Assembly: GCA_002778785.1 (NCBI GenBank)
Contig: PEZS01000013.1
Span: 109,472 to 167,302 of the forward strand
Length of the DNA: 57,831 nucleotides
Direction of reading: 5' to 3'
From: Bdellovibrionales bacterium CG10_big_fil_rev_8_21_14_0_10_45_34
GTDB lineage: Bacteria > Bdellovibrionota > Bdellovibrionia > Bdellovibrionales > 1-14-0-10-45-34
This document shows positions 1 through 57,831 of this stretch, in pieces; the stretch's first letter is position 1, and each line of letters begins with the position of its first letter. The translations under genes were made by a program, and so were the position numbers. The notes below the pieces were generated by a model that was not told the origin of the DNA, made no database searches, and saw only the letters and a program-made list of their open reading frames with translations.

Positions 1-255
1 ATATTATGCTTTTTCCTTGACGGAGTATTGACCTTTTTACAGCTGCTCCTGTTGCATTTTTAAAAGAAAATAACACCCCGGTGTGTTCGTTGAAACGCAA
101 GCTTAACAGCGCCCTCAATAGGCAGCCTGTTTGACTCTCTACGAGACCCTCCAGTCTGCATCAAAAAAAGCAATTTACTTTAAAATTGCGTTTTCAAAAC
201 CCGTGGTACGTTAGTTTTGTTAAAGCCATGCAGGTGCAACAAAAGGAAGCAAGAT

Positions 256-1632
256 ATGATAAAAACCAAAGCTACGGAGAATATTATGAATACCCAAAAT
301 ACATGGCCTACGGCGACTGGTATTCAATCTCTCTCAGATACATCGCTTCTTGAGAAAATGAGACGCTTGGTCAAACAAGAGCGTGAGCTGTTACTCGAAG
401 TTCTGCATCATCTCAAAGAAGTAAAGCGACGGCGCCTTTACAGCGATCTTGGTAGGGGCAGTCTGTTTGACTATTGCGTTAAAGACTTGGGTTATTCAGA
501 AGGCGCTACCTATCGACGCCTTGAGGCCCTTAAACTTATCGAGGAACTGCCTGAGGTAGAAGAAAAGATTGAATCCGGCAAGTTAACTCTTAGCAACATA
601 GCTCAAGTTCAACGGTTTGTTCGTGATTTAGCCAAGACTGATAAGAGCGCAGCATCAACACTTAGCAAAAGAGAGATAGTCACTCAAGTGGAAAACAAGT
701 CGGCAAGAGAAGTCGAAAGGTTCTTGGTAGCACAAAGCCCAAAAATCGTTTTGACCAAAGAAAGTGTAAGGCCCATTTCTGAAACTCACTCTCAGCATAC
801 AGTGATCTTGAGCAAGGAAGTCCTTTCGAAACTCGAGACTGTGCGATCTTTACTCGGCCCTAAAGGGACCACTTGTTCACTCGCTGAACTTATCTCTGAA
901 ATGGCAACTTTGGCCGAAGTGACTTTGAAACAAAAAAAGTTCGGTAAGAAGAATGCGCAACAAATGGTTGTGACCGATTCAGATAGCAAATTCTCTTACC
1001 AGGAACCCCAGCCCCACGTAGCTTCGACTTCTACGTTGAAAGTTGCTCCGGAAAGTGCAACAACTCTTCGAAATATAGTGTGTGAAAAACAAACTTCATT
1101 GGCCAACCGAAAATCAGGTCATCAAACTGATATACCCTCCATCGACCCGTCAAATGCCATACTGCAAAAATCAACGGCAAACCAGAAATCGCCGCGTGAG
1201 AAAGAAACTATAGCAATCAGTTGCGAAGATAATCTTCAAACTACCATAGATTCGACTTCCACGTCGAAAGTGAAACTAGAAAATTCAGCGACTACCAAGA
1301 AAACAACTTGTGAAAAAGAATCCTCATCGTGCAACCGAGAAGTCAAAACTGTCTTAAATTCGACTTCCACGTCGTTAGTGAAAGTTCAAATAACAAAAAC
1401 GCGGTCAAAGAATCAGCGATATATTTCGGCTAATCTTAAAGCTCTCATTTGGAAACGCGACGGTGGATGCTGTCAGAAGTGTGGATCAATGAGAAATCTA
1501 AATTTTGACCATATAATGCCAGTTGCGTTTGGCGGAGAATCAGAACCTCACAATCTCAGGCTCCTCTGCTTTTCGTGCAATGGGCGACAATGGATTCGAA
1601 ACTCCCGGAGTCGCCCTCATATACCTAGCTGA
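256..1632 (+). CDS. HNH endonuclease family protein (paralogue 1)
   Basis: Predicted 458-aa protein with a helical N-terminal domain (about residues 30-170), a low-complexity linker and a C-terminal HNH domain. The HNH part shows a CxxC pair (CQKC), a DH pair (NFDHIMPV), GG, an HN pair and a final CxxC (LLCFSCN), as in zinc-supported HNH nucleases. The linker holds three degenerate copies of a unit beginning STST, with ExxATT and CEK further on; the matching DNA units start near 1022, 1251 and 1359. I chose ATG 256 because AAGGAAG lies 6 bases upstream; a longer TTG start at 217 has no such site. A second protein of the same architecture is at 36258-37478. DNA cleavage is inferred from the domain only. 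It could be a selfish nuclease or part of a restriction-like function; there is no partner gene beside it. Confidence 0.8.
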   Translation: MIKTKATENIMNTQNTWPTATGIQSLSDTSLLEKMRRLVKQERELLLEVLHHLKEVKRRRLYSDLGRGSLFDYCVKDLGYSEGATYRRLEALKLIEELPEVEEKIESGKLTLSNIAQVQRFVRDLAKTDKSAASTLSKREIVTQVENKSAREVERFLVAQSPKIVLTKESVRPISETHSQHTVILSKEVLSKLETVRSLLGPKGTTCSLAELISEMATLAEVTLKQKKFGKKNAQQMVVTDSDSKFSYQEPQPHVASTSTLKVAPESATTLRNIVCEKQTSLANRKSGHQTDIPSIDPSNAILQKSTANQKSPREKETIAISCEDNLQTTIDSTSTSKVKLENSATTKKTTCEKESSSCNREVKTVLNSTSTSLVKVQITKTRSKNQRYISANLKALIWKRDGGCCQKCGSMRNLNFDHIMPVAFGGESEPHNLRLLCFSCNGRQWIRNSRSRPHIPS

Positions 1633-1650
1633 AACACTTCCATCCCAGCA

Positions 1651-1871
1651 GACGAGTCGAACGAGGCTTAACTCAGCCCAACAAGACTCGGACAAAACGC
1701 TTAGTTTGCAAGCAGGATGGCAAGCACACTTCGAGAAAAAACTCTTGGCAACTGCCAGATTGCGAGCAGAAGACAAAGCGCAGGACGAGGGGAACGAGGC
1801 GTAGCTATAGCCCCAACAAACCCCAGACAAAACGCTTAGTTTGCAAGCGGGATGGCAAGCGCACTTCGAGA
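1651..1871. repeat. Two-copy direct repeat of about 86-88 bp after HNH gene 1
   Basis: Copy 1 spans 1651-1736 and copy 2 spans 1784-1871. The 46-bp right halves (1691-1736 and 1826-1871) differ at two positions. The left halves share GACGAG, GAACGAGGC and CCAACAA with small gaps. A third partial right edge (GAGGCGTAA) follows copy 2. The repeats fill the 319-bp gap between the HNH stop and the next gene on the opposite strand. Open frames across them on either strand look like by-products of the repeat. Confidence 0.8.
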
Positions 1872-1951
1872 TGAGTGAGGCGTAATCCTTTACGCCGCAA
1901 CGAATTCGAGAAGGAGCATTGTCATATCCGCGACGCAAAATGAGTGTTTTG

Positions 1952-2812
1952 CTAGGAGAAGACCCACTTAAACCCAACCCCCATCACAAACAACGCCGCA
2001 CTCAGTGCTAGCATGGTTCTTAGCGAAGGATCAAAGAGCCCAATGGCAGCCATGGCTCCACTTAGAAGAAAAATCATATGATAAAATCGTACTCGCGAAA
2101 TCGCACGGCGCGGTCTTTCGGCCGCTCTTAAACTGTGCTTTAAAAGGGAACGCTCCTCGATCCTATGAATCATTTTTCTGGCGATTGGATCATCTCTGCA
2201 TATTTTGCGAATTTCTTCATACTGAAAAGCTGCAAAGGCTGCAGAATTTTCATCGAAAGCCAAAGAAACAAACTCATCGTGAAGCTCTAGTCTTTCATAG
2301 TTTTTTAAAAGCTTCTGCCATCTCTCTTTAAGGCGCTCACTCGCCTCTGGCGACTCTCCGCGATTGCCTTTTTTACCGAACTCGATAATTCGATCAATCT
2401 CAAAACGACTATCTTGATCTCGACCCTGACTCTCTTTGGCCTCGCGCTTCGAAATACCAGAAGGCGCGGTAACAGAGTTAGAAACTAGCGCGCTGCCTGC
2501 CGCACTTTTCCCATCATTTTTTTCGAGAGCTTGCGCGCTACCCGCGTTCGCCTTCGACATTGTCTGAGCGGTTAAATCTGGATTCTCATCTGACTTCGAC
2601 CCAGAAAGTTTTTGATTTGTAAAAGCAGGCAGAAATCCGGATTCATTAAACCCAAAACCACTTTCAAAACTCAGATGATCCGCCAACCAAAAAATAGTCG
2701 AACAACCTGCACACTCGTACTCTACTCTTTTGCCTTCATACTGCGCCAACTCATCTTTTGCTGAAAAATACGACTTTTCACAGTTGGGACATCGAAATCG
2801 GATCACTTCCAT
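1952..2812 (-). CDS. Zinc-ribbon protein with C-terminal membrane hairpin
   Basis: Predicted 286-aa protein. The N-terminus (residues about 5-45) is a zinc ribbon with two CxxC knuckles (CPNC and CAGC) separated by about 27 residues, resembling the MJ0042-type zinc-finger domain. A long polar, charged, probably disordered middle follows. The last 45 residues contain two hydrophobic segments separated by a short polar turn, suggesting a tail anchor with the zinc ribbon in the cytoplasm. The ATG at 2812 is preceded by a strong purine-rich site (AAGGAGAGAGGG); an upstream TTG at 2884 lacks one. Related Bdellovibrio and myxobacterial proteins are usually unnamed. Function is unknown; a regulatory or scaffold role at the inner membrane is inference. 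Confidence 0.7.
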   Translation of the reverse strand: MEVIRFRCPNCEKSYFSAKDELAQYEGKRVEYECAGCSTIFWLADHLSFESGFGFNESGFLPAFTNQKLSGSKSDENPDLTAQTMSKANAGSAQALEKNDGKSAAGSALVSNSVTAPSGISKREAKESQGRDQDSRFEIDRIIEFGKKGNRGESPEASERLKERWQKLLKNYERLELHDEFVSLAFDENSAAFAAFQYEEIRKICRDDPIARKMIHRIEERSLLKHSLRAAERPRRAISRVRFYHMIFLLSGAMAAIGLFDPSLRTMLALSAALFVMGVGFKWVFS

Positions 2813-2953
2813 ATTTTCCCTCTCTCCTTGTCCAATGAAGAAATCATATGAAGAGAAAGTGACGATGACAATGCCCGAGGCCAAATATTGGACCTTATGA
2901 GATTTTTCGAATCACCAGCAAGATACCTTTCGAACTTTGACTAGCGATTTGCT

Positions 2954-3098
2954 TCCGCATGCGCAGCTAGTGACTAATTTATTGATCTTTTATGAATGAT
3001 TTTCCGTGGCGGCTCTAAACGAGCGAATACCCACGCCAAAAACAACCTGTTCGTCGACTCTTAATTGGCAATTTTTTCTCCGCATGCGCAGCTGGTGA
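2954..3098. repeat. Short direct repeat pair in the gap upstream of lnt
   Basis: A 20-bp sequence (2954-2973) recurs at 3079-3098 with one mismatch (GCAGCTAGTGA versus GCAGCTGGTGA). Both copies contain the palindrome TGCGCA. The gap 2813-3210 between the divergent zinc-ribbon and lnt genes holds no convincing gene. The repeats could be operator-like sites or remnants of a larger duplication. Confidence 0.45.
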
Positions 3099-3210
3099 AA
3101 GAAGTTTGTCCATGTCATTAATAACATATTCTTCGATTCTTCATTTGCTACTTGCCACTTACTGCGTGGCTTTAGACAATGGTGTAAACCCAATTTCAAA
3201 ATGAGTTTTC

Positions 3211-4911
3211 ATGCAAAGGCATTTAGCGAGACTCTCTACAGTCAATCAGTTCGTACTCACCTTGCTGTCGAGCGTGCTTATTGGTTTCACATATCTTCCT
3301 ATTTTGACGGTGGAGAGCGGGTTTCCGGAAGTTCTCTTCCCTCCCCTAAGCCTGCCGTTCTGTTTGATTCCAATTTGGTTTGTTTGGTTTCGATCCGAAA
3401 GCGCAAAACAGAATTTTTTATGGGGTTGGTTATCGCAGGGAATTTACAATCTTATAGGATTTCACTGGATCTACTACACGGCCCAAGAGTTTGGGCACTT
3501 CCCGCCGGTGCCATCGGCCCTCATACTTATTGCCTACGTTGCGTTTAGTGCACTTCAGTTTCCATTATCAGGTTGGCTGTTTGCAGTCCTTCGAAAACGC
3601 CTTGGGCTTAGGTCGAGTCCTTGGTCTGTTCAGATTTTGCTGCTGATTGGTGTGAGTAGCGCACTAGATACAGTCTTTCCTCAGATTTTCCCTTGGAATT
3701 TTGGGTATCCTTGGTATTGGTCTCACACCCAGATATTTCAAAATGCTGAATGGATTGGCTTTGAAGGCCTTAGCCAAGTCACCTACCTCATCAATGGACT
3801 TTTGCTACTAGGTTTCATGAATCTTAGCCGCAAAAAACCCGAGGTCGAACATTTTTTTCAGCACAATGTTAAAGCACTTCTCTGCTTGTTAACTACTATT
3901 GCCATTCTTGCGAGTCTTGAAATCAACGGACAGCGCCTATTGAGAAACCTTCCGCCGGCTAAGCGACATGCGAAAATTCTTTTTGTTCAAGGAAACATTG
4001 GCAACCATGAGAAATTTTATGTTGAGCGACAGAGCGACTTTCGTACACCAATTATCGACAAATACGTGGATCTCACATCGGAAGCCGTGAGAAACTATAA
4101 TATCGCGACTTCATTCGACGAAAAGTTGAAACCTGATTTTGTCTTTTGGCCAGAAACGGCTTTTCCCGGCTACCTCGACGCCTTAAGAAGAACCAACCCT
4201 GACGGACTTAGACTTAAAGAACTCGTTGAAAAGACGGGCATTCCTTTAATCACTGGCTCCTATGCCGGCGGAGAGAATGATGACACCTATAACGGTATCT
4301 ATCTCGTTACCAAAGCCAGCTACCCCGATATGCAGGCTTATCACAAGAGGATTCTTTTGGCCTTTGGCGAATACTTCCCTTTTGGCGATCGGCTCCCCTT
4401 TCTTTATGATTGGTTTCCGGCAGTCTCTAAGTTTGGCCGAGGTGCCGCAGATCAAACGCTCACTTTGAATGACATCAAAATGTTTCCGCAGATTTGCTAT
4501 GAAGGGCTCTATCCTGTGCAAGCCTCAAAAAGTTACCAGTTGGAGGCTAATCTTATCGTCAACGTAACAAACGACTCTTGGTTTGGCGACTGGCTTGAGC
4601 CGTACCAACATCTGCTCATGACAATGACTCGATCAGTAGAAAACCGTATATCTATAGCCCGGGTTACAAATACAGGAATTTCAGCGGCAGTGGCATCCAG
4701 CGGCGCGCTCATTTTTCAGTCACCTCGAGGTCAAGAATGGGCGCAAGTTCAAGAAATACCCATTTATCCAACGATTCCCACTTTCTACCAAAAAATTGCT
4801 GGTAAGGTTTGGCTTTTTTGGCTAACTCTTTTTCTGTTAGCATTTGGAGTTTTGGTTGGAAGCAAATTATTTGAAAAACATCGATTGGGAACTGGTTCTT
4901 CGGAAAATTAA
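3211..4911 (+). CDS. lnt: Apolipoprotein N-acyltransferase
   Basis: A 566-aa inner-membrane enzyme that adds the third acyl chain to the N-terminal cysteine of lipoproteins, so they can be sorted to the outer membrane. The N-terminal 240 residues hold several membrane helices. A nitrilase-like domain follows, with the expected Glu-Lys-Cys triad: E315 in WPETAFPG, K379 in YHKRILLAFGEYFPFG and C429 in QICYEG. A last membrane helix closes the protein near residue 540. It is somewhat longer than E. coli Lnt (512 aa). The start is ATG 3211 with only a weak upstream ribosome site. The 3' end overlaps mutS2, so the two genes are probably co-transcribed. The many lipoproteins encoded nearby are its expected substrates. 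Confidence 0.93.
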   Translation: MQRHLARLSTVNQFVLTLLSSVLIGFTYLPILTVESGFPEVLFPPLSLPFCLIPIWFVWFRSESAKQNFLWGWLSQGIYNLIGFHWIYYTAQEFGHFPPVPSALILIAYVAFSALQFPLSGWLFAVLRKRLGLRSSPWSVQILLLIGVSSALDTVFPQIFPWNFGYPWYWSHTQIFQNAEWIGFEGLSQVTYLINGLLLLGFMNLSRKKPEVEHFFQHNVKALLCLLTTIAILASLEINGQRLLRNLPPAKRHAKILFVQGNIGNHEKFYVERQSDFRTPIIDKYVDLTSEAVRNYNIATSFDEKLKPDFVFWPETAFPGYLDALRRTNPDGLRLKELVEKTGIPLITGSYAGGENDDTYNGIYLVTKASYPDMQAYHKRILLAFGEYFPFGDRLPFLYDWFPAVSKFGRGAADQTLTLNDIKMFPQICYEGLYPVQASKSYQLEANLIVNVTNDSWFGDWLEPYQHLLMTMTRSVENRISIARVTNTGISAAVASSGALIFQSPRGQEWAQVQEIPIYPTIPTFYQKIAGKVWLFWLTLFLLAFGVLVGSKLFEKHRLGTGSSEN

Positions 4912-7186
4912 AGAACTCGCTTCGAGTGATCTCGCCAAAGATGAAATCGATCGAACGGCACCGCTTGGTTCAGCAGCTGAGGCACTGAACCAGTTTCGAC
5001 AAATTGAAGAGGCGGCTGAACTTATCGAGGTGGCAGGAAGAACAACCGCCGAAAGTCTCAATCTCTTCCCGCTATGGTTTGAACGATTAAAAAAATCAGC
5101 TGTTTTAAACGGTGTCGAGCTTAAAGATGCGCGACTGTTCTTTATTGAAGTGTTGGCGCTGAAGCAGATCCTGAGTCAGTCAAGCGGAACTTGGGTTCAA
5201 CAAATAAAAGCGCAGCTTCTTGAGGCCAAACGCCCTATCTCCGCGATTGACCAAGTGTTAACGCCTGACGGAAGTGTGCGCAGCGATGCGAGTGAAACTC
5301 TTTACAATTTGATTCAGCGAAAGAAAGATTTTGAAAGAGAAGTTCGAAATCACTTGGATACATTAGTAAAGAAACATGATCTTGAGCCTGTTTTGAGGGA
5401 CCGATTTGTTACCACGCGAGAAGGGCGCTGGGTCGTGCCCGTCAAAAGCGGAATGCAACATCAGCTGAAGGGGATCATTCACGATAGTAGTCAAAGCAAG
5501 CAAACCGTTTTTATCGAGCCCGAAGAAGTTGTAAAAACAAACAATGAACTTCGCAAAATTCTTTCGGCCATTGACGAAGAAATTCATCATCTCTTTAAAG
5601 AACTTTCTAAAATGCTAGAGACGATGATTGAAGAGATCAAGCTGGCACACCAATGCCTGCTCGATTGCGACATTCGGTTTGCTCAGGCCCAGTTTGCGCG
5701 CTTGGTTGAAGCGCGTAGTGTCACCTTTTCAGACGGTGAATTGTTTTTACACGAACTGCGACACCCTATTCTAGAGTTAGAAAAGAAAGAGGGCCCTCGG
5801 GTAGTTTCTAATACCGTGGAGCTGTCGGGTGAGCGACGAATACTCTTACTTTCTGGCCCAAATGCGGGCGGTAAGACAGTGCTTTTAAAATCGGTGGGCC
5901 TTGCTTGCCATATGGCAAGATGCGGACTCTTGCCAGTTTGTGATGCGAATTCACGAATACCTTTTTTTCGGCGGATATACGCGGTCGTCGGCGACAGTCA
6001 AAGTGTGAGCGAGCATATCTCAACATTTGCGGCTCACCTCAAAGCACTCAACGAAATCCTTGAATTGCCAAGTGCCTCTCCGCAGCTTGTGCTCGTTGAT
6101 GAGATCTGCGGCGCGACGGATCCTGAAGAAGGCGCTGCTTTAGCCAAGTCTTTCATAATGGCCTACGAAAAAATGGGATCTTTTGGGGTGGTGACATCCC
6201 ACTTAGGGCCGATCAAAAAAGGGTGGGAGACCAATAAAGGCGTTTTACCTGGCTCCATGGAGTACAGCGATGAGGCAGGCGGCGCAACCTATCGCTTAAT
6301 ACTTGGTGCCCATGGTCGCTCAATGGCACTTAAAGTCGCCGAGAAAGTCGGAGTGAACCACGCGATTGTAGAGCGGGCGCAAACTTTTTTATCGCCAGAG
6401 TCTCAATCTCTTCATAAAGCGATGAAAGAAATTGAAGCGAATCAATCAGAGTTGAATGCCATGAGAAAGGACCTCCAAAAAGAACGGTCAGAAGCAGAGA
6501 ACTCCCGCAGAGAATATTTAAGACTTATCGATGATCTCAACAAAGAAAAGGCAACACTACTTGAAGACCTTGCTGCAAAATCTGAGCAAAAACTTTTGGA
6601 ACTCATCGATCAAGCCAAAAAAAGCGATGACCGAATTAAAGGGCTCGAACAACTCAAAAGCCAAATGCCTGAAATTATAAAAGGCCCGCAACGCTCGGAG
6701 ATCGCCAATGTTCAAGATTTTCTGACTCAAAACCCGGTGGGATCACGCGTTTATATTCCTCACTTGGCGAAAGATGCAATCATTCAAGGAGTCGCCAATC
6801 AAAAAGGCGAAATACCCGTTTTGGCCGGAAGCATGCGGTTATCTATTTTGTGGTCGCAGCTGAAGCCAAACTCACTACCTGATTCTGTCACGAGAAAGGT
6901 CATTCGCGAAACCGGGTTTCAGATGCCCATCGCCACTCAAGCCGAGCGAACAATTGACCTACGAGGTTTTCGAATTGAAAAGGCCCTTGAGGAGCTCGAG
7001 CTTCAACTCGATCGCGCCATGCAAGCTCAGACAGATAAAGTAAGAATCATTCACGGCCACGGAACCGAAGCGTTAAAGCGGGCCGTTCGCACTTACCTTG
7101 CTCGCTCCATTTACATTAAGAAATGGCGAGCTGGGGACACAGAAGCTACTGGCGACGATGGCGTCACTTTTGCCGAACTTGGCTAA
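4871..7186 (+). CDS. mutS2: MutS2-family ATPase with C-terminal Smr domain
   Basis: A 771-aa protein with the MutS2 layout: a helical core and clamp region, then an ABC-type ATPase with Walker A GPNAGGKT (329-336) and Walker B ending LVDE (E411), a coiled coil (about 510-600), and a C-terminal Smr domain (about 694-771) with DLRG and HGHG. Family members act on branched DNA or, as shown in Bacillus, on collided ribosomes; they lack the mismatch-reading domain of MutS. The start is uncertain. TTG 4871 has GGAAG about 8 bases upstream; an in-frame TTG at 4844 would lengthen the overlap with lnt. No ATG is available near the N-terminus. Confidence 0.92.
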   Translation: MKNIDWELVLRKIKELASSDLAKDEIDRTAPLGSAAEALNQFRQIEEAAELIEVAGRTTAESLNLFPLWFERLKKSAVLNGVELKDARLFFIEVLALKQILSQSSGTWVQQIKAQLLEAKRPISAIDQVLTPDGSVRSDASETLYNLIQRKKDFEREVRNHLDTLVKKHDLEPVLRDRFVTTREGRWVVPVKSGMQHQLKGIIHDSSQSKQTVFIEPEEVVKTNNELRKILSAIDEEIHHLFKELSKMLETMIEEIKLAHQCLLDCDIRFAQAQFARLVEARSVTFSDGELFLHELRHPILELEKKEGPRVVSNTVELSGERRILLLSGPNAGGKTVLLKSVGLACHMARCGLLPVCDANSRIPFFRRIYAVVGDSQSVSEHISTFAAHLKALNEILELPSASPQLVLVDEICGATDPEEGAALAKSFIMAYEKMGSFGVVTSHLGPIKKGWETNKGVLPGSMEYSDEAGGATYRLILGAHGRSMALKVAEKVGVNHAIVERAQTFLSPESQSLHKAMKEIEANQSELNAMRKDLQKERSEAENSRREYLRLIDDLNKEKATLLEDLAAKSEQKLLELIDQAKKSDDRIKGLEQLKSQMPEIIKGPQRSEIANVQDFLTQNPVGSRVYIPHLAKDAIIQGVANQKGEIPVLAGSMRLSILWSQLKPNSLPDSVTRKVIRETGFQMPIATQAERTIDLRGFRIEKALEELELQLDRAMQAQTDKVRIIHGHGTEALKRAVRTYLARSIYIKKWRAGDTEATGDDGVTFAELG

Positions 7187-7233
7187 CGTAGTTAAGTTCA
7201 AAAAACTTTTAGAAATTTAAATAGGGCTGTCGT

Positions 7234-7272
7234 GGTGTTGCCAAACATAGCAAGCAAACCAGTGGCAACACC
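7234..7272. repeat. Inverted repeat downstream of mutS2
   Basis: A 10-bp perfect stem (GGTGTTGCCA at 7234-7243, TGGCAACACC at 7263-7272) encloses a 19-nt loop. There is no following T tract, so it is not a typical intrinsic terminator. It could still end or stabilise mRNA from either of the convergent neighbours. Confidence 0.4.
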
Positions 7273-7329
7273 TAGAAAAGCGGAGTCAAAAACATCCAAC
7301 ACATTGGCAGCAGAAAGTGAGGGTACTCA

Positions 7330-8196
7330 TTAAGGGCAACTGGATTTGTCAAAGGGGAGCGAATAATCAGAAATAGACTGAATCGTTGAAACGATACACG
7401 ACTTCACTTCAACGGAGCTAGAATCTTGCGCAATCTCTTCGCTATTGTTGGTCTTTGACATCACAATTGCAGAGGCTGTGAGGTCATAAACCATCGTCCC
7501 CTCTAAGACGCTCTTCATACCCACCCCTACGAGCCTTGCCTCAGAGGGATTCACTTCTCCGGAATACTGAAGCTCGATGCACTCATGACTTTTTTGACAA
7601 CGAAAATGCGATTTCAGCAATGTAGTCAACTCCAGCACCATCTTGAGCTGACTATTCGATGCATTCCAATGGTATAGGCTCTCCCAAGTATCTCCGACTT
7701 TAATGGGTTTATCTGGGATCGGAATAAGTGGTACATAAAAAATTGAACCCGGAAGCTTATTTGCCACCTTCAGCACTTGGGTTCGATCATTAAGCGTCCA
7801 AACAATTTTTTCGCCAAGTTCGGGAAAGGCCATATTGTTGAGGTTTTCTTGACCATCCTTACGGAGCGTCTCCATGGCGTAGTCGTAAACTGTGATTTCG
7901 GATTCGGTTCGCTCAGACAGGACTTCTGCTTGAACGGAAAAGGTAAGGTCTTCTTCTCGTTCAAAGTTCACCTGCCCTTTGTTCGTCGTTCTAGTGAGGG
8001 AGTGATACTTGTAATCAGTGACTTCTTTTTGGCCCACCTGGGGCTTGAAACGAATATTAAGTGGGCTATCCCCTTCTATCATATCAACATGCTTTTGCCC
8101 CGATGTGCAGCCAGTAAAGGCTAATAAGAGTATTACGAGGCAAAAAAGTGACTGCTTTGTTTGACGAGAGCTTGGTGTTCCATCTCGTTTTCTCAT
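7330..8196 (-). CDS. Unknown lipoprotein
   Basis: Predicted 288-aa lipoprotein. A charged N-terminus is followed by a hydrophobic stretch and the lipobox LAFTGC, giving lipidation at about Cys30. The remainder is a soluble, beta-rich-looking domain with two Cys residues near FRCQKSHEC that could pair. I do not recognise the family. ATG 8196 has a GAGAGGG site upstream. It is convergent with mutS2 and divergent from the next lipoprotein, and forms its own transcription unit. Confidence 0.75.
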   Translation of the reverse strand: MRKRDGTPSSRQTKQSLFCLVILLLAFTGCTSGQKHVDMIEGDSPLNIRFKPQVGQKEVTDYKYHSLTRTTNKGQVNFEREEDLTFSVQAEVLSERTESEITVYDYAMETLRKDGQENLNNMAFPELGEKIVWTLNDRTQVLKVANKLPGSIFYVPLIPIPDKPIKVGDTWESLYHWNASNSQLKMVLELTTLLKSHFRCQKSHECIELQYSGEVNPSEARLVGVGMKSVLEGTMVYDLTASAIVMSKTNNSEEIAQDSSSVEVKSCIVSTIQSISDYSLPFDKSSCP

Positions 8197-8389
8197 AATG
8201 ATACCCTCTCGTTAAAGCCTGTCTATAAGTTGGGCGCTGTTGTGAGTATTTGATCAAAAGTCTAACATCAAACTTTCCGGTTAGCCTAGTAGACGCGTAG
8301 GGAGTCTAGTTTTCGTTTGACTGTCTCAGAGTGAGACGCATCAAGGCAAAGTTCTTGCAGTACTTAGTCTTACCAAGCTTGGGGGATTT

Positions 8390-9226
8390 ATGAAGAACCA
8401 ACAATGGAATACCAAAAAGGCAGAGACGAAAAGCCGCCCTGCTGTAGTTCAGAATTCTGAAAACACCAATCGGCAGAAGAATCCAAGTTCTCAGCTTTCA
8501 ACGAAATGTTTGAAGCTACTCGCGATATCATCACTTGTTGTTGGTGTGTCGTGCTCTCGGGGAAATAACGATCAAACAAACATCACGACAACTCAATACA
8601 GTTCGACAAGTCTGGAATCAGAACCCAGAATATTTTGTAATTCTAATTTGATTCTCAGTGACAGCTTAAGAGTCCTAATTTCAAGTGGTTCTGTTTTTGA
8701 TCCTAATGAAGAAACTATTGTCACCTTTAACGACCCAGGAGATCTGTTTCGATCACGCAGCTCAGGCGAAACGTTTTTTCTTGAAATTCGGCAGTACGAC
8801 GCCCTTTCTGATGGTCAAGCCGTCGGGGGTCAGTCGGCCCTCAATTTTGATGTAATGTTTAGTGGTATGCCCATAGCCAACAATGTGCAAGGCCTTAGCG
8901 AATTTGATCTGTTCACGCTGTCACAGACTGTGATGGGCGGCCAGACCATTTATCTATCGCAGCTTTCATTAAAAATTTCGGATCTTGCTAATCCGGGCCA
9001 TTCCACGTCGAAACTCCTACAGGTCAATATCGGAATAAGAAACGAAGTTGGCGGAGCCGCTTGGGCTGATGAAGCTCTGCTTTTGCTTCCGGGATTCTTG
9101 GCAAATCCAAACATCTATGCCGCAGTTAATCCTGGACTTGCCGGCCTACACCCACTTTTTAGCGACTCGGCATCTAATCGATCCAGTGACGACTACAAAC
9201 GTTTGGGCGACAATCTCTGCAACTGA
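8390..9226 (+). CDS. Unknown lipoprotein
   Basis: Predicted 278-aa protein. It has an unusually long polar N-terminal region (about 42 residues) before a hydrophobic segment and a Cys in VVGVSC, a plausible lipobox. The body has no recognisable motif and ends in a Cys (LCN). ATG 8390 follows GGGGGA. The long n-region is odd for a signal peptide, and the true start may lie downstream, though no better-placed ATG is seen before the hydrophobic part. Function is unknown. Confidence 0.65.
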   Translation: MKNQQWNTKKAETKSRPAVVQNSENTNRQKNPSSQLSTKCLKLLAISSLVVGVSCSRGNNDQTNITTTQYSSTSLESEPRIFCNSNLILSDSLRVLISSGSVFDPNEETIVTFNDPGDLFRSRSSGETFFLEIRQYDALSDGQAVGGQSALNFDVMFSGMPIANNVQGLSEFDLFTLSQTVMGGQTIYLSQLSLKISDLANPGHSTSKLLQVNIGIRNEVGGAAWADEALLLLPGFLANPNIYAAVNPGLAGLHPLFSDSASNRSSDDYKRLGDNLCN

Positions 9227-9299
9227 AGTCCTATAGCTTTTTTTGAGATAAAACACAGTCACCAAAGATGGCAAAAGATCCGCGAAACACAGTCTGCGC

Positions 9300-10232
9300 T
9301 CAGTGGCTTTCTTCGCGGACAAACTCTTCGAGCTGCAAGTTTTCACCATGACGGTATCGATCCACCAAGTGCACATCGTTAGTCGGAAACGAAAACAACA
9401 CGTAATGTGTGTCTGACAAAGACTCTTCGATCGTCACTATCAAGTAATAAATTGGCTCTTTGCTTTTGGCCACGGTAGCCTCGTTGTCGGTTTCTACCTG
9501 GCCCACCAGTTTAGTGCCTTCTTTTTCTGCTTGAATCTGAAGATCAGTAAACTCTCTGACAAAAGTAACGAGCACATTTCCCATCGTATCGTTGTCTCTC
9601 CAAATCTCATCGGGCTCATCTAAAACCTCTTCGCGTAACTGAACGTACTCTCCAAACTCATCTTCGTTAATGTCGGTGGGCGATCTTAGCGTTACCATAG
9701 CGGCGTAGAGTGCTGTGGCAAACTCGTCTCCTTCGCTGAGGGCATCGCCAAATAGATTCTCTGTCTCTTCTAGTTCATCGCTTCTATAGTACACTCTTAA
9801 CCCCCTTCTATAGTGAGCAGCGAGGCGCTCGTCGGACGTTGCAAACTGCAAAAATACAAACGTTGGTCTTCGTTTAACGGCGTAAGCCAATACGACCACA
9901 AACCTCGGAGTTTCGTCATCGCCTGATTCCAACTTAGAGATGAACACACTGAGCGTATAGCCAGTGAGGGTGTCGGAGTCTTCCCAGATCTCGGTGGGGT
10001 GTGCAAGGACGTAGGTCAATTCGTCACGCTCTGGAATTCCCACTCGAGAGTCTACTTTCAACTTTTGCATGGCGTTTTCGAGCTCGTCGGCCAAAAAAGA
10101 AATTTCTCCGTCAAAATGTGCCATGGCTTCATCGTGGGATCCAAAAACAAGCGGACGGCTCGGATCAATCACCACCCGACCGGATTTGGATTTTTTTTTG
10201 GTGGGGAGTTTTCTACGACTCTTCAACGTCAC
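9300..10232 (-). CDS. Protein with two PBECR-like repeats
   Basis: Predicted 310-aa soluble protein with a lysine-rich N-terminus. It carries two similar domains. The first (about 67-150) has HPTEIWED followed by a beta-rich stretch and DERLAAHYRRG. The second (about 195-300) has EPDEIWRDN and then NDVHLVDRYRHG. The spacing of a P-x-EIW motif, several strands and a terminal H/R-Y-R element resembles the PBECR2 family (phage barnase-EndoU-ColicinE5/RelE-like nuclease fold), recalled from memory and not searched. Whether either copy keeps nuclease residues is unknown. The start is GTG 10232; the site GGAG is very close to it, so the start is uncertain. No immunity or toxin-delivery partner is adjacent. 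Confidence 0.6.
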   Translation of the reverse strand: MTLKSRRKLPTKKKSKSGRVVIDPSRPLVFGSHDEAMAHFDGEISFLADELENAMQKLKVDSRVGIPERDELTYVLAHPTEIWEDSDTLTGYTLSVFISKLESGDDETPRFVVVLAYAVKRRPTFVFLQFATSDERLAAHYRRGLRVYYRSDELEETENLFGDALSEGDEFATALYAAMVTLRSPTDINEDEFGEYVQLREEVLDEPDEIWRDNDTMGNVLVTFVREFTDLQIQAEKEGTKLVGQVETDNEATVAKSKEPIYYLIVTIEESLSDTHYVLFSFPTNDVHLVDRYRHGENLQLEEFVREESH

Positions 10233-10244
10233 TTCTCCGCTTTT

Positions 10245-10363
10245 AGTCTAGGAGCTTGGTCCAAGAACTTAGTCTAGGTTGGTTCAAAAACCTGATCAAC
10301 CAGCCTGCTTCATCCAAGAACTTCATCCAAGAACTTGGTCTAGGAGCTTGGCGTAAAAGCTCC
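10245..10363. repeat. Cluster of short degenerate repeats
   Basis: CCAAGAACTT occurs at 10261-10270, 10314-10323 and 10327-10336. GTCTAGGAGCTTGG occurs at 10246-10259 and 10338-10351. The elements are partly complementary to one another (AAGTTCTTGG versus CCAAGAACTT), so the RNA could fold. They lie between two divergent genes. Confidence 0.6.
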
Positions 10364-10421
10364 TCCCCATTGTTAACAGTAGAAACTTATCAGAGCCGCC
10401 TGTCAAACCGATGAGTGATGT

Positions 10422-10979
10422 GTGCGTCACTTAATTGCGTTCATAGTTTTGATATTACCCACTAGTTTAGCAAGGGCCGAATTGCGATACTTTTTGCTAG
10501 AAATCACGCGCACACCGGCGCCAAAGGCCACTGACCTTAAAGATGCTGCAGGGCCAGAGGGTTCAAGAGAAGTCGCTGCGGAAGACTCTCAAACTTCGCC
10601 CACCCTTGAGACACCAAATGACTCTGCGTCAGCACAAAAACCTACGTTAGATGACTCTGCGTCGGCACAAAAACCTACGTTAGATGACTCTGCGTCGGCA
10701 CAAAAACCTACGTTAGATGACTCTGCGTCGGCACAAAAACCTAGCGCCGCACCGAAACAATCTAAGCGACTTATAACAACTTCGCTCGATCCCATGCAAT
10801 ACAGCCAGTACTACCCTTTACAAAGTGATGAGACACTGCGAATGGTTGACACCTGGATGTGCCGAGGCGCTACTAATCTTCAAGCGCCATGTCCGTCGCC
10901 AAGAACTCGACCTAAGACGCAATCTGCAGGTGAAGCTGCAGTACCACCTGCGACGCTTCAATCTGATCAGCTACAATGA
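10422..10979 (+). CDS. Small secreted protein with tandem-repeat region
   Basis: Predicted 185-aa protein with a clear N-terminal signal peptide (about residues 1-19, ending SLARA). A polar region follows, containing four tandem copies of an 11-residue unit DDSASAQKPTL (first and last imperfect), then a C-terminal part with two Cys (CRG and APCPSP). It starts at GTG 10422; an ATG just upstream runs into a stop. The stop lies 4 bases before the next gene, so the two are probably one transcript. No family was recognised. The repeat region is likely an extended linker in the periplasm. Confidence 0.7.
   Translation: MRHLIAFIVLILPTSLARAELRYFLLEITRTPAPKATDLKDAAGPEGSREVAAEDSQTSPTLETPNDSASAQKPTLDDSASAQKPTLDDSASAQKPTLDDSASAQKPSAAPKQSKRLITTSLDPMQYSQYYPLQSDETLRMVDTWMCRGATNLQAPCPSPRTRPKTQSAGEAAVPPATLQSDQLQ
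10618..10744 (+). repeat. 33-bp in-frame tandem repeat, about 3.9 copies
   Basis: Units start at 10618, 10651, 10684 and 10717. Copies 2 and 3 appear identical; copy 1 differs by one base (GTCAGC versus GTCGGC). The fourth is cut short after AAACCTAG. The 33-bp length preserves the reading frame, so copy number can change without frameshift. Confidence 0.9.
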
Positions 10980-10983
10980 TTTA

Positions 10984-12522
10984 ATGGATATCAAGCCCAC
11001 ATCTACTTTGCGAGCCAATGAGCAAGAGATGCTCAAAGATCACTATGAAAAACTCAAGGTGCTAAGAGAAAAGCTCATCGAAAAAAAGGACGAGATCGCC
11101 AAGTCCTATGAAAAAGACGCAAAAAATCTCGAGCACAAATCAGAAGAGCAAAAAGCTCGCCAAATTGCCGATCACCGAATGGAATTAAAAAAACAGAAGG
11201 AGCTTCTACAAAATCAACTTGAAACCCTTAGGCAGTCTCAAAAGCAGGCGGAGGAGAGTCTCTTTAGGCTTAAGGAGCAGCACGAGGCGCGCATTAATCA
11301 ACAGGTGAAGTCTCAAGAAACAAGAATGGCAGTGCTATCTGACAATTTTGAAGAGCAGACCGAGGCGCAGCAACAAAGAGCGAAAGAGCGCATTAGGGGT
11401 ATTAAATCCAATCTGCAGTCTGAAGAGTCAGCCGTTACAACCAACTACCAAAAAAGGATTGAAGCTCAGAAGGAAGAAAGAAAAAAGGCACTTAACGAAC
11501 TTGGTGCTCGCTACGAAAAGCAGTCTCACCAAATATCTACGCAAAATGAAGAGAGATTGAGAAACCTTCAGGCGAAGGGCAAAACGGAGTACGTAGAGAC
11601 ACAGAGTGAGATTCAAGAGAAGAACGAAATTCTTCGAACAGAATCTGCTCAAAGACTTGAGAGCAATCAAGTTAAGGCCAACCAGCAGATAAAGTCAGAG
11701 CAACAAAAATATCAAAAACAACTCAATGATCTGCAGAAACAAAGTGAAGAGAAGCTTTCACAAAAAGAACGTATAATGAATGAACAGCTAGAAGCTCAAA
11801 AATCAGAACACACAAAAGAGTTTAATAGGGTTCAGACAGAAAAAGAAAAAAGCCTCAATCAACAAAGCGGCAGTCTGAAACACTCAGAACTTAGGCTTAA
11901 AAAAGAAAATGAGAAACAACTTAATAACCTGCGCGAGCAACACAGTCAGAAGCTCGGCGAAGAGCGAAAGACTTATGAGAATCAACTTGGAAAAACAAGA
12001 CAAGTCTACCACGATACGCTTCAAAAGCAGAGACGGGAGTTTTTAGATCAGTACAGTCTCAACCAAACTACAGGGCGAAAAATTTTAGATGAACAAGAAA
12101 TTCTTATCAACCGTGCGGTGAACGATCAAAGACGACGACTTGTCGAGCCCCTGACAACTTTAGAAACTAAAGCTCAAGATAGTTTTTACCGCATGCAAGA
12201 GGTGCCCAGTCGACTCACCGAGTATGACCGAGGGTTTTTATTTGAAGCCGAAATACCAAAGCACGAAGTAGAAAATATTCAAATACGTGTCCAAAAAGAC
12301 AAAATAGTTCTCTCAGGAGAGAGATCCTTTAACGAAGATATCAACGATCCCAGCAGCCGAGTGCAAACCAACACCCATCAAACCTACCGAAAAGAGATAC
12401 CGCTACCTTACCTGGCAAATGAAAATGGAATCACAAAAACCTATGACGCTGAAACTGGATTGACCGAAATTGTTATTCCAAAAATGGGCGTTAGACCGAC
12501 CGCCGAACCCTCAGAAAGTTAG
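10984..12522 (+). CDS. Long coiled-coil protein with C-terminal Hsp20-like domain
   Basis: Predicted 512-aa cytoplasmic protein. Residues about 10-400 are almost entirely charged heptad-like sequence rich in E, K, Q and R. The last 100 residues resemble an Hsp20/alpha-crystallin domain: a GFLFEAEIP strand, an IQIRVQKDKIVLSGERS hairpin, then YRKEIPLP and a closing strand EIVIPKMG. There is no signal peptide. ATG 10984 lies 4 bases after the preceding stop. A longer frame from 10825 would overlap the upstream gene and lacks coiled-coil character, so I rejected it. Small heat-shock domains normally form short oligomeric chaperones; a long coil fused to one suggests a filament or scaffold. That is inference. 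Confidence 0.7.
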   Translation: MDIKPTSTLRANEQEMLKDHYEKLKVLREKLIEKKDEIAKSYEKDAKNLEHKSEEQKARQIADHRMELKKQKELLQNQLETLRQSQKQAEESLFRLKEQHEARINQQVKSQETRMAVLSDNFEEQTEAQQQRAKERIRGIKSNLQSEESAVTTNYQKRIEAQKEERKKALNELGARYEKQSHQISTQNEERLRNLQAKGKTEYVETQSEIQEKNEILRTESAQRLESNQVKANQQIKSEQQKYQKQLNDLQKQSEEKLSQKERIMNEQLEAQKSEHTKEFNRVQTEKEKSLNQQSGSLKHSELRLKKENEKQLNNLREQHSQKLGEERKTYENQLGKTRQVYHDTLQKQRREFLDQYSLNQTTGRKILDEQEILINRAVNDQRRRLVEPLTTLETKAQDSFYRMQEVPSRLTEYDRGFLFEAEIPKHEVENIQIRVQKDKIVLSGERSFNEDINDPSSRVQTNTHQTYRKEIPLPYLANENGITKTYDAETGLTEIVIPKMGVRPTAEPSES

Positions 12523-12627
12523 CACTTGAGAGCTTGAGCCAAATGGCCATAAATGGCTTCATAAAAAGTGCGCGGTTGTCGGTCTTAAGGATCAAAATAA
12601 TAGGACTCTCGGGAAAAGAATCAAACG

Positions 12628-13209
12628 CTAGTTGAAAGTGCCGTCGACCACGTTGTCGAGAGTTTTATTGTGATCGATCGTCCAAACATCGTTCGCAGCG
12701 CCATCTAAATTTGCCTCGGCCACTGCAACAAAAGCATCAGCTTGACCCACCAAATCGACCACACATGTCGGGGCAACCGTAGCAATAGCTGTGGGCCCAT
12801 CAGTGCAGTTGGAATTTGCCTCAGCACAGATCGCCGCTGACGTGTTCCGAGCGGGATCATGATCATCTGCGATTCCGGCGGCCACCATACCAGGTGGATC
12901 ACCACAAGCTCCCCCAATCGCATAGCGATAGACAAGATTGCCTTCTAGTCGAACATTGTTGTAGACAAGGTCTGACGAGTATTGACCCCAGTCATTTAAG
13001 AAAAGCTTCTCCTGAAGATAAATCATGGCCAAATTAGTTCTCGCCTCAGCTTGTCGCGACTTACGCTGATAAAGGTTAAAACTCGGCAGTGCTATGGCCG
13101 CAAGAATCCCTGCGACGGCCACAGTAAACATGATTTCAACGAGGGAAAATCCTCTTATCCCAGCCCCTGTACCCTTCACATTTTTTTCATCCTGATGATT
13201 TTGGTGCAC
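12628..13209 (-). CDS. Type IV pilin-like protein
   Basis: Predicted 193-aa prepilin. After a short polar leader it has the prepilin peptidase site G|FSLVE with Glu at +5, a hydrophobic helix (about 21-45) and a globular domain starting with the RQAEARTNL region common to PilE/PilA-like proteins. Several Cys occur in the C-terminal half. The start is uncertain: GTG 13209 gives an 18-residue leader, while an in-frame GTG at 13179 with GGATGA upstream gives a shorter one. It is the last gene of a four-gene minus-strand pilin-like cluster but is separated from the others by about 200 bp of AT-rich repeat. It could be a pilus subunit or a pseudopilin. Confidence 0.85.
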   Translation of the reverse strand: MHQNHQDEKNVKGTGAGIRGFSLVEIMFTVAVAGILAAIALPSFNLYQRKSRQAEARTNLAMIYLQEKLFLNDWGQYSSDLVYNNVRLEGNLVYRYAIGGACGDPPGMVAAGIADDHDPARNTSAAICAEANSNCTDGPTAIATVAPTCVVDLVGQADAFVAVAEANLDGAANDVWTIDHNKTLDNVVDGTFN

Positions 13210-13250
13210 CTTAGAAGTCCCTATCTCGCATTGTACAGTTTAAACTCTCT

Positions 13251-13282
13251 ATTTCTTTATTTCTTTATTTCTTTATTTCTCT
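13251..13282. repeat. 8-bp AT-rich tandem repeat upstream of the pilin gene
   Basis: Four near-perfect units of ATTTCTTT (13251-13282), followed by degenerate T-rich sequence to about 13310. It starts about 40 bp upstream of the 13209 pilin start. Slippage here would change promoter spacing. Confidence 0.75.
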
Positions 13283-13406
13283 AATTCTTAATTCCTAATC
13301 TCTTTATTTCTGACAATGCTCGCCTCACGAGGCTTCCTTTAATTGTGCGACTACACTTTTTTGAAAAGCGCGCCAGAGATTATTAATTAGAAAGCTCATG
13401 GAATTT

Positions 13407-14843
13407 CTACAGGCAAGTCTTCTCATAAATACAAGTAACTCGCCATGTGCTACCCACGGGGTATTCACAGTAGTAAGGCCCATTTCCAATTACGTCAGTC
13501 CACCAAGCCGCCCCCGTGTCCCAAACATACCGCGAGCCGGTACCAGCCTCAAAACACACACCAGTTGGCTGATTGAAGTTTGGTGCAGTGCCTGGATTAG
13601 TGCCAAAAAAGGATGCCGGTGAGGCTCCATAATAGGATGCCGCTCCCGTGTAGCCATAATTCTCAAAGCAGGCCCGTGGGATAGCCGGCGGGCCAACAGC
13701 CATCAACAAACTTTCACCAGTGGAACCAGTCCCGTAGCCCTCTGTGGTACAAGACGGATATGCGAATGCATTGACTGCATGATAGAATTCCGCCCTCCTA
13801 AATGTCCAAGTTCCCGGCTCTGACGGAGGGATACAGTTGAAAGGAGCCCCCGGCTCAACGTTAATTCTTTCGCAAGGAACTCCATTTGAGGACATCAAAC
13901 TTCCACCCTCACAATAACCTGCCCCCGGACACGCTGTAGGCGTAGCTGTTGGACAGCAATAACTTGCATTGCAAACTGCGGCAGATCTTTGTATTCCGTC
14001 TGCTATAAAGGAGCAGCCGCCGGTATCTGTCGCAGAAAGAAGCCCGCCGCTACATTCCGAGCAAGCTGGAGGAGTCATAGTTGGTGGACAAGTTGGTAGT
14101 GGTGCGCACTCCGGCACGCCGTCAGTGATTCCGGTAAGAAGCTCGTTGGGTGCGCAGCGCACCTTTGCTCTTTGCCGCGTGCAGTTTTCACACTGACCTG
14201 TGGCTGCATTATATGTACATCTTAAGTTTTCACAAACTTCGCGTATGTCACCCTCAGAAGCGGTGCAGCTTCTGATTATACCCGCTGGGTTTGTGAAAAG
14301 CTTTAATGGAACAGAAATCACTTCACCCTGTAAACCCTGATTTGGATTAGTCGGAGCGAGCGTCAGTTGAACCGTCGCGGCAAATGCTCTGTCTGGCAAG
14401 GCGGCAGGTGCCGTAACACGTATATCAGTCACTGTGTACTCGCCGCCGTTGGCCATAGACACTCGAGTGGGGTCAATCGACTCACCCATACGTACAATTC
14501 TGCCTGCGTTGACACCGGGATAATTTATTTCGTTAAGAACTAACGGATCTTGAGGGTAATTGAGACCTACAAAATTAGCCACACAACCCTCTTCACTATT
14601 AACGATAGCAGAGAGCGCTTTTCTGATATCAGGCGGTTGCGCTCTCACACTCGCCACTTTTAACTGGCGACTCATCTGAAATACCATCGTTCCAAGAGAG
14701 CCAACCGCAATCAAGCCCAGGCCAGCCGCAAGCAGAGCCTCTATCAAAGAAACCCCGCGCGAGTTTAGACCAGACTTTCTGGCAAGCACGTTCGCTCTTT
14801 TTGCTATGGATAAAACTAAGGTATACAATTGAGCGAAACGCAT
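13407..14843 (-). CDS. Cysteine-rich minor pilin-like protein
   Basis: Predicted 478-aa protein with a prepilin N-terminus (RG|VSLIEALL, Glu at +5) after a leader of about 29 residues, then one hydrophobic helix. A region with the motif EEGCVANF follows, then the shared double Cys module (about residues 185-250) described under findings, then a very Cys-rich tail. The tail has repeated C-x-P-T-type spacing and a lectin-like or EGF-like look, though no named family is clear. ATG 14843 has GGAG 8 bases upstream and overlaps the end of the preceding gene by 28 bp, indicating translational coupling. Surface display at a pilus or pseudopilus tip is likely by analogy with minor pilins. Confidence 0.8.
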   Translation of the reverse strand: MRFAQLYTLVLSIAKRANVLARKSGLNSRGVSLIEALLAAGLGLIAVGSLGTMVFQMSRQLKVASVRAQPPDIRKALSAIVNSEEGCVANFVGLNYPQDPLVLNEINYPGVNAGRIVRMGESIDPTRVSMANGGEYTVTDIRVTAPAALPDRAFAATVQLTLAPTNPNQGLQGEVISVPLKLFTNPAGIIRSCTASEGDIREVCENLRCTYNAATGQCENCTRQRAKVRCAPNELLTGITDGVPECAPLPTCPPTMTPPACSECSGGLLSATDTGGCSFIADGIQRSAAVCNASYCCPTATPTACPGAGYCEGGSLMSSNGVPCERINVEPGAPFNCIPPSEPGTWTFRRAEFYHAVNAFAYPSCTTEGYGTGSTGESLLMAVGPPAIPRACFENYGYTGAASYYGASPASFFGTNPGTAPNFNQPTGVCFEAGTGSRYVWDTGAAWWTDVIGNGPYYCEYPVGSTWRVTCIYEKTCL

Positions 14844-15487
14844 ATCGCATCTCCATCATCATCAAAACCGTTGAGCGCACTTCCAGCCGGGCAGTTCGCG
14901 GTAGCCGGGTTAACTCCTATATCACATTCACCAGTCATCGGATCATAAGCCGCACCTTCAATCGCCCGGCAAACCGACCCCGAGTTGTCTTCGGCTTCAT
15001 AGCAACTTTCGACTACGCCATTCCTCGTAAAAAACTGAAGGGGTATCGAAGTTTGAACCTCAAATAAACCTCCCTGCGGATTTGTTTGTCCTGAAGAAGC
15101 TATAACTAAATTCACCAAAAAGTGATTCGCACCAAGACCACCACCACCAGAGGCAGCGGCTAATGCAATTCTCGTTACTCCCGAGCGTCCCGCAGCAAGT
15201 ACGGGGCTTCCGTTAAGATCGACAATGGCACCAACTCCGGTTGTCCCAGGCCACACCATGTTTCCAAAATTTGCCATACACCCTTCTTCAGTAGAAAGAA
15301 TGGTGCGTGCTAAAAACACTTCCTGCTGCGTTTCGCCTCTATCTATCGCAAATTTTTGAAAGGCAGCCGAGCGCATCACTACATGACTAATCCCAAGCGC
15401 CACAACAGAAAATGCAGCTACCCCAGCAAGCATTTCTACAAGAGTGAAACCACGACCGGCTTTTGTAGTCATTTTTTCTAATAACAT
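14816..15487 (-). CDS. Minor pilin-like protein
   Basis: Predicted 223-aa protein with the prepilin cleavage motif RG|FTLVEML and a hydrophobic helix. It contains EEGCMANFGN, matching EEGCVANF in the gene downstream, and ends with the double Cys module shared by its neighbours (about residues 155-220). ATG 15487 overlaps the stop of the gene before it; an internal ATG at 15472 would give a shorter leader. This is the minimal member of the family: pilin stem plus module without an added tail. It is probably co-expressed and co-assembled with the proteins on either side. Confidence 0.82.
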   Translation of the reverse strand: MLLEKMTTKAGRGFTLVEMLAGVAAFSVVALGISHVVMRSAAFQKFAIDRGETQQEVFLARTILSTEEGCMANFGNMVWPGTTGVGAIVDLNGSPVLAAGRSGVTRIALAAASGGGGLGANHFLVNLVIASSGQTNPQGGLFEVQTSIPLQFFTRNGVVESCYEAEDNSGSVCRAIEGAAYDPMTGECDIGVNPATANCPAGSALNGFDDDGDAICVSLNCIP

Positions 15488-17571
15488 GATTCACCCTGCG
15501 TATCTCTTGTTAGGCGAGGCCCTTCAATGCCATAAATCTGCTGACCAACATAACCCGAAGAGCAACTGAAGGTAAGCGTATAGTTACTTGTAACAGTGTA
15601 ATAGCCTTGGCTACTTGGACAAAGTACGTCAAAATCTTCTTCCTCTTCGTTGTAAATTTGTGACTGACCAACGAGTAGTGTGTATGTCTGCCCATTATGG
15701 ACATAAGTGCAGGCAGGATCGGTGCAACCATATTCTGTAATTATTTGTGAAAATGTACCGTTTACCTCATTGCCCCAGACCCCATTGGTGCATGTTTTTG
15801 TTACGCTTTGAAATTCCCTGACTGTTTGTTTGCCCAATTTAGGCGAAGGACAGCTCTCAATTCGTTCACCAAGATCAATGTCGTAAGTGGCGGTTTGCCC
15901 ACTGTTGTATGTCACGCTCCCACCCGCACTGGTGCTAAGATGACAAGTCGTAGGAGCAGGGTCTTGACACGCATGAGCTGGATCAAAACCATTGGTTACA
16001 GGTCCGGTATCACTTGTAAGAAGAGCTGAGCCAGTAGTCCCATTACATTGCACTATCTGATCCCGAATTTGAAACTCCACACGAATGCCTGTTTTGGGAT
16101 GTGTGCAGGGGTGAATTATGCTGTTTGGATAAGTAGTAAACTGTCGGCTCGTATTGGGCGCCATTGTGTGAGACACGCCGTCTGCTGCCACAAAAATGCA
16201 GTTCTTCGGAGCCGGATCTACGCAGGCACCACTGCTGTCGTAAACTTTGGGGTAGACACATGGTGGAGCACTAGGCCTGCAAGTGCCCGACCTCCTGTCA
16301 CGGAAATACCCAGCAGTGGGACAAACCTCAACACAGGAGCCGCTACTACCACGTCTACCACGTGAGGATACAGCTGTATATCCGCTTGGACAAGCACAAG
16401 TACTGCCATTCCAAGTCGACCCCGCTATCAATGCACACTGGTTTTCGCACGCGCAAGTTGTTGAGTTTCTGGTTTCATTTGCACCGCACGAAGGGTAGCA
16501 ATATCCATTGCACTCTTGATGCCCGCTCGAACAGGTAACGCGATAATCGGCAGAACACATCTTTACACCGCTAACCGTCTTCACTGTCAAAGGGTGCGGA
16601 CAGTAGCAAGAATTGCTTGATGAATTGTAGAGGTATCCGTTTTGACAAGTGGAGGGGGCACTTGGGTTGCTTGGGCCACCTGTAGGACTGCCACTACCTG
16701 TTTGTGGCGGTGCAGTTTCAGACCTGTTCGGATCATAACACTGTCCATTGATTCGCACTTGCCCAGCCAAACACTGAGTCACTGGCGGAGTGTACGCCAG
16801 CGGCGGAGTCACACCTGGTATTCCCTCGGGTGGATAATAGGGCCTGGGCGCTGGAACTGGCATGTCTCTGTTACATAGCGCGTTTCCATTGGCATCGAAA
16901 CCGCCAATTGCCTTGCCTGAGGCGCAGGCTTGGTTTCCAAAAGCGCGAGGCGAAGTTTCGCAGTTACCACTGACGTAGTCGTATCTGCCGCCCATAGCTT
17001 CGCAAACACCTTGGCTAACATCTTCGTTTGTTCCGCAAGAGACAATTTGCCCCCCGGCATCAGTTCTAACTTTTAAACCAAAGTTTCGAGTCCAACCACG
17101 TGAGCCCAAATTATCTTGATTGGCGCGCATATTGATACTTAACTGCGCGACATGCTCGTTGTTAGATGCCGTGGATCTTGCCACGTGCTGGAGCCTCATC
17201 GAGTTGACAATAAAGTTTGGATAGCCCTCAACAAGTTGTCCGCTCTGGGCAATAAACTCACCACCGACAACAGCCCCAGCCGCATCAACATTCGGAAGTG
17301 CGGCCACATTGACTGGATTGGCTGGATTGGCAGAATACGCCGTACCGCCTAAGCTTCCCGTACAAAAACCTTCGACAGAAAGTCTGTTGTTAATTTCTTT
17401 CATAAACGCATCTCTGTCTGTGCGAATCGCAGACTCCGCGTTCGTGCGGGCAAGCTCTACTGGAGCCTTCGTTAAGAAAAAACTCGCCGATGCAATCAAA
17501 GTTAACGCCAACACAGCAATTAAGACGGCCGCCCCTGATTCTGACTTTAATGGACTTGTTCGATTATTCAT
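15478..17571 (-). CDS. Large cysteine-rich PilX-like pilus protein / candidate adhesin
   Basis: Predicted 697-aa protein. The N-terminus (SGAAVLIAVLALTLIAS) resembles the PilX/GspK-type hydrophobic stem of minor pilins and lacks the usual +5 Glu. The motif LSVEGFCTGSL parallels EEGCxANF of its neighbours. The shared double Cys module lies at about residues 172-235. A proline-rich linker and an EGF-like Cys-rich stretch (about 300-455) follow, then three tandem modules of about 78-85 residues (457-697), each with regularly placed Cys and a CxDP-like end. ATG 17571 has GGGAAG upstream; a longer frame to 17655 has no ribosome site. It heads the operon. An exposed, disulfide-stabilised tip adhesin is the likeliest role, inferred from layout. 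Confidence 0.78.
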   Translation of the reverse strand: MNNRTSPLKSESGAAVLIAVLALTLIASASFFLTKAPVELARTNAESAIRTDRDAFMKEINNRLSVEGFCTGSLGGTAYSANPANPVNVAALPNVDAAGAVVGGEFIAQSGQLVEGYPNFIVNSMRLQHVARSTASNNEHVAQLSINMRANQDNLGSRGWTRNFGLKVRTDAGGQIVSCGTNEDVSQGVCEAMGGRYDYVSGNCETSPRAFGNQACASGKAIGGFDANGNALCNRDMPVPAPRPYYPPEGIPGVTPPLAYTPPVTQCLAGQVRINGQCYDPNRSETAPPQTGSGSPTGGPSNPSAPSTCQNGYLYNSSSNSCYCPHPLTVKTVSGVKMCSADYRVTCSSGHQECNGYCYPSCGANETRNSTTCACENQCALIAGSTWNGSTCACPSGYTAVSSRGRRGSSGSCVEVCPTAGYFRDRRSGTCRPSAPPCVYPKVYDSSGACVDPAPKNCIFVAADGVSHTMAPNTSRQFTTYPNSIIHPCTHPKTGIRVEFQIRDQIVQCNGTTGSALLTSDTGPVTNGFDPAHACQDPAPTTCHLSTSAGGSVTYNSGQTATYDIDLGERIESCPSPKLGKQTVREFQSVTKTCTNGVWGNEVNGTFSQIITEYGCTDPACTYVHNGQTYTLLVGQSQIYNEEEEDFDVLCPSSQGYYTVTSNYTLTFSCSSGYVGQQIYGIEGPRLTRDTQGESCY

Positions 17572-17753
17572 TGAACTTCCCAAGGACGTGTCTGAGTCAC
17601 TCGTTAAAATGCGCATGCATGTGACAATACCGTCAATGATTTGTTTTTGGTTCATAACGGTAAGTGTTCGGCAGTCCTGAATAGAGTCTAAACACCTTTT
17701 GGCAGATTTTAGTCAGATGCCTTTAAATTGAAGATGAATGTGTCGTAATGAGA

Positions 17754-17765
17754 GTGCCAGGTCCT
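17754..17765 (+). repeat. Dispersed motif GTGCCAGGTCCT, copy 1
   Basis: Intergenic copy of a 12-base motif also found at 24559 and 34070. Together with the next 8 bases it matches the 34070 copy at 18 of 20 positions. The gap 17572-17869 upstream of the large pilin gene holds this motif but no convincing gene. Confidence 0.6.
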
Positions 17766-17869
17766 ATTCGTGGAAGCGGCGCTTCAGAGAGAATGCCGAC
17801 TACCTTTTTCGGATGCGTAAGGTCAAAGTGTCTTCACGGACGACTCTCAGAATGAGACTCTCGCTCTGG

Positions 17870-18139
17870 CTACGACTTTCTGTGACGTTCGCGCTTTTGG
17901 CTGACGTATTCAATTTCTCCAAGCAAAAAGCTCAGTCGGCCTTGAACTTGCTGGAGGCTTTCGACGTTTTGGCGGAGGTTTCGACAAAGCTCCACTGCAC
18001 TACTACTGGTCGGCTCTTGCCTCGGGACTTCTACGAAGCTATCACGACGCATTAAAGAGTAAGGGGCCCAGCGCATTTTTTGAATGAGCTCAAATCGATT
18101 CAAAAATCTTTCGCGCCTTGTTTCTTGAGCCTGACTCAT
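17870..18139 (-). CDS. Small charged coiled-coil protein
   Basis: Predicted 89-aa cytoplasmic protein, rich in Arg, Glu and Gln, with helical heptad-like stretches (ELCRNLRQNVESLQQVQ). There is no signal peptide or membrane segment. The start is well supported: ATG 18139 follows GAGGAGAA at good spacing. It lies on the same strand as, and upstream of, the pilin-like cluster, with about 300 bp between. No family was recognised. It could be a small regulator or a structural protein. Confidence 0.6.
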   Translation of the reverse strand: MSQAQETRRERFLNRFELIQKMRWAPYSLMRRDSFVEVPRQEPTSSSAVELCRNLRQNVESLQQVQGRLSFLLGEIEYVSQKRERHRKS

Positions 18140-18324
18140 TTGTGGTTCTCCTCACCAAATCCCTATAAATGCTAGACCTAGGGCTGATCGTTTCACAACA
18201 AAAATCTCACTGAACGCAAATTATTACGCTTTTTGCTAAGGCCGAACAGAAGGCCCATTGCCCACTTAGGTTTCTGGATGCATTGTATTGGTACAAGTTC
18301 GCTGATAGCGATCTATCTAAAGCC

Positions 18325-18975
18325 TTATCCACGCTCATACTCGCAAGATAGGGCCTTTTCATCTGACGGTTGGATTTGCCTTCTTAGGGCGTCCCGACTA
18401 GGAAAGGAATCCAGTTTAGAGTTCATCACGCTTGATTCAATGTCGTTATGACCTAATCCCAATACATGGCCAAACTCATGGGTCAGTAAACTCTCAGAAT
18501 CCAGAACCTTCTTACCTTCTTCAGAATGGACTTCATCTCCGTACCTGAACGCAAACTTCCCGCTGTTGATTGCGATGTCGGCTTCGTTCACCCAGTCTCC
18601 TCGCCATGAAATTACGGTTCGCGCCTGTTCACCGTCCTGGAATTCGCTCCAGGAATCGAGAAAATAGATAACATTTACTCCGTCCCTTGCAGGCCCAGCT
18701 GACTTCACGCGGCCAATAACCTCAAACAACTTGCGGCCAAGGGCCATCTCCCACGCCGCAATACTTTGATAAACCGAGGGAATCGCCTCTTCGGGCACAC
18801 TCTCATCAAGAGCGATCCTTATGGGAAGAGCCGCCTTCCAAGACACTCTCTGCTGATAGGTGTTCTGGATAAACCCGCAAGGCTCCTCAGGGGCCGGAGC
18901 CTGGTTCTGCGTGCATGCAGAGCTTATGTATAAAACGACTATAGCCAGCACATGGCGAATACGTGTAAGTCTCAT
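18325..18975 (-). CDS. Matrixin-like zinc metalloprotease lipoprotein
   Basis: Predicted 216-aa protein with an N-terminal hydrophobic segment ending in a lipobox-like ISSAC (Cys near 21). The C-terminal half has the metzincin zinc-binding motif HEFGHVLGLGH followed by a likely Met-turn (SVMNSK), typical of matrixin (M10)-type proteases. The upstream part (VNVIYFLDSW and the ADIAIN strand) fits the edge strand of that fold. It is probably anchored in the outer membrane or periplasmic leaflet. ATG 18975 is chosen; an in-frame TTG at 18993 is possible, and neither has a strong ribosome site. The protein substrate is unknown. Confidence 0.8.
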   Translation of the reverse strand: MRLTRIRHVLAIVVLYISSACTQNQAPAPEEPCGFIQNTYQQRVSWKAALPIRIALDESVPEEAIPSVYQSIAAWEMALGRKLFEVIGRVKSAGPARDGVNVIYFLDSWSEFQDGEQARTVISWRGDWVNEADIAINSGKFAFRYGDEVHSEEGKKVLDSESLLTHEFGHVLGLGHNDIESSVMNSKLDSFPSRDALRRQIQPSDEKALSCEYERG

Positions 18976-19263
18976 CAGTTTTTGTATTCGCAAAGGTTGT
19001 ACCGCTGGTTCAAGCCAAACCGACTGCCATCTAATATGTTGATATCACTAGTTTATTGGGCTCGGCGGGCCAATTTGATCGCCGTCTCATTACGAGACGA
19101 AAAAACCGCAAACATCAAGCAAGTTACCCGTGTTTCTGGCTAAGTCTTTGATTTTTCGCAAGTTTTTGCGTATACTTTTTTGACAGCCCCCCGACACTCA
19201 GGGGAGTGGTCGCTTCTAAACTGATCCCTCACTCCAAAGCGGTGAGCCTAAGCTGATAACAGG

Positions 19264-21153
19264 TCAAGAAAGCTTTTTCATGTCGATGATTTTGGTCGCA
19301 CGATTGAGAGTATCGAGCCTGTGAGCCACTATGAGTTGTGTTTGTCCCTGAGCGGTTTCTTTGAGTACTTCCTCGAGCAAACTTTCAGACTCAGAGTCTA
19401 AAGAAGCTGTAGCCTCATCCAGAACCCAAATCGTGGGCTTTCGCAAATAGGCACGTACAAATGAGACAGCTTGTGCCTGCCCTTGCGAGAGGTTCTTTCC
19501 TCTTTCGTAAAGGCTCAGGTTCAAAGGGGGGAGGAGACTTTTCAGCCTTGCAGGAATCATATTCGAAATAAATTGTTCGTCAGTTGCCTGCCAGGCGAGA
19601 AGATGTTCAGGCCCACTTATGCGAGGGCCTAAGGACTCATCTGCGTGAGCCTCACTCTGCCTACCGAGCAAAAGATTGTCTTTTACGGATCCCGAAAAAA
19701 GAAACACTTCTTGCTGAACATATCCAATTTGCTCGCGCAGCTTAGCCGTTGGTATTGTTTGTATGTCTAATCCATCAAGAAAGATTCGCCCTGCAGTGGG
19801 CTTTAAAAATTTTAAAAGCAAAGAAAGTATCGTAGACTTACCCGCTCCGGTGGGCCCAACGATCCCTACCACTTCTCCTGGCCAAATACGAAAACTGAAA
19901 TCTTTCAGTATCCATTTGGATTCTTCGTCATAACGAAAACTCACATTTTCAAAGATGATTTCGCCGCCTCTAGCAGTCACAGAATCGCGTACCTTTTGCG
20001 TAGAGGCTCGCTCTTTTTGACCTTTTGAAACATTGTTACTGGGGTTTGGGCATTCTGTTTGGTTCGCGCTTACACTTGCTGGGCCTTGGCTTTGAACTGC
20101 GCAGGCGCTCATTGGGCTCGCGTTTAAGTTTTGATCTGCGCTTGCTTCCGGTGCAACAGCGTCTGGCGACGGCTCGTTGCTCCAGTCCAAAATCTCAAAC
20201 GTACGCTCCGCCGATGTTAATCCCGATAGAATGACATTCCACTTATCCGCAATGTCTCTTACCGGCTGAAAAAGCCACATTAAATAGCCAAAAAAGGCTA
20301 CGAGTTCGCCGGCAGTCAGTTGTTCATCGAGAACCCAAAGTCCACCGAAGTAAATAACAAGTCCGGTACTAACTCCGGTAACAACAGAAATAATCGGTTG
20401 AAAAAGTGCAAAAAGTTTTACCGTACCAAGTTGCGCTTCTAGCAGTTGCCGATTCTTTTCTTTGAGTCTGGCAAAAAACTGACTCTCTTGGCTAAACGAC
20501 CTTATCTCAATTTGACCCAGCACCAGCTCCGAAACAAAAGCATTGAGCTCGCTGAGACGTGAACGACTTCTTCGGTAGGCTTTGTGAAGTTTACGACTAA
20601 ACGAGTAGCCTACATAGATCAACACCGGAAACAGAAACAATGTCACCGCCGCCAACGGCCAATTCAAATAGAAAAGACCTGCTATTGTTCCTAAAACCAA
20701 AAGTGAATTGCCAATAACAGCGAACAATCCGTCAGAGAACATATCAGCCATAGCAGATATGTCGTTGGTGACTCGAGTAGTTAGCCGCCCCACACTCTGC
20801 TTCTGCACCTTGATATGATCAAGATTCATCAGATGAGAAAAAATATCGTTTCTAAGCTTCAACATAAACTTTTGGCCCAAGGTCGTAAGACTCAAATAGT
20901 GGGCTATAGAGGCCAGATAACGAACGATCTCTACAAAAAGCAAAAAAACGAGGTACCCAATGACCAAATCTTCTCGCTTCCCTACAAAGCCCTCATCAAC
21001 TAACCACCCCAAAATTCGGGGCTGCAAAATCATAGCAGTCGTGACAAGCAACACAGAAACACTTGAATAGACCACCCACAGGCGCTCTGCTAGTACCCGT
21101 CTAACCAATGTTTTAACTGTACTTCCGAAGTGGAGTTCTTTTCGATCAGACAA
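19264..21153 (-). CDS. ABC exporter half-transporter, MdlB-like subunit
   Basis: A 629-aa protein with six predicted membrane helices followed by an ATPase domain. The ATPase has Walker A GPTGAGKST, a signature changed to LSQGQ, Walker B with catalytic Glu (WVLDEATASLD) and an H-loop (IVAHR). Between the membrane and ATPase parts lies an unusual low-complexity linker of about 65 residues rich in Ser, Ala and Asn. It starts at TTG 21153, inside the end of its partner gene (8-bp overlap), with GAGGTG at good spacing. It pairs with the product of 21146-22990 as a heterodimer like MdlAB, TmrAB or TM287/288. The substrate cannot be told from sequence. Confidence 0.88.
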   Translation of the reverse strand: MSDRKELHFGSTVKTLVRRVLAERLWVVYSSVSVLLVTTAMILQPRILGWLVDEGFVGKREDLVIGYLVFLLFVEIVRYLASIAHYLSLTTLGQKFMLKLRNDIFSHLMNLDHIKVQKQSVGRLTTRVTNDISAMADMFSDGLFAVIGNSLLVLGTIAGLFYLNWPLAAVTLFLFPVLIYVGYSFSRKLHKAYRRSRSRLSELNAFVSELVLGQIEIRSFSQESQFFARLKEKNRQLLEAQLGTVKLFALFQPIISVVTGVSTGLVIYFGGLWVLDEQLTAGELVAFFGYLMWLFQPVRDIADKWNVILSGLTSAERTFEILDWSNEPSPDAVAPEASADQNLNASPMSACAVQSQGPASVSANQTECPNPSNNVSKGQKERASTQKVRDSVTARGGEIIFENVSFRYDEESKWILKDFSFRIWPGEVVGIVGPTGAGKSTILSLLLKFLKPTAGRIFLDGLDIQTIPTAKLREQIGYVQQEVFLFSGSVKDNLLLGRQSEAHADESLGPRISGPEHLLAWQATDEQFISNMIPARLKSLLPPLNLSLYERGKNLSQGQAQAVSFVRAYLRKPTIWVLDEATASLDSESESLLEEVLKETAQGQTQLIVAHRLDTLNRATKIIDMKKLS

Positions 21154-22990
21154 GTGTCACCTCGTCGTCAGAGCCCACTTCGGGCGACATTCCTTGGCGA
21201 ACGCACAAATTGTAGAACCTTCCTCTATTTTTATAGAGCTCCGCCGGCGATCCTAGCTCCGAGATCCTTCCGGCATGCATATAGATCACAAGATCTGACC
21301 TAAGCGCCAAAGAAACTCTGTGCGATACGAACAATTCCGTCGTCTGCCCTCTGAATCGGTCGAACTCCTGAACAATTGCCGCTTCAGTTTCATAGTCGAC
21401 AGCGGACAACGAATCATCTACCAAAAGCAGGGGCGCATTTTTAACAAGTGCTCGAGCTATGCCCATGCGTTGCCGCTGACCGCCCGAAAGATTTGAACCT
21501 CTTTCTTGAAGAACTGTCGAGTAGCCTTCGTCCATTTTAACAATCTCGCTATGGATTCTTGCTCTTGTTGCGGCTTTAACGAGTTTTGCTTCTTCGACGC
21601 TCTTTTCAGATTCAGACAGCGAAATATTCTCACTCACTAAATCTTTAAACAAGAACACATCTTGAGGCACGTAAGATATTATGTTTCGCAGCTCGTGCGT
21701 CTGCCAATCAACAATGTCTTTATCTGCGATAAAAATTTGCCCTCGGTGTACGGGGTGAAACTTAAGCAACAGCGCCAGCAGTGTGGACTTGCCGCTACCA
21801 ATCTCACCAAGTATGGCTAGTCGCTTGCCTGCAGGTAATTCAAAGGAGATATCATCGATCGCCGGTTGGTGACGTCCGGGATAGCGAAATGTTAGGTGAT
21901 TGATTCGAATTGCCACTGGGTTCGAGGATTCTTTGGATCGGTCATGTTGACTTACGACCTCGATCGAGCCCTTCGTTGGAAGACTTTCGTTAGCGGTGTG
22001 CAAGTTCAAGACCTCATTTTCATCGGGCTGCTCAAGAAGCTTGATCAACCGACCACTACTTGCCTTTGAGCGCTGATAAAAGCCTACGGCTAAGCCCACC
22101 GCCTCCATCGGCCAGATAAGTTTTTGCACGAATCGTTGAAATGCTACAAACACGCCAACTGATAAGGCGCCATCAAATATCATCGGATATACAAACCAGA
22201 CGAGCATTATAAGAGAAAGACTCATCACAAAATCAAGACTTGGCCCTAGAAACCCTTGAATGCGGGCAAGCTTAAGTGATTTTCGTAAGTAATCCTCACC
22301 CAGATCTTTGAACTGTCCCGCCCGCTCCTCTTCAGCGACAAATGCTTGTATCAACTTATGACCGGCCAAGCTTTCTTGTGCGTGCGCGCTCATTTGTGAA
22401 AAATTCTCTTGTACCTTCTCAAACCAAAATCGGATCAACCCTTCACACTTAAAAACCAAATAAGGAATAAGCGGAAGGGGCAAAAACGTCAGCAAAGTCA
22501 ATTTGGGAGAAAGCCAAAACATTGCGACCGGAATGGTAATAAAATAGAAAATAGCATCAGTAAGAACGATGACTCCCCCTGATAAAACCATCCTTACGGC
22601 TTCCGTATCATTGGTAGAGAGCGATACGAGATCGCCTGCCCTCTCTCTTTGAAGTTGAGCGATAGGAAGCCGAAAAATCTTGGCTACGATTTCTTCTCGT
22701 AAGTCACGGCCCGTAAGAAGGCTGGCTTTGACCAATGTCATTCGCCAAATGTACCGACCCACCGCTTGAAATGTGAGTACCGCCACATAAATCAAAGCGT
22801 AGTGTAAAAATACGTCTGGGGTAGAGCGCTCTGTCAGCGCGTCGATCGTCCAACCCAAAATAAGAGGGGGAAACACTTCAAGGACGTCGATGAAAAACAG
22901 GGTAACAATACCCACCCAGAGTAAAGCTTTGTACTTACGAAAAAACCGCCAAATAAACTGAAACTGCGCTGATGTCTTTCTAAAAATCAT
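21146..22990 (-). CDS. ABC exporter half-transporter, MdlA-like subunit
   Basis: A 614-aa half-transporter with six membrane helices and an ATPase domain. The ATPase has Walker A GEIGSGKST, a normal signature LSGGQRQRMGIARAL and an H-loop (FVSHR). Its Walker B ends LLLVDD, with Asp in place of the catalytic Glu. E. coli MdlA has the same change, and the partner has the altered LSQGQ signature, so one of the two ATP sites in the heterodimer should be degenerate. It starts at ATG 22990 and is first in a two-gene operon. Likely role: export of a lipid, drug or peptide across the inner membrane. Confidence 0.9.
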   Translation of the reverse strand: MIFRKTSAQFQFIWRFFRKYKALLWVGIVTLFFIDVLEVFPPLILGWTIDALTERSTPDVFLHYALIYVAVLTFQAVGRYIWRMTLVKASLLTGRDLREEIVAKIFRLPIAQLQRERAGDLVSLSTNDTEAVRMVLSGGVIVLTDAIFYFITIPVAMFWLSPKLTLLTFLPLPLIPYLVFKCEGLIRFWFEKVQENFSQMSAHAQESLAGHKLIQAFVAEEERAGQFKDLGEDYLRKSLKLARIQGFLGPSLDFVMSLSLIMLVWFVYPMIFDGALSVGVFVAFQRFVQKLIWPMEAVGLAVGFYQRSKASSGRLIKLLEQPDENEVLNLHTANESLPTKGSIEVVSQHDRSKESSNPVAIRINHLTFRYPGRHQPAIDDISFELPAGKRLAILGEIGSGKSTLLALLLKFHPVHRGQIFIADKDIVDWQTHELRNIISYVPQDVFLFKDLVSENISLSESEKSVEEAKLVKAATRARIHSEIVKMDEGYSTVLQERGSNLSGGQRQRMGIARALVKNAPLLLVDDSLSAVDYETEAAIVQEFDRFRGQTTELFVSHRVSLALRSDLVIYMHAGRISELGSPAELYKNRGRFYNLCVRQGMSPEVGSDDEVTLV

Positions 22991-23149
22991 ATTTACTGAT
23001 CAAATTCAGAGGAAATCTACTATTTTTCCCGTGGTCAATTCGTCATTGCTTTCGGGTATTGACGAACTAAATCTACAAGTTTTGCCAAATTTTTTTAAAA
23101 ACAGTAAACGAGACCTAGTAGCCAAATTTTTTCCGACAATGTCGTCATA

Positions 23150-24463
23150 CTACTCAAATTTCGGCTGAGGCGCTAGATAGAAAAAACTATCAGGTTGCCT
23201 TACAGGAACTATTAATTGGGCAGAAAGGTTCCTCTCAAAAAGCTGGCGGAAATCCTCTGGCGCTATACCGGGCAGACACCAGTTTGAACCCTCTATCGAA
23301 TTAGCCTTAACATAATCAGAGTAGACAATTTTGCCTGACTCATCTCTCACCGTAAGATGGTCCCAAAACGACAATCTCATTCTCTGGGCTGACTCATTTG
23401 CATTGGGTCGATTTGGCAAAAATTCTCGGACTTCACCTGGCTTTGACAAGAATTTATGCGTGACGAGCTTTCCGTTGAGCGAATGAAAGTCAACTAGCTT
23501 TAGTGCCTGTGCCAAACTTAGCCAAGCGGTGATGTCTGCTGCGGCCTCAGCGAAAACCCCCATCGCCTTACATTTTGAAATCTCACAAACCTGGTGTTCC
23601 ACCTTCACATCTACCGACTTTGCATTGATGGTTATAGCTTCGAAGTTGGTAGAGCTCAGTAGCAGATTCAGAGTTTCGGCACTGACACTTTCACTAACTA
23701 TGTTTACAGTGCGAAACCGATTCGATTCTTTTGTTTTGAGAAAATTTTGTATTTCAATGTCTGAAGCGCAAAGAATGACTTCATCTCCAATTTTTTCTAC
23801 GGTACGTTTTTCAGTCGACCTATTCTTTGGCTGGCCGATGATTGCGACCTCACTCAGCATATCGTTTTTGTAAAGGGGCGGCATAATTTCGCCAAAACAA
23901 AAACTAGAAGCCTCTAACTCCTCAGGAAGTGAGTCAAAACCATTTATACTTAATTCTTGAACGCCTCGAACAAACAGCTCAGCAAAACTTCTGAATCCTG
24001 CGGCCCAATAGCTTCGAGGCACCTCATGAAATCCATCATAAATAAGTGGTTCGTAAATAGATCCAATTGCAAACCCTGAATATATGAGTTCACTGTTTCC
24101 GCCAGTTCCAACAGACAAAAGGGGCAATCCCCACGAAAAAGCTCGCTCCTCGAGGTTGACTATAGACGCCTCAGAAAGATCATCTAAACCATAAAAAACA
24201 CACGAAGACTGTAACCTATCTAGAAATCTTCGAACTTCAGGTAAGGTTTTGTTCTCTAAGTGAACACTCTTTTTTGCAACTTCTAGGGCTTCATCATCCG
24301 TTGCCCTCTTTTGCTGAGGAGAACATATGAATCCACCGTTGAACCGTCTTAAAAACATCTTATAGGTGTTCGAAAATTGAAACCCATAAAGCGCTTCAGC
24401 CTCATGTATTTGCATATCTGTTGCTGGAGCGTTAAAAAAAATAAGGATAAGTATCGCGCCCAT
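23150..24463 (-). CDS. SMI1/KNR4 (SUKH)-like protein with long unknown C-terminal region
   Basis: Predicted 437-aa protein. Residues about 10-175 resemble a SUKH domain: the APAT...EAEALYGFQFSNTYKMFL helix, FNGG turn, FYGLDDL strand and the later IYEPLI and FAELF elements. SUKH proteins are often immunity proteins for polymorphic toxins but also occur as single genes. The C-terminal 250 residues are unrecognised, with scattered Cys (HQVCEISKC). ATG 24463 has no clear ribosome site, and the residues before APAT are atypically hydrophobic for this family, so the start, or an upstream lesion, is uncertain. No toxin gene is adjacent. Confidence 0.65.
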   Translation of the reverse strand: MGAILILIFFNAPATDMQIHEAEALYGFQFSNTYKMFLRRFNGGFICSPQQKRATDDEALEVAKKSVHLENKTLPEVRRFLDRLQSSCVFYGLDDLSEASIVNLEERAFSWGLPLLSVGTGGNSELIYSGFAIGSIYEPLIYDGFHEVPRSYWAAGFRSFAELFVRGVQELSINGFDSLPEELEASSFCFGEIMPPLYKNDMLSEVAIIGQPKNRSTEKRTVEKIGDEVILCASDIEIQNFLKTKESNRFRTVNIVSESVSAETLNLLLSSTNFEAITINAKSVDVKVEHQVCEISKCKAMGVFAEAAADITAWLSLAQALKLVDFHSLNGKLVTHKFLSKPGEVREFLPNRPNANESAQRMRLSFWDHLTVRDESGKIVYSDYVKANSIEGSNWCLPGIAPEDFRQLFERNLSAQLIVPVRQPDSFFYLAPQPKFE

Positions 24464-24558
24464 GAGCTTCGATCTTATCGAGACACCTTAAAAAATCGCT
24501 CAGGTTTTTTTGATCAAGAACCGTCATCTTGAAAGTAGTCTAACTGATCCTCTAGGCA

Positions 24559-24570
24559 GTGCCAGGTCCT
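24559..24570 (+). repeat. Dispersed motif GTGCCAGGTCCT, copy 2
   Basis: Intergenic copy of the motif also present at 17754 and 34070. Here the sequence after the 12-base core differs from the other two copies. Confidence 0.6.
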
Positions 24571-24588
24571 GTTTTAAGAAAAATGCAA

Positions 24589-24633
24589 CTAGCTAACTCG
24601 GGGTTGACGTTCAAGATACTCGTCGTAAGTCAT
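24589..24633 (-). pseudogene. Micro-ORF resembling the C-terminal tail of the ABC-F protein
   Basis: A 14-codon frame reads MTYDEYLERQPRVS and stops. The ABC-F protein encoded at 25540-27171 ends FDMTYDEYVEKRKSV, so the two tails share MTYDEY and similar residues after it. Its ATG overlaps the stop of the small frame at 24630-24788. It may be the remnant of a duplicated ABC-F gene end, or chance. Confidence 0.3.
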
Positions 24634-24788
24634 GATGGGCACTCCCAGGTTATGACAATACAAGCCATTTCAGCAAACCCGAGAACTGTCCTAAAGTGAT
24701 CAAAGGGCACATCAAAGATTTCGCCAAACTCCGCTTCGAAAATCTCTGTCGTATAAGATTCGCCATAAACAGGCGCTCCGCTATTCAT
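24630..24788 (-). CDS. Small 52-aa protein coupled to the membrane protein
   Basis: A 52-aa acidic frame whose ATG (24788) overlaps the stop region of the membrane protein gene at 24781 and has GGAG just upstream, suggesting translational coupling. The product (MNSGAPVYGESYTTEIFEAE and onward) has no signal peptide and resembles no family I know. A longer frame to 24842 lies inside the upstream gene. It may be a real small protein or a fortuitous frame; the coupling is the main argument for it. Confidence 0.4.
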   Translation of the reverse strand: MNSGAPVYGESYTTEIFEAEFGEIFDVPFDHFRTVLGFAEMACIVITWECPS

Positions 24789-25407
24789 TGTCTCCGAACC
24801 CCTGAGTCTCTCGCAGCCCAAAGCTCGAAGCATCAGGACCACTTTCGCTGTCAGAAGCTGCCAACTTTTCCAGAGAATCTCTGGTTTGATAGTAAGCGTA
24901 TATAAAGGCTCCGATGGCCGCTGTAATCAAGGTCATCGCAGAGAAAAGACCGAAGCCCAAATTTGCAATCCCAAAGCAAATTGGCATTACAACAAAAAAA
25001 TAAACCACAGTAACGCGATTCGAGACTACAAACAGTATACTGATAAGTCGCTCGAAGAAATTTCTTGAGCCGCCGTTGGCGCTATAAAGAGATCGGAGCA
25101 TGGTGAGTAGTACAAAAAAAGACACAACTACAACAAAAATTCCGAGCACTAAACCTGCAGGGCCAGTGTTTGCCTGCTGCGCGAGCCCTCTTTCGCCCAA
25201 GTAAGACGCGACAATATTTAAAAGTGCCTGAAGAGCAAACATCATAACTAAATAATCAATCGACTTAAAGGTGCCGGCGGGGTCAGATTTTTTTAACTCT
25301 TCGATAAGAGATTTTAGGTTGAAAAAGTACAAAGTCATAATATGTGTTTCCAGTAATCCTCTGGTGGTTACAAGTTCACTCAATTTACCCAGTAGGCGCT
25401 TTGTCAT
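24781..25407 (-). CDS. Unknown membrane protein
   Basis: Predicted 208-aa inner-membrane protein with about four hydrophobic segments (near residues 45-75, 85-110, 125-150 and 150-175) and a polar acidic C-terminal tail ending DNE. No enzyme motif is seen; the helix arrangement is loosely like Yip1-type proteins. ATG 25407 is chosen over an upstream TTG (25428); the ribosome site is weak. It probably heads a short unit with the 52-aa frame. Confidence 0.6.
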   Translation of the reverse strand: MTKRLLGKLSELVTTRGLLETHIMTLYFFNLKSLIEELKKSDPAGTFKSIDYLVMMFALQALLNIVASYLGERGLAQQANTGPAGLVLGIFVVVVSFFVLLTMLRSLYSANGGSRNFFERLISILFVVSNRVTVVYFFVVMPICFGIANLGFGLFSAMTLITAAIGAFIYAYYQTRDSLEKLAASDSESGPDASSFGLRETQGFGDNE

Positions 25408-25539
25408 TCTATACCGCCAATAAGACAAACTGTTATTGCCTACTGTGCCTGCTGACTAATGTCTAGGAACTAAAGCCCAAATCTACGCTGCATTGTAGAA
25501 CGGGATTGACCCAAGAATTAGGGCCTGCGATGAAACCCG

Positions 25540-27171
25540 CTAAACAGACTTTCTCTTCTCGACGTATTCATCGTACGTCATATCAAACGGAGTGACTCTA
25601 CTTTTATCAACTTCAAAGACTCTGTTTGCCACCTCTCTCAAGAAGTACCGATCGTGGCTCACCATAACAACAGTTCCCGGAAAGCCCTTGATTGCATTCA
25701 GCAATACTTCTCGCGACTTTATGTCTAAATGGTTGGTGGGCTCATCCAGTATCAAACAGTTCGGCGCCTGGGTTAACATGGTAGCAAGTACAAGTCGGCT
25801 CTTCTCACCACCTGATAGTACCATCACCTTTTTTTCCGCTTCTTCACCGCTAAATTTGAACGCACCAAGAAGACTTCGAATATAACCGATGCTCGCATTT
25901 GGGAGGAGATCGTGCACCTCATCTAGCAGTGTCTTCTGAGGGTGAAGTACGTCAAGAGAGCTTTGGCTAAAATATCCAACAGAGATGGAGTTTCCGACAA
26001 CACATTCCCCTGAAGTTGGCTCAGCTTGCCCAGCAAAGATCTTTAGTAAAGTGGATTTACCGGCTCCGTTGACCCCGACCACTGCCACGCGATCCCCTCG
26101 CTTAATGAGACCGCTCGCATTTTCGAAAACCAATTTCTTCGTGCCATCAGGTTTTGCCCATACCTTGCTGAGATTCTGAAATTTTATTACCTCATCGCCA
26201 CCGCGCTCAGGGACGGGCCATGTAAATTTCATAGCTTCTTCTTCTGGCGGAATCTCTATGCGGTCGATCTTATCAAGCTTTTTTACTCGCGATTGCACTT
26301 GCGCCGCATGACTGGCTCGCGCCTGAAAGCGTGCTATAAACTCTTCTTCTTTTGCTAGCATGTCTTGCTGGCGTTTGTGTGTAGAGAGCAACTGCTCTCG
26401 TCTAATTTCACTTTCTTTTTCGTAAAAGTCATAATTGCCACCGTAGACTGTTACTTTCTTGTGGGCAATTTCTACGATTTTTTTGACGAGTCTGTTCATA
26501 AAATCACGATCGTGACTCGTCATCATGATGGAGCCTGGAAACTTCTGCAGCCAGTCTTCAAGCCATACGATAGACTCCAAATCAAGATGATTTGTGGGCT
26601 CGTCCATTAACAAGACGTCAGGTTGAAGCACGAGAATTTTGGCAAGTTGAATGCGCATCTTCCAACCGCCACTGAAGGTTTCAACAGGTAGCAGATGGTC
26701 AGACGGAGAAATGCCAAGACCGGTTAAAATCTCTTGTGCAAGCGCCTCAAGAGAGTAACCTCCACCAGCTTCAAACTCTTGCTGCTTTGATCCGTACTCT
26801 TCGAGTAGTTCTGCCATCTTGTCGTCAGAGATCGGATTTTGACCTGATTCTTCTAACTGCTTCTCTATATGTTTAAGCTCCTGCGCCAGCACCGAAACGC
26901 GACCTGCTGCCGACATAACTTCCTGAAGAGCCGTCGTGCCATGCATATCAGCTACATTTTGTGAAAAATATCCAACTACGGTGTTAGAGGGAATACCTAT
27001 GGAGCCTGTCTCTGGGCTTTCTTCTTTCATAATCATGCGAAAGAAAGTCGTTTTACCCGCCCCGTTTGGCCCAACAAGTCCTATGCGGTCGCCCGGATTT
27101 ATTTGAAAGCTCGCGTTTTCGTAGAGAACACGTTTACCCATTTGTTTGGTGACAGCCGAAATTGTAATCAT
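25540..27171 (-). CDS. ABC-F family ATPase
   Basis: A 543-aa soluble protein with two ABC ATPase domains in tandem and no membrane segment. Domain 1 has Walker A GPNGAGKT, signature FSGGWKMRIQLAKIL and Walker B LLMDEPTNHLD. Domain 2 has GVNGAGKST, LSGGEKSRLVLATML and LILDEPTNHLD. A charged linker of about 80 residues joins them. This is the ABC-F layout (EttA, Uup, YheS, YbiT and antibiotic-protection proteins), which act on the ribosome during translation. The subfamily cannot be fixed by eye. It starts at ATG 27171. The C-terminal tail is echoed by a micro-ORF at 24589-24633. Confidence 0.9.
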   Translation of the reverse strand: MITISAVTKQMGKRVLYENASFQINPGDRIGLVGPNGAGKTTFFRMIMKEESPETGSIGIPSNTVVGYFSQNVADMHGTTALQEVMSAAGRVSVLAQELKHIEKQLEESGQNPISDDKMAELLEEYGSKQQEFEAGGGYSLEALAQEILTGLGISPSDHLLPVETFSGGWKMRIQLAKILVLQPDVLLMDEPTNHLDLESIVWLEDWLQKFPGSIMMTSHDRDFMNRLVKKIVEIAHKKVTVYGGNYDFYEKESEIRREQLLSTHKRQQDMLAKEEEFIARFQARASHAAQVQSRVKKLDKIDRIEIPPEEEAMKFTWPVPERGGDEVIKFQNLSKVWAKPDGTKKLVFENASGLIKRGDRVAVVGVNGAGKSTLLKIFAGQAEPTSGECVVGNSISVGYFSQSSLDVLHPQKTLLDEVHDLLPNASIGYIRSLLGAFKFSGEEAEKKVMVLSGGEKSRLVLATMLTQAPNCLILDEPTNHLDIKSREVLLNAIKGFPGTVVMVSHDRYFLREVANRVFEVDKSRVTPFDMTYDEYVEKRKSV

Positions 27172-27316
27172 CGATGGTATTTATAAACCGATTTAAAACG
27201 AATTTGACAGATAGGCGTATTTGTTTTACACTGCGCGTCATACCCAACCTTGTCGTACTGATCCCCTGGTGCCCAACTTGTCCACCACTGTTCTGGACCA
27301 ATAAAGGATGTGATTT

Positions 27317-28390
27317 ATGAGGCCGTTACTATTTTTAGTGACTCTTTTTTTGGTTGAGATCTTGACTGAGTCAGCCCCCGCAAAAGAGAGCGAGCATTTT
27401 GCGAATAGAGTCATCAGTGAGCATGGCATAGATGGCGAAGCTGCGAATCGATTGAAGTCTCTTCTCATGAACTCTGAAGCCACTCGCAATATTGGCACAG
27501 AAGATTTGAATGAATTCAAAGGTCCAAACCAATCTGTTCATCCCGCAAGCCGCAGCTCCTGTGTGAAGAAGGTATTGGATACGGGATTGATTAAACCCAA
27601 TCCTCAATTCGAGAAAATCTGCGGCGCTAAATGGATGGCGCCTGTACCAGAGGTCGGCGGCACCACTGCTAATGCAAGAGTTTGCATGGATCAATTTGAA
27701 TTCCCCAACATCCCTTGCGAATATCCGCTCGTTTGGTCCCCCGCTTCACTCGCTAAGCAAGTCTGTGAGACTATGGGTAAACGCGTGTGCAACTCTCACG
27801 AGTGGGAGGGCGCCTGTGCCGGCGGCATTGAGGTGAATGATCCTTATTTGTTTTCGGACACCTCTTTGCAATCGCGACGCGCTCGTTACAATCAGAGCCG
27901 TGATCGCGTTTGGGCTTTTAACTGGAATCCAGAGTTGAGCAATATTTTCTCTCGTGAAGTTTTCTCTCACGACATTTGCGGAATCTACTCGCCTAACGAC
28001 CCTGATATGGAGCCAGAGATTTTAAGTTCTCCTGGGCGTTACTATAACACCATCGGAAAGTCGTTGGCGTGTCACACAATGAACTCCGACTACAAAAGCT
28101 GCGGCACAAATACTTGGCCAGCAGGTATGAAACATCTTTGTAGAACCCAAAATGAAATCTACGATTTACACGGCAATGTGGCTGAGGTCGTAAACTTTCC
28201 TCAAACCAAAGAAGGAATTGCCAGAGGTAAAACAACTGATTTTACCGAGCGAAAAGGTTCATTTTTTGTTGTTCGAAAAACCTACCCTGACGACTGTCGC
28301 GTCAGGCAGCCCTACGAGCACTTTAAAGAGTTTGCCACAGATCGACACTCCTACTACCAAGAGGGCTTCCGTTGCTGCAAAGATCTCTAA
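27317..28390 (+). CDS. Secreted formylglycine-generating-enzyme-like (SUMF1) protein
   Basis: Predicted 357-aa protein with an N-terminal signal peptide (about 1-22, ending APAKE). The rest resembles the FGE-sulfatase/SUMF1 fold: VCMDQFEFPN near the start, GKRVCNSHEWEGACAGG, then YDLHGNVAEVV and a final EGFRCC. Many Cys suggest disulfides in the periplasm. True formylglycine enzymes oxidise a sulfatase Cys, but many bacterial members have other or no known activity and no sulfatase gene is nearby, so activity is not claimed. ATG 27317 follows AAAGGA. Confidence 0.8.
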   Translation: MRPLLFLVTLFLVEILTESAPAKESEHFANRVISEHGIDGEAANRLKSLLMNSEATRNIGTEDLNEFKGPNQSVHPASRSSCVKKVLDTGLIKPNPQFEKICGAKWMAPVPEVGGTTANARVCMDQFEFPNIPCEYPLVWSPASLAKQVCETMGKRVCNSHEWEGACAGGIEVNDPYLFSDTSLQSRRARYNQSRDRVWAFNWNPELSNIFSREVFSHDICGIYSPNDPDMEPEILSSPGRYYNTIGKSLACHTMNSDYKSCGTNTWPAGMKHLCRTQNEIYDLHGNVAEVVNFPQTKEGIARGKTTDFTERKGSFFVVRKTYPDDCRVRQPYEHFKEFATDRHSYYQEGFRCCKDL

Positions 28391-28485
28391 CAAAAGGTAC
28401 GGAGTCACTTGTGGGACTGCCCGCGTCACTCTTCGACGTTGCCACACCATCTGCCTGTGGCCTTTCATTTGCACTGCTCTAGTGT

Positions 28486-29319
28486 ATGACCTCTCCTAAA
28501 CGCTTTATCCGGCGTCACGCCAAAACGCTGTCAATTTTTGTCTATGCCCTCTATATAAACTTCCCATCATACCTTTTTGCAACTGAAGTCCACCAGCTTT
28601 GCAACATACTTACTGCTGGCTCGCCCCAGGGTATTGTAAATGGCCTAAGGTCATACTCTGCAAACCACCAACGCCCCTTAGAGCCTACGTCCCTTTGGCA
28701 TAATGCAAAGTTACTTTTGCAAGATGGGAACCTTCACGATTTACTTGAATCAACTCCTGTCTGGCTGCGCTTGGACCAAATGGACCCGAACTCAAAAGTG
28801 GTAGTGTTTGTTGGATCCCAGCGGCAGGAAGATCCAAACAGCACACACAGGACTAGTTACGAAGGCGGGCAAGTAGCAACCACGAGTCTTATTAAATATT
28901 TAGTGCCAACTGTGACGTCCGCAAAACCGAAATTCGACGAAGAGGCCTTTCAAAGAGACAATGCGTTTGTTCTTAATGAGCATTTTCACCACAGCAGGTT
29001 AGTTCATTTTTTAGACAAGCTGCGGATGCCAACTTTTCTAATTGGACAAATAATTGCCATTGGTTCGCAGTTTTTACCAGGCGATGTATTGCCCTACTGG
29101 ATTCCTGCCCTTGGAGGGGTTGCAGTCAGCATGCTGACTCTTGAACTGAGAGATAGAATTGGCGGCAGAGAATACATTAGCCATATCGTCGATGTAATAA
29201 AATCGAAGTTTGTGGATTCTAACAACGAGGTGTTATTCGTGATTGCAGAGCGCCCTGAAGAGCCCTTCATTGAGAGGGCATTGGTTCGCCTGGGATTTGA
29301 TAAAATCACTCCAGAGTGA
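28486..29319 (+). CDS. Unknown membrane-associated protein
   Basis: Predicted 277-aa protein. An N-terminal hydrophobic stretch (about 15-31, ending LFA) could be a signal peptide or anchor. A second, longer hydrophobic region (about 180-220) looks like a membrane hairpin. The segment between includes VVVFVGSQRQEDPNS. No family was recognised. It lies 95 bp downstream of the SUMF1-like gene on the same strand and could be co-transcribed. ATG 28486 lacks a clear ribosome site, so the start is tentative. Confidence 0.6.
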   Translation: MTSPKRFIRRHAKTLSIFVYALYINFPSYLFATEVHQLCNILTAGSPQGIVNGLRSYSANHQRPLEPTSLWHNAKLLLQDGNLHDLLESTPVWLRLDQMDPNSKVVVFVGSQRQEDPNSTHRTSYEGGQVATTSLIKYLVPTVTSAKPKFDEEAFQRDNAFVLNEHFHHSRLVHFLDKLRMPTFLIGQIIAIGSQFLPGDVLPYWIPALGGVAVSMLTLELRDRIGGREYISHIVDVIKSKFVDSNNEVLFVIAERPEEPFIERALVRLGFDKITPE

Positions 29320-29382
29320 AAGAGATTAAAATCTCCCGCAAAATTCTATTAAGTGAGAGCCAAAAACTCCCCATGCAATCCC

Positions 29383-30282
29383 TTAGTTCAAGCTATTGCG
29401 CTTCACTTCGGCGAGGATTTGCTCGAGACGATCGGGGGAGACGTAATACATTTTGCCGCAGAATTCGCAGTTAATCTGAGTTTGTTTTCTTTCTTGAACC
29501 ATATCAATCAAAGTCTCAATACCTAAAAGCGACAAAGTGTTTTCTACCTTTTCTTGTGAGCAGCGGCAGTCGTATTTCAAATCGTAATCATGCGGCAGTT
29601 CAATAACGTCGAACCCCTTAATAAACGGCGCAATCAATTGCCTAGCTGCGACTCCCGATTCTAGCAAAGCCGTCAACGACTTCACGTTTGCAGCATTCGT
29701 TTCGAGCGTCTCGATGACCTTTGCATGAGCGCCCGGCATAACCTCCACCAGGACTCCCCCGGCACATCTCACCCGCCCTGAAGAATCCAGCGAAACCGAC
29801 AAAGCAACCACCGAAGGCACTTGCTGCGACTGCATCAAATAATAAGCGATGTCGTCACCGACTTCCCCGGTCTGAAGCTCCACTGTGCCAGAAAATTCTT
29901 GCGCAGCGGCATTCGTACGAGTCACAACGCTAAGTAAACCAATACCAACCGCACCCCGAATATCTAATGTGCCATCGGGCTTTCTGACATCGCAATTGGG
30001 CTGAGGCGTGTACGCCCTCACTGAGCCCTCATGAGTCGCTTCGACAAAAAGTTTTTCTAAAGGGCCGTTGGATCTAATATAAATGCCCACGGTGCAGCCG
30101 GACTTCATGTGACTCGCCATTAAAAGGCTACCGATCATGGCCCTACCCGCCACTACGGTGGCAACGGGATACGTCCCTAGGGTCGTTCGCATTTCTTCGA
30201 CAACGCCCGTAGCAATAACGGCGCTGACCCGTACCTCGCCTTCTTTGGATAGGTAACGATAAACTTTTTCAACTTGGGCCAT
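29383..30282 (-). CDS. hslO: Hsp33 redox-regulated chaperone
   Basis: A 299-aa cytoplasmic holdase chaperone activated by oxidation. The C-terminal zinc-binding switch is complete: CRC (239-241), then about 30 residues, then CEFC (272-275). The N-terminal domain has the usual GEVRVSAV strand and the ATVVAGRAMIGSLLMASHMK region. Length matches the family. ATG 30282 starts close to, and divergent from, the FAH-family gene. Confidence 0.95.
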   Translation of the reverse strand: MAQVEKVYRYLSKEGEVRVSAVIATGVVEEMRTTLGTYPVATVVAGRAMIGSLLMASHMKSGCTVGIYIRSNGPLEKLFVEATHEGSVRAYTPQPNCDVRKPDGTLDIRGAVGIGLLSVVTRTNAAAQEFSGTVELQTGEVGDDIAYYLMQSQQVPSVVALSVSLDSSGRVRCAGGVLVEVMPGAHAKVIETLETNAANVKSLTALLESGVAARQLIAPFIKGFDVIELPHDYDLKYDCRCSQEKVENTLSLLGIETLIDMVQERKQTQINCEFCGKMYYVSPDRLEQILAEVKRNSLN

Positions 30283-30348
30283 GCCTAAAGGATATTGTCG
30301 TTTTTGGCGCTTTACAAGCCGAAACCCCTCGGCGATAGTTTTCGGGCC

Positions 30349-30960
30349 ATGAACCCTAAATCAACGAGTGAACTATCCCCCCAAAATATCTGGTGCGTTG
30401 GACGCAACTACTCTGAACATGCAAAAGAGATGAACGCTCCCGCACCAACAGAGCCGTTTATTTTTCTCAAATCCGGAGGCTGCCTTGACCTCTCAAATCA
30501 AATTGTGATTCCCACCTTCACACAAGATCTTCATCACGAAGTCGAAGTCGTATTTGAAATCGATGAAAATCTCAGGCCCTCAAACTATGGTCTTGGTATC
30601 GACTTAACCGCAAGAGATGTGCAATCGATTGCGAAAAAAGAGGGCAAGCCTTGGACGCTGGCAAAATCTTTTACGGGCAGCTGCAAAATCGCTTTTTTAA
30701 GTAAAGTTGTGGAACTCACTGAAGTTGAATCTACTTGGTTTTCTCTTAAGAACAACGGTGAGATCCGGCAGAGAGGCAAGCTCCAAGACGCTCTTTTTGA
30801 TATTGGTCAGATCGTCGATTTTCTGACTCCAAGATTTCCGATCAAAAAGGGAGATATTGTTATGACCGGCACGCCATCGGGTGTTTCGGCTTTAAAAAAG
30901 GGTGACTGCGTGGAGCTTTATTGGAATGAAAGCAAAGTTGCCGATTGGGGAGTTATATGA
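30349..30960 (+). CDS. Fumarylacetoacetate hydrolase family protein
   Basis: A 203-aa FAH-fold enzyme. Visible family features: NIWCVGRNYSEHAKEM at the start of the domain, the metal-binding acids HHEVEVVFEID, LTARDVQ, KSFTGSC, a FDIGQIVDFLT helix and MTGTPSGV near the end. Short members like this often act as acylpyruvate hydrolases, oxaloacetate decarboxylases or tautomerases; the substrate is unresolved. I chose ATG 30349; a TTG at 30295 would add 18 residues. Its stop overlaps the start of putA (ATGA), so the two are translationally coupled. Confidence 0.85.
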   Translation: MNPKSTSELSPQNIWCVGRNYSEHAKEMNAPAPTEPFIFLKSGGCLDLSNQIVIPTFTQDLHHEVEVVFEIDENLRPSNYGLGIDLTARDVQSIAKKEGKPWTLAKSFTGSCKIAFLSKVVELTEVESTWFSLKNNGEIRQRGKLQDALFDIGQIVDFLTPRFPIKKGDIVMTGTPSGVSALKKGDCVELYWNESKVADWGVI

Positions 30961-33900
30961 ATTTAGATTCGTTTTTAAAATCCAAAAAAAAAACCACTAT
31001 GCCAATTGATAGGCATTCAGACGTTACCGAAAAATTATCAGGAGAGCCACCAATGGCAACAGACCCTACGAGCAATGCCACTAAAGCCGACCAGCGAGAA
31101 GAATTTAGACAAGAACGAATACGTGAAATTGGAGAAACCATTTTTAGAAACATGGACTCCGAAGGCATGAGTCTCTTCAAAAAGGACTGGTGGTACGGGC
31201 GAATCATGGAATGGAGTATGAAGAACGAAGCGTTTAAAACTCAGATGTTTCGCTTTGTCGATGTTCTCCCCTACCTGGAGACTTCCGATGAAGTCTTACG
31301 GCACCTCAAAGAATATTTTTCTTCAGAAAAAGAAGAGATACCATCCATCTTCAATGTCGGACTCGGCATCGGTTCGCTGGCTCCGGGGCTTATGGCCGCA
31401 GCTGTTAAGAAAAATATTGTGCAAATGGCAAAATTGTTTATTGCCGGCGAATCGCCTCAAGAAACCTTCGAGGTGCTCAAGAAAAGCCGCAAACGTAACC
31501 TTGCCTTTACGGTTGATATACTGGGTGAAGTGGCCGTTAGCGAGCCAGAGGCGAATTCTTACCAAGAGAAATATCTTGATCTTATTCGCTATCTTTCAGC
31601 CTCGGTTCGCGACTGGAAGAAAAATGATCTACTAGACACAGAGGCAGCGGGCGCCATTCCCATTGCCAATGTCTCTGTAAAACTATCTAGCCTCTACTCG
31701 CAAATTAACGTCAAGTCGTGGAGACAATCGGCAGACACTATCAAAGAGCGACTTCGCCCTCTTCTTCGAGAAGCCATTCGCGGCGAAGTGTTTGTAAACC
31801 TAGATATGGAGCACTATGGGGTAAAAGATCTCACCCTTGATGTTTTTGAGGAGTTGATGAGGGAACCTGAGTTTGCAGCTTACCCTCACTTCGGCGTCGT
31901 TATTCAGGCCTACCTTAAGGATTCTCTGGCAGATACCGAGCGCATGATAGCATTTGCAAAAAAGCGCGGCGTTCCGTTTACAATTCGCCTCGTTAAAGGG
32001 GCTTATTGGGATTCGGAGTGGATTGAATCAAAACAAAAAAACTGGCCAATCCCTGTATTCGAGGAGAAGTCCCACAGCGATTACAATTACGAAGCCTGCG
32101 CTAAACAGCTGCTATCAAACTATCCCCACATTCGTGTCGCTCTTGGTAGCCACAACGTGCGATCAATTGCCGCAGCCATAGAGTATGCAAGGTCGATTGG
32201 ACTTCCGGATTCTGCCTACGAAGTTCAAATGCTTTTTGGAATGGCAGAACCAATTAAACAGTCACTCATAAAGTTAGGTTTTCGCCTGCGCGAGTACGTG
32301 CCAATGGGCGAGCTCATACCTGGCATGGCCTACCTTGTAAGAAGATTGCTAGAGAACACCTCAAATCAAAGTTTCTTGCGATCTAAATTCGCAGAAGGTG
32401 TCGAAGCTCAGAAACTTCTTGCTCCACCGGAAGGCCCCCATAAGCTTCCTTCACCTACCATTACTTCTGGGTTTGAAAACTGCGCCAATCTGGATTTTGC
32501 TCTTAAAGAAGAACGAAACAAATTCGAAGAAGCACTTTCTCGCATAGAGATGACACTTCCGATAGAAGTGCCCACAATCATTTCGACAAAAGCTTCAATG
32601 AACGCTGAAGTTTTAACGGTAGCGAATCCCGCTCGCAGCTCTCAAATTGTGGCTAAAGTTTCTTTATCAAACATAGAGCAGGCCGAAGAAGCGTTAAGGC
32701 TCGCCGAAGCTGCTCAGAAAGAATGGGCGAAACGAACGATTTCTTACAGAGCGAAAGAACTTCGAAAGCTCGCCGATATGATGGAGGCTCGTAGGTATGA
32801 CCTTGCAGCACTCATGGTGATAGAAGCTGCTAAACCTTGGGCCGAGGCCGATGGCGATGTAACAGAAGCCATTGATTTTTGCCGCTACTACGCAGATCTT
32901 GCCGAAAAAGCTTTAACACCACAGCGCGTGGGGCGGGCACCAGGAGAGCTCAGCTTGCTTGAGCATGTTCCTCGCGGAGTATGCGTGGTAATAGCACCCT
33001 GGAATTTTCCGCTAGCGATTCTGATCGGAATGGTAGCGGGAGCTCTCGTTTCAGGTAACTCTGTAATACTTAAACCTGCGGAGCAAACGAGCGCGATTGC
33101 TTTTAGACTTGTGGAGCTTTTGCTCAAATTCGATATTCAAAAAGATGTTGTTCAATTTTTACCTGGCAAAGGTGAGGTTGTTGGTGACTACCTCGCTCGA
33201 TCAATAAAAACTTCTATAATTGCTTTTACGGGATCTCGAGAAGTAGGACTTCACTTGGTAAGGGTTGCATCGCAAGTGGAACCTGGCCAACGCTTTGTCA
33301 AAAAATGCATCATTGAAATGGGCGGAAAGAACGCTTTGATTGTCGATACCGATGCGGACCTAGATGAAGCCATAAAGGGTATCTTGTACTCAGCGTTTGG
33401 CTTTTCGGGGCAAAAGTGTTCTGCGCTCAGCCGGCTTATTGTGCTTGAAGGAATTTACGATCGCCTTCTTTCAAGGCTCATCGAAGCAGCAAAGAGTTTA
33501 AGTTTCGGCGATCCTAAAGATCCTTTCTATTTTGCAGGCCCCGTCATTGATGATGAATCGAGGCGGCGAATCGAAAGCTTGATTGCTCGCGCTAAAGCAG
33601 GGGGTGCCTCTGCCATCTTCGAAGCTAATGTTCCAAACACGGGTTCATTTGTAAAACCTACGATTTTTGTAAATGTGTCGCCACAAATGGAGATCGCGCG
33701 CGAAGAAGTCTTCGGACCAGTTTTAGCAGTGTTAAAAGTTAGAGATCTCGACGAAGCCCTACTTGTTGCCAATGATGTTGACTATGGCCTTACCGGGGGG
33801 ATTTACTCTCGCAGCCCAGCTAACATCGCACGTGTGAAGAACGAACTTCATGTTGGGAACGTGTACATCAACCGAGGAATCACAGGCGCCATGGTTGAGC

Positions 33901-34046
33901 GGCATCCATTTGGTGGTTTTAAAATGTCGGGCTTAGGTAGTAAGACAGGTGGCCCAGAGTATCTTTTTGAATTCACAGTTCCTAAAGTCTCAACTGAAAA
34001 CACCACCCGCCGCGGATTTTCACCAAAACTCGACGGCGACGCCTAA
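30957..34046 (+). CDS. putA: Bifunctional proline dehydrogenase / glutamate-semialdehyde dehydrogenase
   Basis: A 1029-aa two-step enzyme that oxidises proline to glutamate. The N-terminal half is the flavin proline dehydrogenase barrel (IRLVKGAYWDSEW, GSHN, QMLFGM and REYVPMGELIPGMAYLVRR motifs). The C-terminal half is an aldehyde dehydrogenase with E787 in IEMGGKNA and nucleophile C821 in GQKCSALSR. There is no ribbon-helix-helix DNA-binding domain, so it is not an autoregulator like E. coli PutA. ATG 30957 overlaps the previous stop and has GGGGAG upstream. The role is growth on proline as carbon, nitrogen and electron source, plausible for an amino-acid-consuming lifestyle. Confidence 0.95.
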   Translation: MNLDSFLKSKKKTTMPIDRHSDVTEKLSGEPPMATDPTSNATKADQREEFRQERIREIGETIFRNMDSEGMSLFKKDWWYGRIMEWSMKNEAFKTQMFRFVDVLPYLETSDEVLRHLKEYFSSEKEEIPSIFNVGLGIGSLAPGLMAAAVKKNIVQMAKLFIAGESPQETFEVLKKSRKRNLAFTVDILGEVAVSEPEANSYQEKYLDLIRYLSASVRDWKKNDLLDTEAAGAIPIANVSVKLSSLYSQINVKSWRQSADTIKERLRPLLREAIRGEVFVNLDMEHYGVKDLTLDVFEELMREPEFAAYPHFGVVIQAYLKDSLADTERMIAFAKKRGVPFTIRLVKGAYWDSEWIESKQKNWPIPVFEEKSHSDYNYEACAKQLLSNYPHIRVALGSHNVRSIAAAIEYARSIGLPDSAYEVQMLFGMAEPIKQSLIKLGFRLREYVPMGELIPGMAYLVRRLLENTSNQSFLRSKFAEGVEAQKLLAPPEGPHKLPSPTITSGFENCANLDFALKEERNKFEEALSRIEMTLPIEVPTIISTKASMNAEVLTVANPARSSQIVAKVSLSNIEQAEEALRLAEAAQKEWAKRTISYRAKELRKLADMMEARRYDLAALMVIEAAKPWAEADGDVTEAIDFCRYYADLAEKALTPQRVGRAPGELSLLEHVPRGVCVVIAPWNFPLAILIGMVAGALVSGNSVILKPAEQTSAIAFRLVELLLKFDIQKDVVQFLPGKGEVVGDYLARSIKTSIIAFTGSREVGLHLVRVASQVEPGQRFVKKCIIEMGGKNALIVDTDADLDEAIKGILYSAFGFSGQKCSALSRLIVLEGIYDRLLSRLIEAAKSLSFGDPKDPFYFAGPVIDDESRRRIESLIARAKAGGASAIFEANVPNTGSFVKPTIFVNVSPQMEIAREEVFGPVLAVLKVRDLDEALLVANDVDYGLTGGIYSRSPANIARVKNELHVGNVYINRGITGAMVERHPFGGFKMSGLGSKTGGPEYLFEFTVPKVSTENTTRRGFSPKLDGDA

Positions 34047-34054
34047 GGCGTCGC
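34036..34054 (+). repeat. Hairpin with the putA stop codon in its loop
   Basis: GCGACGCC (34036-34043) and GGCGTCGC (34047-34054) form a perfect 8-bp stem; the 3-base loop is the TAA stop codon of putA. A further GACGCC lies at 34061-34066, allowing an alternative pairing. No T tract follows. Confidence 0.6.
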
Positions 34055-34069
34055 ACCCAAGACGCCTAG

Positions 34070-34167
34070 GTGCCAGGTCCTAAACGTGGTCACAGCATGT
34101 CATCCTTAAGAGGGCGACTCCTAACGCTTCCTGATCCTAAATGTGGTCACAGCATGTCATCCTTAAG
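34070..34167 (+). repeat. Dispersed motif copy 3 and a 32-bp direct repeat
   Basis: GTGCCAGGTCCT occurs at 34070-34081. A 32-bp element starts within it at 34079-34110 and recurs at 34136-34167 with one mismatch (AAACGTGG versus AAATGTGG), a 57-bp period. It fills the gap between the convergent putA and DUF1275 genes. Confidence 0.8.
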
Positions 34168-34174
34168 CGGCGTC

Positions 34175-34912
34175 CTATCTCTTGCTTCGTATGACTTGAA
34201 AGTAAAATGCCATGGCAAATAGGCCCCCTGAAATCAAACAAGGTAAAATGAATCCGCGAAATTGCCACGCACGAAAAATCGGAACACCGACGAGTGAGCC
34301 AAAGAAAAAAGAAAGAATTATCCCTACGCGCATCACATTTGCGGAGCCCTCGGCTTCCACGCCTTTTATGTGATTTCGGTTGAGTATCCGCACAAGACCG
34401 ATCCCAAGATCAGTGACAAGACCCGTAATATGGGTTGTTCGTACAATTGATTTAGATACTAACGTGACCATTCCATTTTGCACTCCGCAGATAAAGCACA
34501 AAAGCATCGCCAGTGAGTATATCTGAATAGTCGAATCCGCCGATCCAAACTTGCCAAAGACATTGTTAAAACCAAGTACAGCGGTAGTAAGAGTCATTAA
34601 AAACAGAAACCCGAAAACGATGTAATACTTAGGCTTTTTATTTTTTTTAATTCTAAGGTCAACTAAAACGCCACTTCCGACGGAGCCCATTAAGAATGCC
34701 ATCAACATTAAAATTAGCGCAAATGCGTGACCCTGTTGATTTGACTCAAACTCCAAAGATGCAAGCGATGCATATCCGGTGACGTGAGAGACAAAGGTCT
34801 GACAGGCTAACAGACCCCCTATGTTGATGACGCCAGCCTGAAAGGCCAAGAGCATCCAAATAGCTAAGTTAGGGCGTGTGTACGTAGATATGTTTTCGTT
34901 GCCAAAGAGCAT
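34175..34912 (-). CDS. DUF1275 (YoaK family) membrane protein
   Basis: Predicted 245-aa inner-membrane protein with about six hydrophobic segments. It has family-like features: an early GVINIGGLL with VSHVTGYA, and a mid-protein CGVQNGMVT. Function of the DUF1275 family is not established. ATG 34912 has GGAGGG upstream. It lies 28 bp after the LysR-type regulator gene on the same strand and is likely co-transcribed with it. Confidence 0.8.
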   Translation of the reverse strand: MLFGNENISTYTRPNLAIWMLLAFQAGVINIGGLLACQTFVSHVTGYASLASLEFESNQQGHAFALILMLMAFLMGSVGSGVLVDLRIKKNKKPKYYIVFGFLFLMTLTTAVLGFNNVFGKFGSADSTIQIYSLAMLLCFICGVQNGMVTLVSKSIVRTTHITGLVTDLGIGLVRILNRNHIKGVEAEGSANVMRVGIILSFFFGSLVGVPIFRAWQFRGFILPCLISGGLFAMAFYFQVIRSKR

Positions 34913-34940
34913 GACGAGGATCCCTCCAACAGATGCTATA

Positions 34941-35825
34941 TCATGACTCGCATCTAAGCTTACAAAAGTTTCGGATGCACTTAGTAATTTTCTTCACGAC
35001 AAAGTCTTCCTTCGCTCCGTCTCTTAAGATCACATAAACTTTCTTCTCAAAAGAGCCCAGGCCCGAAGGTTTTTTCAGCTCCCCTAAGCGAAAGGCGACA
35101 GGCAAAGTTTGATTTACCAAAGCAATGAGAGGCTTTGGGAAATAGCCAACAGCCTTGCCACTAGTGCAAAGCTGAATTGCAGTCTCTAGCAGTGATACCC
35201 TGTACTTTTGATTTCTCGCAATCTTATGATTGGGCCAGCCATCTAGACCTTTTACCTCGGTGATGACGGAGTCAATTGGCAAAGCTGGTACCACGAAAGG
35301 AAGTTCGTCAAAACGGTGATTTATAAACTGGGATACCCTACCAAAAATGGCCATCGGCATTCTTCCAGCTTCTAAAATCTGTAGTCCTTGCAAGGGCACA
35401 GGCTCGTAGGTGATCCCTATATCCACTTTTTCTTTTATTAGTGCATTTTCCAGCTCACCTGGTACAAGCTCTTGAATCAAAAACTTTTCGTTTTCAAACT
35501 CCGGCACGATCATTTGAGAAAAAAAGTAAGTCGAGAAAACCTCGAACGTTCCAACTCGGATTTCCGAACTCTTTTTTTCGTTGGAATGCAAAAATGCATC
35601 AAAGTGTTCTAAAAACTCAATCGCTTTTGGATAGAATGTCTTACCCCTTTCTGTCAGAACAATTCCTCTTCCGTGTTTTTGAAACAATGCATATCCAAGT
35701 TCCGATTCGAGCACCTTAATAGACTTAAATAGGCCACTATGGGTCACATTCAGAAGTTGAGAAGCATTCCTCAGGTTTAGAGTCTCAGCTACCACACAAA
35801 ATTGACGAACTCGATTGGTTTCCAT
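34941..35825 (-). CDS. LysR-family transcriptional regulator
   Basis: Predicted 294-aa regulator. An N-terminal winged helix-turn-helix (about residues 4-62: RQFCVVAETLNLRNASQLLN, then GLFKSIKVLE, ELGYALFQKHGRG) is followed by a periplasmic-binding-protein-like effector domain. ATG 35825 places the helix-turn-helix at the usual position; a longer frame to 35888 adds a non-family leader. The gene is divergent from a 52-aa secreted peptide starting 81 bp away, the classical arrangement of a LysR target, and it shares an operon with the DUF1275 gene. The effector is unknown. Confidence 0.85.
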   Translation of the reverse strand: METNRVRQFCVVAETLNLRNASQLLNVTHSGLFKSIKVLESELGYALFQKHGRGIVLTERGKTFYPKAIEFLEHFDAFLHSNEKKSSEIRVGTFEVFSTYFFSQMIVPEFENEKFLIQELVPGELENALIKEKVDIGITYEPVPLQGLQILEAGRMPMAIFGRVSQFINHRFDELPFVVPALPIDSVITEVKGLDGWPNHKIARNQKYRVSLLETAIQLCTSGKAVGYFPKPLIALVNQTLPVAFRLGELKKPSGLGSFEKKVYVILRDGAKEDFVVKKITKCIRNFCKLRCES

Positions 35826-35906
35826 TAGGAAACATATACTCCAATAGTTTCCATTTTGTGAACATTTATTTAAGAGTAATGTTCTCACAACACAAAAGGG
35901 GGAAAT

Positions 35907-36065
35907 ATGAATGCATTTCTTACTGTTCTAGTAACTACCTGCCTACTTGGCTCGGTCGCAGCGGCTCAACTTTCAAAGACTGTTGTCGCCGTGGGAATGA
36001 GACTTTCGACTGACGCGAAGCCTTTACGCTTGACGAGTGTTTGTAATATTATTTTCGAAGTATAA
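35907..36065 (+). CDS. Small secreted peptide, 52 aa
   Basis: A short frame: ATG 35907 is preceded by a strong AGGGGGA site at good spacing and translates to 52 residues. The first 20 are a convincing signal peptide (MNAFLTVLVTTCLLGSVAAA). The mature part would be about 32 residues with one Cys. It is divergent from the LysR regulator and could be its target. It might also be the 5' remnant of a longer secreted-protein gene cut short by rearrangement near the HNH gene. Confidence 0.5.
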   Translation: MNAFLTVLVTTCLLGSVAAAQLSKTVVAVGMRLSTDAKPLRLTSVCNIIFEV

Positions 36066-36257
36066 TTGAGTCGAAGGTCACATGTTTGCGTCAGCTCTAT
36101 AATCGCAGAGGCCGGAGCCTGACACTCGTTTAAGCTCCGTTTGTCCCGCTTGTGGCAGATCTTTTCATCGCCCATCCTGAGCTTTTATAGAGCGAAAAAT
36201 CAGCGTTTCAAAACCAGGTGTAGAATGCATCGAAACCAAAAACGCGAAGGAGATGCG

Positions 36258-37478
36258 ATGAAACCAGACAATATCTACTTAAGAAAGCTTCACATTAACG
36301 CCGTTGAAAAAACCGCAAAGTACCTAACTGCCGAAGCAGAGCTTATTGAGGCCTTAGACGAAGTTGAAAAATATAGAGCCTTTATTCGCCTCGGTTACGG
36401 CAGTCTTTGGACGTACTGCACAGAAGCTTTGAAACTGTCGGAGTCGGTGGCGGCAAGCTTCATTGGTGTTATGAGAAAATCTCGAGAAGTGCCTGAGTTG
36501 AAAGCAGCTATTCGAGCAGGCGACTTCTCGGTGTCAAAAGCGAGAAAAATTGTCAGCGTCATCACCCCTGAAAACAAACAAACCTGGATAGAGTTGTGTA
36601 AAACCCTGCCGTGCAAAAAACTAGAAAAGGAGGTCGTGCATGTTAACCCGAAAGAAGCCATTCGTGAGGGAGCGAGGTCGGTTCAGGAAAATCGTATTAA
36701 GCTAACGATTGGTGTTAGCGAGGAGCTGTACAAGAAGTTTCAAAGAGCCCAAGACATTTTGTGTCAACGAACTCAGCAGTCACTTAACTACGAAGCGACA
36801 CTTGAGCAAATCGTGGAGTTTTTTGTCGAAAAAGTAGACCCTATAAGAAAAGCCCAAAGGGCTATTGCGAAAACGGAATTAGAAAAGGGCCAAAGAGCTG
36901 CGACAAAAAGGCAAAGGTCAAGAGCCGGAAGAGCCCCCAGAACAGTGACGAAAGAAAACCTAGAAGTCGATGCTTCGCTCACTAAAACGAGAAAAGAAGA
37001 GTTAGAGAACCCAGAGGAGTGCCAGCGAGATGTTTGCAAGTTAGTCGCGGCGAAAAATGGTGAATACAAAGGAGACGCGCATAACAACAGTGAAGGTAGT
37101 TCACGGAGATCATGGGAAAGTGCGGCCGATCAATTGTTCACAAGAACAGTAAAGTTACGGTTTACAAGAAGATCTATAAACCGCGAGCAGCGAAGTCAGC
37201 GCAAAAACCTTCCGGCTGAAGTTCGTCACACAGTAATTCTCCGCGACGGGAACCGCTGCACACATACAAACACGCGGGGCCTTCGCTGCGCCGAAAAAAA
37301 GTGGTTAGATTTTCATCACATCCACCCTGTATCACAAGGAGGCAAAGACAATCCAGAGAATGTCACTATTCTTTGCAGATCCCACCACGCGCAACATCAC
37401 GAAAGAGAGAATTTTTTAGCTAGCTTTTTTGAAACGAATCTGCAAAGAAAGAGAACAAATTCATTCTCTACTAGGTGA
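36258..37478 (+). CDS. HNH endonuclease family protein (paralogue 2)
   Basis: Predicted 406-aa protein with the same layout as the product of 256-1632: a helical N-terminal domain (with YGSLWTYCTEAL parallel to RGSLFDYCVKDL), a charged K/R-rich linker and a C-terminal HNH domain (residues about 325-390). The HNH part shows VILRDGNRC, DFHHIHPV, GG, NPENVTILC and SHHAQHH. ATG 36258 follows AAGGAG; an in-frame extension upstream lacks support. Its last 8 bases overlap the end of the convergent rhomboid gene. No methyltransferase partner is next to it. Confidence 0.82.
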   Translation: MKPDNIYLRKLHINAVEKTAKYLTAEAELIEALDEVEKYRAFIRLGYGSLWTYCTEALKLSESVAASFIGVMRKSREVPELKAAIRAGDFSVSKARKIVSVITPENKQTWIELCKTLPCKKLEKEVVHVNPKEAIREGARSVQENRIKLTIGVSEELYKKFQRAQDILCQRTQQSLNYEATLEQIVEFFVEKVDPIRKAQRAIAKTELEKGQRAATKRQRSRAGRAPRTVTKENLEVDASLTKTRKEELENPEECQRDVCKLVAAKNGEYKGDAHNNSEGSSRRSWESAADQLFTRTVKLRFTRRSINREQRSQRKNLPAEVRHTVILRDGNRCTHTNTRGLRCAEKKWLDFHHIHPVSQGGKDNPENVTILCRSHHAQHHERENFLASFFETNLQRKRTNSFSTR

Positions 37479-38415
37479 TAGAGGCCGACGAGCGATCACG
37501 CTTTACCGATTTGAACAAAAAACCAAACAACAACCCGCTCATAAGACCGCCGAGATGGGCGCCGTGAGCTACATTATTCAAACTCGTATCTGAAGATAAG
37601 AAACCAGCTACGTCACCAGCGAACCATACAACAAACGCTACCCACGCCGGCAACATCACAAGGCCGAAGTAACCTTTTGCAGGCAGCAGCCAGTAGAAAA
37701 AACGCACATTTTTGCCCCAACTCATAAAAAGAAAAAATCCCATCAAACCACTGATGGCGCCGCTTGCTCCCACCAATGGGACAGAGCTAATCCCGGACAT
37801 CAACGAATAACTAAGCGCTGCCATAATAGCGAGCCAGATATAGCCAACAGAAAACAGTATCGAGCCCATAATCGCTTCCGTCGCCATCCCAAATATGACG
37901 AGAAACGAGGTATTTGCTACTAAATGGCCCATAGACGCATGTTGAAACGCATAAGTCCACCAAGGAAGCCATGATTCCCTGTTCGCAGAATGCAAACCCA
38001 ACCAGCTTGAAGGTCTTGACGAAGTCGCAAAGTCTTGAACTCTGTACCGATGAAGGAGGGTCTCTCTTTCGACCAAGTCTATCGAAGCCAAATATCGATC
38101 GGCATCCTTTAAGTAACTTTTGTTAGAAATCGCGTGCTGCAAAAGTACCCAGCCCAAAGATTCGTTCGTCTTATTTGATTCACATATTCTTTGTTCAACC
38201 GGTTCAGACTCGCTTTTGTTAGCGAGCACGAAGTTACAAAAACCTTGCGCATTCGATAGAAGTAGCGGCTCCGACCAGGTTGGGCTATCAAGCATGGGCT
38301 GAACATCTTCTATGTTCTGCGTGATGAGGTGAAGTGCTACTGTCAGAAGTGTAAGAAGCCATGTCACCGGCGCTTTTTGAAATGAGAGGATTCCAGATAG
38401 GATCGGAAAAATCAT
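37471..38415 (-). CDS. Rhomboid-family intramembrane serine protease
   Basis: A 314-aa membrane protein. All rhomboid signatures are visible: HxxxN in helix 2 (HLVAN), the serine motif GASGAISG, and the catalytic His in AHGAHLGG, in six or so hydrophobic segments. Between the first helix and the core there is an unusually long soluble region (about residues 38-150), probably periplasmic. ATG 38415 overlaps the stop of the RDD gene (ATGA), so translation is coupled. It is the last gene of the S41-RDD-rhomboid operon. Rhomboids cleave membrane proteins within or next to their helices; the substrate here is unknown. Confidence 0.9.
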   Translation of the reverse strand: MIFPILSGILSFQKAPVTWLLTLLTVALHLITQNIEDVQPMLDSPTWSEPLLLSNAQGFCNFVLANKSESEPVEQRICESNKTNESLGWVLLQHAISNKSYLKDADRYLASIDLVERETLLHRYRVQDFATSSRPSSWLGLHSANRESWLPWWTYAFQHASMGHLVANTSFLVIFGMATEAIMGSILFSVGYIWLAIMAALSYSLMSGISSVPLVGASGAISGLMGFFLFMSWGKNVRFFYWLLPAKGYFGLVMLPAWVAFVVWFAGDVAGFLSSDTSLNNVAHGAHLGGLMSGLLFGFLFKSVKRDRSSASIT

Positions 38416-40163
38416 GGCTCTTCTTCAAGTTCTTCGATGGATAAATTGCTCGCCGGCAGTCTCATTTGAACTCCTGGGGCTCCAGGTCCGTAACGAGAGG
38501 CCACTCTACTAAAAGCTCTCTCGCTGAGACTCCATGTTCCCAGCTTTTGGAGCAACCGTGAGCGAACTTCAACCTGCAATTTTCCCAGCCCCAGTGCTTC
38601 ACTTTTTTTAAGAATCTGCTCGCCAATACTTCTAACCGCCAAACTCTTTGAAGGTAAGCTTTCCCACTTTTCAATAATCGGAATCATGGATCTAAAGTCC
38701 TCAGCCTCGTAAAGATCTCGGCGAATTTCCTTTAAGTAGGAGTCATCTTCTTCGAGCCAGCCAAAATATCGCGCAAAGGTATTGTGCTGTATCTTGAGCT
38801 TCAAACTCTGAAGCCATTTGATACCGCCGGCTGCATAGTTTGATCGAGCTTGGTTGCCGTAAGAACACGATTTTATATCTGCAATCACCTCTGAGCGGGC
38901 AAGATCAGACCCGTCAGACAGCTCAGCCAAATTAACAAGCGAATCACAAATGAACGGTGCTGACCCGGCTTCACAGTCGTGACTGTAGCTATCTAGTCTA
39001 AGCCCACACATCCACGACATTAGATCGACCCGCCTGGAAGTCGGAACGGTCCATGCGGTGAGATTTTCAATCTCATATAGCAGCTTTTCATCAAGCTCGC
39101 CCCATGCCACATAATAGGTGGCCTGAGTTAAAAACGCGCCTAAGAAGGTGTAGTTCTTCATCGACTCTATAAGGTCTTTTGCCGATTGTAATTCTTTGTA
39201 TCGTAAAGCGTAACGAAGCTTTATGAGTTTACTCAGCAAAGATTCCTTCGATTCCAAATCTACTTCAGGCGACGTATCAGAGCAGTTTTCTAGGTCACAG
39301 AGTTTTCGAGCATATAAGCTTGGTAATTCGTCATCCTCAACCGACAACATAGCCTTAGAAAAGAAGTAGGCTCGCGGCTCTCGTTTTTCGTCATCTAGCA
39401 TGAGTTCTGTTCGTAGGCAGTCTTTGTCAATGGTATCCCCTAAATAGAGTGAGGCAGCTAACTCAAGACGACCAATACTTGGTTCCATTTCATGAAGCTG
39501 TGATATGACTTCGCAGCCTGCGGCATACTTTTCATTTACTTCAGACGTGCGCCAGGAGCTAAGCACCGTGCGAACCGGTGAAATCATCGATAGACCAATT
39601 TTAATTATAACGAGCGCCCAAACACTGATGACTAACCCAATAATTGAGCGCAAATGCCTCACTTCATTCTCTGATGGGCCAGCATCGTATCGCCATCCTT
39701 CTGTCTTTACAAAAAGACCCAACCAGCGGTCATACCAACTTGTACGGCCTTTGTCTTCGAGTGCATGAATCATGGGTATAACCGACAAACAAGAAAGCAA
39801 CCAAAGCACTTGCCGAAAGAATGCCTTTGAAAAAGAAATTCGTCCGCCAGTTTGGATGTCTACAACACGAATGTGAAATAACCTTTTACCCACTGTCCGA
39901 CCAAAGAAACTTATCGATAGCGAATGATAGAGTAGAAGAATGCTAACGGCGCTTACGACAATCAAAACACCTAAGGCGAAAAAATTGAGCCAGTTCTCAA
40001 GCAAATAGGAAATTCTGAACTCGTTAAGTGTCGCCGCCAAAAGAAGGTTCGAAATAGTACTGACGATCAAACCATCCACAACATGTGACGCCAGTCGGTC
40101 CATAGGCACTGCCGCGTGGGCATGATGCTTGGCATTTTGTATATGGGAATCTTGGACCATCAT
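38412..40163 (-). CDS. RDD-domain membrane protein with long soluble C-terminal region
   Basis: A 583-aa protein. The N-terminal 160 residues form an RDD domain (MDRLASHVVDGLIV, RTVGKRLFHIRVVD, then DRWLGLF), two or three membrane helices. A further helix lies near 170-195. The remaining 390 residues are soluble and helical with scattered Cys, possibly TPR-like, and probably periplasmic. ATG 40163 overlaps the previous stop (ATGA) and the 3' end overlaps the rhomboid start. RDD proteins are poorly understood; some act in ion transport. Confidence 0.8.
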   Translation of the reverse strand: MMVQDSHIQNAKHHAHAAVPMDRLASHVVDGLIVSTISNLLLAATLNEFRISYLLENWLNFFALGVLIVVSAVSILLLYHSLSISFFGRTVGKRLFHIRVVDIQTGGRISFSKAFFRQVLWLLSCLSVIPMIHALEDKGRTSWYDRWLGLFVKTEGWRYDAGPSENEVRHLRSIIGLVISVWALVIIKIGLSMISPVRTVLSSWRTSEVNEKYAAGCEVISQLHEMEPSIGRLELAASLYLGDTIDKDCLRTELMLDDEKREPRAYFFSKAMLSVEDDELPSLYARKLCDLENCSDTSPEVDLESKESLLSKLIKLRYALRYKELQSAKDLIESMKNYTFLGAFLTQATYYVAWGELDEKLLYEIENLTAWTVPTSRRVDLMSWMCGLRLDSYSHDCEAGSAPFICDSLVNLAELSDGSDLARSEVIADIKSCSYGNQARSNYAAGGIKWLQSLKLKIQHNTFARYFGWLEEDDSYLKEIRRDLYEAEDFRSMIPIIEKWESLPSKSLAVRSIGEQILKKSEALGLGKLQVEVRSRLLQKLGTWSLSERAFSRVASRYGPGAPGVQMRLPASNLSIEELEEEP

Positions 40164-40882
40164 TGGCCTTCGGAGCGTTGCTCTTGCGGTTCATCAGAAG
40201 GGGATCCGGACACTTCTCTTCGTGTTTCTTCTTTCTCGACCTGAAGTCCTATCAGCCTACCTAAGCCATCTTCAAAGAAGTGAACCACTACCAAACTGTG
40301 GCCATCTTCATTCAAAAGTTGGTAAGAATATCGATGATCATAACCTTCTGCTGCGGGCTCAGAACGCTCTAGCTGAGATTCCGCAGAACGATCAGTGTGA
40401 GCTTCGTCGGGGGGCCAAGCATTGAGCCGTTTCACTTGATCAGTGCTTGGATCAAAGATTTCTTTGTTGTCGTGTAAGAATGATTCTTTGTCGGAAATGA
40501 ATATTGGGCGATCACCACCGCCCGCTTCGAATCTAGCACTCTCTAGCAATTGACCTGGGCTGAGTTTAAATCTGTATTTACCTTTAAACACTCCAAGGTC
40601 GATTTTCTCAAGAGCTGAGGGCTGTCTACCGACGCTTGCGATGAAGCGATCATTTTGCGATTCAGGAATTCTATTGAGTAGCGCAGAGACCCATCCGCCA
40701 TTGGAGTTTTCAAATTCTTCTTGTACAGACGCGATCGAGCGAGCTTCTGACTCTTTAAGTTTATCTTGCCTAACAAGACTGTAATTAAGAATTCCTAAAA
40801 CAACCAACAGCGACGCCATGGACGCCGCAGTGGCGACTTTGCGCCTCTCTAGCCCATAGTTGACATTGTTCTTCTTGCCCAT
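40160..40882 (-). CDS. Unknown single-pass membrane-anchored protein
   Basis: Predicted 240-aa protein with a short basic cytoplasmic start, one membrane helix (about 17-38) and a polar, probably periplasmic, body ending in a Glu/Ser-rich tail. No family was recognised. It sits between the S41 protease gene (60 bp upstream) and the RDD gene (overlapping). A single-pass protein between two protease genes could be their substrate or adaptor; that is inference. Confidence 0.7.
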   Translation of the reverse strand: MGKKNNVNYGLERRKVATAASMASLLVVLGILNYSLVRQDKLKESEARSIASVQEEFENSNGGWVSALLNRIPESQNDRFIASVGRQPSALEKIDLGVFKGKYRFKLSPGQLLESARFEAGGGDRPIFISDKESFLHDNKEIFDPSTDQVKRLNAWPPDEAHTDRSAESQLERSEPAAEGYDHRYSYQLLNEDGHSLVVVHFFEDGLGRLIGLQVEKEETRREVSGSPSDEPQEQRSEGQ

Positions 40883-40942
40883 GGTTCCATTTCGGATTAA
40901 TGCGGAACCTACTTAAGACAAAAGGCGCATGCAGCAGCCTTT

Positions 40943-42193
40943 CTAGAAGGAGCTGATGGCCTCCTCGACCCATGGATCTATGCCTTCAATTAAACTTTCT
41001 ACGTCGTATCCGAGCTGCTTGTCAGGCTTAATGCCCTCGCCCTCAATTCTAAATCCATCAGGATTTTCATAAACGGCCTGAGGTATAGAAAGTATCCACC
41101 CTCGACCAATGTCGAGTGGATAAAGTACGCCCAGCAGAACACTGCCAGAGGTCTGTGTACCAAATAGGCGAACACCCGGACGCTCACTCATTGCTTGTGA
41201 AAAAATCTCGGCAGAGCTTGCTGTTTGGTCATCGACCAGTATGTGAACTCGCCCTCGATAGCACGGGTAACCAGAGAAGGTGAAAAGATTGATCTTTGTA
41301 AAATCGCCTTTCAGTAGCACCTGTGTGCTGACATCGAAGTCATCGTTGAGAACAGTTTGCTCTCCCTTTGTCTTACGAGGCTGAGTGAGAGACCCGACAT
41401 GAAACGGTTTACAAAAAAATGGCGAAAGCCCCCGAAGCATAGCCACAAAGTCACCGCCCAAGTTGCCCCTAAGATCGATGATCAAGTTCTCAAATTCGGT
41501 AAACTTCTGCGCCGTCTCAATCCACTTATCCTTATCAAAATAGCCGGGCAAGAAGCTGGGAATCCTTAAGTAAGCAACTTGAGGAGAATACTCGATGACC
41601 TCAGGACTTTCATCCAAGTAAATTGGCTCTACCGAAATGTGGTAGATATGCTCCTTCGATTTTCGCAAGACACGAAATTCTCCTTCTGTAACTCGAGCCA
41701 TCCAATCCGCTGTTATCTTTTGCGCATTGATCGAGAGGATTTCATCCCCAACCTGGATACCAACTTGTTTGGCTGGGCTTTGCTCGACAAGGGCTCGAAC
41801 AAAATATCGGTCATCTGCACTCTGAGTTCTAATACCTGTTTCGAGAGATTCGCTTTGGAGAAGCTGCCTTGTCGCGGTTGGATCATAAATTTCTAAATGA
41901 GAAACATTCATCCTTACGAGCAAGTCCTGAATCAAACCTACAAAGTCCGGCATGACCATTGGCCCTGCGATTAGTGCTGCTTCCAACTTACAATCTTGCG
42001 TCCATTTAGAGAGCTGAATATCTTGAGAATAAAAATGGTCTTCAACCAAAACGCAAATCTCTAACAACCTATCCCTAAAAAAATGGGTTTCGATTTTAGG
42101 GCGAACCCACCCGCCGCTAACTAGTGACTGCACAACAATGAGTATTAAAAGAAGAAGGATTCCCTTTAGCACAGATAGGTTTAGATTCTTCAT
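40943..42193 (-). CDS. S41-family peptidase with PDZ domain
   Basis: Predicted 416-aa exported protein. It has an N-terminal anchor or signal segment (about 8-28), a PDZ domain (about 135-195; AKQVGIQVGDEILSINAQ) and a C-terminal-processing-protease core. The serine region DDQTASSAEIFS carries the likely nucleophile. The later motif that usually supplies the catalytic Lys (GxxTxGK) reads GTQTSGSV, so the Lys is not where expected. It may use a tricorn-like arrangement or be inactive. ATG 42193 has AAGGGG upstream. It is first in a four-gene operon and follows a terminator. Confidence 0.85.
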   Translation of the reverse strand: MKNLNLSVLKGILLLLILIVVQSLVSGGWVRPKIETHFFRDRLLEICVLVEDHFYSQDIQLSKWTQDCKLEAALIAGPMVMPDFVGLIQDLLVRMNVSHLEIYDPTATRQLLQSESLETGIRTQSADDRYFVRALVEQSPAKQVGIQVGDEILSINAQKITADWMARVTEGEFRVLRKSKEHIYHISVEPIYLDESPEVIEYSPQVAYLRIPSFLPGYFDKDKWIETAQKFTEFENLIIDLRGNLGGDFVAMLRGLSPFFCKPFHVGSLTQPRKTKGEQTVLNDDFDVSTQVLLKGDFTKINLFTFSGYPCYRGRVHILVDDQTASSAEIFSQAMSERPGVRLFGTQTSGSVLLGVLYPLDIGRGWILSIPQAVYENPDGFRIEGEGIKPDKQLGYDVESLIEGIDPWVEEAISSF

Positions 42194-42269
42194 AGCCCCT
42201 TAAACACTTAGTTCTTATAACAACTTGGCAAACTCCAGAGAGGTTCGTTACATCTTTACCGTTAGAACT

Positions 42270-42297
42270 AAAAAAGCCAAGGGATTACCCCTTGGCT
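42270..42297 (-). terminator. Intrinsic terminator after the Fis-type regulator
   Basis: On the minus strand a stem GCCAAGGG / CCCTTGGC (42276-42283 with 42288-42295, extended by AA/TT) with a 4-base loop is followed by six T. It lies 40 bp past the stop of the Fis-type gene and about 77 bp before the S41 start, separating the two transcription units. Confidence 0.85.
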
Positions 42298-42336
42298 TCT
42301 TCACAAAGCTTTTTTAGAAAAGGCACTAAATAACGA

Positions 42337-42777
42337 TTAGGCAGCTTTCCCAGACTGACGGCGCGCCTCTGAAGGATCAATATTGAACTGTTTTACTTTT
42401 CGGTAGAGCGTAGCTCTTCCGATTCCCAAGGCTTTGGCCGCTTCTGTTAAGTTGCCGCGGTATTCGTAAATTGCCTTTTTGATGGCGTCGCACTCAAGCT
42501 CGTCCATCCGCTTTGTTTTATTTGGGTCATGGATAGATGAGTGACTCACCCCCGGAAAGGGCACGACATTACTGTATGCGCTATGAACTCCAGCGCCACC
42601 TACTAATGAAGGCTCGCGAGTCATCAACTCAGTTCGTAGGGAACCGTGTTCGACTCCTTGATTCCATTTCTCCTGACTGTAGACCTTTACTTGGAATCCT
42701 TGGGATTCCGCCCATTGTGACATCCTCTGCCCTTGAAAGTTGTCATCAGTTACGACGATGACGAGTGGACGCGCCAT
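42337..42777 (-). CDS. Fis-type helix-turn-helix regulator
   Basis: Predicted 146-aa protein. The C-terminal 50 residues are a Fis/NtrC-type DNA-binding helix-turn-helix (AIKKAIYEYRGNLTEAAKAL, then GIGRATLYRKVKQF). The N-terminal part starts PLVIVVTDDNFQGQRM, reminiscent of a degenerate receiver domain, but it is too short and lacks visible phospho-acceptor features. It is probably a stand-alone regulator derived from an NtrC-type protein. It ends at a strong terminator; no sigma-54 ATPase domain is present. Confidence 0.8.
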   Translation of the reverse strand: MARPLVIVVTDDNFQGQRMSQWAESQGFQVKVYSQEKWNQGVEHGSLRTELMTREPSLVGGAGVHSAYSNVVPFPGVSHSSIHDPNKTKRMDELECDAIKKAIYEYRGNLTEAAKALGIGRATLYRKVKQFNIDPSEARRQSGKAA

Positions 42778-43009
42778 TTATTACCTCCCTAAAAAGCGTA
42801 GCGAAATGATTGAATTCAGCAGTTTCATCTCATTCCGATCCTGACAAATACCTATCGGCGAATCACTCTGAGATGATGAGGAAATTTTTACCTACCACCT
42901 AACCTATTGAATTTACTGATATTTCATCTTATACCCAAGGACCAATAGACGCGGCCATCGAAGTTTGTACCCGTTTGAGATACAATCGCTTTGCCACCTA
43001 GAGGTAAAA

Positions 43010-43987
43010 ATGAATTCAGGCTTTCCCCTTCGAAACTCGGTTGCCCTTGTCATTTCCTTGTCAGCAATTAATAGCTTAGGCGTTTCAAGAGAGTACACCA
43101 ATGACGAACGTGAAATTGAGATCTTATCTGTTCGTGAAACAAAGAACCTTTCTTACAACCGTATCGATTTGACATCGCAGAAGGGCGATCAAATCAGTAA
43201 AGTGTTTGGAATTGAAGAACCGGTCCATGGCAAGACCAATTGGGTACTCCGTCGATTCAGACAATACGAGCATTGGAAGAGTTTTCCCAACAATTCGAAC
43301 AGGAACAGAATTGAACAACTCAACAATCGAGGAAATGCGCTTGCAGCTTCCTATTTGAAAAATAGATCAATCGTGAGGGGGCGTTTTGAGTCTTACATAG
43401 GTGTCGAAACCAGTGATCGACTGCGACTCGCCTTTAAGGAGTGGCAAGATACGAGGGAAAGTATTCTACGAGCAACTGAGTCTCATCATCGCACTGAGTA
43501 TAGCGAGAGAGCCTCATCAAAAAGCAAGCTGGAGTCCTTACTCTATTCCCTAGCAGATTTGAAGGATGCGATCAGACGTGAGTATTCCCGCAATTTAGAG
43601 ATTGCTAAGGAAGAACCATCAAAGCCGATCCACTTCATGGATAATTTTATAAAAGTGCCCGTCGAGTGGATTCAAAAATTTGTTGCCCGCCGAAATGTCA
43701 GTGAGCTTCCGAAAGTCAGTAGGCTATTTGATGAGGAACTAAGACGCCTCTGCCTGGAAACACTCCAACTCAAATCTGATTTCATAAAACAAGCTCAACA
43801 AGAAGAAGCCTACGCCATAGAATTAGCAGCACTTTCTGACAGCAAAGGGGGAGCACCTAGTAAGGTAACGAGCAACGCTCACGAAAAGAAGTCTTACAAA
43901 AGATCTTCCCTCGGCGTGTATAGCCAACTTTATATCTATGGCGAGGTTTACTGCTGGCCAACTTGGCTCGATCATGCGCTACGGTAA
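43010..43987 (+). CDS. Unknown secreted or anchored helical protein
   Basis: Predicted 325-aa protein. An N-terminal hydrophobic stretch (about 10-25) may be a signal peptide. The body is charged and helix-forming, with a coiled-coil-like region in the middle (ESLLYSLADLKDAIRREYS). ATG 43010 has GAGGT upstream; a longer frame from 42965 has no such site. No family was recognised and no close neighbour is on the same strand. Confidence 0.6.
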   Translation: MNSGFPLRNSVALVISLSAINSLGVSREYTNDEREIEILSVRETKNLSYNRIDLTSQKGDQISKVFGIEEPVHGKTNWVLRRFRQYEHWKSFPNNSNRNRIEQLNNRGNALAASYLKNRSIVRGRFESYIGVETSDRLRLAFKEWQDTRESILRATESHHRTEYSERASSKSKLESLLYSLADLKDAIRREYSRNLEIAKEEPSKPIHFMDNFIKVPVEWIQKFVARRNVSELPKVSRLFDEELRRLCLETLQLKSDFIKQAQQEEAYAIELAALSDSKGGAPSKVTSNAHEKKSYKRSSLGVYSQLYIYGEVYCWPTWLDHALR

Positions 43988-44119
43988 AATTGTTTGAACT
44001 AAAACTTTTTATAGAGGGTTTGAGCGCCACTGGTACAACTAAGCACAGCTTGGCTTGCTTCTCTCTTTTTTTAAGATCCGTCTCAGCGGTTTACCGAGAT
44101 CTTGATTCGAAATTCTGAG

Positions 44120-44839
44120 TTAAACGTCCGCAGATCTAAAGAACTCGATTATATGATATTGCTTTGGTGTTAATGGCCAAACAAGATAGGTAAAATGTCC
44201 GTCAAGGGATTCAAAAAGATCATCCGTTTCATGAGTTCGCGCCTCAAGTTGTTGGCCAGTTCTTAATAGCTTTTGGGTGGCCTCTAAAAGCTTCTGATCG
44301 CTTTGATAGATGAGCTGATCCCAGGGTTTCTCTAGCAGTGCCTTTAAGGATGGGCCAGATAAACTTAGGCGGTCGTGGTAAGAGGCGACCTCACAGGTGC
44401 TAGATACCGCATGGATAAATTCCTGCAACTCCGCCTTCCAATCGGACCAAGAAACTGGCATCTGAAGCGGCATCTGCCCAAGGCAATTGCTGAAAAGTAT
44501 GTGAGAGGGCTGCACCTTCTTCGTAAAACCAAATAGCCATTCTATTCTACTGAAGTCAGACGTGTGCCACTCTAAATTTCTCAAACTGTGACGAGCCCAA
44601 AAACGCCAACCTGCCAGCGGGTCTTTATCTATGGCGACAATGTGGTCAAAAGATTTAAGGAATCGCGCTGAAAGAGTGTAACCTCCACTAGGACCAAGCA
44701 ACAAAAGCCTCCGTGGACCGGAACGCTCACTAACCCAGCTGAGCAGCAAAGTCTCCAGCTGAAGACGAAAGCCTTGCCACCCGACCTGCGCTCTGCGCCC
44801 CGCCCTTACGTGATACCCAAAGTCGCCAAAGACACCCAT
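44120..44839 (-). CDS. Putative class I methyltransferase-fold protein
   Basis: Predicted 239-aa cytoplasmic protein. LLLLGPSGGYTLSARFL followed by IVAIDKDPLAG resembles the S-adenosylmethionine-binding loop and acidic strand-2 end of class I methyltransferases. LFSNCLGQMP could be the motif IV region. No specific family is evident and catalysis is unproven. ATG 44839. Confidence 0.6.
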   Translation of the reverse strand: MGVFGDFGYHVRAGRRAQVGWQGFRLQLETLLLSWVSERSGPRRLLLLGPSGGYTLSARFLKSFDHIVAIDKDPLAGWRFWARHSLRNLEWHTSDFSRIEWLFGFTKKVQPSHILFSNCLGQMPLQMPVSWSDWKAELQEFIHAVSSTCEVASYHDRLSLSGPSLKALLEKPWDQLIYQSDQKLLEATQKLLRTGQQLEARTHETDDLFESLDGHFTYLVWPLTPKQYHIIEFFRSADV

Positions 44840-44892
44840 GGCAATAGCATCTTACGGCATATATGAGCCGACAAACTGTAAAGCGGTTCACC

Positions 44893-44922
44893 TTGACCTT
44901 AGGTCGTGAAATGGGGTACCCA
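44893..44922 (+). promoter_or_regulatory. Candidate promoter of the tRNA gene
   Basis: TTGACC (44893-44898) and TACCCA (44917-44922) are 18 bases apart. Transcription would start about 10 bases before the tRNA. The -10 element is weak. Confidence 0.35.
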
Positions 44923-44939
44923 ATCAGTGAACTTTTTTT

Positions 44940-45016
<77 letters not shown>

Positions 45017-45107
45017 CTTCCACTTCCCCACCTCACTCCTAAAGGGCTTTTGATGTTGGACATGCGGGTGGTATTTTTCCCATCAGCAACGATATAATCA
45101 ACAAAGC

Positions 45108-45512
45108 TTATTCAAGTGAGCAAGATACTAAATTTTCTGCAATCTCGTAAGATTGCGGGTACGTTCTAAGGTCTTTGTAAGAAAACTCCGCACTAACATT
45201 ACCGCGGCTCAAGTAACTCCGCGAAAAACTAGTACGTTTCTCAGTTAGACTTAAAGTCACAGATTGCTGTTTTATATTCGCCTCTACAATTTGAACGCTG
45301 GCCACTGCTAAAATTTTGAATTCTCCTGACGAAACCTCCACTTTAGCCGATTTAAAAGAAATACCATCGAATTCGGCGGTTTGCTGAAGAACGGCTTCTC
45401 CGATAAGCATTGCGCCTCGTTCCGGCGGTGCAGTACACACCCCGCTGTTGGAACATACCTGGGAGCTCTGAGTTAGGTAACAAGTCAATTTATTTGACTC
45501 CCCCCATGCCAA
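45108..45512 (-). pseudogene. Remnant of a secreted-protein gene lacking its 5' end
   Basis: The frame gives 134 residues only from a TTG. Upstream of that TTG the same frame reads SAVVSGLAWGESNKL, which looks like the end of a signal peptide and its cleavage site. The frame then runs into truncated uvrC sequence and no proper start remains. The mature part is beta-rich, with Cys at both ends. It overlaps the uvrC fragment by 28 bp. Confidence 0.55.
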
Positions 45513-45823
45513 ACCTGAAACGACAGCCGATGTTTTTTGATGAGTGAGGCTTCAAGCAGAAAAGCTTCAACTTCGTTCGGGGTTGTCAGGTAGTGGACAG
45601 ACTCGATGTTTTGAACAAGTAAGCAAGTCTTTGGGCTTAAATCCTTCCCGTTATTGAAGTAGCTTCTGACCCTTGCCCTTAGCTCTTTCGCCTTACCCAC
45701 GTAGATGGTTTTTCCGGCAGCGTCCTTCATTAGGTACACGCCTGGAGCTAGCGGAAAGGTTTTTACCGTTTCTTTCAGGGACTCAACTCTGGCGGCAATC
45801 TCTGCTTGGATTTTTCGCTTCAC
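45485..45823 (-). pseudogene. Truncated uvrC: GIY-YIG domain only
   Basis: A 112-aa frame starting at GTG 45823 matches the N-terminal about 95 residues of UvrC: FPLAPGVYLMKD, TIYVGKAKELRARVRSYF and NEVEAFLLEASLIKKHR. These carry the GIY-YIG tyrosine, Arg and Glu. Directly after LIKKHR the UvrC similarity stops and unrelated residues lead to a stop. In another frame the sequence continues as the tail of a signal peptide. Full UvrC is about 600 aa, so this is a fragment. The nuclease domain itself is intact, so a stand-alone GIY-YIG protein cannot be excluded. Confidence 0.75.
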
Positions 45824-46223
45824 AATTGCAGTTATAGCAAAGTCCTGAGGGGCTGTTTAGATATCATCTCAAACTCCTTGCGCAGATGCGAAAAAAACCA
45901 AACAGCAGCGTTACTCTTCGTCGACAGAGCACATTGTTTCCCCCTTGCGCATCACCTACTTTTGGCCCTGTTCGACCTGGCCGCCATTTTTGGTGAAGGG
46001 TCGTTGCACGTACCCCTATGGGCCGAGCGCCGCAGCCTCTATTTATTCCTAGCATCGCATCGTGAGGTGGTGCTAGGTCTGGACTAAGTGCCAGATCAGA
46101 TCTGGCTTCTGAAGATTGGTCTAAGTTCCTACGCTGGCGAGCCGAATGACTAAGCATCGGCAAAGACCGCCCAATTCGGCTAATGGCTCAAAGGACAAAG
46201 TCAATTCGCTGCCTGGAGGGAAA
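45824..46223. other. 400-bp gap without a convincing gene
   Basis: Open frames on both strands here are short, arginine-rich and lack ribosome sites. The gap contains a perfect palindrome: GCCAGATC (46090-46097) and GATCTGGC (46099-46106) around a single A. The palindrome could be an operator or a short terminator stem; no T tract follows. Confidence 0.5.
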
Positions 46224-46925
46224 ATGGGACTAGTTGTACGCCTAATATTTATAATGAGTTTAACTGGTGACGCTTTTGCCTGCTTGGGTCCAAAAGTAGA
46301 ATACAACTTAGGCTTTGTCGAAAACAGCGATGGAAATCTGGTCGTGCAACTGAATTCAGAATGGACTCCACTGGGCGGCGGGGCGGAGCAGAACCATTCT
46401 TCAAAGATACTGGATGATGATGGCTTCCTTTCGGCGCACTTAGCTTACGTTAAAATGTCAAAGGAAAACAAAAACCCCCCTGACCGGCGGATACTAGTTT
46501 TCTTTTTTGACCAACTTGAGAGATTTAGAGCCTATCTACCGGCCGCCAAAAAGCAAATAGAGGCAGATATGAAAAAGTACCCAGAAAAGCTAGATATACT
46601 TATTCAAAAATCAAGAACGATCGGTGACGTGCAAGATGCAGTTACAGACTTGCTAAGTCGGCGAAACAAAAACCCCGCCATGCTATACGATTTGGCTCCA
46701 TTCACAAAAGTAAGGCTATACGGGCAGTTTGCAGGATACGAAGTGATCAGCTCAACTAATAGATCTTCAGGCTTCACCAAACTCTGGGACATAGATATGC
46801 CTTCTGAGCACGTTGGAAAATCCTTGGGATGTGATTCGGCAATTGATGGATTTAATACGAATAAAAATCCGCCCAATAGAACAAACAAAACAAAAGAAGA
46901 ATCGTTTTCCTTCGGTATCAATTAA
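46224..46925 (+). CDS. Unknown secreted protein
   Basis: Predicted 233-aa exported protein with a signal peptide (about 1-20, ending GDAFA before a Cys). ATG 46224 follows GGAGGG. The start of a longer frame at 46146 lacks a site. The C-terminal tail is Asn/Lys-rich. No family was recognised. It is the first of three small same-strand genes. Confidence 0.65.
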   Translation: MGLVVRLIFIMSLTGDAFACLGPKVEYNLGFVENSDGNLVVQLNSEWTPLGGGAEQNHSSKILDDDGFLSAHLAYVKMSKENKNPPDRRILVFFFDQLERFRAYLPAAKKQIEADMKKYPEKLDILIQKSRTIGDVQDAVTDLLSRRNKNPAMLYDLAPFTKVRLYGQFAGYEVISSTNRSSGFTKLWDIDMPSEHVGKSLGCDSAIDGFNTNKNPPNRTNKTKEESFSFGIN

Positions 46926-46950
46926 GCGAAGGATCAGCGGAGAGGCCCCC

Positions 46951-47220
46951 ATGAAAGCAATAATATTTTCCATTAACTTTTTAGCTGTCTCAATGTCTGC
47001 TCAAGATCTGTTCGGCGCTTTATGTGATTCGGTTCAGGGAAGAGTTAAAGGCTACAACGAGCATGTCGTTAAGATTGAGAATTTGCAAACCCGAGTCACC
47101 TACGCCGTTCAGATCAAGGGACTACCCAAAGGGGATCTTGAGTTTTTTAAAGAGAATGTGAACAGACTCGTTGATACGTGTCTGCCGGGCTCATTTATTC
47201 GAAGGCCCGCCTCAAAGTAG
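46951..47220 (+). CDS. Small secreted protein
   Basis: Predicted 89-aa protein with a signal peptide (about 1-17, ending SMSA), two Cys in the mature part and no known motif. ATG 46951 has GGAGAGG upstream and lies 25 bp after the previous stop, so it is probably co-transcribed. A longer frame from 46813 would overlap the upstream gene. Confidence 0.65.
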   Translation: MKAIIFSINFLAVSMSAQDLFGALCDSVQGRVKGYNEHVVKIENLQTRVTYAVQIKGLPKGDLEFFKENVNRLVDTCLPGSFIRRPASK

Positions 47221-47228
47221 GTGCAAAA

Positions 47229-47429
47229 GTGCTAGAATTGGTAGCACAGATTGTATTGGAGGCGCTAGTTGTCTCACCCGGCGCATTCGTGCTGTGGGCG
47301 ATGAAAGGCTTTAAAGGCTCTTACAAATCGATTCTGGTTGAACAGAAAAATTTTTCTATATTTATCGGCGTCGCTTTTTGGGTTTTAGTCGCCGCTATCG
47401 GAACCTTAATTGCTCGAAGTGTGGGCTAG
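47229..47429 (+). CDS. Small membrane protein
   Basis: Predicted 66-aa protein with two hydrophobic segments (about 3-22 and 40-63) separated by a basic loop (KGFKGSYK). GTG 47229 is chosen, 8 bases after the previous stop; an overlapping GTG at 47178 is an alternative. It is the third gene of the run. Function is unknown. Confidence 0.5.
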   Translation: MLELVAQIVLEALVVSPGAFVLWAMKGFKGSYKSILVEQKNFSIFIGVAFWVLVAAIGTLIARSVG

Positions 47430-47652
47430 GCATTGAATAGATCTTATCCACCACTGGAATCTCGCCAATTTGTAAAAGGCTTCTTCTAAGCTGTGACCTG
47501 ACTTAGGATAAGTGTGGCTGCGCTTTACTTGGGCACACGCCTTTCAAAAAGCCAACACTGAAACTTAGAAAGCCTTTCCCTTATATGAGTTTAAATTCAT
47601 CTCGACGAGCTCATCTTTATTTGAAGTAATAACGGGGCCATTCGCCAAGCAG

Positions 47653-47680
47653 CCTTCGGACTTAACCCTTCGGACTTACC
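47653..47680. repeat. 15-bp tandem duplication next to the RAYT gene
   Basis: CCTTCGGACTTA occurs at 47653 and again at 47668 (15-bp period), immediately before the 3' end of the transposase-like gene. The gap 47430-47692 holds nothing else I can name. Confidence 0.5.
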
Positions 47681-47692
47681 TTAACCGCGCAA

Positions 47693-48304
47693 CTACCCAT
47701 ACAAGACGCTTCTTCGGTATTCTCTACGCTGCTTGGGCCCGCCGAGTGACCTCGGAGCATAGGGAAAGCCAATCGCCTCAAGCAAGTTTTCGTCAAGATA
47801 TCTACACACATTCTTAAAGTGTCGTCCCCATTCGACAATACTTGTATAGGGACGCCTATCCCAAAAGCCTTGCGTAGCTCCAACCACCTGATTAGGTTCT
47901 TCTTCAGCACGCGCAGCGCCTCTTTGTTTATTCATTATTAGCCTCGCAGTGAGTCCACTGACTGAGCGGACAAAGCAGACGTAACTTTCTCTGGACTGAG
48001 CGAGGATCACCAAATGTAAGTGGTTACCACCATTGGCAAATCGGTATATTTTCACGCCAAACCTCTTTGCCTGCCTCTGAATGAGTGCATATATCGCTGC
48101 ATCTTTTTTATAGAAGGATCGTGCACCCTTAGCCAAACTCGACCGCATCACTAAATGCAATGTTTTCTTAAAACTGATAGGTCTTTTACTTTTTGGATGA
48201 CTCGTCAAGAGCGAGCCGCCGAACTTCTTTATGGCTTTATGTTCAAGAATTTCAAAGCCGAATTGTTTCTGCTTAGTCCGCCTTGGACCAGCTTTTTTAG
48301 TCAT
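47693..48304 (-). CDS. REP-associated tyrosine transposase-like protein (RAYT)
   Basis: Predicted 203-aa protein of the IS200-like/Y1 HUH family. The metal-binding HUH motif reads NGGNHLHLVIL, and a candidate catalytic Tyr lies in RPYTSIVEWGRHFKNVCRYL. The N-terminal region is very basic. ATG 48304 has AAGG upstream. It has no inverted-repeat ends and no accessory tnpB, consistent with a domesticated single-copy RAYT rather than an active insertion sequence. A second, divergent member is at 57037-57678. Confidence 0.8.
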   Translation of the reverse strand: MTKKAGPRRTKQKQFGFEILEHKAIKKFGGSLLTSHPKSKRPISFKKTLHLVMRSSLAKGARSFYKKDAAIYALIQRQAKRFGVKIYRFANGGNHLHLVILAQSRESYVCFVRSVSGLTARLIMNKQRGAARAEEEPNQVVGATQGFWDRRPYTSIVEWGRHFKNVCRYLDENLLEAIGFPYAPRSLGGPKQRREYRRSVLYG

Positions 48305-48660
48305 AGTTTACCTTATTTAGAAAAATAACGCTGCGAAAAGCTCGACACCCGCTACGTTCTTGTAAATCTAGAAACTTTTGGTAGCGATGTCAAATACTTT
48401 TTCGTGGGGTCGCGCTTAGGAATTAGATCTTTAACTAAAAACTATTGTGCAAATGCGCCTGACCTCATCTTCGACAGTGAGAGAATCTTGGGCTAACCGC
48501 CGGGGACATTAGCTCAACACTAATGAATCAGCTGAGCATGGAAAAGCCAACCTCACTAGAAGCACTTTTTTACCCTACGATCTAAAAAAATCGTACGGCA
48601 GGACCCATGAAACATAGTGGTAAAAATACGTTGTATTCTTACCACTATGTTATAGACCCC
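48305..48660. other. 356-bp gap with two hairpins
   Basis: No gene is evident. A short inverted repeat TACGAT / ATCGTA (48576-48581 and 48590-48595) and a much longer one at 48611-48651 lie next to the fadJ stop. Confidence 0.5.
48611..48651 (-). terminator. Long hairpin downstream of fadJ
   Basis: A perfect 13-bp stem (48611-48623 with 48639-48651) continues after one mismatch into 5 more pairs (AATAC/GTATT) around a GTT loop. It begins 10 bp after the fadJ stop. A T tract is missing, so it may act as a transcript-stabilising end or a factor-dependent terminator. Confidence 0.55.
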
Positions 48661-50802
48661 CTAGTAAAACGTGCGGCTGCTTTTTGCCATCTCTGCTAGT
48701 GGAGCGCTTGGTTTGAACCGAGAGCCCACTTTTGAAGCGTAAACTTCGAGCTCATCCGTAATTACCGAACTTCCCACACTGTCTGCATACCTAAGGAGCC
48801 CTCCACGAAAAGGAGGAAAGCCTGTTCCCATTATCATTGCCAAGTCTACGTCTTCTGCTTTTTCAACAATGCGATCCTTCACGAAAGCAAGAGCTGCCTC
48901 ATTTATCATCGCAAATATTCCGCGCTGAACCATGTCCCTTTCAGAAATTTTATTGGTGGGCTGAGAAAGACCCAATTCTTTGTAAACTGTTTGATCAACA
49001 CCTAACTTTTTACCCTTTTCGTCATAAAGGTAGAAACCTCGACCATTCTTTTTTCCAAGGCGATTGAGCTCGACAACCTTAGCCATTGAAGGCGGCACTG
49101 CTGCACGCTCACCAAAAGCGCCATGAAAAATCTTGGCTACCTTTAAACAAACATCAATTCCAATTTCGTCGATGAGATGACAAGGCCCCATGGGCATTCC
49201 GAAGTTGAGGTAAGCCTTATCAAGGGCCTCGATGGAACAGCCTTCTTCTACCAAATGAACCGCTTCGATAAGATACGGAAGCAGCAACCGATTGACAAGA
49301 AAACCTGGGCCATCCTTAACAACGACAGGGTACTTTCCGAGTTTTTTGGACAGTTCAAAAATAGTTGCCGTAGCTACGTCGCTCGTCTTCTCACCGCGAA
49401 TCACTTCAATAAGAGGCATTTTATCTACTGGATTGAAAAAATGCATCCCTACAAAATTCTCAGGCCGTGGCGAGCCTTCTGACATTTCCGTCACTGACAA
49501 TGAGGAGGTGTTGGTTGCAATAATCACATCGGGCGAACACTGAGCTGCACACTCCGCGATGACTTTCTTCTTGATGTTCATATCTTCAACGATGGCTTCG
49601 ATAACAAGATCGACGCCTTTGAATCCGTCGTAAGTCGTTGAACCTTGAATGCGATCCATTTTGTGCTGAAACCCGACCTTCGAGAGCTTTCTTCTCTCAA
49701 CTGCTTTCTTCCAAATCTTTTCGGCCGCCTGATAACCCTTTTTAATAGCATCATCGCTAAGATCTTTCATGATAACGTCGATCGACTTATCAGCGCCAAG
49801 CTGAGCAATCCCGCCGCCCATCGTTCCAGCGCCAAGCACGGCCATCTTACGAATGCTCTTGGTGGGCACTTCGCCTTCAACGCCGGTCTTCTTTTTGATG
49901 CCTTCTACGAGATAGAACAAATGAATGAGATTTTTACTCACATCCGTGATGGCGACTTCACCGAACGCTTTGGCCTCAACTTCGAGACTCTGATCTCGAT
50001 ACTTTGAGCCGTAAGTTTTTTGGATAACATCTATAGCTTTAAGCGGAGCAGGATACAGCCCTTTCGTGAGCTTTAGCACAGATTCACGAGCCTTCTTAAA
50101 AACGATGGGGCGACCGAGAAAGCTCTCTAAAAACATGGGCATCACGCCGCTGGGTTCGTAGGATTTCTTTCGTTTTTTATCTTTCGAGCGAATGGCCTTT
50201 TGAGCCATTTTCATCGCCGCCTCTTCGAGATTCACTGAAGGAACACATTTTTCGACAAGGCCGAGCTTCTGCGCTTTTCTCCCGTCAACGGCTTTACCGG
50301 CAAGTATGATATCTAAAGAGGCTTGAAGACCGATCACTCTTGGAAGGCGAACGCATCCGCCGAATCCTGGGATGATTCCAAGCTTTGTTTCGGGAAGACC
50401 TATCTTAGTTGATGGATCATCAGAGCAGACTCGATAATCACACGCTAAAATCATTTCGCAGCCGCCGCCCATGCAGGCACCATGAACAGCCGCCACCACT
50501 GGAATGGGCAAATCTTCGATCATGTTGAAAACTTTTTGCCCTCCCGCTGCAGCTTCTTCGGCATCTTTTTCTGTTTTAATATTTTTAATCTCGGCAATAT
50601 CGGCACCAGCAATAAATATCCGCGGCTTTCGCGATATCATGACGGCCGCTTTATAATGGGAGCTCTTTAATTCGTTGATCACGTCTACAAAACGACGCAT
50701 GACTGGTGTGGATAACTTATTTACCTTCTCTCCCACCAAATCCCATTCGATTAATGCAATGTCGCCTCTGTTGACTATCCTAATGCTTTCTTCAACGCTC
50801 AC
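48661..50802 (-). CDS. fadJ: Fatty-acid oxidation multifunctional enzyme (enoyl-CoA hydratase / 3-hydroxyacyl-CoA dehydrogenase)
   Basis: A 713-aa protein close in length to FadJ (714 aa). The N-terminal crotonase domain shows the oxyanion region FIAGADIAEI and the two catalytic acids in HGACMGGGCE and LPETKLGIIPG. The dehydrogenase half has the NAD-binding loop VLGAGTMGGGIA, NTSSLSV and the catalytic His in GMHFFNPVDKMPLIEV. It carries out two consecutive steps of beta-oxidation. Its thiolase partner (fadI) is not in the window. ATG 50802; it is divergent from maeB. Confidence 0.92.
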   Translation of the reverse strand: MSVEESIRIVNRGDIALIEWDLVGEKVNKLSTPVMRRFVDVINELKSSHYKAAVMISRKPRIFIAGADIAEIKNIKTEKDAEEAAAGGQKVFNMIEDLPIPVVAAVHGACMGGGCEMILACDYRVCSDDPSTKIGLPETKLGIIPGFGGCVRLPRVIGLQASLDIILAGKAVDGRKAQKLGLVEKCVPSVNLEEAAMKMAQKAIRSKDKKRKKSYEPSGVMPMFLESFLGRPIVFKKARESVLKLTKGLYPAPLKAIDVIQKTYGSKYRDQSLEVEAKAFGEVAITDVSKNLIHLFYLVEGIKKKTGVEGEVPTKSIRKMAVLGAGTMGGGIAQLGADKSIDVIMKDLSDDAIKKGYQAAEKIWKKAVERRKLSKVGFQHKMDRIQGSTTYDGFKGVDLVIEAIVEDMNIKKKVIAECAAQCSPDVIIATNTSSLSVTEMSEGSPRPENFVGMHFFNPVDKMPLIEVIRGEKTSDVATATIFELSKKLGKYPVVVKDGPGFLVNRLLLPYLIEAVHLVEEGCSIEALDKAYLNFGMPMGPCHLIDEIGIDVCLKVAKIFHGAFGERAAVPPSMAKVVELNRLGKKNGRGFYLYDEKGKKLGVDQTVYKELGLSQPTNKISERDMVQRGIFAMINEAALAFVKDRIVEKAEDVDLAMIMGTGFPPFRGGLLRYADSVGSSVITDELEVYASKVGSRFKPSAPLAEMAKSSRTFY

Positions 50803-51086
50803 TATCTACTCCTCACGTTCAACACGAAAAAACGAAAGCGGCGGCAAATCGTTTAAAACGCTCGCGCCAGCCCCATCTGGATTTCGACAAATCTAGCTAA
50901 GTGGTCAAATTTATTAGCTCTTTTGGCTGCGCAAAAGTCAATCTGGTTCCAGGTAGTTACAACTCATGCCCCAACGCATTAGGCAATTGCAGAGGTTAGA
51001 CGTAAGTCCTTCATTTGACAGTGAAAACATGGGAGAAATACGCTTAAGTTTTGATACTGGACCCCAAAAACTAGTGAGGCGAAGCC

Positions 51087-53375
51087 ATGGCTCTCGAACA
51101 AGACGCACTCGAATATCATCGCATGGGCCGCAAGGGCAAAATTGAAATAACTCCGACAAAACCCTGCGACACGGATAGAGATCTCTCCCTGGCTTATTCG
51201 CCAGGAGTCGCCGCACCTTGTATCGAAATTCAAAAGAATCCGGCAGAAGTATTTGAATACACCGCTCGGGGAAATCTTGTTGGGGTCATATCAAATGGAA
51301 CCGCTGTCTTAGGTCTTGGCAACATTGGAGCATTGGCGTCGAAACCAGTGATGGAAGGCAAAGGCGTTTTGTTTAAAAAATTTGCCGACATTGACGTCTT
51401 TGATATTGAGATCACCGCCACCGATCCGAAAGAATTTATTCAGACGGTTCAAAACTTAGAGCCCACATTTGGCGGCATCAACCTCGAAGACATCAAGGCT
51501 CCTGAGTGTTTTGAAATTGAAGAAACGTTGAGAAAAACAATGAAAATCCCCGTCTTTCATGATGACCAGCATGGGACGGCCATCATCTCAGCCGCCGCAC
51601 TTATAAACGCTGTCGAGGTTGCCAATAAAAAGCTTCATGAGGTGCGGATTGTGGTGAATGGCGCCGGTGCATCCGCCGTTGCCTGCACCAATCAGTTCAT
51701 TGCTTTAGGCGCAAAACGTGAAAACATCATGATGTGTGATAGCAAGGGCGTAGTCCACAAAGCCCGCGCTGAGGGTATGAATCGTTATAAGGCTCAGTTC
51801 GCAGTCGAGACAGATAGAAGAACGCTCACCGATGCCCTTCAGGGAGCAGATGTCTTTGTGGGTCTTTCTGTTGGCGGAGCTGTCACGAAAGAGATGATTA
51901 AAGGCATGGCCGATCGCCCGATAATATTTGCGATGGCCAACCCAACACCTGAGATTCTGCCTGAAGAAGCCAAGTCCGTTCGACCTGATGTGATCATGGC
52001 AACAGGAAGGAGCGACTATCCCAATCAAGTGAACAACGTTTTAGGGTTTCCTTTTATTTTTCGCGGGGCCTTAGATGTGCGTGCAACTTGTATCAATGAA
52101 GAAATGAAACTTGCAGCTACAAAAGCACTTGCCGCACTTGCCAAGGAGGAGGTTCCAGAAAGTGTTTCGCGCGCCTACGGCGGTAAAACCTTTCGGTTTG
52201 GGGCGGAATATCTGATTCCTAAACCCTTCGATCCACGAGTCTTACTCCATATTGCTCCGGCTGTTGCGAAAGCCGCCATGGAATCTGGCGTAGCCCAAAA
52301 TCCTATTGAGGATTTCGATGCCTATCGCGACAAACTAGAAGGTATGTTCGGAGCTGCTCGTGTTTTCATACGATCAGCAATGAACCGGGTAAAATCGACA
52401 ATAGCGAAAGATTCGAAACAAAAACCACGCATAGTATTTCCGGAAGCTCATAGTGAAAAGGTGCTTAAAGCAATTCAAATCATTATTGAAGAAGGTATTG
52501 CTGAGCCCGTCTTACTTGGCTATGAAAATGTCGTTAGACCTCTGATTGAAAAACTTGAACTCGACCAACTTGTTCGCCTTCCTATCCTCAGGCCATCGCA
52601 AGATGAACGATATCAAGAGTACGCCGAAACACTTTTTCATCTGCGCGCACGCAAGGGCGTTCATATGCAAGAGGCTCATCGACTCATGGCAGATCCCAAC
52701 TATTTTGCCGCTATGGCCGTGCATCTCGGACATGCAGACGCCATGATCAACGGAGCGACTCAAAATTATCGCGACTCCGTGACTCCTATTCTAGAAATTA
52801 TTGGTAGACCACGAAGAGGCTTAGCTGCGGGCCTTATTATCATGATTCTAAAAGAAAAAGTGGTGTTCTTTGCAGATACGACTTTAAACATTGATCCGAC
52901 AGCTGAAGAAGTGGCTGCCATCGCTGTTCAATGCGCAGAAGTGGCCAGCTTTTTTCACATTGAACCACGCATTGCTATGCTAAGTTTTTCCAATTTCACC
53001 GGAAAACACGAAAGCCCTGCGAAAATGAAGCACGCCGCGCAAATTGTAAAAGCGCGATTTCCCAATCTGGTGGTGGACGGTGAAATGCAGGCCGACACGG
53101 CGGTCAATGGTGACTTTATGAGAGAGTTTTTTCCGTTTTGCGAGCTCAAGAGCGACGCCAATATTTTGGTATTTCCCAACCTGGATTCCGGCAACATTGC
53201 CTACAAGTTGATTCAACAAATTGGCGGTGGAGAAGCTTTGGGACCATTCTTAATGGGTGTAAAGAAACCTGCACACGTGCTACAGCGTGCTTGCACTGTT
53301 AACGATATCGTCAACACGGTTGCGTTGGCCTCTTTACATGTTCAGGCAATTCGTGAAATGAAAGCTCACCGGTGA
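51087..53375 (+). CDS. maeB: NADP-dependent malic enzyme with phosphotransacetylase-like domain
   Basis: A 762-aa protein that decarboxylates malate to pyruvate. The malic-enzyme half (1-430) shows [12 protein letters not shown], the [20 protein letters not shown] region, [10 protein letters not shown] and the NAD(P) loop NGAGASAVA. The C-terminal half (about 435-762) resembles phosphate acetyltransferase ([15 protein letters not shown]); in MaeB this part is regulatory, responding to acetyl-CoA. ATG 51087 has GTGAGG upstream. hflX follows after 4 bases, so they are likely co-transcribed. Confidence 0.93.
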
Positions 53376-53379
53376 TTTT

Positions 53380-54735
53380 GTGAGTGGTTCACGTCGAAAG
53401 CGTCAGCAAGAAAGTTTGGAGAAGCCTATCGGAGAAAATGCTAACCTTAACCGGACGATCAACGATCAACTTAGTACTCACGTTCACAGAAAGCGAGCCG
53501 TTCTCGTAGGCGTCGGTCTAAAGTCCCAAGATATTCTTGAGACAAAAAATTCTCTTACGGAACTTGTAGAGCTGGCACATTCTGCACAAATCGATGTCGT
53601 GGGTTTACTTCACCAGTTTGTCGAAAAGTACAATCCCGCTACGCTCATGGGGAGTGGAAAGGCTGAAGAGATTGTCCAGCTTATCGCAGAGACACGCGCG
53701 CAACTTGTTATTTTGGATCAGCGCTTATCGGGGGTTCAACAGAGAAACTTGGAGCAGGTTTTTAATGTCGTAGTCCTTGATCGCACTCAATTGATACTTG
53801 AGATTTTTGCTCAGCGCGCCCATAGCTTCGAGGGTAAATTGCAGGTCGATCTGGCCCGACTTTTGGATTTGAGTTCAAGAATGGTGGGGGCCTGGCAAGG
53901 CTCCCTTTCAAGGCAAGGAGCTGGTATCGGAACCAGGGGGCCTGGAGAAAGAGCTCTCGAACGCGATCGGCGAATAATTAAAAACAGAATTTCTCAGATT
54001 AAAAAAGAGCTTTCATCCGTAGGGCAAAATCGAGCACAACATCGGGCTCAGCGTCGCAAGCAACAGATTCCTACTGTGGCACTCATTGGATACACAAACG
54101 TCGGCAAAAGTACTCTGTTAAACCAACTCACTCAAAGTGAAGTGCCTGCTGAAGATAAGCTTTTTGCAACACTCGACCCCACGACACGGAAGCTTTGGTT
54201 AGGAGGTACGCCTCGCGCAGTTCTGGTTGATACCGTTGGGTTTATCCGTAATTTACCTACTCAGTTGATTGAAGCATTTAAAGCCACACTAGAAGAAAGT
54301 TCTGAAGCTGATCTGCTCCTCCATGTCGTGGACTTGTCCAACTCGCAGTGGCCCCAACAAATGGAAGTGGTGAATAGTCTTATGAAAGAGCTTAAATGGG
54401 ACATACCCATTATTTGCGTTTTCAACAAAATTGAATTGGCTCCTCCTGAAGCAAAGTTTAAGGTCCGAGAGTCACCTCGCGCATTTGTGAGCGCGCTAAC
54501 GGGCGAGGGCATTCCCCAGTTGAAGCAGCTCATTAAGGAAAACTTGGAATCACGGCAAACCAAAATTGAATTGTTTATTCCAAAAGAGCTTCACCATAAA
54601 ATTTTTGAGCTCGGACGCGAGTCAAAGATCTTGAGTCAAGAAGAGGGCACTCAGGGGACTGTTTGTCTAGCTCTTATTTCTCCTACGCTTGTAGGAAAGT
54701 GGCGCGAATACATGACTGGCGCAGAATATGTTTAA
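53380..54735 (+). CDS. hflX: Ribosome-associated GTPase HflX
   Basis: A 451-aa GTPase. The N-terminal HflX domain contains NPATLMGSGKAEEI and SRQGAGIGTRGPGE. The GTPase domain has G1 GYTNVGKST, G3 DTVGF and G4 NKIE. HflX splits stalled ribosomes under stress. It starts at GTG 53380, 4 bases after maeB. Length is normal for the family with a short N-terminal extension. Confidence 0.94.
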   Translation: MSGSRRKRQQESLEKPIGENANLNRTINDQLSTHVHRKRAVLVGVGLKSQDILETKNSLTELVELAHSAQIDVVGLLHQFVEKYNPATLMGSGKAEEIVQLIAETRAQLVILDQRLSGVQQRNLEQVFNVVVLDRTQLILEIFAQRAHSFEGKLQVDLARLLDLSSRMVGAWQGSLSRQGAGIGTRGPGERALERDRRIIKNRISQIKKELSSVGQNRAQHRAQRRKQQIPTVALIGYTNVGKSTLLNQLTQSEVPAEDKLFATLDPTTRKLWLGGTPRAVLVDTVGFIRNLPTQLIEAFKATLEESSEADLLLHVVDLSNSQWPQQMEVVNSLMKELKWDIPIICVFNKIELAPPEAKFKVRESPRAFVSALTGEGIPQLKQLIKENLESRQTKIELFIPKELHHKIFELGRESKILSQEEGTQGTVCLALISPTLVGKWREYMTGAEYV

Positions 54736-54909
54736 GATTGGCCAGGCAAATTGTGTATAATTGTATCTTGATTTGGAATATCGAGGGTGGTCAATGCGCC
54801 TCTAACCTTGATTCATTGTGTTCAAATGCTGAAAATAATAAAAGCATTCGTGAGATAACTGTGCTTCGGGCAACAGGCGAACCTGCCGGCTTTAAGAAAG
54901 GATGAGAGA

Positions 54910-55569
54910 TTGAGAACTTTTGTACTTGGTAAATCGGCAGGCAACCTTCCGATTCTTGCGTATGAGTTTGGGTACAGCGGACCAAAAGTCTTGATTCTCG
55001 GAGGAGTTCACGGCGACGAGACAGAAGGAGTGGTTTGCGCACAGGGTTTGTTGAACAGATTCCTGTTGGCGTTTTCATTGAGGCTTCAGTGTACGATTGT
55101 TCCCATTTTCAATCCTGACGGTGTGTTTTCACACAAGCGGACGAATGCAAATGATGTAGATCTCAATCGAAATCTACCCACAAATGATTGGACAGCCGAT
55201 TGGGTAAATCCCCGGTACAAGCCAGGCCAATTTGCAGCAAGTGAGCCAGAGTCACAGACATTGGTAAAATACATTGGAGAATTCAAACCAAGATGGATTC
55301 TCAGTCTTCATTCCTGGAAGCCACTATTAAATGTGAATGGTCGATGCCTAAGGCAAGCAGAAACCATTAGCACCTACACAGGCTATCCCATTGAAGATTC
55401 CATCGGATACCCAACTCCGGGATGCTTAGGGACCTACGCCGGATTAGAAAGAGACTTTCCGACTCTCACCTATGAAATAGAAAGAGGTCTACCGACTGAG
55501 AAGGTTTTGGGTATCCATGTTCCAGCGGTTTGGGAAAGTTTGAAGTCTACCGAAAGCGAAGAGAAATAA
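54910..55569 (+). CDS. M14-family zinc peptidase, MpaA-like
   Basis: Predicted 219-aa enzyme of the zinc carboxypeptidase family. The zinc ligands are visible as HGDE (HxxE) and a later His in LSLHS. The substrate-binding DLNRNLP and the catalytic Glu in TYEIERG are present. The layout matches MpaA (murein tripeptide amidase), which removes diaminopimelate from peptidoglycan turnover peptides. It starts at TTG 54910 after AAAGG; the nearby ATG (54903) meets a stop. It lies about 175 bp after hflX. With dapD nearby it could serve cell-wall recycling. Confidence 0.85.
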   Translation: MRTFVLGKSAGNLPILAYEFGYSGPKVLILGGVHGDETEGVVCAQGLLNRFLLAFSLRLQCTIVPIFNPDGVFSHKRTNANDVDLNRNLPTNDWTADWVNPRYKPGQFAASEPESQTLVKYIGEFKPRWILSLHSWKPLLNVNGRCLRQAETISTYTGYPIEDSIGYPTPGCLGTYAGLERDFPTLTYEIERGLPTEKVLGIHVPAVWESLKSTESEEK

Positions 55570-55640
55570 ATTCGCGCTTCGTTGACTAGTTTCACGAGAT
55601 GGCTAGCTTCACCAAAATTTCGTCAACTATGTCTCTCTTT

Positions 55641-55680
55641 GATTGATGACGCCATGATTGATGACGCCATGATTGATGAG
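55641..55680. repeat. 15-bp tandem repeat
   Basis: Two perfect copies of GATTGATGACGCCAT (55641-55655 and 55656-55670) and a partial third. It lies between the convergent M14 peptidase and dapD genes. Confidence 0.8.
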
Positions 55681-55715
55681 CGACGTTATTTTTCAGCGAC
55701 AATGTCTAAATAATT

Positions 55716-56537
55716 TTACACTGGGACGTTGAAATCGCGAAGTGCCTGGTTGAGGCTGACTTTACTGTCGGTCGACTGTGTACGCTTGCCTATAATAAGG
55801 GCGCAAGGAACGGAAAATTCTCCTGCGGGAAACTTCTTGAGGCGAGCCCCTGGTATAACAACGCTGTTTGCTGGAACCGATCCTTTGAAGACTTTTTCTT
55901 CTGGGCCAGTAACGTCGATGATATTTGTCGAAGCGGTTAAGGTGACCCCAGCTCCTATCACGGCACCTTGTTTGATATGTACCCCTTCAACAATAATTGC
56001 ACGGCTCCCAATAAAGCAGTTATTTTCGATAATGACAGGCTGAGCTTGTGGGGGTTCAAGCACTCCACCAATTCCCGCACCGCCGGATAGGTGCACGTTT
56101 TTGCCAATCTGAGCGCACGAACCGACGGTAGCCCAAGTATCAACCATTGTTCCTTCATCGACATAGGCCCCTATATTGATATAGCTAGGCATAAGTACAC
56201 ATCCTGGCGACACATAGGCACCTACCCGAGTCACTGCATGCGGAACAACGCGCACCTTGTCTGCCAAGTTCCATTGCCGAAGTGGGATCTTGTCTACAAA
56301 CTTAAGGTCTCCACTTTGAAACTCCGTTATCGGCTGAGTTCTAAAATAAAGTAAAATTGCCTTTTTTACCCACTCGTTCACCTTCCATTGGGTTTCATTA
56401 TCTTCTACAGAAATAGGTTCTGAAACTCTTAATTTCCCTTGGGTTAACTGAGTGACAATTTCGCCGAGTGTATGCCCAAGCTCTTCTGCCGGAACAGCGT
56501 CAGTATTGTTGTAAGCCTTCTCAATTATTTCTTTCAT
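55716..56537 (-). CDS. dapD: Tetrahydrodipicolinate N-succinyltransferase
   Basis: A 273-aa enzyme of lysine and diaminopimelate synthesis. The middle and C-terminal parts are a left-handed beta helix of hexapeptide repeats (GAYVSPGCVLMPSYINIGAY, then GTMVDTWATVGSCAQIGKNV). The conserved LSGGAGIGGVLEP region follows and the tail is VSLNQALRDFNV. Length matches E. coli DapD (274). ATG 56537. Use of dapD implies the succinylase pathway. Confidence 0.95.
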   Translation of the reverse strand: MKEIIEKAYNNTDAVPAEELGHTLGEIVTQLTQGKLRVSEPISVEDNETQWKVNEWVKKAILLYFRTQPITEFQSGDLKFVDKIPLRQWNLADKVRVVPHAVTRVGAYVSPGCVLMPSYINIGAYVDEGTMVDTWATVGSCAQIGKNVHLSGGAGIGGVLEPPQAQPVIIENNCFIGSRAIIVEGVHIKQGAVIGAGVTLTASTNIIDVTGPEEKVFKGSVPANSVVIPGARLKKFPAGEFSVPCALIIGKRTQSTDSKVSLNQALRDFNVPV

Positions 56538-57036
56538 ATGTTGCTATTTCCTTTTTTAAAAAAACTTTGCTCAAAGGCAGAAGGAATTGCAACGTATTTC
56601 TGGGATGTGATTATAGAAATTGATTCTAAACTGTGGAGTGCGGGCGTTTAGTTGGAGTCGATCCACCTAGAGTTGCATCGATGGCAGGCTGACATTGTTT
56701 TCTTTTTCGACCGCACACCACTGGTTTTAGCTGAAGGACTTTGTGTCGGTGTGAAAGCAGATCCCTGTTAAGGCGCTTTCTTTATGCTTTTTGTGCCCTG
56801 TCCCCTTTGTCAAAACTCGTTAACCGGTGTTGAGAGTAGTTCAACTAGGGCACGCTGTTTGAAGCTTCGCCTGCCCTGCTTTCACTTTCGGTTTTCAGAG
56901 TTAAACAACCAAAGCGCCATGGTCTCAAGCTTCGCCTGCCCTGCTTTCACTTTCGGTTTTCAGAGTTAAACAACCAAAGCGCCATGGTCTCAAGCTTCGC
57001 CTGCCCTGCTTTCACTTCCAATGTTGTTGAAGGCTT
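56538..57036. other. 499-bp gap, mostly repeat
   Basis: The left 320 bp hold no gene I can support; a 61-residue frame at 56784 is repeat-derived. The right part is the 65-bp tandem repeat described separately. It lies between dapD and the RAYT gene. Confidence 0.6.
56862..57017. repeat. 65-bp tandem repeat, 2.4 copies, downstream of RAYT
   Basis: Copies at 56862-56926 and 56927-56991 appear identical; a partial third copy covers 56992-57017. Each begins AAGCTTCGCC and ends CCATGGTCTC. The array is about 20 bp from the 3' end of the RAYT gene. Confidence 0.93.
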
Positions 57037-57678
57037 TTAGCCTGTGTTTACAAAGCTTTGCGACTCCCATGCTCGCAGGAATCTGCTAAGCCTATGTTTT
57101 CGCGGGGTGTAGGCTACAAATCCCGCCGCTTCGTTGCGATTCTTTTCAAAGTAGTTGTGAATGTTTGTGAGGGTTCTTCTGCCCCATCCAACAAGCCTTG
57201 TGAAGGGTCGCTCTAACCAGAACTGTTTGGATTTTCTTAAGCCAAGACGTTTATGAATATCTTCATACTTGCGGGCCATTTGTGCTGCAAAAAATCTGAG
57301 GAATTTAAGAAACTCCCTGCGGGCTTCTTCATATGGTAGTGACCTAACAGGCTCAATGAGAAGGTGAATATGATCATTGTTGATAGCTTTGTCTCTGATT
57401 TTAACATGATACCTCTTAGCTGAAGCTTCTAAGAGTCGAGCGATCGAAATTTGGCTTTTGGTGAACCAAATGTTTTTACCAAGCCTTGCTTTAAACACTG
57501 CATGGATAAGTTTAAATTGATCAAAGGGGCGCGCCACTTTTCGGTAGTTAAGAGCCCCGCCATACTGATGTTGTTTTTCAATCCACCAGAGCTTGGTGTT
57601 TCGTCTCGGCTCTTTGATTAGTGAAAGCTGCTTCCTGCGAGATTGCAAAATTTGCTTAGCAGTTAATCGCGTCGACAT
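57037..57678 (-). CDS. REP-associated tyrosine transposase-like protein (RAYT)
   Basis: Predicted 213-aa HUH-family protein. HUH motif NNDHIHLLIEP; the candidate catalytic Tyr is in the TNIHNYFEKN helix. The N-terminus is basic. It is distinct in sequence from the product of 47693-48304. ATG 57678 has AAGG upstream. It is flanked by a 65-bp tandem array on its 3' side and an 8-bp array on its 5' side. RAYTs are thought to mobilise or maintain short palindromic repeats; here the neighbours are tandem rather than palindromic. Confidence 0.82.
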   Translation of the reverse strand: MSTRLTAKQILQSRRKQLSLIKEPRRNTKLWWIEKQHQYGGALNYRKVARPFDQFKLIHAVFKARLGKNIWFTKSQISIARLLEASAKRYHVKIRDKAINNDHIHLLIEPVRSLPYEEARREFLKFLRFFAAQMARKYEDIHKRLGLRKSKQFWLERPFTRLVGWGRRTLTNIHNYFEKNRNEAAGFVAYTPRKHRLSRFLRAWESQSFVNTG

Positions 57679-57738
57679 CTAAGCGCCTTTTCTTGTTTAT
57701 CCGTTTCTTCTTCTGTCTTCCATTCAGTTCAGGGTCCC

Positions 57739-57831
57739 AAGTCTTCAAGTCTTCAAGTCTTCAAGTCTTCAAGTCTTCAAGTCTTCAAGTCTTCAAGTCT
57801 TCAAGTCTTCAAGTCTTCAAGTCTTCAAGTC
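57739..57831. repeat. 8-bp tandem array at the window edge
   Basis: At least 11.6 perfect units of AAGTCTTC run to the last base, so the true length is unknown. It begins about 60 bp upstream of the RAYT start codon and has no spacers. Confidence 0.97.

Follow-up and report, generated by a model that had tools for sequence, protein, structure and literature searches.

Minor-pilin tip complexes capped by a subunit that lacks Glu5 are established (PMC10191384, PMC9934059). The HIJK tip complex (PilH-K, GspH-K; FimU-PilVWX) is encoded by a prepilin operon with one Glu5-less member, and its expected position is at the tip (PMC10191384, PMC9934059). In Streptococcus sanguinis, the modular pilins and PilA-PilB-PilC carry adhesive modules (vWA and lectin) on a pilin body and include a three-subunit tip, in which PilA is small and has no sequence homologs (PMC8179133, PMC9934059). 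The Kil Tad Tips (KilL/M/N) of the predator Myxococcus xanthus are heterotrimeric minor-pilin tips made of TadE/F/G homologs; their exposed domains vary, numerous disulfides are predicted in them, and structural analogs have been reported in Bdellovibrio bacteriovorus (PMC12075869). CofB, a type IVb minor pilin of ETEC encoded by a single gene, joins a pilin to Cys-containing C-terminal domains and is a homotrimer; TcpB of V. cholerae, which resembles it by alignment, initiates pilus assembly (PMC5207764). Finally, the MAT fibres of B. bacteriovorus are phage-fibre-like chains with mosaic tips, 13 of 21 of which end in Peptidase_S74, and they begin with a signal peptide and an N-terminal domain of ~130 aa (PMC10769870).

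The window analyzed here, i.e., the whole stretch of 57,831 nucleotides to which all positions refer, contains three adjacent pilin-like genes on the minus strand. They encode a 725-aa protein (15478..17655) with a PilX/GspK-like N-terminus, a body, a double Cys module, and a long Cys-rich tail; a 223-aa protein (14816..15487) with the N-terminus GFTLVEMLAGV and the module near its C-terminal end; and a 478-aa protein (13407..14843) where body and module are followed by a tail of 232 residues. Neighboring genes overlap by 10 nt (725- and 223-aa genes) and 28 nt (223- and 478-aa genes). The 223-aa protein is matched by N_methyl of Pfam (22.9 bits, cut-off 21.2) and by TIGR02532 of NCBIfam (22.8 bits, cut-off 16.3). 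The prepilin motif of the 478-aa protein, GVSLIEALLAAG, was recognized by eye and scores 11.1 bits in Pfam, below the cut-off. Glu5, read directly from the N-terminal sequences, is present in these two proteins and absent from the N-terminal helix of the 725-aa protein (G|AAVLIAV...), which has no Pfam match and is placed with the pilins by homology. The class III prepilin N-terminus (G|F-x-x-x-E followed by a hydrophobic helix) thus characterizes the trio, which the 725-aa protein joins through this homology. Judging from their sequences, the three proteins are minor pilins of the type IV class and paralogs of one another.

How does the trio compare with the systems above? It has the prepilin operon and the single Glu5-less member of the HIJK complexes, and such a member within one operon recurs in three other clusters (L058, L066, L083). 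It differs from these complexes in that its members are paralogous, share a Cys module, and carry long unrelated tails. No GspH-K or PilV-X model reaches its cut-off for the trio (the best one for the 223-aa protein, gspJ, gives 15.3 bits for a cut-off of 64.85), and the NCBIfam scan of the 478- and 725-aa proteins matched no model. No H-like fourth subunit was identified, and PilY1 (PF05567), which usually caps the tip, has no match in the genome itself and none above cut-off in 60 relatives, the control genomes being likewise without a match. The presumed adhesive modules on a pilin body recall S. sanguinis, whereas the trio has a common Cys connector and a single family body. The Kil Tips, set apart here by their description, have Tad-type subunits, in contrast with the GFxxxE-type (T4a/T2SS) N-termini of the trio, for which Tad models gave no match in the Pfam and NCBIfam scans. 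Unlike CofB, the trio consists of three paralogs in one operon. As for the MAT fibres, the trio lacks a fibre tail, and its fibre-tailed relatives start with a prepilin helix and a pilin body. The trio would function in the manner of these systems, but since no GspH-K or PilV-X model reaches cut-off and the N-terminus is of the T4a type, not of the Tad type, we regard the trio as a variant apart.

The genomic surroundings were also considered. A 193-aa major-pilin-like PilA paralog (12628..13209, minus strand) lies ~200 nt downstream of the trio and is 60% identical, in the mature region, to a pilA on contig 10 that adjoins pilC/pilS/pilR-like genes. The genome thus has PilA paralogs at two loci, and the one next to the trio is possibly a shaft or an adaptor for its tip. 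A separate T2SS-type cluster on contig 13 follows a GspE-K-like order and has its own G-K-like pseudopilins; because this run stands elsewhere in the genome, we rejected the identification of the trio as T2SS pseudopilins. Scans for promoters and terminators remained at chance level.

The first-pass annotation had proposed that the three proteins share a cysteine double module, and located it close to where we find it. In the 725-aa protein the module spans 16873..17046 (IVSC...C...GGRYDYVSGNC...CASGKAIGGFDANGNALC, minus strand) and is predicted to form a helix and two hairpins. In the 223-aa protein it spans 14840..15019 (VVESC...C...GAAYDPMTGEC...CPAGSALNGFDDDGDAIC, minus strand), with a predicted helix at residues 169-175 and hairpins at 179-190 and 203-218, and the protein indeed stops just past it, 7 residues further. 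In the 478-aa protein it spans 14106..14279 (IIRSC...C...CTYNAATGQC...CAPNELLTGITDGVPEC, minus strand), and the second of its two parts, Part 2, is looser, as described at the time; the motifs after the stem helix (EEGCxANF, or VEGFC) are also present as described. The shared length is ~58 residues. Pairwise alignments of the modules score 101, 64, and 56, for shuffle means of 25-28, and these scores were reached in 0, 0, and 1 of 5000 shuffles when every Cys was held fixed, and in 0, 2, and 4 when Gly was fixed as well, so the claim that the resemblance is not due to chance holds even with the cysteines fixed. A search of the genome's own 3.06 Mb with the 223-aa protein returned only the two others, namely the 478-aa protein, aligned over residues 10-219 with 30% identity (E 2e-9), and the 725-aa protein, where the match is confined to the module (E 3e-5), and a 64-column profile of the module matched only the trio up to E = 10. 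The headgroup of the 478-aa protein resembles those of both others (0 of 3000 shuffles each). In contrast, once the module is set aside, the headgroups of the 223- and 725-aa proteins align at shuffle level (a score of 29, against a mean of 29.5 in shuffles), and the module is therefore the best-conserved part of this pair. With a DNA identity of only 49-59% between modules, a recent gene conversion homogenizing them is not favored.

We modeled the 223-aa protein and residues 28-300 of the 725-aa protein with AlphaFold2, as single chains with alignments of 3 and 5 rows. Both models predict a long N-terminal helix and then a beta headgroup, and their elements follow one another in the same way: after the long helix come a short one that contains the first Cys, strands, another short helix, the Part 1 hairpin, and the Part 2 hairpin. 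The mean pLDDT is 57, and Foldseek gave no significant match in the PDB with either model. The models support, without proving it, a fold shared by the two proteins. Unrelated folds for the module segments, the outcome that would have spoken against the original description, were not obtained for these two of the three proteins, at low model confidence.

Sequence searches of the PDB, Pfam, NCBIfam, and PHROGs gave no family for the module or for the tails of the trio, and a contig search with the 223-aa protein alone found no relative. A search with a three-sequence alignment returned one in the same order, on contig LNEB01000010 of a Bdellovibrionales MAG (Bdellovibrionota). In the phylum-wide search the module-only profile listed 58 of 359 genomes. 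Among the best-scoring 29 loci, which we examined, the module is in pilins at 27: 24 have a prepilin N-terminus and 3 more, affected by contig starts or start-codon problems, were counted by their pilin body. The two others (L135 and L141) are arrays of Part 2 alone and show no sign of pilins. All 13 full-length matches to the double module examined in Bdellovibrionota are in pilin-like ORFs. The profile search suggested with the initial description thus ties the full module to pilins and Part 2 possibly to other contexts as well, and the module did not turn out to be an ordinary known domain found outside pilin operons.

The module represents one version of the element that ends the pilin part in a phylum-wide family of two-cysteine minor pilins, their C-terminal element. 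A profile of 14 bodies from which the membrane helix was excluded (profile A2) detected the family in 69 of the 141 genomes searched within the order and, across the phylum, in 177 of 369. Its members consist of a prepilin helix, a headgroup with two near-invariant cysteines, and an exchangeable tail. At the loci read, the stem-end Cys (CxxN[FL]) occurs in 102 of 103 family matches and the second one, in the last headgroup strand (GxIxxC), in 99; the tail starts directly after the latter. In the 223-aa protein the stem-end residue is Cys70 (EEGCMANF; 15278..15280, minus strand), with equivalents in the other two, and we propose a Cys70-Cys162 disulfide, the pairing being presumed. Tails follow mainly two grammars, a Cys plug (C-x3-GG-x-[YFW]-[DN]-...-C), which is that of the trio, and a fibre type (DGIW...DIFY..G.VGIGT..P). 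Single-gene loci account for 44 of 77, neighbors below threshold being uncounted. The C-terminal element is common to the family at least partly by descent. Hence, of the idea of a conserved plug bearing variable display domains, the shared connector and the differing tails stand, and the plug is not peculiar to this operon. The searched libraries hold no dedicated model for the family, and our literature survey, drawn largely from papers outside subscription, contained no description of it or of fibre-tailed pilin triplets. The swapped outer parts across the family suggest exchangeable pilus tips. The Bdellovibrionota include classic predatory bacteria, for which the family provides a candidate list of tip adhesins, and its fixed two-cysteine body with swappable tails gives a rule for finding such adhesins independently of domain models.

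The tails of the trio fit such exchangeable display domains, as far as their sequences tell. The 478- and 725-aa proteins are modular pilins, in the sense that the pilin carries an extra module that is not pilus-specific. At its end the 478-aa protein has a Cys-rich domain (13413..13898, minus strand) that is 42% identical, over 162 residues (E 8e-26), to the C-terminal part of a lipoprotein-like repeat protein of 826 aa, encoded in the same genome away from the trio; the domain is otherwise found only there. The 725-aa protein ends with three tandem Cys-rich repeats of ~80 residues (residues 486-725; 15481..16200, minus strand), identified with a self-profile; apart from a marginal match of 44 residues, none of the 141 genomes of the order contains a relative of its tail. 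These repeats and those of the lipoprotein-like protein were considered as one family, a link that would have connected the two tails, which was rejected (hhalign probability 1.9%).

Clusters with several family members tend to be matched. With tail classes assigned by simple regular expressions, 27 of the 33 clusters with at least two members have a single tail class (9.3 on average and at most 17 in 5000 permutations). Of 62 members, 29 find their best tail match inside their own cluster (1.2 on average in permutations) and 28 their best body match. As this holds for bodies nearly as much as for tails, tandem duplication explains much of this matching, and tail matching alone is no proof of co-assembly. 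Conservation of the module over the body was also observed in one pair of the L052 cluster.

On balance, we think that the trio probably makes up the tip of a pilus resembling type IVa, with I/J/K-like subunits (PilV/PilW/PilX, GspI/J/K) that bear docking modules and display tails. This reading is drawn from the overlapping genes, the paralogy, the resemblance of the modules beyond chance, the prepilin motifs, the absence of Glu5 from the 725-aa subunit, the two cysteines of the phylum-wide family, the exchange of tails with one class per cluster, the separate T2SS-type run, the PilA paralogs at two loci, and the like order of elements in the two models. The weak models, the within-cluster matching of bodies, the many single-gene loci, and the negative searches for an H-like subunit and PilY1 weigh against it. 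The tip location, the docking, the disulfides, the path of force, and the ligand are what we infer. The three minor pilins would insert via their N-terminal helices, with the Glu5-less 725-aa subunit capping the tip in a K-like manner. In each subunit the two near-invariant cysteines would clamp the headgroup onto the stem helix, so that a pulling force would run from the tail into the filament. The double module after the clamp, a short helix and two Cys-closed hairpins, would form a collar where subunits recognize each other and from which the outer domains project outward. The 223-aa subunit would be collar only, and the surface bound by the tails would probably be that of prey or another cell envelope.

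Could these genes instead be a plain tandem duplication, whose module is a conserved headgroup end kept by descent or folding, in pilins that act independently? The homology of the 478-aa body to both others, the recurrence of the C-terminal element in single-gene members, and the matching of bodies within clusters all go in this direction. However, the best module score is that of the 223/725 pair, whose bodies are at shuffle level, the L052 pair behaves alike, and the gene overlaps and matched tail classes suggest co-function, which makes independent action rather unlikely. A place along the shaft, or in a pseudopilus piston for secretion, would suit the two subunits that have Glu5, but is quite improbable for a three-gene operon with one Glu5-less member, as in tip complexes, with bulky tails, in a genome whose T2SS-type cluster has its own G-K-like subunits. 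Type IV filaments are versatile and large tip pilins are known as DNA receptors, e.g., ComZ of Thermus, such that the Cys-rich domains might bind DNA at the tip of a competence pilus and not cells. We give very little credit to this last option, as a tail domain also found on a lipoprotein-like, probably surface protein suits adhesion better.

Some fibre-tailed relatives of the trio occur as triplets with tails of near-equal length. Two triplets have three matches each to PF13884 (E 5e-14 to 1e-20 in L051, 5e-15 to 8e-19 in L157), and the Peptidase_S74 tails of L157 have 355, 354, and 355 residues, with 44-45% identity. The tails of L164 are tail-collar-like (159, 167, and 159 residues), one member matching PHROG tail-fibre and tail-collar families (E 5e-9 and weaker), and those of L049 (382, 377, and 381 residues) have no library match. 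We take IPR030392 to be the S74 chaperone domain. On pilins, it was earlier listed merely as 'peptidase activity' (PMC8179133), and S74 domains are described as chaperones of trimers (PMC10769870). Near-equal chains on three neighboring pilins suggest, from sequence, one shared fibre. However, the same regular expression finds S74-tailed pilins as single genes at five loci; these would need homotrimers, like that of CofB, which counts against one shared fibre. Our tentative suggestion, which we would not call probable, is that three tip pilins of Bdellovibrionota, each contributing one chain, build one three-chain structure, a phage-like fibre in these four triplets and, in a reduced form of the joint part, a Cys-module collar in the lineage of the trio. 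The matched triplets suggest that the receptor-binding fibres of phages and the tips of type IV pili may be linked in a way that can be tested. In a three-chain structure, the fibres would have either S74 as their intramolecular chaperone or a head of the tail-collar-like kind, and the collar of the trio would bear unequal display domains.

Phage-type fibre tails that end in a Peptidase_S74 intramolecular chaperone occur on type IV pilins at the loci L051, L157, L064, L077, L078 and L088, where the domain was assigned by Pfam, and at L158, where it was assigned by motif. At L051 (genome and contig G128:C180) and L157 (G245:C1), three S74-tailed pilin genes lie in tandem. The tandem pilin triplet of L164 (G201:C29:45500-53500) has tail-collar-like C-termini, and the single member compared with PHROGs matched its best tail-fibre family at 5e-9. 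In other families of the phylum, members of this pilin family repeatedly occur as tandem triplets (L160, L161, L162, L163 and L172), each made up of one shorter and two longer subunits. The small tail of the shorter subunit looks fibre-like; the L160 triplet has no match in Pfam.

Other pilins of this family end in Hint-type domains, perhaps involved in self-cleavage: L052:1557-3317 (PF01079, 1.5e-10), L050:5534-7102 (PF14623, 6e-7) and L076:2863-4143, the last assigned by eye. The terminal domain of the 478-aa pilin is also that of an 826-aa lipoprotein-like protein encoded on contig 11 of the same genome (L114:6269-8749), which carries about eight Cys repeats of ~70 residues.

Two PilA-type major pilins, 60% identical, are encoded in one genome (window 12628-13209 and L116:5988-6626), and the former adjoins the minor pilin operon. 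Could they be alternative shafts? A 565-aa protein (window 10825-12522) has a long coiled coil followed by a domain that, by eye, looks like Hsp20/alpha-crystallin, although a Pfam search returned no match. Its gene overlaps another ORF, in which the unit DDSASAQKPTL is repeated. A 222-aa matrixin-type metalloprotease (window 18325-18993; PF00413, 2e-7), which is secreted or a lipoprotein, is encoded upstream of the minor pilin operon and in the same orientation.
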